In this document: positions 1-33,045 of the stretch, in pieces
How the letters are laid out: each line of letters starts with the position of its first letter
How positions within the stretch are numbered: position 1 is the stretch's first letter
NCBI GenBank assembly: GCA_028696815.1
Contig: JAQVGG010000013.1
Location: forward strand, 1 to 33,045
Direction of reading: 5' to 3'
DNA from: Candidatus Altimarinota bacterium
GTDB taxonomy: Bacteria; Patescibacteriota; Gracilibacteria; BD1-5; UBA6164
DNA length: 33,045 bases
Translations under genes and position numbers: made by a program
The notes under the pieces: model-generated
What the model was told of the DNA's origin: nothing
What the model saw: the letters and a program-made list of their open reading frames with translations, nothing else
The model's database searches: none

Positions 1-834
1 TAAATCAAAAATTCAAAACTGTGAAGAAACTCACCAAAAACTCAAAAAGTGTTCTCAAAAACTTAAAAAATAAAACTTTAACAAATTAACTAATATAAAA
101 GTAAAAAATATTGATATAATAAAAACAGTAATTTTTCAAAGTCATATTTTTATATCTAAAAAATAATATCTATTTATCGAATACCATAAGGCAAATAAAA
201 ACGGCAATACAAATAAAACTATTTGCTTTTCAAATATCCTGACTCAAAAAGTAGGTAATATTAATAGAAACAAAAAAGCTAGAAATATAAAAAAAAACCA
301 TCAAATAAGTATATATTTCATTCTCATCTTATTTATATTGTTTAAATTATGCAATTTGAAAAATGAAAAACCTAATAATAAAGGGAGAAATATAAAACTT
401 ACGATATTGTGTAAATTATATAATATTCAAGGAGTTTCATAATAGTGATTTTTACTTATATCATAGTACATTCACTCTATAATTAAAGGTGTAAAATTAT
501 AAATTAATAATATCAATATAAAACAAATAATCACTCAAATATTTATAAATGAAATAATTTTTTTTCTTCTTAATCCATAATATATTATAAAAAATAAAAA
601 ACTATAAATAGCTACAATTGAAATGGAATATGTTATTTTTGAAAAAATTAACATCATTTCAATATTAGTAGTACTAAAATATGAAAGAAAATAAAATAAA
701 AACCAAATAGAAGTTGAAATTGAAAATAAAAGATAATAAAATCAATATAAACACTTATTCTTTCTAAAAAATAAAAATCATATATATAATAAAAGTAGAA
801 TTACAACTAAATATAATATTACAAAAAAACTCAT
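1..834 (-). CDS. Sensor histidine kinase, N-terminal 7TM-type membrane domain (partial, runs off left edge)
   Basis: Read on the minus strand with TGA as Gly, the frame is open for 278 codons from ATG at 834 to the window edge, so the C-terminal part is missing. The visible protein is almost wholly membrane: about seven or eight hydrophobic segments, starting MSFFVILYLVVILLLLYIG. The last third has the pattern of the 7TM sensor found at the N-terminus of many histidine kinases (His_kinase_N 7TM type): a charged loop with RMKY, a hydrophobic pair, then YSINRYYFLDIKIG just before another hydrophobic stretch. The kinase core would lie beyond the window, so the kinase assignment is inference from this domain. 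It lies 49 nt downstream of the zinc-ribbon gene on the same strand and close to a divergent response regulator, which could be its partner. An unrelated multi-pass membrane protein is the alternative. Confidence 0.6.
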
Positions 835-883
835 AAAAATAATATATAAAATAAATATATTATATAGTAATACATAAAAAAAA

Positions 884-1786
884 TTAATCAACTATTATTG
901 ACCTAATAGCACTTCTATATTTTTTTATAAATTGTCTTATAGGTAATTTAAAGCTTTCTGTATATGTTTTAATAAGATTAGGCTGTACAAAAATATCACT
1001 ATTATATGAGTTTCCTAAATTTAATCTTTTTTCTGACAAGTTATTATCTCTACTAATTCATAAACATTTAACTCATAAAGCATAGTAAATAGCATTTAAG
1101 TTTTGTCATGAATTTAATTCTGTTATTCATAAAATATGGCCTTTTTCTTTTGGAATAGATGTAAAAAATGTAGACAATAACCAATAAATATAAAACATAT
1201 TCATATATTTCTCTTCGGTTCAAAGTGCTGAAAAACTAAATAATTTATCAGGTAATTGTTCTTGTGTTTGTTTCTCAATAAGATTAATTATTATATCAAG
1301 TCATATATCACCATAATGATAACTCAATTCTCTTTCAAAAATTACAGATATATCATCAATATAAGCATCCATAAATCCTATTAACTCTCCTTTTTCATTC
1401 CTCAAAGCACTTATAAATGATTCACTAAGTTTATACCTTTGCCTTATTTTTTCCCTATGTTTTAAATCTCAATATATATGTTTTGTATCTGATCAACACT
1501 TAACACACTTTATACTATCCAATGATAATAACTGTTCTATAGTTGATACTGTTTGTAAATAAATACTATTTTCTATATGTCAAAATATGTCTTGCTTTGA
1601 GTGAATAAATCAACAATTTATACACTTAACATATTCTCACAATCATTCTTTTCTTGCCCATATATCTTGTTCAAGACTACATATACTACAAAAATCTGTC
1701 TCAGAAATATTTTGTGGATCTAATGATTCAATTTGTAACAAATTCTGAGATTCTTGAGTGTCTTTTTTCTTATTTGCTGTTAACAT
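884..1786 (-). CDS. Zinc-ribbon protein of unknown function, 300 aa, possible GNAT-like part
   Basis: A continuous minus-strand frame of 300 codons from ATG at 1786 to TAA at 884, with several TGA-encoded glycines. The N-terminal third carries three CxxC pairs: C33/C36, C55/C58 and C94/C97. The first two pairs can bind one zinc as a ribbon, and the third (KCVKCG) may be half of another site. The middle contains SESFISALRNEKGELIGF, a beta-hairpin-like stretch that recalls acetyltransferase (GNAT) folds, and the C-terminal half is a mixed helix/strand region ending in a basic patch (RQFIKKYRSAIR). I do not recognise a named family, and the GNAT resemblance is weak. It sits between a small ORF upstream (25 nt gap) and the membrane sensor gene downstream (49 nt gap), all on one strand, so the three may be co-transcribed. 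Confidence 0.7.
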
Positions 1787-1811
1787 AAAAATACAAATTT
1801 AAGAAATAAAA

Positions 1812-1937
1812 CTATTTAACATCTCTCATATTTACCATAATTTTATAATATTCTCCTTTAAAAAATTCTAATGCAAAATCAGCTATAACTAATGGTTCAT
1901 AGAATTTACAACTAAAAACATCTACAGAAGTAGCCAT
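1812..1937 (-). CDS. Small ORF, 41 aa; possible remnant of an S-adenosylmethionine decarboxylase-like gene
   Basis: ATG at 1937 to TAG at 1812, minus strand, 25 nt ahead of the zinc-ribbon gene. The peptide begins MATSVDVFSC and goes on with a helix-like stretch YEPLVIADFALEFF. This resembles the part of SpeD (S-adenosylmethionine decarboxylase) around the conserved VDVFTC motif and the helix after it. The same frame continues upstream of the ATG through HFSEEKAW, but a TAA separates it from the ATG and another TAA precedes the histidine. A full SpeD is roughly 120 residues or more and has a serine autocleavage site that is not seen here. It may therefore be a decayed gene fragment or an independent small protein. 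The similarity is by eye and weak. Confidence 0.4.
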   Translation of the reverse strand: MATSVDVFSCKFYEPLVIADFALEFFKGEYYKIMVNMRDVK

Positions 1938-2229
1938 TTACCAAGCTTTTTCTTCACTAAAATGTTAATCAAAATCTTAATTATCTTCCTATTTATGATT
2001 TCTAATTCATATATTTTTTTAACTTCGTAAAAAACCATATTAAAAAATAAAACAATGCATTTATATAAAAAAAAAGTTACAAAATAGTTACATTTTGCTT
2101 CAAAAATTTAATGTTAATTTAATATCTAATATGTATAATAACTTTCAACATAAAAAAATATCCATTTTTTTATTGGACATATTTAGTAATTATTATATAA
2201 TATATAAAATATTTTTTATTAATAAATTT
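1938..2229. other. Divergent AT-rich intergenic region
   Basis: This stretch lies between the leftward small ORF and the rightward response regulator. On the minus strand an ORF of 38 codons starts at about 2037 (MVFYEVKKIYELEI) and reads past the start of the small ORF in another frame, which could be part of a decayed gene. On the plus strand there is a well-spaced promoter at 2173-2201. An ORF that extends the response regulator upstream is open but low in complexity and is probably not translated. Confidence 0.5.
2173..2201 (+). promoter_or_regulatory. Sigma-70-type promoter for the response regulator
   Basis: TTGGAC at 2173-2178 and TATAAT at 2196-2201 are separated by 17 nt. The perfect -10 box lies 28 nt before the ATG at 2230. 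It also supports choosing the ATG at 2230 over upstream in-frame ATGs, which would lie before the transcription start. Confidence 0.6.
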
Positions 2230-2898
2230 ATGAAAATTTCTATAATAGAAGATGAAAAAATTTTAGCTTCAAAAACTGAAATAAAACTAAAAAGAAACTG
2301 ATTTTCAGTTGAAGTTTTTAATGATATAAAAAGCTTTAAAAAAAACTTAGTTTTTCAATCTGATTTATATATAATTGATATCTCACTACCTGACTGAGAT
2401 TGACTTGAACTTATACAATGGTTAAGAGAAGAAAAAAATATAGATTCTCCAATAATAATTACTTCTTGATATGGTGATAAAGAAAGAAAAGTATATTGAT
2501 TAAATATATGAGCTGACGATTATTTAGAAAAACCATATTCTCCAGAGGAACTAATTGCTAGAATAAGATCAGCTATTAGAAGATGATACAAAATAAAACA
2601 AAGTTCAAAATTATATTATAAAGATGTAGTTTTAGACTTAACAAAAAATAAAATTACAAAATCATGAATTGAGATAGAACTTACATCTCGTGAAATGCAA
2701 TTTGTTGAAATAATGATATATAACGCATGAAAACTTATAACAAAAGCTCAGATTATCAATTCTGTTTGGTGAGAATATGATCCTAGTTTAGTATCAGATA
2801 ATAATGTAAATGTCACAATTTCAAGAGTAAGAAAAAAATTATGAGATGATTTTAAATTAAAAACATATATAAATAAGTGATACATTTTGGAGAAATAA
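2230..2898 (+). CDS. OmpR/PhoB-family response regulator
   Basis: 222 aa, ATG at 2230 to TAA at 2896-2898. The receiver domain starts MKISIIEDE, giving the acidic pair at E7/D8. The phospho-acceptor is D50 in IIDISLPDGDG, the Thr/Ser switch is in IIITSG, and the conserved lysine is K101 in DYLEKPYSPEEL. The C-terminal half is a winged-helix DNA-binding domain with LTSREMQFVEIM, the recognition segment SDNNVNVTISRVRKKLG, and the wing INKGYILEK. Glycines in several of these motifs (DGDG, SGYGD, the last KGY) are TGA codons. Length is normal for the family. It is a single-gene unit with its own promoter and a strong terminator directly after the stop. No kinase is next to it on the same strand. 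The divergent membrane sensor at 1-834 is the nearest candidate partner, which is inference. Confidence 0.95.
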
Positions 2899-2932
2899 AA
2901 AAATGTGAAGTTTTTAACTTCACATTTTTTTA
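2895..2932. terminator. Bidirectional terminator between response regulator and pnp
   Basis: An inverted repeat (AATGTGAAGTT / AACTTCACATT) is flanked by an A-run on the left and a T-run on the right, so it can act for both convergent genes. It overlaps the last codon of the regulator and the stop codon of pnp. Confidence 0.85.
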
Positions 2933-5155
2933 TTTCTCTTCTTTTTTACTTTCATCTACTTTTGGTACAATAGTTTCAAATTTTCTTTTTAATCCTATTC
3001 TTCATTTTTCTAAATCTACCTGAATTATCTCAAATTCTACTTCATCTCAAACTTTTACTATATCTTCTACTTTAGATACTCTCTCTGCTGCAAGTTTTGA
3101 TATATGAATCATCCCTGATTTACCTCTAAACTCTACAATTGCTCAAGTTCATTCTATAATTTTTGTAATTTTTCAAATACCTTTGTATCATACTTCAGGT
3201 TTCCACAACATTTCATTTATCTCAGCTATAGCTTTATTTCAACCTTCCTGAGTTACTGAAGTAATAGTTGTTAATCAGTCATCCGCAATTGATATTTTTA
3301 CATTATATATAGCCTCCATTCTTTGTACATTTTCTCACCCTTTTCAAATTATTTCTCTTATCTTATCAACAGGAACTTGTATACTCATTATAAGTGGAGC
3401 ATAAGGAGAAAGACTATCAGCTACTTTAGGTTGTATATCAATCATCTTTCAAAGTATGTACTCTATAGCATCGGCACCTTGTAAAAAAGCTTTTTCAAAT
3501 ACCTCCATTTTTAATCATTTGATTTTTACATCTAGCTGCATAGCTGTTATACCATCTTTGGTTCTAGCTACTTTGAAATCCATATCTCACAAAAAATCTT
3601 CTTGAGCTTGTATATCTGAAAGTATTTTATAATTTCATGTTTCCTCATCAAAAATCATACCCATAGCAACTCAAGCAACTGGAGCTTTTATAGGAACTCA
3701 TGCATTCATAAGACTCATTGTGCTTCAACAAACTGATGCCATAGAGCTTGAACCATTACAAGTAGTGATTTCTGAAACAACTCTTATAACATATGGAAAT
3801 TCATCTTCTGTTGGTAGCACAGCTTCAAGTGCACGTTCAGCTAATCTACCATGTCCTATTTCTCTTCTACCTACTCATCTAAGCATTCTTACTTCTCATA
3901 CTGAAAATGGAGGAAAATTATAGTGATGTATATATCTTCTTGTACTTTCTGGCATCATACCATCTATTATCATTTCATCATCAGGTCAACCAAGAGTTGT
4001 CACAGTTAAAGCCTGTGTCATACCTCTTTGAAAAAGTGCTGAACCATGAGTTCTTGGTAGTAATCATACTTCACCAATAATATCTCTTACCTCATTTAAA
4101 GTTCTTCAATCTAATCTTTTGTCTTTTAAAAGTACGTTTTTTCTCATTATATCTTTTACTCTTTTGTACACAAGATTTCATACAAAATTTAAATTTTCAT
4201 CACCTTCAACTAAAGCTTTTTCTTCAAGTGATAAGTCTCACAAACTTTCCCATTTCTTTATCTCTGCTCTCACCTCATCATCAAATCTATCAAGTATTTT
4301 TTGAAATTCTTTTTTTCATTTTCCATATAAATCTTCTAATTTCTCTTCAGTTAAAAATAATTTAACTTTTTCGTATAATAATTCATTTGGTAAATTATAT
4401 ATTATCTTTACCTCAGGAATTCAAAATTCTTTTTTGTAAGATGTAATATAGTCTATTTGAGCATTACACATTTCTTTTATAATTATATGTGCATATTCTA
4501 AAGCGTCTAGCATTTCTTTATCTGTTACTTCTTTTGCTCATGCTTCAACCATAGTTATAGCATCAAGCGTTCAAGCAACAACTAAATTTAATTTAGCATT
4601 CTCTTCTTCTTTTGTAGTTGGATCAAATATGTATTTTCAATCATTTGTAAGCACTATCTTTACTCATGACACAGGTCATTCAAATGGAGTTCCAGCCATC
4701 ATTAGAGTTAAACTAGCTCAAGTAATAGCAAAAAAACCTAAATCTGATTCTCAACTACTTGACATAACAGAAGCAATAACCTGAGTATCATTAACTATTC
4801 ACTTTGGAAACATAGGTCTTATAGGTCTATCTATAAGTCTAGCTGTAAGAGTAGCGGTATCACTTGGTCTTCATTCTCTTCTTTGAAACCTATTTCAACC
4901 AATTTTTCATGTAGCATAAAACTTTTCTTGATAATCAACAACTAACGGAAAAAAATCAGCTTCTGTATTAACTCATTCTTCTTTAAATCAAGCTGTAATT
5001 AAAAGAACATTACCATTTTTATCACTTATAGTAACACATCCATTTATAAGTAAACCTAGTTTACCTGATTCAAAAGTAATTTCTTTTCATCATATAATAT
5101 AAGTTTTAACAAGAGGTTTAATCTTTGTTGCATTTGCATCTGATAATCCTATCAT
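2930..5155 (-). CDS. pnp: Polyribonucleotide nucleotidyltransferase (PNPase)
   Basis: 741 aa, ATG at 5155 to TAA at 2930, close to the usual PNPase length of about 700-750. PNPase degrades RNA 3' to 5' by phosphorolysis and can add tails. Domain order is canonical. The first RNase PH core contains [12 protein letters not shown]. An all-helical linker follows. The second RNase PH core starts near residue 345 with DGRTLNEVR and holds the active-site region EDFLGDMDFKVA. A KH domain near residues 590-650 carries EIIGKGGENVQRM, and an S1 domain from about 655 is followed by a charged tail rich in Lys/Glu. Many conserved glycines are TGA codons. It is the last gene of a leftward group, after the permease and the 71-aa gene. 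A terminator and a structured leader lie between them, so it probably also has its own transcript. Confidence 0.98.
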
Positions 5156-5176
5156 GATTTTAAAATAAAAAAATAA

Positions 5177-5207
5177 ATTATATCCAAATAATTTATTTTT
5201 TTATCAA
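5177..5207 (-). promoter_or_regulatory. Possible promoter for pnp
   Basis: On the minus strand TTGATA (5202-5207) is followed after 19 nt by TATAAT (5177-5182), ending 21 nt before the start codon. The -10 box is perfect but the spacing is longer than ideal. Confidence 0.35.
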
Positions 5208-5252
5208 GCTAAGATTATTCCGAAAATTATTTCGAAACAAGATTTAGTTTGA

Positions 5253-5302
5253 TAAATAATTTATAAATTATTTAAATTGAAAAGATTATATATAAATAAT
5301 CT
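5253..5302. repeat. Palindromes in the pnp upstream region
   Basis: A perfect 22-nt palindrome spans 5253-5274 (TAAATAATTTA and its reverse complement). A second hairpin lies at 5283-5302, with a 7-bp stem AGATTAT/ATAATCT and a 6-nt loop. Both are AT-only or nearly so. They may be folded leader structures or a dyad binding site, and low sequence complexity makes chance occurrence possible. Confidence 0.4.
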
Positions 5303-5310
5303 AAAAATAC

Positions 5311-5338
5311 AAAAAAAAGTGCTTAAAAGCACTTTTTT
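5311..5338 (-). terminator. Terminator after the 71-aa gene
   Basis: The stem AAAAAGTGC/GCACTTTTT has a short loop and T-runs on both strands. On the minus strand it overlaps the stop codon of the 71-aa gene and separates it from pnp. Confidence 0.75.
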
Positions 5339-5552
5339 AATGACTGTGACTACATCATCAATTTCAACAAGAATCATGTTCATGAGCCTGAGCTTGTTCT
5401 TGAATGAAAGCCATAAAACTCTCAATCAATGCTCATACGATTTCTGAATCAGAAGTTATTTCTCAAGAATCATTACTAGGAAATATATCTTTTAGTAAAT
5501 CTAAATGTTCTCTATACTTAGAATCAATTTCAATTATTATATTTTTAGACAT
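5337..5552 (-). CDS. Small protein with C-terminal His/Cys-rich tail, 71 aa
   Basis: ATG at 5552 to TAA at 5337. The N-terminus MSKNIIIEIDSKYREHL looks like a short strand followed by a helix. The middle holds an acidic/serine stretch and a hydrophobic helix (EIVGALIESFMAFIQEQ). The last 15 residues are HEHDSCGNGGCSHSH, with four His and two Cys, a likely metal-binding tail. Three of the tail's glycines are TGA codons. The gene lies 60 nt downstream of the permease gene on the same strand and ends in a terminator. I do not recognise a family. The tail recalls C-terminal metal-binding tails of metal chaperones or carriers, but no function can be assigned. Confidence 0.75.
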
Positions 5553-5612
5553 GTATTTATAGTTAAAAGTTAATAGTAATAATTTTATATTTAAAAACAA
5601 AAAAGTAAAACT

Positions 5613-6725
5613 TTATTTCTTTGAAAATTTTTCCTTTACTTTTTTTATTATATTTCTTCTTATTTTTACAATCTCATCATCTCCATAAACTTGCAAATCT
5701 CATTTTTCTGAGAGTAAAATAGCTATAGGACGAGTTGCCGGTATTTTTGCAAATAATATATTAATTATTACCATAATTGGTACTGATAACAACATACCTA
5801 CTATTCACCACAAACTCCCCCAAAATCAAAGTGAAACTATTATTACAAGAGGACTTAGGTTTAGTTTATTTCACATAAATTTTGGTTCTACTATATTTCA
5901 CATAAGAACTTGTGCTCAAACCATAAAAGCAAGTAAGAAAATTGTCGCATATAGATCTCAAGAAAACTGAATCAATGAAAACATTATTGGGAAAGCAACA
6001 GCAATTATTGATCAAATATTTGGGATAAAATTTAAAATAAATATTAAAAAAGCCCAAAAAATAGCGAAATTAAGTCAAAAAGCTATCATAATAAGATAAC
6101 TTAGTATTCACACTCAAAGTGATACAAATGTTTTTATAACAAAGTAAGATTTAATATCATTTTTTACCTTATCAATAATTTCAAATACTTCTTTTTTCTT
6201 TGAAGCATCAGTAATCATAAGATTTAACTTATCTTTAAAAAACCTATACTCTAAAAGTATAAACATCACATAGAAAAGTATTATTCAAGCGGATGAGAAT
6301 ATAGAAGTAACAGTATCTAAAACTGAAGTAAATATACTTGCAATATCTATATTATTTAAACCACTTATCATTTTTTCTTGAAGAGACACTGGGAAATAAT
6401 CTAGAAATTGTGAAATTATATTATAAATTTTATCTTGATAAAAAGGTAAAGATGCGTTTAACTCTGATACATTTGAACCAATCATCCTTCATATTCACCA
6501 AAAAATAAAAATGTATGTAGCAAGTGAAAGAGTAAATGATATAAAAGCAGGAAGTTTAAATTTTTTATAAAAGTTACTGAGTCAGATAATAGCAAAAGAA
6601 AATAAAACAGCAATTATAAACGGGATTATCAAGCTAGCTCACACATACAAAATATAAAAAACAATAAATCCTGTAATTATAAAAAGTGAAAAATTTAACA
6701 TAGCATTTGCTTCTTTTTTAAACAT
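5613..6725 (-). CDS. AI-2E/PerM-family membrane permease
   Basis: 370 aa, ATG at 6725 to TAA at 5613. This family of multi-pass inner-membrane proteins includes TqsA (AI-2 export) and others linked to Na+/H+ or small-molecule export, so the substrate cannot be told from sequence. The N-terminal pair of membrane segments (residues about 12-55) is followed by a polar extracytoplasmic region of about 100 residues. The family-typical C-terminal membrane region carries FLIFILNFIPNIGSIIAV, then the GNIVEPKFMGNKLNLSPL motif, which is diagnostic for the family, and a final GGSLWGIVGMLLSVP. The tail is basic (RRNIIKKVKEKFSKK), consistent with a cytoplasmic end. It is the first gene of the leftward group that continues with the 71-aa gene and pnp. 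Confidence 0.92.
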
Positions 6726-6754
6726 TTTTTTTTTATTATATAATAATTTTTACC

Positions 6755-6782
6755 ATTTTATTACCTTTTTTATATTTGTAAA
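6755..6782 (-). promoter_or_regulatory. Promoter for the AI-2E/PerM permease
   Basis: On the minus strand TTTACA (6777-6782) and TAAAAT (6755-6760) are separated by 16 nt, ending 29 nt before the ATG. Confidence 0.5.
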
Positions 6783-6793
6783 AACTTTTTTAT

Positions 6794-6820
6794 TTGACTT
6801 ATAAAAAATATTAATATAAT
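6794..6820 (+). promoter_or_regulatory. Promoter for the regulator/efflux operon
   Basis: TTGACT (6794-6799) is followed by TATAAT (6815-6820) after 15 nt, or by TAATTA after 17 nt. It lies 31 nt before the ATG of the ArsR-like gene. The divergent permease promoter is next to it, so the 125-nt region could be bound by the regulator for both directions. That is inference. Confidence 0.5.
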
Positions 6821-6850
6821 TAACATATTATTAAATTATAATATATTAAT

Positions 6851-7144
6851 ATGAATGATTTTATAAATAATGTTAGTAGTGTTTCTGATTTATTAAAAAA
6901 CTTCTCAAATAAGGACAAATTAGCAATTTTATGCTATCTATGAGATGAGGAAAAAAATGTAAGTGATATTATTAAATGCACTAATTTATCTCAATCACAA
7001 GTATCTCAATATTTATGAAAGATGAAATTACAATTAATACTTGAATCAGAAAAAAAATGAAAAGAAGTCTATTATAAAATTACTGATAAAAAAACTCTTG
7101 AAATAATCTCAAGTTTAAAAAAAATATTTTCTAAATGAAACTAA
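6851..7144 (+). CDS. ArsR-family winged-helix transcriptional regulator
   Basis: 97 aa, ATG at 6851 to TAA at 7142-7144. The helix-turn-helix is clear. KLAILCYLGDEEKNVSDI is the first helix pair. SQSQVSQYLGKMK is the recognition helix, corresponding to the SQPTVSHHLKVLR pattern of ArsR proteins. KKGKEVYYKIT is the beta wing. No metal-binding CxC pair is present in the recognition helix: the only Cys residues, in AILCYL and IIKCTN, do not form the usual arsenic or zinc motif, so the ligand is unknown. The stop is only 1 nt before the ATG of the membrane-fusion gene, so it is the first gene of an operon with the efflux genes and most likely controls it. It could also act on the divergent permease. 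Confidence 0.88.
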
Positions 7145-7145
7145 G

Positions 7146-9035
7146 ATGAAAAAGTATATAATTTTAATCCTAATAGCTAGCCTAGTATTAACAAGTTGCT
7201 GACAAGAAGAAAAAAAAGTAGTAAAATATTATTCTACTTGAACTGTACAAACATGAAGTATAGATTTAAATAACTCATTTGTTTGATATGTTGAAAGTGA
7301 AAACACAATCCCCTTATCTACAAAAGTATGATGAAGAGTATCTAACTTATATGTAGATATTTGAGACAAAGTTAATGCATGAGAATTATTAGTAGAACTA
7401 GACTGATCTGAAGCAAAAGTTTGATATAAAACATCTGAGAATATAATTTCAAGTTTACAAGCATTAAAAGAATCTACAAGCTTAATGTTTGATAGTCAAA
7501 TAAAAGCTATGGGGGCAAAAGTAGAACAAGCAAAAGCCTGAAATTTATGAACACATGTATGATTACAAGATGCAAAAAATATAACAGATAGTCAACTAAA
7601 AACAACTCTAAGCTGAGTAAATCAAGCTGAAATTTGATTAGAGTTAGCACAAACTAATTTAGAAAAAACTAAACTAGTTTTAGAAACAAAAAAACATCAT
7701 ATATATAAAAATACTATAAATGCTATAACAAATAGTGTTATACTAGATACAAATGTACTCAATTTTGTTGATAACCTTATATGAATAACTGAAGCAAATA
7801 AAAATAAAAATGATAGTTATGAAAATTATTTATCTGCAAAAAATTCTAGTCATTTAACAGATAGTAAGGAAGAATTTATAGAAGCAAATAAACTTTTCAA
7901 AGAATATAAAAGTTTATTTGAAGAAAAAATTGAAAACAAGACTCCAGACAATGAGACAATAGAAAATATTGCACAAAAATGAATCACAATAGCAGAAAAA
8001 TTAAAAATATTATTAAGCTCTACCTATGATGTACTTGATAATTCAGTAGAAAGTATAAATTTTCCACAAACAACTATTGATAGTTATAAGTCACAAGTAT
8101 CACAAATGTGACAAGATATAGAATCGTCTCTGTTAACTGTTTCATGAGATTACATACTATGACTAAAATGAAGCATAGAAAACATGGAGAGTTTTAGTAC
8201 AGAAAGTGATATGCAAATCTCTCTTTTAGAAAAACAAGTAAGTTTAGCAGAGCAAAGTTTAGAAACAGCAAGTAATACTTATGAACAATATAAGTCAATG
8301 TCTCAAGGACAAGTAAATGAAGTAAACACACAAAAAGACATCGCAAATCAATCCCTAAATGAAGCACTAGCTTGACTTGAAGCTCTAAAAAAACAAAAAG
8401 AAACTAGTTTAAATGAGATACAAGCAAAGTTGAGTGAAGCTTTATGACAACAAGATAATGCTTGAGTTATGATTTCAAACTCAAAGATAGTTTCCCCTAT
8501 TTCTTGAATAGTTATAGATAAATCAGTTGAGATCTGACAAGTTATTTGATGATGAGTGCCTGTAATAATACTAGCTGACGAAAATAATCTAAAAATAAAA
8601 GTTTGAGTAAGTGATGAAATTGCAAATAGTATAAGCATATGAAATAAAGTACAAATATCTATTGAGAGTATAAATAATCATGTAGTTTGAACCATTATAA
8701 GCATATACCCTAGTAAAGATAATATAACTAAAAAAAATATAGTTGAAATTAAAGTTGAAAATCATGAAAATATAAAAATATGAAGTATGGCAAAAGTTTA
8801 TTTTGAAAACTTAGATTTATCGGATACTAATTCAATAATTATACCGATAGAAGCAATACTACAAAAATATATGTTACCTTGAGTTTATGTACTTAAAAAC
8901 TGAAAAGCTATATTTAAAAATATAAAAATATTGGAACAAAACGAAACTCTTGCAAAAGTTACATGACTTGAAGCATGAGAAATTATAATTACCCAAGGAA
9001 AAGAAAACATATATGACTGAGAAGAATTAAACTAA
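7146..9035 (+). CDS. RND-type periplasmic adaptor (membrane-fusion protein), lipoprotein
   Basis: 629 aa, ATG at 7146 to TAA at 9033-9035. A lipoprotein signal ends in LVLTSCG, with Cys as the first mature residue. A split biotinyl-lipoyl domain follows. Its first half is at residues about 50-95 (VESENTIPLSTKVGGRVS, VDIGDKVNAGELLVEL). Its second half comes after the coiled coil (SPISGIVIDKSVEIGQVI, about residues 455-475). The region between, about 350 residues, is a very long helical hairpin rich in Gln, Lys, Glu and Ser. The C-terminal part has the beta-barrel and membrane-proximal domains (IIPIEAILQK, then ITQGKENIYDGEELN at the end). It is longer than usual HlyD/AcrA adaptors (about 350-450) because of the hairpin. 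It lies directly after the regulator and 65 nt before the RND pump. Confidence 0.93.
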
Positions 9036-9039
9036 GACG

Positions 9040-9065
9040 CAAATATATTCGTAGAAATATATTTG
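9040..9065. repeat. Hairpin between adaptor and RND genes
   Basis: A perfect 10-bp inverted repeat (CAAATATATT / AATATATTTG) with a 6-nt loop lies 4 nt after the adaptor stop codon. There is no T-run after it, so it is more likely an mRNA-stabilising or attenuating hairpin than a full terminator. Confidence 0.5.
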
Positions 9066-9100
9066 TTGACTTAGTTTAGTATAATTAATAATAAATAATT

Positions 9101-12100
9101 ATGTTTAGCAAAATAGCAAAATTTTTTATAGAAAATTCAAAACTAACCTTTGTTTTAGTCTTGATTACCATCATCTCTTGAATATGAAGTTACCTAATTA
9201 TACCTAAACAGTATAACCCTACTATTATAGTACCTGCTTTTCAAGTTATAGTTGAAGCACCTTGATTAGAGGCAAATGAAACATCTAACTTAATAGTTTC
9301 TCCTCTAGAAAACAAGATAATGGAACTTGAGTGAATTGATGAGGTATACTGAATTGTTTGAGACAATTATTGAGCAGTTATGGTAAAATTTCAAGTTTGA
9401 GTAGATAAGGAAAAAGCTAAAATTAGGTTAAATCAAAAGTTAAATGAAAATCTAGAACTTAAACCCATTTGAGTTAGTACACCGATTGTAAAAACAATAG
9501 ATCCAGATGAACTTCCTCAAATTACATTTGCTATAAGTTATAAGTGAGAAGATATATCAGAAGAAGAACAATATATATATCTTAGACAAATAGCGAATAT
9601 ACTAAAAGAAAAAATAAAAACTATAGAAAATGTTACAACGCTAGATATAGTTTGATGATATGTACAAGACTTAATTATAGAATTAGATTTAGCAAAAATA
9701 GAGGCAAAAAATATGGATATTATGGAAGTTTATGATGTATTAAAAAAGAACAATATAGATCTACCAGTATGAAACATTAATACAACTTTAAATGACAGAA
9801 TATCTGTACAGATAAATTGAAAAACTAATTCTATAGAAAGTTTATGAAGTATTATAATATCTAATATCTGAACACAAGCTTTGTACTTAAGAGATATAGC
9901 AGATATAAGATATTGAATAAAAAGAATAAATAAAACAAGTACTTATACAAAAATCTGAGAAGCTACAAAAAATACAGTTTTTCTAGGAATCGGAAAAGCT
10001 ATTTGAACCAATGCAGTATTTGTAACTGATGAAGTTGAAAATAAAGTAGATAAAATAAAAAAAGAGTTACCATGAAATGTTGAGATAAACATAATTCAGA
10101 ATGAATGAGAAACAGCAAAAAATGCTACAAATATGCTTCTTATAAACTTAGTTCAATCTGTGATTATTGTATTTATAGTACTTGCAATATATTTATGATT
10201 TAAAGATGCATTTAACACAGCAATTTCTATTCCTTTAACATTAGGTTTAGTATTTTTACTTGCTCTCTTATTTTGAGAAAATATAAATAGAATTACACTT
10301 TTTGCACTTATACTTGTTTTATGAATGCTTGTTGATAACTCTACAGTTGTAGTGGAAAATATATCAAGACACTTAAAAGAAAGAGTAAAAACAGGAAAAT
10401 CGAAACTTGAATCTGTACTAAATGGTGTTCAAGAAGTTTGAGTATGAGTTATTCTTTCAACTCTATCAAGACTACTAGCATTCTGAGCTATGTTTGCTGT
10501 TGGTGGGATGATGTGAGAATATATGTGACCAATTCCAAAATTTGCAATACGGGCACTTCTTATTTCAATTGCTATTGCGTTTACCGTAAATCCTTGGTTA
10601 TCATTTTTATGAGCAAAAGACATAAGTGAGCAAGATAAAGTTAATCATGAAAAAGAAAAAGAATCACCTCTGAAACTAAGAAGAAAATATCTTAAACTTA
10701 TGAGGATATTTATAAATAATAATCCAAACTCAACTAAAAAAAGAAAATTATTTAAAACTGTTTTTTGGATAACATTATTTGTTATTATTATTGCACCTAT
10801 ATATGCTTGAATATTTAAAGCAAGAATGCTTCCTAAATCAAATCAAGATCAAATATACTTATGGATTGATGCACCAAGGTGAAAAAATATAGAGGAACTA
10901 TGATTGATAGAAAACGATTTAATTAATTTCTTTAATAATTCTAAAAATATACCAAAGAATTTACAAATTGTTGATTCTATAAATATAACAAGTTGACAGG
11001 CATTTATGTGAGATTTTGCAAACCTGTTTAGATGATGACTAAATAGAAGTTGAGAAAATCAAATATCTGCTAGAATAAACTTAGTACATCCAAATATATA
11101 TGAAGAACAAACATGAGATTCTAGAATAAAATCTGAGAAATTTGTAATAGAACTAAGACCATATTTAAGAGATTATTTACTGAAAAAATATCCTGATTTA
11201 CAATTAAGGCTACTTGAGGATCCTCCTGGACCACCAGTTAGAGCTACATTTTTAGCAAAAATAAAAACTGATACTACAAAAGAAAATGAAGCTATATTTG
11301 CACAAAAAATAGAAAACGAAATAAGACAAATTGCTCAAAAACAAGGTATAGTAGATATATGAAGTTCTAATTCTACAACCTATAAAAAATTAAGCATTGA
11401 TATAGATCATGAATCATTAAGTAGAGCCTGATTAACTACACAACAAGTTTCACATACTCTTGCTATAATATTAAATAGTGTAGATATAGATACAATCAGT
11501 AATAATAATTCTTATGAAACAAGTAATATTGTACTTTGAGTAAATGAATGAAATAAAAATAATATAAATAGTATTGGTAATATAAACTTTACTAATAAAC
11601 TTTGACAAAAAATCCCTTTAAGCTCAATAGCAAATATAAATTATAGTTTTGTATCTCCAGAAATAAATACAGATAAAAGAAGTGCTACAACTTATATATA
11701 TGGTGAGATGTGAGATAATTCTCTTATTTATCCAGTTATAAAACTATTTGGTATTTTAATGGATGAAGAGTTTTTGGGAGATGATTATAAAGTAATTTGA
11801 TGGTCACCATATGAAATAAAATATATATGATTAAATGATTGAAAAAGTTATACCCTAGAATGGTGATGAGAATGGGAACTTACAATGGATACTTTTAGAG
11901 ATTTATGAATAGCTATGGGTATAAGTTTACTTGCAATTTATTTCTTGCTTGTATGACAATTTGCCTCATTTAGTATAGCATGAATAATAATGATTACATT
12001 TTTATTAAGTTTCTTTTGAGTATTTCCTGGTTTTACACTTTTATACTTAGTACAAAATGAATATTTTTCAGCTACCTCTATGATATGAATTATAGCACTA

Positions 12101-12388
12101 GGTTGAATAGTAGTATGAAATGCAATAATACTTATAGATTATTTAAACATATTAAAGGTAAATTGAATAACAATTGAAGAAGCTTTACTAAAAGCAGGAT
12201 ATGTTAGATTTGCTCCAATAATACTTACTTCCCTAACAACTGTTTTCTGAGCAGCAACTATAGTATGAGATCCTGTATGGAGTTGACTTGCATGGTCAAT
12301 AATATGGTGACTTTTACTTAGTTCAATACTAACTTTAATAGTTATACCAATCTTTTACTATGATAGTCAAAGAGAAAACTGGAAATAA
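9101..12388 (+). CDS. RND-family efflux transporter (AcrB/HAE1-like permease)
   Basis: 1095 aa, ATG at 9101 to TAA at 12386-12388, normal for the family. The N-terminal membrane helix is followed by the first porter domain starting VEAPGLEANETSNLIVSPLE. A membrane block near residues 345-520 follows, then a second large loop, then the C-terminal block. The fourth helix carries LVLGMLVDNSTVVVEN. The first of the two proton-relay aspartates is kept (D412) but the second is Asn (N413). In the C-terminal block GGIVVGNAIILIDYL matches the paired helix. Glycines in these helices are largely TGA codons. It would work with the adaptor upstream. No TolC-like outer-membrane channel is seen in the window, and substrate cannot be inferred. 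A terminator follows the stop. Confidence 0.95.
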
Positions 12389-12424
12389 AAAAATCCCTGT
12401 ATATATACACAGGGATTTTTTTTA
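12388..12424. terminator. Terminator after the RND gene, shared with the convergent SLH gene
   Basis: The stem AAAAATCCCTGT/ACAGGGATTTTT encloses a short AT loop. It has a T-run on the plus strand and an A-run that gives a T-run on the minus strand. It overlaps both stop codons. Confidence 0.9.
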
Positions 12425-14221
12425 TTTCACCTCATATAAATCTCACTTACCATAAATATTTCTACCATCTGGAGAAACAATAGCCGGGAAAAGTATATCA
12501 CAAGTTCTTATAACACTAGAAAAATCTAATGCATTTGTACAAGGGCATTGTAAACACTCCTGGTTTAGAGAATTTGCATATATATATCAAGTATTTATTT
12601 GACTAGATAAACATGTTGATAAATTTGGTCAATATTGATCTGGAATACAAAATCAATTATCTGTACATATATATCATTCACCACATTTACTAGTACAAGT
12701 TTTTTCAAAAATAGGACATCAACTATTAGTTGCTTCTCATTTAACTAATGGACACTTATCAATACAATCATTTACAAAATCATTATCACTGTCTATATCA
12801 CAATTAAGTGACTCATTAACTTTTATATTTACTGAACTATCACAATATAATTTATTATTACTACTATCTGTAATAGATAAAGAAACATTATATACACCTC
12901 TTTGGGTAAAAACTCTTTGTTCATTTTTATTTACTCACACTACTCATCAATCACTAAAATTCCAGTTGTAAAAATATGGAGGTACTCATCACGAAACAAG
13001 TCAAGAAAATTTTATATTAAGAGGCGAATCTCACTCATTCTTATCTATATTTATTAAACAACTTAATTTATTTTTTACATTTATATTTAGAGTTACACTA
13101 ACTTCCTTAGTATTTCAACATTTATCTATAACTCTAAGAAATATAATCCATTTGCCATCAGTTGTAAATGTATGAGAGTCTATATATTTTCAATACTTTA
13201 TTATTTCTTCTCAAGTATCTTCATTATAAAATCTCCATATATATCAACTTGGATTCTCAACTCACTCCTCACATACTCATCAAATCATAGATCCAAAATC
13301 ATATGTATCTTCATTAGGATTTATATTACTATTGCAATTTTTAGTATTTTCACTACATTCCTTATTGTATACATTTATAGCTAAAGATAAATCATTTTCG
13401 TTTTTTTGTGTACATGTATTTGCCTTCAATGTTAGGTAAGCTATCCTTAAAAACTCTTCTTTACTTATAAACTTATTAGGTCTTAAATAATCTCAACTTT
13501 TTTCTAATAAACTATACTTAATTAAATCTCAATAAGTATCATATTCTATCACTTCATAATTTAGTGCTCTAAAAAAATCAGGATAAAAACTATATACACT
13601 TCCATCTTCATTTCTAGCTTTTACATCAAATGCTAGATCTGGAAAATTTTCTCAAGACCTAATCCTCTGCCTAAAATCCTCAGCCTCAGAAGCTGTTAAA
13701 ATTCAAGACATCCTTAGTATTACAGCCAAAGCTTCCTCTAGTGTAATGTTGTTATTTATACAAAATGGTATTTCTCATTGTTTTTGTGTACCATCATCAC
13801 AAGCTTCTCATATATTATATCCTTGTACAAAATTACTTTCTTTTGCATTTGCGATACAATAAAAATATTTATTATTTTTATGCACATCAAAAAATGGTTC
13901 AGTATCATATTTTTGTATAAATTCAAGTTCTGTATTTGGTTTTATACACTTTTTACACGTAGATTCAGAGGCAATAGCTACAAACTCTTGCCTTGATAAT
14001 AATTTTTTAGGATTCAATTCTCAATTTTCATCAGGTAAAATAATACCTTTATCATATAGAACTTGAAGTTCATTATAATATTTATAACTTTTATCAATAT
14101 CTGAAAAAACTTGTTCTACTGTAACACTTGATGCAAAAGTTCAAGAAGTATAAAATACAAAATACAAAATATAAAATATAAGAAATTTTACTATTTTTTT
14201 ATAATTACAAAAATTATTCAT
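12422..14221 (-). CDS. Secreted surface protein with SLH-like, PKD-like and calcium-binding parts
   Basis: 599 aa, ATG at 14221 to TAA at 12422. A basic N-terminus and hydrophobic core (residues about 8-30) form a signal peptide. Residues about 35-85 read as an S-layer homology unit (VEQVFSDIDKSYKYYNELQ, YDKGIILPDENGELNPKK, SRQEFVAIA). Further weaker repeats follow at 150-260 (ITLEEALAVILRMSG; LRPNKFISKEEFLRIAYL). Residues about 370-460 contain a PKD-like beta domain with NFSDGG and GVYNVSLSITDSS. Next is DIDSDNDFVNDCIDKCP, a thrombospondin type 3-like calcium-binding repeat, and a Cys-rich C-terminus. It is probably anchored to or part of the cell surface layer. It starts 15 nt after the TrmH-like gene on the same strand. 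Confidence 0.85.
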
Positions 14222-14223
14222 AT

Positions 14224-14247
14224 TAATTGTTAATTGTTAATTAATTG
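14224..14247. repeat. Heptamer tandem repeat TTAATTG
   Basis: About three copies of a 7-nt unit (TTAATTG, TTAATTG, TTAATTA) fill the spacer between the SLH gene start and the methyltransferase stop, and the last unit runs into that stop codon. The copies are short and AT-only. Confidence 0.5.
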
Positions 14248-14686
14248 AGTACATAACAATTCAAGCAGCAACTGACACATTCAATGATTCTTTTTTTCAT
14301 CTCATCGGTATTATAACAATTTTATCTGACAAATCCAAAAGTTTTTTACTAACTCATGAAATCTCATTTCACATGATAAGACATACCTTTTCTTTATTTT
14401 CTTTAAAAAGTTCTCTATAATCTATACTTTTTTCATCTAGTTCTACACTATAAATCTTGTATCCTTCTTCTTTTAAGTTTTTTATAATTGTTACTGGGTC
14501 ATAAAAATACTCCCAATCTATCCAAGTTTGTGCTCAAAGAGCTGTTTTACTTATATCTGATCTCGGTGGATAAGGACAATATCCAGTTAAAATAACTTTC
14601 TCAAATCATGCTCAGTCAGCATTTCTAAAAATAGCTCAAACATTTTGCATACTACGGATTGAGTCAAGTAAAATTATCTTTGACAT
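14237..14686 (-). CDS. TrmH/SpoU-family RNA 2'-O-methyltransferase
   Basis: 149 aa, ATG at 14686 to TAA at 14237. This is a SPOUT methyltransferase, transferring methyl from SAM to a ribose 2'-OH of rRNA or tRNA. Motif 1 is RSMQNVGAIFRNADGAGF near the N-terminus. Motif 2 is CLIMGNEISGVSKKLL, and motif 3 is IPMRGKKESLNVSVAAGIVMY. All are canonical when TGA is read as Gly. It has only the catalytic SPOUT domain with no N-terminal substrate-binding extension, about the size of TrmL (tRNA position 34). It shows no clear feature to pick TrmL over other small SpoU enzymes. It is divergent from the TraG-like ATPase and is the first gene of a leftward pair with the SLH protein. Confidence 0.92.
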
Positions 14687-14816
14687 AAAATTTTAATACC
14701 TTAATTATAATAGTTTATAATTTTATACTTCTTTTTAGCTTTTTTACAACTAAAAATCTTTTATTTTTTTTGTATTTGTGATATAATAAAATAAATAAAT
14801 ATTAATATTTAAATTA

Positions 14817-17255
14817 ATGGATAACTTTATAACTATATCTTTACTTATAATAGCATCTGTAACTACTTGGTTTACAATAGTTACAATCATAAGGAGAAAG
14901 GAAGATTTTAAACGCACTTTAAAGCTTACTTTTTTGCGTATAACATTACCAAAAAAAGATAGTGATTTGGATGAAAGAAAGGAAACAACAAAAGATTTTA
15001 AAGAGATGATATCTTTGATGGAGCAACTATTTTCATCTCTAAAAAGCATATATTCAGGAAAAATATTAAAAAAGATTTTAGGTCAAGATTTACTTAGCTT
15101 TGAATATATATCACACAAAGATGAGATTCTTTTTTATGTTGTAGTACCAAAAAATTATAAAAACTTAATTGAAAAACAAATAAACTGATTTTATCCTGAT
15201 GCTATAGTAGAAGAAACTACAGAAGTAAATATTTTTAAAGATAGAAAATACATAGAATCAACTTATCTAAATACTTTAAAACCATATTTTTTCCCTATTA
15301 AAACATATCAAAAACTTGAATCAGACCCTATAAATAACATATCTAATGCTTTTTCAAAACTTGAGGAGGATGAGTCAGCTGCAATCCAAATACTTCTTAA
15401 ACCAATTGATGATGATTGGCAATGAAACTGTGCAAAAGCAAGTACTAAACTTATGAAATGAAAATCACCTACTTTTACACTTAATCCATTTAAAATTATT
15501 ATAGCTTTATTTGGAACTCTATTTACAAGTAACGAAGAAAATAAATCACAAAATGATGATAGTAATACTTCTGCTTTAACTCAAGAGAGAGCAAAAACAG
15601 TAGATGAAAAATGAGATAAAACTTGATTTGAGACAATTATCAGAATTGTCGCAACTTGAAATGATAAAAATATGGTAGAAGCTGAAATGAAAAATATACT
15701 TTCTACTTTTACTCAGTTTTCATATCCTGATTTTAATAAGTTTTGAGCAACTCTAAGGCACAATAAAAACAGACTTATAAAAAACTATATTTATAGGTAT
15801 TTTAAAAAACCTTTTCGGCTTAAACGTATGATTTTAAATACTGAAGAGTTAGCTTCTCTATTTCATTTTCCTCATATAAGATACAATAAAACTCCAGAAA
15901 TAAAATGGCAAAATTTTAAAATAGTAAAAGCTCCAAGTAACATACCAAAAGAATGATTACTTCTATGATATAACTCATATAGAGGACAAAAAAAGGAAAT
16001 CAGAATAAAAACAGAAGATAGATTTAGACACTTTTATGTAATCTGACAAACAGGTACCGGTAAGTCTAGTATCTTGCAAGTTATGGCTAGACAAGATTTT
16101 GCTAATGGTGAATGAGTTTGCGTAATAGATCCTCATGGAGATTTAGCAAGAGATCTACTTCCCTTTATACCAAGAGAAAGAGCTGATGATGTGATCTACT
16201 TTGATCCATCTGATTTAGATAGACCTATGTGATTAAACCTACTTGAAGCAGAAACAGAAGAAGAGAAAGAGCTGGTTGCAATGGATGCACTAAATATAAT
16301 GATTAAATTATTTGGTAATGAGATATTTGGTCCACGTATACAAGATTACTTTAGAAATGCTGTTTTAACTTTGATGGATTATCCAGGAGGATGAGCTATA
16401 ACTGATGTTGTTAGACTATTTACAGATGTGGATTTCCAAAAAGATCATGTAAGACATGTAAAAAATCCTATAGTAAAAAACTGGTGGGAGAAAACTTATG
16501 CGTCTATGTGAGATAGAGAAAAGGCTGAAATCATTCCCTACTTTGCTGCTAAATTTGGACAATTTATCACAAACAAGATGATGAGAAATATCATCTGACA
16601 AACTAAATCAAGTTTTGATATACTTGATATCATGCAAAACAAAAAAATACTTTTAGTAAATCTAAGTAAATGAAGACTTGGTGATCTAAACTCAAAACTA
16701 CTTGGTATGATGCTTGTATCTAAGATACAAATGGCAGCCATGAGAAGAGATAAAATACCAAAAGAAGAAAGAACCGATTTTTACTTGTACATAGATGAAT
16801 TTCAAAATTATGTTACAGATAGTATAGAATCTATATTATCAGAAGCTAGAAAGTATAGATTATGATTAAATATTGCACATCAATATCTTTGACAATTAGA
16901 ACAATCAGATGCTCTTACTAAATCAAGTCTAAACTTAAAAAATGCTATATTTGGTAACGTATGAACTGTTGTAAGTTATAAAATCTGACCAGAAGACTGA
17001 GAGTTTATGGCTAAGTATTATGCTCCAACTTTTTCTGATCAAGATTTAGTAAATATGGACAAATTTAAAGCTACAATAAAACTTTCAGTAGATAACCAAC
17101 CTACTATTCCTTTTTCTCTTATACCCGTAAACCCATATCTTGAAACTGGTGATGATAAGATAGCAAAAGCTTACATAGAATTGTCTCGCTTAAAATACGG
17201 TAGAGATAAAGCTTTTGTAAGTAAAGAGATAGAGTATAGAATTTGATCATTATAA
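14817..17255 (+). CDS. TraG/VirD4-like type IV secretion ATPase
   Basis: 812 aa, ATG at 14817 to TAA at 17253-17255. An N-terminal membrane helix (residues 3-25) is followed by a charged domain of about 370 residues that is typical of this CPR-common ATPase family. The P-loop ATPase core starts with FYVIGQTGTGKSS: Walker A G410-S417, where the first glycine is TGA. It continues with VCVIDPHGDLARDLL, an arginine-rich region, and Walker B LYIDEFQNY at D660/E661. Next come SILSEARKYRLGLNIAHQYLGQL and a C-terminal segment (NAIFGNVGTVVSYKIG, PTFSDQDLVNMDKF) seen in TraD/TraG/TrwB-like proteins. It should hydrolyse ATP to move DNA or protein across the membrane. No relaxase, VirB4 or other secretion gene is beside it, so its partner system is unknown. 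The coiled-coil gene follows after 13 nt. Confidence 0.9.
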
Positions 17256-17268
17256 CTTATAAAATAAA

Positions 17269-18045
17269 ATGACAGAAATAGAAAAACTAAAACAAGAAAT
17301 AAAAATATTAAAACAAAAACTTCTAATTGCAGAATCTTGGATGCAAAAGAGTATTAAAGAAGAAGTAAAAAAAATAAGTAAGAAAAAAATAAATAAGATG
17401 ACATCATGAGTTAAAGAATCATTTATGCAAGAAAATATAGAAGATATAATAACAACCCAAATTAATAAATTTTTCTGAGAATTTATTCTTATGAATACTC
17501 CTGTCTGAGTTATTGATAATATAATCTCTGGCGAGATAAATTATTATAATTTTAGACAAAATCCAAGCTTTGATTGATTTTCTGTTATCAGTTCGTATCA
17601 TAAAGCAATAGATGTTATAATAGAATCAGTTATCATAAAATGATTTAGAAAATTTTCAAAAAAACAAAATCAGACTATACTTAGAAAAAATGATCCACTA
17701 GAAAAAACTCTACATATGGTAGTTAATAAAAATTATATATTAAGTATTGGTAGATTGTTTCATATACTTATACTTATAAAAAACAATGATATATTATACG
17801 ATTATGGTAAAACGTTTAAAAATTACCTAGAAAAATATACTTATCTAAAGGATGTACTTTTAGATGATAAATTTCTAAAAGTATTTGAAGAAATAGTAAG
17901 TAGTGAAATCTTTTGAAAAAAAAGACATACATGAAATATAAGTTTTGATGAAACAAAAAAAGCAAGAGAGCTAATAACTTGAGAATTTAAAAACATAGAT
18001 AGTTTAATCTATATGTTATTAAAAACTCAAGAAATAGATTATTAG
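17269..18045 (+). CDS. Coiled-coil protein of unknown function, 258 aa
   Basis: ATG at 17269 to TAG at 18043-18045. The first 45 residues are a strong coiled coil (TEIEKLKQEIKILKQKLL, EEVKKISKKKINK). The rest is predicted alpha-helical and soluble, with a basic patch IIKGFRKFSKKQNQ near the middle and an acidic end. There is no signal peptide and no clear membrane segment. I do not recognise the family. It starts 13 nt after the TraG-like ATPase and is almost certainly co-transcribed with it, so it may be an adaptor or regulator of that ATPase. That is inference from position only. Confidence 0.75.
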
Positions 18046-18082
18046 AAAAGAATCCCTCCCCTCTCCATTACATTTCGAGGTA

Positions 18083-18103
18083 CTCCCTTTTGATAAAGGG
18101 AGA
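18083..18103. repeat. Inverted repeat upstream of rsmI
   Basis: CTCCCTTTT and AAAGGGAG form a hairpin in a spacer that is unusually C/G-rich for this genome (CCCTCCCCTC just before it). There is no T-run after it. It may be an mRNA hairpin or a short mobile-type repeat. Confidence 0.4.
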
Positions 18104-18135
18104 AGTAAATGAAAATTTATAAATAATTAAAAAAA

Positions 18136-18798
18136 ATGCTATACATAGTTGCTACACCTATTTGAAATCTGGATGATATTACTTATAGAGCTGTAAAAAC
18201 TCTAGAGAGTGTTGATGGTATTGCTTGCGAAGACACAAGAACCAGTTCTACCCTGCTTAATCATTATGGAATCAAAAAACCTCTGATAAGTTTTCACTCT
18301 CACTCTTGAGTTACAAAAGTAGATAAAATAATAGAACAATTAAAAGCCTGACAAAATATAGCTCTTATAAGTGATGCCTGAACTCCAGGAATAAGTGATC
18401 CAGGTTATGTACTTATAAAAGAAGCTATTATAAACTGAATAGAAGTTGTACCAATTCCTTGAGTAACAGCTTTTACTACAGCTTTGATGTGATCTGGTAT
18501 GCAAATGAATCATTTTTTATACTTATGATTTTTACCAGTAAAAAAATGAAGACAAACCTTACTTACTAGACTTTCAGAAAATAAATCAGAAACAGTTGTT
18601 ATATATGAGTCTGTACATAGATTATTAAAAACTTTATATGATTTAGAAAAATACTTTTGATCTGAGCATCAAATAGTAGTTGCTAGAGAGCTAACAAAGA
18701 AATTTGAAGAATTTAAAAGATGAACTGTAGCTGAAATAAAAGAGTATTATGAAAAAACTCCCTGAAAACTAAAGGGAGAGTTTGTAATTATATTTTAA
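18136..18798 (+). CDS. rsmI: 16S rRNA (cytidine1402-2'-O)-methyltransferase
   Basis: 220 aa, ATG at 18136 to TAA at 18796-18798. RsmI methylates the ribose of C1402 in 16S rRNA using SAM and is a tetrapyrrole-methylase-fold protein. Diagnostic motifs are present. The start is [19 protein letters not shown], with the Gly of PIGN encoded by TGA. Then come [44 protein letters not shown] and [11 protein letters not shown]. It is shorter than most RsmI (about 270-290 aa) because the C-terminal DNA-binding-like extension is missing, as in other reduced genomes. It is followed after 4 nt by the nucleotidyltransferase-like gene, an operon pair. Confidence 0.95.
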
Positions 18799-18802
18799 AA
18801 GT

Positions 18803-19333
18803 ATGCAAAAATTTTCACAAAAAGAACATGAAAAATTTATAAAATATTTTTGAATAAAAAAATACCCTACTAAAACAGAAAAGGAGTTTTTTAAAAAGAC
18901 TGAAAAATATTTGAAATTTATTGATTGGATTCCATGACTTAAGATGGTTTGAATCTGAAACTCTATAGCTATGAACTGTGCCAGTAAGGAGTCAGATATA
19001 GATCTTTTTATAGTTACAAGTCCCCATAGTATGTGGTTTAATAGGATTTTAATTACTCTTATTTTCCAAGTACTTTGAGTTAGAAAAACAGCTACAAAAC
19101 ATGCTACAAGATTTTGTTTAAGTTTTTTTGCAACTACTGATTGAATAAACTTTAGAAGCTGGAAAATAAAAGATGATATATACTTGTATTTTTGGATAGT
19201 ATACTTTAAACCAATTTTAGATTATGATAATACATATAATAATTTTATAAAACAAAACTCAAGTTGGGCAGATTTTTCAGAATACAAAGACATAATCGAA
19301 AATAATAAGAAGTTTATAAAAATTAAAAAATAA
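18803..19333 (+). CDS. Nucleotidyltransferase-fold protein, 176 aa
   Basis: ATG at 18803 to TAA at 19331-19333, 4 nt after rsmI. The N-terminal half contains KMVGIGNSIAMNCASKESDIDLF, the nucleotidyltransferase signature (Gly-x-Ser, 10 residues, then Asp-x-Asp), with TGA for two of the glycines. Two aspartates would bind the metal. The C-terminal half is rich in aromatic and basic residues and may be membrane-associated (FNRILITLIFQVLGV). No partner HEPN gene is adjacent, unlike in MntA/HepT pairs. The substrate, RNA, protein or small molecule, cannot be told. Confidence 0.8.
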
Positions 19334-19358
19334 TCTCATCTTGAGATTATTTTTGTTT
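19326..19358 (+). terminator. Terminator after the nucleotidyltransferase gene
   Basis: The stem AATAATCTCA/TGAGATTATT is followed by TTTTGTTTT. It overlaps the stop codon, and its T-run overlaps the -35 box of the next promoter. Confidence 0.8.
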
Positions 19359-19381
19359 TATTTTTAAAACTATGCTAAAAT
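19353..19381 (+). promoter_or_regulatory. Promoter for the 87-aa gene
   Basis: TTGTTT (19353-19358), 17 nt, then TAAAAT (19376-19381) preceded by TGC, an extended -10 element. It lies 29 nt before the ATG. Confidence 0.55.
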
Positions 19382-19410
19382 AATAAAAATACAAAATAAA
19401 AACAAAAAAT

Positions 19411-19674
19411 ATGCAAACTACAAGGTGAATTGGCTTTAGCCAAGAGAGTATGCTCTGGAGTACCAAAAATATAGTCTCTTACTTCCCTATTAAACGTATA
19501 AATATAAGTATATTAGGATTTTTTGATAAACTTTTAAAAATAATATTTTTACCAAAAACTCTTAAACACTATGATAGATTATGAAGACCTTATGGGGTTA
19601 TATTAAATGATGATTTGCTTAAATTTCATGATAATGATATAAGAAAACAAATAAAAAATGAGCTACTTAAGTAG
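19411..19674 (+). CDS. Small hypothetical protein, 87 aa
   Basis: ATG at 19411 to TAG at 19672-19674. It is basic, with a central hydrophobic stretch (ISILGFFDKLLKIIFLP) that may lie along or in the membrane. The C-terminal half reads HYDRLGRPYGVILNDDLLKF, the most conserved-looking part. There is no recognised domain. It has its own promoter and a perfect palindromic terminator, and is convergent with the CorC gene. Confidence 0.65.
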
Positions 19675-19684
19675 CTCATTTTTT
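19653..19684. terminator. Perfect 32-nt palindromic bidirectional terminator
   Basis: A-run, ATGAGCTACTT, its exact reverse complement, and a T-run. It serves both convergent genes and overlaps both stop codons. Confidence 0.9.
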
Positions 19685-20987
19685 ATTTGTTTTTAATTTT
19701 TCTAACTTCTATACTTCACAATTTATGATCTTTTATTTCTAAAACTTTAAATTCTAACTTATCAAAATCTAACTCTTCACAATCTTGTATATCAAATGTT
19801 ATTATTTCTCCATTACTTGGAAATCACTCAACAACATGAGTAATAACATAACTTAGTGTTTCTCAATCAAATTCTCTTTCATCTAGTCATATATGAGGTA
19901 AATCTAAATCAAACATATCTAATACATCTTCAATTAAAACATCTGGCTGACAAATCAATGTATCATTTCATACTTCTACAATTTCATCAATTTCTTTATC
20001 AGTTTCGTCTCTTATCTCTCCAAAAACTTCTTCCATTATATCCTCCATAGTAACTATTCAAGATACTCAACCATACTCATCAATAACTATAGCCATAACT
20101 TTGTGAGCCTTTTGTAGACTTTCAAATAAAGTTAAAACTGATTGATTAAGAGGAATTTTCATAACTTTTTTAAGTTTTAAATCAGAAAGTTTTTTGTCTA
20201 AGTTTCAAAGTTTAACTTGAGCTACTAAATCTCTAGCAGTCATAAAATAATCAATATTATCAATTGTTTCATTATATATAGGAATTCTACTATGAGTATG
20301 AGTTAAATAATACTCTAAAGCATCTTTAATTGTCGTATTAGAAGATAAGGCTTCTATTTTAACTCTTGGTACCATTATTTCTTCTACTATAGTATCATCA
20401 AGTTCTAAAATATTTTTTATCCTTTCATGCTTATCTTCCTCTAAACTACCATGCTCTCTTCACATATCTATAAAACTCTCTATCTCTTCTTCTGTCATCT
20501 TTACACTAGTTCATTTAGGTGTAAATATTTTTATAATAAGCTCTATTACAAGAATTATTGGATATAGTAATACAAGTAGTATTTTATAAAGAGGTGCTAC
20601 AAATAAAGCAATTCTTGCTGCATTTTTAATAGCTACACTTTTAGGTATAATCTCTCAAAAAAGTAAAAGTAAAAATGTAGTTACTCAAGTTGCTATACCT
20701 ATAGCTGAAGCTTGAGGTAATCAAGAAGCTTCTGCAAGTGAAATTGCTATAGAAGTAGCAAGTGCAGCCGTGTAAACATTAACTAAATTATTTCATATCA
20801 AAATAGTAATAAGTAATTTATCGCTATTTTGTTTTATTTGTTTTAAGGCTTTTGATCAAAATTTACCTTCTTTAACTAAAGATTCTACTTTATGTTCAGC
20901 TAAACTCATTAAAGCAAGCTCAGTTCATGAAAAAAATGCTGAAAGACAAAATAGTATAATAAATAAAATTATGAGTGAGGGATCCAT
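19683..20987 (-). CDS. CNNM/CBS/CorC-family membrane protein (HlyC/CorC)
   Basis: 434 aa, ATG at 20987 to TAA at 19683. The N-terminal CNNM (DUF21) transmembrane domain covers residues about 1-185, with LSAFFSGTELALMSLAEHKVE and LLFGEIIPKSVAIKNAAR as signatures. A pair of CBS domains follows at about 200-335 (EEIMVPRVKIEAL; VMAIVIDEYGGVSGIVTMED). The C-terminal CorC_HlyC domain occupies about 350-434 (DEIVEVGNDTLIC; SYVITHVVEGFPSNGE). This family is linked to magnesium or cobalt homeostasis. The mode of transport is debated and no single ion can be assigned here. It follows the pilin-like genes on the same strand after 70 nt, where a weak promoter-like site is visible (21022-21048). Confidence 0.93.
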
Positions 20988-21021
20988 TTTAAAAAATCAA
21001 AATTAATAAATAGTAATTTGT

Positions 21022-21048
21022 ATTTTACACATTTTTTTAAAAAGTAAA
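21022..21048 (-). promoter_or_regulatory. Possible promoter for the CorC gene
   Basis: On the minus strand TTTACT (21043-21048) and TAAAAT (21022-21027) are 15 nt apart, in the only spacer between the pilin-like gene and the CorC gene. Short spacing and AT-rich context make it uncertain. Confidence 0.3.
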
Positions 21049-21057
21049 GAAGAATTG

Positions 21058-22752
21058 CTATTTAGCTCAAACAATTGTAAAATTTTCTCATATAAAGTTT
21101 CTTTCTCAACCTATAATTATATGATTTGATAAAGTTTTTATACTTCCAGTACCCGAATCATCTATAGGATTTATATAAATTTGAGTTCAAGTAGATGTTT
21201 CTGAATTTAATCTATAAGATAAATTTGATTGTCATTTATTTAGCAAAAATATAGCATAATCATTATTCTTAAAATCAAAAACAAATTCATCTCAAGTTTT
21301 TACTGGAGACAGACTTAATACTCAATTATTTTCCTCTATATATCAAAATTCTCATGATAAGTTTATTCACTCATACGAGTGTATTGGTAATAAAGTAAAT
21401 TCATCTTTATATTTATCTCTATCAAATTCAATAATTTTTAAATCATATATTATATCTGAATCACTAAATAAATCGAAGTACATATAAGCACTTTCAACAT
21501 CTCATATTTTAACATTTATTGAATCGTTATTATTTGTATTATTAGATACAAAATTATTTGTCTTATAATTATTCCAAAAAACATTATAATAACTATCAGA
21601 AGCTTCTATACTTCAGAAAAATGTAAGCCTTGGAACTACATCATCATCTTGAAATCATGTAAAATAATATGTATCATTATCTGGATTAGAAGTAACTTTA
21701 TAATCATCACTATTAAAATTATCATCTATACTATCTCATCATCAAACTCAATTTGCATCAAAACTAATTAAAGTTAAATCAGGATCATTAAATGTTCTAA
21801 TTCACTCCCGTATATAATCACTAGGAGAATTCACAACCATAGAAAGTCATCCAAAATCAGTTACTATTTGTTTGTATACATACACATCCCTTAAATCTAA
21901 TATTCTCAATGCTGAAGTTGATTCAATTCTAATATATTGTACACTATTAAGTAATGCTGAATTTCATAAATCAACCTCATAATAATCTTTTTGTCTCATT
22001 CATGCTAAATGTATTTTTGTATTTGGTAGCTCTATATAAGAGGAATTAAAAAATGAAATAGATCACGCATTCCAATAAGCACTAGAGGTGTTTGAGTCTT
22101 TTTCAATTATAATTTTTCATATATTGTAAGAATTAGCTAGTTTAAATTCTATATATGCGCTTTTCATTGATATAGAAACAAATTCTGTTAATGGATCATT
22201 ATCAGCAGAATTTTCAGGACCAAATCAACTTTCAAATAAAGATGATTTTATAGTTACTCAACTTTCTTCTAATAGATTTCAAGTATTTACTTTTAAAGGA
22301 CTTTTTAAATCAACTATATCAGTTCCTTCTCACCAATCATAATAAGCTTTTACAAAATCAGAAAAATTAGAGTTATAAAAAATCCTAAATTCATCTAAAT
22401 TATAATATCCTCTACAAAATATACTACCATCTACATAAACCATTTCTGTAGAAATTCAAGTTTGCATTAAAGATCAAGTATCATAAGTTCAACTCATGGT
22501 TACATTAGTTGGACAAGATATAACATCTATATATCAATTTCAATTTCAATTATATTTTCTAACACTTTCTATATTTATATTTGCTTTATTATAAATATTT
22601 AAAAAAACTTGTTCTGAGTTTTTTCATATATTTATATTATTACTTAAAATAACTGCATTATTATAAACTATTACTCACATCATAATAGCTATATTTATAA
22701 GCAATAAAATATAAATAAATGTAGAAGCATTTTTATTTTTTCTTAAAAACAT
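21058..22752 (-). CDS. Large pilin-like surface protein, 564 aa
   Basis: ATG at 22752 to TAG at 21058. The N-terminus is a short basic leader (MFLRKNKNA) followed by STFIYILLLINIAIMMG, a single hydrophobic helix as in type IV pilins or minor pseudopilins. Residue 5 after the likely cleavage site is Tyr, not the usual Glu. The remaining ~530 residues are Asn/Ser/Asp/Tyr-rich beta structure with many TGA glycines and few Cys. There is no signature I can name. Its start is only 2 nt after the stop of the upstream pilin-like gene, so the two are translated together. It is much larger than a major pilin (about 150 aa), so it is more likely a minor or tip adhesin-like subunit. Confidence 0.8.
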
Positions 22753-22754
22753 AA

Positions 22755-23366
22755 CTAAAAGTCTAAGTTAAAATCTAAAATATCATATTCACTTAAAAAT
22801 CATCAAGTAAAACTATCTCAGAAATTTGCAGTATCTCAGCGTAAAATCACTGATAGATATATATTTATCAATTCTCAATCATTATACAGAGTAGCATTAA
22901 AATCTTTAATTCTCATTTTAGTAAATAATTTATCATTAAAAAAATTCAATGTATAAACATATGAATTATCAGATAAAGTATTGGATAGTTCAACAGAACT
23001 TAACTCTCTATATCATATTACATTGTCTCCATAAATATAATCCTTCTCTAACATCATAGTATTCCTATTTACAACTCAAAATACTATTCCTTCAGATAAA
23101 TCATCATCTGTTAAAAGTAGTACATCATTTACTGTTCAAGTTGAAATAATCTCAGCATTTGTATATCATCATCTAAAATACCTAAATAATTTATCTCTAA
23201 ATATAAAAGACTCATCTAGTGTTTGAGTTCTTATATTTGATTGCATCATACTTTTTAATCAATCTGATACAAATTGAAAAACTATAAACATAATTATAAC
23301 AGATAATGTTATTGAAACTATAAGCTCAACCAATGTCATTCAAAAAATGTTTTTATTAAATTTCAC
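22755..23366 (-). CDS. Type IV pilin-like protein with canonical prepilin signal, 203 aa
   Basis: GTG start at 23366, stop TAG at 22755. The N-terminus is KFNKNIFG|MTLVELIVS, a class III prepilin signal with Gly at -1 and Glu at +5. The -1 Gly is a TGA codon, so under the standard code the gene would stop right at the cleavage site. After the hydrophobic helix, the remaining ~160 residues are beta-rich. Overall similar to PilW/GspJ-type minor pilins (MTLVELIVSITLSVII then a long helix). I chose GTG because no in-frame ATG lies upstream and the basic leader needs it. An internal ATG right after the Gly would remove the leader. First gene of a leftward pair with the large pilin-like gene. Confidence 0.85.
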
Positions 23367-23433
23367 TATTTTTTCAAATTAAATATAATAAAAATAATTA
23401 CAAAAAATTATATTAATAATAAAGTATTTGTAA

Positions 23434-24636
23434 ATGAAAAAACAAAAAAAAGCTGAAAGTCTTATAGCAATTATTATAGCGATTCTTATACTTTCATTTA
23501 TATTAATAGGTGTTATGAGTATGCTAAGTTTTGAAAATACAATTTCACTTAATTTTGAAACAGAAATCAAAAAGTATATACTAGAACTAAACTCTAACAG
23601 TATAATTAAAAAACTTGATCTATCTACTATACAAGAAAATGAAGAATTTTACATATATAAAAATGAAACAACAAAAACTTATGAAGTATTAACTTGAGCT
23701 ACAAATGAATCATATAAGTATATAAATTACTTGTGAGAAAAAGTAGATCCAGAACAAAATATATGAAAAACTTTTACCAGATCATATACAAAAAAGTTTG
23801 ATATATTGAGGCATAAAATAAATCCGGAGGAAATAAATAACTTAGTTTTTAGATTTGATGCACAAAATCCTTGAAGTACATTAAATGACAACAATACTGT
23901 CTCAATTTGGTATGACCAATCATGAAATTCATTAAATTCATATCAAAGTAATTTAACTGAGCAGCCACTCTATAAAGAAAATATTATAAATTGACATCCA
24001 TGAATAATTTTTGATTGAAGCAATGATAAATTAATTATTAATGATACCTCTTTAATAAATACTGCTAGTTTTAATAAAAAAAGTTTTGCTATAGTTTTTA
24101 AAACAGGTTTTGATGTAAATACTACTCAAGTAATTTATGAACAATGAGATGCAAACAACTGATATAATATAATGATATCAAACAGTATATTATATGCTTG
24201 AGCGTATAATAATAATTGGGATTCTTGACATCAAAATAAATTTTTACCATTATGAGAGATAATACCAGATAGTGTTTACTTTGTTGTATTTACTCAAAAT
24301 AGTTCTAATATTAATGATAATGAAAATACTTTACAAATATATTTAAATTGAATACTTGTTGGTACTCTAGATCATGTGGATGCCCAGTCATCTCATACAA
24401 CTATTTGACTATGATGAATAAATTCTAATACTAGACAAGCTTTTCCAAGTTATTCAACAATAAATACAGCTTATTTTGATTGAGCTATATGAGAAATAAT
24501 CTCTTGGAATAATGTTTTATCTCCAACAGAAATTAAGTGAATAAAGGAGTATTTTGCAGAAAAATGGTTATGATGAAGTGAAGATATAGAGTATAATATA
24601 GTAAATACTACCATAAAAAAGTACAATCCAAATTAA
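23434..24636 (+). CDS. Large pilin-like protein with LamG/concanavalin-like domain, 400 aa
   Basis: ATG at 23434 to TAA at 24634-24636. The leader is MKKQKKA, then ESLIAIIIAILILSFILIG, a pilin-type helix whose position 5 after the putative cleavage is Ala, not Glu. The region from about residue 130 to the end reads as a LamG/concanavalin-like jelly roll: FRFDAQNPGSTL, VSIWYDQSGNSLN, ASFNKKSFAIVF, LQIYLNGILVGTLD, then GAIGEIISWNNVLSPTEIK. This is the same style of domain used by adhesins to bind sugars. A large pseudopilin without Glu5 parallels GspK, the tip subunit of type II secretion pseudopili. A tip adhesin role is inference. It is divergent from the leftward pilin pair and 24 nt ahead of the next pilin gene. 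Confidence 0.85.
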
Positions 24637-24660
24637 TTTATTAATTAACTAATTAAAATT

Positions 24661-25449
24661 ATGAAATACTCAAATAAAGCCTTTACTTTTGTTGAACTTA
24701 TAATAGTTGTAACTATAATGACTATATTATGAGGAATCTGATTTTCTTCTTATATCTCATATCTTTGAGATTCAAGAGATTCTCAGAGAAAATCAGATAT
24801 ATCCCAAGTATCTTCTTCACTTAAAATATATAAACAAAAAAGATGATATTATGCTCTACCTTGAGATTATTTTAATATAACATATAGTTGAACTACTGTG
24901 GCTTATCAATGAGAGTTAAATACTAATGTACGTCTTGATTCACTTGAAAGATTACCAAGTGATCCTAAAACAAAATGATATTATACTTATGCTACAACTA
25001 AAAATAAACAAGAATTTCAGATAGCTTCCTCTTTAGAAAATGAAGAAAAAAACATAGCATTACTTGAATGAAATTACAAATCTGTATCAAAGAATATATT
25101 ACCTACAATTATGTTTGCGGCAAACACTCCAACATGAAACAACTTAGAAATAAAAGAGTGAACCACAGAGGGAGATTTAGCAAGAAAATTATTTGTATTT
25201 AATAACCAATCTCACAATTTAGTGTATACTTTTGAAGAACCTTATTCTCCCAAGAGTGATGATACTAGCTTTGATTTATTACTTTTAGAAGCTGAATCTA
25301 ATAGTAACTTTTGGCCAAATAGTGATTATAGAAATTGTGTTGAGATAGTAGAAGCTTGAAAATTAATACTTCCTTTATCCGCTACTTCTTTTGAATATCA
25401 AATCGTAACTGACACATGAGAATTAGTGAATACATGATGTACTTTGTAA
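24661..25449 (+). CDS. Type IV pilin-like protein with canonical Glu5, 262 aa
   Basis: ATG at 24661 to TAA at 25447-25449. The leader is MKYSNKA, then FTFVELIIVVTIMTILWG: Phe at +1 and Glu at +5, as in major pilins and GspG/GspH, but Ala instead of Gly at -1, which some peptidases accept. After the helix comes GDSRDSQRKSDISQVSSSL, the typical alpha-1C segment of GspG-type pilins, then GYYALPGDY. It ends with a short Cys-containing tail (two Cys, NCVEIV and GCTL, possibly a disulfide). At 262 aa it is long for a major pilin, yet it is the best candidate in this window. It comes directly after the LamG pilin. Confidence 0.88.
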
Positions 25450-25479
25450 AATATCAAAAATTATAAACTTTTCATATTT

Positions 25480-25508
25480 TTGACATAAAAATTAAAGTAT
25501 AGTAAAAT
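25480..25508 (+). promoter_or_regulatory. Strong sigma-70-type promoter ahead of the pilus assembly genes
   Basis: TTGACA (25480-25485), 17 nt, then TAAAAT (25503-25508), 37 nt before the ATG at 25546. The -35 is perfect. Confidence 0.65.
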
Positions 25509-25545
25509 TAAAAGTATAAATAAAATATATTTTAATTTTAAAAGT

Positions 25546-26394
25546 ATGTCAGGAATAAAAATAGATTTAAAAGCTTTAAAAAACAGCTACAATCCGAAAT
25601 GAGATAATAAAAATTTTACAGAAAAGGAAATACCTACTTCTCAAGCTATTACTAGTGAAGCATTAGAAGAAGAAACTAAAGATAATAAAATAGAAGCTTC
25701 TATAGAAAAAGAAGTAACTATTGAAAAACAGGAAATAAAACCTGAACTTCAAGAATCTATAAATGAAGAAAAAAATGAAAAAAGCCCATTAAAATCAACA
25801 AAAATCAATTTAATGTGAATTAAATCACTTGATAACACAAGTGATTTAATAAAAAAAGTAGAAGCATCAAAAAGTGAAGAAGAAAAAACTGAAAATGTAA
25901 AAACTAATGATAAAGAAGCAAATAAAGAAATATTTTCTCAATATAAATCTGATTTTGTAAAAAACAAAGAAACTATTATTGATGGAATAAAAAAATTAAA
26001 AAATATTCCAAAAACAAGAATATGACTTGTAGTATTATTAGTGCTTATATCTTCAATATGAATTTGATCTCTTTTTATAATTAACCCTGAAATACACTCA
26101 ATAGAAAATTACAAAACTAGTATACTAGAAATATTTAAAGAACCTAAATCAGATATTGAAAAACCTATTAAAGTTGAAGAAACACCTATAAAAAATGAAG
26201 TTATAGTAATCCCAAGTAATGTAATAAAATGATGAATAAATATAAATTATAAAAGTGAGATTATAAACTGACAAGAAACCATAAATTACAATTGAAAAAT
26301 CTACTATTCAAAAGCAGAGTTTGAAACAGAACTACCAAAAATAATCGAAAAACTAAAAATAGAAAAATTAACTGATTATTTAAGAAATAAATAA
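25546..26394 (+). CDS. Single-pass membrane protein of unknown function, 282 aa
   Basis: ATG at 25546 to TAA at 26392-26394. The first ~155 residues are highly charged (Glu/Lys-rich, low complexity, likely disordered and cytoplasmic). One transmembrane helix lies at about 160-182 (IGLVVLLVLISSIGIGSLF). About 100 residues outside carry NYNGKIYYSKAEFETEL and a basic end. It could take the place of an assembly platform partner such as PilN/PilO, but no sequence match is visible. It sits between the pilin genes and pilB, with its own promoter upstream and a weak terminator after it, so it may be transcribed alone. Confidence 0.75.
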
Positions 26395-26418
26395 ATCCCT
26401 TGATAGGGATTTATTTTA
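26389..26418 (+). terminator. Terminator-like hairpin before pilB
   Basis: A perfect 12-bp stem (AAATAAATCCCT / AGGGATTTATTT) with a 4-nt loop overlaps the stop codon. The T-run after it is short and broken, so readthrough into pilB is possible. Confidence 0.6.
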
Positions 26419-26510
26419 TAATATATATTTTAATCTTGTAAAGAGGTTTTTTTTTATTTTTGTTATAAAATATGTTATTATTAATTAAATAATTTATAAA
26501 CAAATTAAAA

Positions 26511-27749
26511 ATGTCAGATTTTACCTTAAAAGAGATAAATAAAATAGATCAATTAGAAACAAAAGAAGATATTTGAGATGTTGTTTCGTATATAAATGAG
26601 ACATTTAGAAATGCTGTTGAAATTTGAATTTCAGATATCCATATAGAACCAACTGAACATTTTATCTTGGTTAGGTTTCGTAAAGATGGTGATTTCTTTT
26701 TATATGATAAAATATGAGCTAGAAATACAAGCGCTATAGTAACTAGACTAAAAGTATTATCAAAAGTTAAAATTGATGAGAATAAAAAACCTCAAGATTG
26801 AAAAATAGTTTATGTTTATGAAAAAGAAAAGAAAAATATAGATATTCGTGTATCTACTCTTCCAACTAAGTACGGTGAAAAAGTAGTAATGAGAATATTG
26901 AAACAAGATGCAAGTTTAACTAATCTAGAAGCATTATGATTGATTGAAGTAAATCTAGAAAAAGTTAGAGAAGCTTTAAAAAGTAAGTACGGTATAATTC
27001 TCATTTCTGGTCCAACTTGATCATGAAAATCTACAACTTTATTTTGAATATTAAAATCATTTAACCCTTTAGAATACAATATATCTACTTTAGAAGATCC
27101 AGTTGAATATGATATAGAATTTGTTAACCAGTCTCAAGTAAAACCAGAAATTGGGTATACATTTGCTACTTGATTAAGAACTCTCCTTAGACAAGATCCT
27201 GATATAATAATGGTATGAGAAATAAGAGATAAAGAAACAGCTGTACTTGCAGTAGAAGCAGCTCTTACATGACACTTAGTGCTATCTACAATACATACAA
27301 ACTCTGCAACTAGTACAATTCAAAGACTTGTAAACATGTGAGTAGAAACATTTTTAATAGCTTCAGCTATGAAAATGGTAATATCTCAGAGACTGTGAAA
27401 AAGAATTTGTAGTAACTGTAAAGAAATATATACGCCAAAAGAAGTAGAACTTAAAAAGGCTAAAAAAATACTTGAACCAATTTTAGATAAAGATAGCTTA
27501 GAAAATTTAGTCTTTTATCACTGAAAATGATGTGAAGTATGTAGCTGAACAGGATATAAATGAAGATTATGAGTACATGAAGTTCTAATAGTTGAAGATT
27601 ATCTTGAACCAATGATACTTGAAAAAGCCTCAGCTAATGAGATGCAAGATGAAGCAGTAAAACATGGAATGGTTACAATCGTACAAGATTGACTTCTAAA
27701 AGCTCTAATCTGAGAAACAACTATAGAAGAAGCCCTTAAATTAATATAA
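26511..27749 (+). CDS. pilB: Type IV pilus assembly ATPase PilB/GspE-like
   Basis: 412 aa, ATG at 26511 to TAA at 27747-27749. It powers pilus extension. An N2-like domain (SDIHIEPTEHFILVRFRKDG, then RLKVLSKVKIDENKKPQDG) leads to Walker A GPTGSGKS (167-174). The Asp box (STLEDPVEY), Walker B (QDPDIIMVGEIRD) and His box (LSTIHTNSATSTIQRL) follow. A zinc-binding set of four Cys (RICSNC and CEVCSGTGY) is typical of PilB/GspE and absent from PilT. The N-terminal MshEN/T2SSE_N domain of full-length PilB (about 560 aa) is missing, so it starts directly at N2. TGA encodes two of the Walker A glycines. It precedes the phosphatase gene. Confidence 0.93.
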
Positions 27750-27795
27750 GCATAAGGCGTTAGGACGCTTTGCTCTTAGGTTACAGTAATATTTA

Positions 27796-27823
27796 CCTAC
27801 AACCTACAATCTACAACCTAATA
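27796..27823. repeat. Heptamer tandem repeat CCTACAA
   Basis: Units CCTACAA, CCTACAA, TCTACAA, CCTAATA follow each other in the 84-nt spacer between pilB and the phosphatase gene. The C content is higher than the surrounding DNA. Confidence 0.6.
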
Positions 27824-27833
27824 ACTATTATAA

Positions 27834-29738
27834 ATGTTTTCCCTATTTAAAAACAAAGAGAAAAATTTAGAAAAAGTAAATTGATATAAACAAGCCATAA
27901 AAATGATTAAGTTTTTTATGGCTACTTATGATTGGGAAAAAGCAAAAGATGCAATTGAAGAAATAAAAGAAAAAGAGTTGAGATGATATAATGAACTAAT
28001 AGAAAATTTAAATACTCAAGATGATGAACTACTTATATGAAAAGAAAAAAATAGACAAAATAAGATTTATGAAGAAAAAGTACAAGAGTTAAACGCATTA
28101 GAAAATAAGTTAGAAAAATTAAAAATTAATTATGAGGAACAAAGAGAAAAAGATAGATTTAAAGTAAGATTTACAAATATAAAAAAAGAATTAAACATAC
28201 TTATCCGTAAAAATAAAGGCGAAGCTGCTATAAACCTACTAAATCAATTCTTAGATGAAAACAAAAATAAAGAAATAGTTATCAAGTTTTATAACAAAGA
28301 AAAAAAATACATATTAAAAAATTTAAAAAAATTTAAAAAAGTTGAAGATGACAAATTAAAACAAAATGCAAAACTTGAAGCGATGAAGCTTATATGAGAA
28401 AACGTAAATTTAGATAATGAGAACTCTGATGAAAATAATAAAAAAAATATTTGATTTTTTAAAAAATTAAAAAATAAAATAAATTTTTATAAAACTTTCA
28501 AAGAAAAATTAAGAAAGAAAAAACTGCTTGATGAAATAAGTCTCTTAATAGAGGAAGATAGTAAAGTAAAAAATGATATAGCAACACAAAAACTGGTAAA
28601 TATACATAAATGACTTATAAAAGAGATATCTCAAAATAATATGATATGATACCATTTTTATGGGAAAATATTATGAGCTGATAAAATATCTGGTGATGCA
28701 TTTTGATTTAATGAAGAAAAAAATAAGTATAACTTTTTTATCTGAGATGCAACATGACATGGAATAAGGGCTTGATTTATTATTACATTACTTAGTAGGT
28801 TATTTAATGAATCAGTAAATAAAAGTTTACAAGAACTTATATATCAAGTTAATAATGGTTTAAAACAAGATTTAAAAAGTAGAAACTTTATTACAGGTAT
28901 ATTTTTTGAAATTGAGAAAAAAAATATACATAAAATAAAATATGTTGGTATGGGGCATGAACCTATGCTTATATATAAAGCAAAAGATAGAAAAATTGAA
29001 AAACTTATACCTGGATGACTTGCTGCTTGAATAAGAATAATAAACAATCCTGAACAAATAAAAGTAAAAGAAATAGATTTAGATAATTGAGATATAGTTC
29101 TTAGTTTTAGTGATTGAATTGCTGAAGCAAAATCAGAAGAATGAATTTTCTATTGAATTGACAGACTTATAAAAGCATTTGAACAAATAGCTTCTACCTG
29201 AGCCCCCCTAAACTCAATTTATGAGCATATACTAAACGATGTAAAATACTTTAAATGATGAAGTAATTTTGTTGATGATGTTACATTACTCCTACTCAAA
29301 AGAGATATAGAAAGAGATATTATTGATAAAAATTCTGAGTATTTAAAAGAGTTAACATTAAAATGAAAAATAAGCCAAAGAGATGTTAAAAAAATAGTAT
29401 GAAAAACAAAAGATCATATAGAAAAAGAAGTAGAAAAAATAGCAAAAGATAAAAAAATAAAAAGTATAATAAAAAGTTTAGAAACTCTTTATTATACATG
29501 AGAAATTTTAAAATTAAAACAAGAAGCTATTAGATTTATAAAAGACTGATATATAGATGCTAAAATAAACCACTACTTAAAAAAAGCAATAGAAAACGAA
29601 GAAAAATACAAAATTGAACAAAAAAGCCAAAGAGTAAGAAATAAATATAATGTATTAAAAGAACTATTAAAAAAATGAGATTATATGACAGTGATTAGAG
29701 AAACCGAAGATATAATTGCAAAAGATTGAAATATATAA
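27834..29738 (+). CDS. SpoIIE/RsbU-type PP2C phosphatase with long coiled coils
   Basis: 634 aa, ATG at 27834 to TAA at 29736-29738. The N-terminal ~260 residues are charged coiled coil (EEIKEKELRGYNELIENL, NALENKLEKLKINYEEQ). The PP2C domain lies at about 265-490. It starts GADKISGDAFGF, with metal-binding Asp near residue 284, then FFIGDATGHG with the Asp near residue 303. Further on are KYVGMGHEPMLIY and VLSFSDGIAEA (Asp near 426), and VDDVTLLLL ends the domain. Glycines of GDATGHG are partly TGA. The final ~140 residues are again coiled coil. Enzymes of this family dephosphorylate Ser/Thr on partner proteins in switch systems. Here no kinase or anti-sigma partner is adjacent; it sits between pilB and pilC. 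Confidence 0.93.
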
Positions 29739-29772
29739 AAAATAATACTTAAACAATCTATAACTTAATAAA

Positions 29773-30993
29773 ATGTTTTGAATTTGAAACACATTTTACG
29801 ATAAGTACTGAAACTTTAATAACCATGCTTTCTTAAAATTACTTGAGGAAGCAAGAAAGAAACAGTATAAAAAACAAAGAAAATCTATGTGATTTGCAAA
29901 TAAAGAAATCACTCTGTTTAATAGTGTTTCAAAAAAAGAAGTTTGGCAATTTATAAACAAACTATCAATATTCATAAATTCTTGAATAGATATAAAGTGA
30001 GCCTTAAATATCTTAGCAAAACAAATAAAAAATCCGTATCTAAAATCTATAACTCTTGAAATAAAAGACAATATAGATCATGGTATAGCTATAAATGAAA
30101 CTATGGCGCAATTCCCTAAAGTATTTGATAATTTAACTGTTGCTCTTATAAAAGTATGAGAAAAAACTTGAAGATTGTGAGATATTTTAATAGAACTAGA
30201 GTCAAATATGCTAGAAAGTATAGAATTGAAATCAAAAGTTAAATGAGCGATGATTTATCCAATTATTCTATTGTGATTAACTATAATCATGGTTGTATTT
30301 ATGATGATATTTATAGTTCCAAGAATCACTGAATCATTTGAAAAAGCATGATGAGAACTACCTTGAGCAACTCAAGTGGTTGTTAATATATCACATTTTA
30401 TAATTAATGATTGGTGAAAAATTATTCTTGCAATTATCTGAGTAGTTATAGTATTTAAACTTATAAATTTTACATACCTGTGAAGAATATTGTTTGCAAA
30501 TTTATATATAAAACTTCCTATATTTTGATATATTGTAAAACAATCAAATATAGTTTTCTTTATAAAATCATTTACTATACTGCTAAACTCTTGAGTACTA
30601 CTTCTTGAATCACTAAAAACATCTAGTCTAGTAGTATCAAACCTAGCTTATAAAAAAGAACTTATAAGAATCAAAAACGAAGTTGAGCTTTGATTAACTA
30701 TATCAAAATCTCTTTGATTAAACTTAGAATATGAGGCAAATATCTATATGAATAAACTATTCCCTGAAGAATTTGCGTATGTTGTAAGTACATGAGAAGA
30801 AACTTGAAGCTTATCAAACTCATTAAGTAAAATATGAACTAACTATAACAATGAATTAAAAAGATATATATGAAATCTTTCTAGTATGATGGAACCGATA
30901 ATAATTGTAATTGTATGATTTTTAGTATGATCAATAGTAATATCAATTATGCTTCCATTCTTTGAAATGTGAAAAATCGCAAAAAACCTATAA
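29773..30993 (+). CDS. pilC: Type IV pilus inner-membrane platform protein PilC/GspF
   Basis: 406 aa, ATG at 29773 to TAA at 30991-30993. It forms the membrane platform on which PilB and PilT act. The first cytoplasmic GspF domain carries EVWQFINKLSIFINSGIDI, then FDNLTVALIKVGEKTGRLGDIL (family motif VGExTGxL), followed by a membrane helix (MIYPIILLGLTIIMVVFMM). After the FxxAGGELPGATQVV loop comes a second helix. The second domain has FTILLNSGVLLLESL and EFAYVVSTGEETGSLSNSL. A last helix sits near the C-terminus. Two TGA-encoded glycines are in the second VGExTG-type motif. It starts 34 nt after the phosphatase gene. Confidence 0.94.
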
Positions 30994-31019
30994 AAAATAT
31001 TTAAAATTAAATTAATTTT

Positions 31020-32099
31020 ATGAAAGTAATAAAACCAGAACATAAGATAAAAGATTTACTACTTCAAGTTATGATTGATAATGAATGAAGTGATATGTAT
31101 ATAACTGTATGAACTTATCCAGCTATAAAAATAGGATGAGATATTATAAGGATTGATGAATGAATAGAACCATTTACATGGAAAGATACATTTGAATTTG
31201 CTCAGTCACTTACAACTGAAGAACAACATGATACTCTTATAAAAACAAGAAACCTAGATTTTTCATTTTCTTTTTGAACTAGAAGATTCAGAGTAAATAT
31301 TTCTTTTCAATTATGAAACTATATGGTAGTTTTAAGACTTTTAACTGCAAAAATACCAAATATAGAGTCTCTATGATTACCTGATGTATATAAGGATGTA
31401 ACAAAAAAATGACAATGATTGGTAATAGTTACAGGTCCTACTTGATCTTGAAAAACTACTACTCTAGCAGCAATGATTGATTATATAAATGAAAACTACA
31501 ACAAACATATAATAACTATAGAAGATCCTATTGAATATGTTCACACACATAAAAAATCAATTATAGAACACAAAGAAGTATGAAAAGATGTTCCAGACTA
31601 TGAAACTGCCCTGCTTGGTGCTATGAGGCAAAATCCACAAGTTATCATGTTTTGAGAGATGAGAACAAAATCACAGATGGAAAGTGCACTAACTTTAGCT
31701 GAAACAGGTCATATAGTATTTACTACCCTACATACTCGTTGAGCATATCAAACTGTAACTAGAATACTAGATAGTTTTACTTGACCTGAAAAAGATCAAG
31801 TAAGGATGCAACTAGCTGACTCACTTGTAGCAGTTTTTTCTCAAAGACTATTAAAAACAAGAGATGGTACATGAGTAAAACTTGCAAAGGAAATACTTGT
31901 AAATAATAGTGCTGTAGCTAATATCATAAGAGAAAGTGAACTACATCAACTTCCTAGTGTTATACAAATGTGACAAAGAGAAAGTATGCAACTACTTGAA
32001 AAAGATATAGTGAGTATGATAAATTCATGACTTATAACAGAAGAAGAATGACTAAGATACTCAAATAACCCAAAACTTATAAAAGAATCTTTAGAGTAA
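31020..32099 (+). CDS. pilT: Type IV pilus retraction ATPase PilT
   Basis: 359 aa, ATG at 31020 to TAA at 32097-32099. It powers pilus retraction, used for twitching or DNA uptake. Motifs in order are: N-terminal [17 protein letters not shown], Walker A GPTGSGKT (139-146, with two TGA glycines), Asp box [11 protein letters not shown], Walker B PQVIMFGEMRT, and His box [18 protein letters not shown]. The PilT-typical C-terminal AIRNLIRE-like motif appears as AVANIIRES. There is no four-Cys zinc site, which separates it from PilB. Length is typical (about 340-370). It closes the rightward pilus operon, 26 nt after pilC, and is followed by a strong terminator. Confidence 0.95.
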
Positions 32100-32113
32100 A
32101 AAAGCAAAACAAA

Positions 32114-32149
32114 AAAACTCCTCTTGGAAATCCAAGGGAGTTTTATTTT
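32114..32149. terminator. Terminator after pilT, shared with the convergent hepT
   Basis: The stem AAAACTCC-CTTGG / CCAAG-GGAGTTTT has one bulge and flanking A- and T-runs. It overlaps the stop codon of hepT. Confidence 0.85.
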
Positions 32150-32463
32150 AATAAATCTTTTAAGATAGGTAAATTATCTTTTATAGTTCTCCAAATAATT
32201 AAATCATCTATTCAAGCATAGTCATGAGTGATTCTATTTCTAAATCATCTCATCTTTGCGAAAGGTATACCTTTATAGTTATCTCAAACTAATTCACCTA
32301 ATTTTATTCAGCATTCTCAAATATGTTGCAATCTCATACAACAAGCATCAAACTTTTCTAAATTATTTTGAAAATCAGCAAAAGTCATTCAATTTACATA
32401 AAATTCTATAATCTCAATTGATTTCAAAATTTCGTCTTCATAAAATTTTGTATTCTTTTTCAT
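32143..32463 (-). CDS. hepT: HepT-like HEPN-domain toxin (DUF86)
   Basis: 106 aa, ATG at 32463 to TAA at 32143. It is an all-helical HEPN RNase. The active-site motif RNRITHDY (R75, H80, Y82) is the exact RX4HXY signature, and the residue before it is a TGA glycine. The N-terminal helix contains ILKSIEIIEFYV. In known pairs HepT cleaves RNA and is neutralised when MntA adenylylates the Tyr of this motif. Its start is 2 nt after the stop of the mntA gene on the same strand, the usual order. Confidence 0.93.
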
Positions 32464-32465
32464 TA

Positions 32466-32765
32466 CTAAAAAATTTTTATTAAATCTTTTTTTATAAATT
32501 TTCTTAAGTTTGGATTTACACTTCTATTTGTAATAAAGTCTACTCTAGGTACATTTAATTCTTTAGTAATTTTATCTTCTATCTCTTGCAATCAAAATAA
32601 ACTAAGATTTGAGTCTTCTCATATAGTTATATATAGATCTAGATCACTATCTTTTTTTTGTTCTCATCTAGCATATGATCAAAATACTGATAAGTGTTTT
32701 ATTCAGTATTGCTTTAAAAAATCTTTTAAATTAGGATTTTTGAGTTTTTCTTTAAAATCTAACAT
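32466..32765 (-). CDS. mntA: MntA-type nucleotidyltransferase antitoxin
   Basis: 99 aa, ATG at 32765 to TAG at 32466. The minimal nucleotidyltransferase signature is complete: GS at 29-30, ten residues, then DLD at 41-43 (GSYARGEQKKDSDLDLY). A third Asp is in VPRVDFIT. MntA antitoxins transfer AMP to the toxin HepT, which is the next gene. The two glycines around the motif (GS and RGE) are TGA codons. Upstream 13 nt lies a very small HicB-like gene on the same strand. Confidence 0.93.
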
Positions 32766-32778
32766 ATATTTTAAGATA

Positions 32779-32913
32779 TTAATAAGTAAAAGTTTCTTGT
32801 AAGTTTTTTACAAGCTCATATAAACTCTTAGCTTGAGTAACTATTCCTTTTTCTAACACTAAAGCATCATAATACACTGTTTCTTTGTCGTATGTTATAT
32901 CTACTTTTGTCAT
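32779..32913 (-). CDS. Very small HicB-like protein, 44 aa
   Basis: ATG at 32913 to TAA at 32779. The sequence MTKVDITYDKETVYYDALVLEK, then GIVTQAKSLYELVKNLQETF, matches the strand-strand-strand-helix pattern of HicB-fold antitoxins (an incoming 'voluntary' strand, then GxVTQAxSLxEL before the helix). It lacks any DNA-binding tail, and no HicA partner is visible on either side. It lies upstream of mntA on the same strand with a 13-nt gap. It may be part of the same unit or a remnant of another toxin-antitoxin pair. Confidence 0.6.
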   Translation of the reverse strand: MTKVDITYDKETVYYDALVLEKGIVTQAKSLYELVKNLQETFTY

Positions 32914-32942
32914 AATCCTAAGTAAATAAGTTTTAACTTTTC

Positions 32943-32976
32943 TTCAACCCCACCCTAAAGGGATGGGGCTTTTTGT
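32943..32976. repeat. GC-rich hairpin with a T-run on the plus strand
   Basis: AACCCCACCCT / AGGGATGGGG is an imperfect but strong hairpin, clearly richer in GC than its surroundings. The T-run (CTTTTTGTTTTT) follows on the plus strand, while both neighbouring genes run on the minus strand. It therefore does not fit as their terminator unless it acts through the hairpin alone. Confidence 0.6.
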
Positions 32977-32988
32977 TTTTACTGGAAT

Positions 32989-33045
32989 TTAAAGTTCTAT
33001 TTCTTCGGTATAGTGTTCCTCTTGTCATTGTTGTTCAACATAGTT
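32989..33045 (-). CDS. C-terminal end of a gene entering from the right edge (partial)
   Basis: The minus strand is open from the window edge for 18 codons and ends in TAA at 32989. The tail is acidic and Gln-rich (NYVEQQGQEEHYTEEIEL) with one TGA glycine. Too little is visible to name it. Confidence 0.4.

Follow-up and report, generated by a model that had tools for sequence, protein, structure and literature searches.

What does a phosphatase of the SpoIIE/RsbU type do between the motor and platform genes of a type IV pilus? The question is raised by the window, the whole 33,045-nucleotide stretch of Gracilibacteria DNA analyzed here, in which a PP2C phosphatase gene separates pilB from pilC. 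A preliminary description of the sequence suggested that the enzyme controls pilus extension or retraction by protein phosphorylation, perhaps by acting directly on PilB, PilC or a pilin-associated factor. We ask below how firmly the gene is tied to the pilus, which partners the genome offers it, and which mode of action best accounts for both.

The phosphatase and its operon

The phosphatase gene is read as one long open reading frame (27834-29738, forward strand) only with NCBI code 25, in which TGA encodes glycine; under code 11, no long ORF spans the phosphatase region. The frame contains 27 in-frame TGA codons, and their reading as glycine, together with the conservation of the protein, rules out a chance or misread ORF. 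The product is hereafter referred to as SpoIIEpil. All four genes of the operon, in the order pilB-SpoIIEpil-pilC-pilT, are matched by Pfam or NCBIfam profiles, and profile searches find type IVa pilus machinery in the genome (PilB, PilC, PilT and pilins). The features of the locus are:

24661..25449, forward strand: pilin-like protein with an N-terminal methylation motif (PF07963, 22.6 bits, cut-off 21.2)
25546..26394, forward strand: 282-aa protein upstream of pilB, with one likely membrane helix (by eye)
26511..27749, forward strand: pilB, pilus extension ATPase, 412 aa (T2SSE, E 3.4e-118)
27834..29738, forward strand: SpoIIEpil, SpoIIE/RsbU-type PP2C phosphatase of the pilus operon, 634 aa in code 25
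27834..28613, forward strand: N-terminal helical arm of SpoIIEpil, residues 1-260, charged (AlphaFold2 helices)
28614..29318, forward strand: PP2C catalytic domain, residues about 261-495 (invariant aspartates, fold match)
28695-28697, 28746-28748, 29112-29114 and 29274-29279, forward strand: metal-site aspartates D288, D305, D427 and D481/D482
29319..29735, forward strand: C-terminal helical domain, residues 496-634 (conservation, AlphaFold2 helices)
29773..30993, forward strand: pilC, inner-membrane platform, 406 aa (T2SSF, E 1.9e-48), a member of the phosphatase-linked PilC clade
31020..32099, forward strand: pilT, retraction ATPase, 359 aa (TIGR01420, 397 bits, curated cut-off 319)

These coordinates agree with the placement first described, between pilB and pilC and 34 nt before the latter, and the assignment to the RsbU/SpoIIE kind is upheld by a complete domain, SpoIIE (PF07228, residues 297-490, E 5.1e-33, 115 bits, cut-off 25), which is the sole domain match of the protein. 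The profile matches of the window's PilB include no N1 domain. The gap between pilB and SpoIIEpil (27750-27833) measures 84 nt, more than the relatives' median of 13 nt, and holds a short hairpin and small direct repeats; as RNA, its folding falls within the range of shuffled sequences (z -1.1), and we rejected the hairpin as a candidate element. Among relatives, the gene for the 282-aa protein often retains its position upstream of pilB. Directly beside pilT, on the reverse strand, lie a HepT-like ribonuclease and an MNT-type nucleotidyltransferase (32143-32463 and 32466-32765), a pair resembling HEPN-MNT toxin-antitoxin systems. A further pilin-like protein (23434-24636, forward strand) carries a weak laminin-G/concanavalin-type domain, below the Pfam cut-off, and is possibly a modular adhesive pilin.

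The five metal-site aspartates (D288, D305, D427, D481 and D482) are invariant among 37 aligned SpoIIEpil sequences, so SpoIIEpil, with its catalytic residues intact, should be an active phosphatase. Its PP2C fold is closest to RsbU of Rv1364c (3ke6, Z 24.4), SiaA (Z 24.2) and SpoIIE (Z 22.0), and bacterial PP2Cs of the PstP/Stp1 type score lower (Z 17.0-19.3). In the AlphaFold2 model, built from 37 relatives (mean pLDDT 79.7), helices precede the PP2C domain (residues 18-187 and 209-253) and follow it (502-630); pLDDT is low at 188-209 and 238-260, which makes the placement of the arms relative to the catalytic domain unreliable. The long coiled coils originally noted on both sides of the domain are broadly borne out as flanking helices, but the C-terminal part resembles short helical hairpins, with weak TPR-like matches, more than pure coiled coil. 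Conservation along the protein peaks at residues 546-634 (mean top-residue frequency 0.68, vs 0.62 in the catalytic domain). When the C-terminal arm was modeled alone, Foldseek returned no match at E 0.001, and the helical matches obtained, TPR/14-3-3-like (best VIA Z 9.1 over 56 residues), were too weak to interpret. The N-terminal arm varies in length among relatives, by up to about 550 extra upstream residues; in L130, L019, L135 and L031, among other stretches, it is ~280-550 residues longer and appears by eye to contain repeated helical units. SpoIIE/RsbU phosphatase domains are known to be switched by flanking helices.

Gene order and the associated PilC clade

Conservation was assessed in 60 genomes including that of the window: 36 of the same family, 22 of a second family of the order (hereafter, f2) and two of a third. 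A long SpoIIEpil match is present in 35 of the 36 same-family genomes (in G025, split into two pieces), the exception being G028, where a weak SpoIIE match close to the end of a contig is all that was found. Nine of the 22 f2 genomes encode SpoIIEpil, a further one has a copy cut by the contig end, and neither of the two genomes of the third family encodes it. In the relatives' loci, pilB lies directly before the gene in every case (43/43; median gap 13 nt) and pilC follows it wherever the contig continues (41/41; median gap 19 nt). The opposite pattern, pil operons of relatives that usually lack the phosphatase, had been named in advance as evidence against a functional arrangement; it did not occur in the relatives' loci. 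The same placement recurs in 17 named records assigned to Candidatus Gracilibacteria, other Patescibacteria and an uncultured bacterium, nearly all to the first two: each has pilB immediately upstream of the phosphatase, and each that extends far enough has pilC on the other side. The pilB-SpoIIEpil-pilC order is retained across dozens of genera in two families, with the pilT side and the upstream genes rearranged, and full-length SpoIIEpil relatives are confined to these two families among 353 genomes of the class. Similar SpoIIE proteins occur in other phyla (Kapabacteria, Ignavibacteria and others), and none of their 38 loci adjoins pilB or pilC.

The slot between pilB and pilC was also inspected in the sister group f34, where it is occupied by a pilin, not a phosphatase. 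The ORF in question (L256 104-1162, L261 243-1280) is apparently a pilin fused to an upstream four-helix protein, which by eye resembles 23S rRNA intervening-sequence proteins.

Genomes with SpoIIEpil encode several PilC proteins, and the 40 that adjoin the phosphatase fall into a single clade of the FastTree phylogeny (99% local support), which has zero phosphatase-free members. Counts of T2SSF matches per genome, at two matches per PilC, follow the same division: each of the ten f2 genomes with SpoIIEpil has 6-8, whereas the number is 4 in 11 of the 12 that lack it. G053, the remaining genome, has 6; four of these were fetched, and they represent two PilCs of another clade. From these counts and the fetched loci, which cover part of the PilCs of those genomes, relatives without SpoIIEpil appear to be without the whole pilus locus too.

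A fusion of SpoIIE with PilC is found in G136, a distant genome from another order of the class that uses the standard code. Directly after pilB, a 1,059-aa ORF joins in one frame a SpoIIE domain (residues 214-407, 127 bits) to PilC (T2SSF, 156 bits) through a helical linker, a layout that mirrors the gene order of the window. The fusion is present in one of the 353 genomes of the class, and its PilC sits on a long branch, so it may be an independent event.

Candidate partners in the genome

The preliminary description saw no adjacent STAS or anti-sigma partner. This holds for the surroundings of SpoIIEpil, but both are encoded elsewhere in the genome (G000; 98.8% complete, 6.2% contamination). 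One stand-alone STAS protein is RsbV-like (116 aa, G000 C4:26429-26743; TIGR00377 59.5 bits, cut-off 53.45), and its phospho-serine site, N59-S60, shows no variation among 20 sequences drawn from several orders. One kinase is RsbW-like (175 aa, G000 C36:64157-64681; PF13581 37.6 bits, cut-off 27.4), with GHKL motifs (N, G1 and G2 boxes) invariant in 14 sequences. These two genes and SpoIIEpil lie on separate contigs. The use of TGA in the partner genes and in that of a second SpoIIE (below), and gene surroundings common to relatives, argue against contamination. An RsbW/RsbV module elsewhere in the genome had been held to speak against a dedicated role at the pilus; its parts are there, the STAS protein with an intact phospho-serine motif and the RsbW-like kinase, but their pairing with SpoIIEpil is one that we infer.

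The RsbW-like kinase is also the outcome of the search for a Ser/Thr kinase or an anti-sigma-like kinase, which yielded no Hanks-type Ser/Thr kinase, that is, no Pkinase match above the Pfam cut-off in the genome. A weak match in L268 was discarded as, by eye, a 197-aa aminoglycoside-kinase-like fragment. Sigma factors detected with Sigma70_r2 are RpoD and two short ECF proteins, and none of the matches in the genome is of the sigma-B/F/G type.

The kinase gene adjoins an HU gene and a member of a second pilin/PilC cluster in 22 of 30 relatives' loci; where the stretches are longer (L205, L206, L209, L210 and L182), the full PilC/pilin cluster is seen near it. In the window's own genome, the pilin cluster and the kinase gene are about 26 kb apart. 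Because the HU gene stands between the pilin cluster and the kinase gene, this linkage may reflect a housekeeping neighborhood.

The genome encodes a second SpoIIE protein, SpoIIE2 (L001 1423-2661; L207, G000 C25), with likely N-terminal membrane helices, whose gene adjoins ftsA and a gene for a VirB4/TraG-like ATPase. Relatives of SpoIIE2 occur across two families, including nearly all f2 genomes without SpoIIEpil. The presence of the STAS protein and the kinase is not tied to that of SpoIIEpil, as f2 genomes that are without it keep both. Since they are found also where SpoIIE2 is the only such phosphatase, SpoIIE2 may be the enzyme that the module serves, and the substrate of SpoIIEpil may be a different, private one. 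Elsewhere in the class, in other orders, STAS and SpoIIE genes lie side by side. Another SpoIIE, about 695 aa long, is encoded in three genomes (G045, G047 and G048; stretches L096, L097 and L095), where STAS and RsbW-like genes lie a few kb away at most; together they seem to form a partner-switching cluster of the classical kind, in addition to the other genes. Most of the extra STAS matches in relatives are large proteins (about 600 aa), SulP-type-transporter-like by size and not RsbV-like.

A proposed partner switch at the pilus and its alternatives

We lean, with moderate confidence, towards the view that SpoIIEpil is anchored at the pilus and is the phosphatase of a partner-switching module that acts on the pilus and not on a sigma factor. 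SpoIIEpil would be a dedicated component of a single retractable type IV pilus machine in Gracilibacteria, most likely held at the PilB/PilC base by its helical arms. The single RsbW-like kinase, encoded elsewhere, would phosphorylate the single stand-alone RsbV-like STAS protein, and SpoIIEpil would oppose it by removing the phosphate. The phosphorylation state of the STAS protein may then set the activity of the pilus, or of a related effector, or may instead report the state of the pilus to the cell; no sigma factor would be the output of the switch.

This retains part of the original proposal of phospho-control. The tie to one pilus is supported by the invariant order, the PilC clade and the fusion, but we find no support for favoring PilB, PilC or a pilin as the direct target: a STAS protein and an RsbW-like kinase are encoded, and no Hanks kinase scores above the cut-off. 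As SpoIIE-type phosphatases act on STAS phosphoproteins, a partner-switching module, with a substrate that we infer, is more economical than a direct pilus-protein substrate. That SpoIIEpil nevertheless dephosphorylates PilB, PilC, PilT or a pilin with no STAS intermediate seems rather unlikely to us. Such a role would suit the operon position and the exclusive link to one PilC clade, as well as the SpoIIE-PilC fusion, and it would fit the failure of the STAS and kinase genes to covary with SpoIIEpil, given that SpoIIE2 could be the phosphatase they serve. It leaves pilus-protein targets with no obvious kinase, however, and the PP2C domain is nearest in fold to STAS-specific phosphatases.

Signals might also run outward. 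SpoIIEpil could read pilus assembly or retraction, on contact with a surface or host, and, by way of the STAS protein and the RsbW-like kinase, elicit a response of the whole cell, in transcription or otherwise, rather than control the pilus. Its helical arms flank a domain that in relatives is switched by flanking helices, its place at the motor and platform genes is invariant, and the STAS protein and kinase, being common to SpoIIE2, may integrate several inputs. We nonetheless regard this as quite improbable, because no sigma-B/F-type factor was found in the genome to receive the signal and because the kinase gene lies beside pilin/PilC genes, which suggests a pilus output. Compact genomes can retain gene order by itself, and a phosphatase with no relation to the pilus, once chance had fixed it in the operon, could persist through synteny only. 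We give this very little credence: the order is kept in dozens of genera of two families despite rearrangement of the pilT side and the upstream genes, the phosphatase appears to be absent together with the pilus locus, another order has the fusion, and the C-terminal arm is as conserved as the catalytic domain.

Partner switches with outputs other than a sigma factor have precedents. HmpU-HmpV-HmpW of Nostoc punctiforme hormogonia is a partner switch with the STAS protein HmpV as output, and matches the present case in its Rsb-like phosphatase/kinase/STAS parts list, its non-sigma STAS output and its occurrence in cells moved by type IV pili (PMC6495340). In SiaA-SiaB-SiaC of Pseudomonas aeruginosa, a PP2C phosphatase and an opposing kinase set the phosphorylation of the STAS-like SiaC, again with a non-sigma output (PMC7647112). 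These precedents support the reading of a partner switch with a non-sigma output, and the SiaA PP2C domain is among the closest folds to SpoIIEpil. SpoIIEpil differs from the Hmp system in its long helical arms and its place in a motor operon; to our knowledge, HmpU-V-W is neither inside a pilB-pilC operon nor involved in a PilC fusion. SiaA is a membrane sensor, and SiaABC, encoded in one operon, has a diguanylate cyclase as output and is, as far as we know, not tied to pilus genes. With RsbU-RsbV-RsbW and SpoIIE-SpoIIAA-SpoIIAB of Bacillus the module shares the catalytic domain, the STAS phospho-serine motif and the GHKL kinase type, but here the genes are unlinked, the phosphatase lies in a pilus operon and no sigma-B/F-type factor was found. 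The parts belong to known families; what is new, as far as we found, is the motor-operon placement, the clade-wide coupling and the PilC fusion. In a literature search with most subscription journals outside its coverage, none of these was found described, and no paper joining SpoIIE with pilB/pilC came to light, in keeping with the initial impression that the arrangement was undescribed.

Most Patescibacteria are thought to live on other cells, and we know of no mechanism by which they time pilus extension and retraction. In the one case studied, Saccharibacteria TM7x, pili drive host binding and twitching; TM7x has two type IV pili and, like the genomes considered here, several pilB/pilC systems, of which one includes pilT and is associated with twitching (PMC12206443). 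It differs in that the word 'phosphatase' is absent from the main text of that paper (PMC12206443). Our analysis suggests that a protein-phosphorylation switch, undescribed for these tiny and mostly uncultured bacteria, either controls the pili of Gracilibacteria or receives information from them. SpoIIEpil and its likely kinase and STAS partners offer a concrete, testable control point for Patescibacteria pili; the enzyme would also exemplify a partner-switching phosphatase that is integrated into the very machine under its control. More tentatively, SpoIIEpil may belong to the pilus base in stoichiometric amounts, attached to PilC as the G136 fusion would have it, and turn the state of extension or retraction into STAS phosphorylation, thereby acting as contact sensor and switch in one. 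We see this as possible but doubtful; if true, host-dependent Patescibacteria would possess a pilus-borne contact switch that needs neither c-di-GMP nor Chp/Pil chemotaxis proteins nor an alternative sigma factor.
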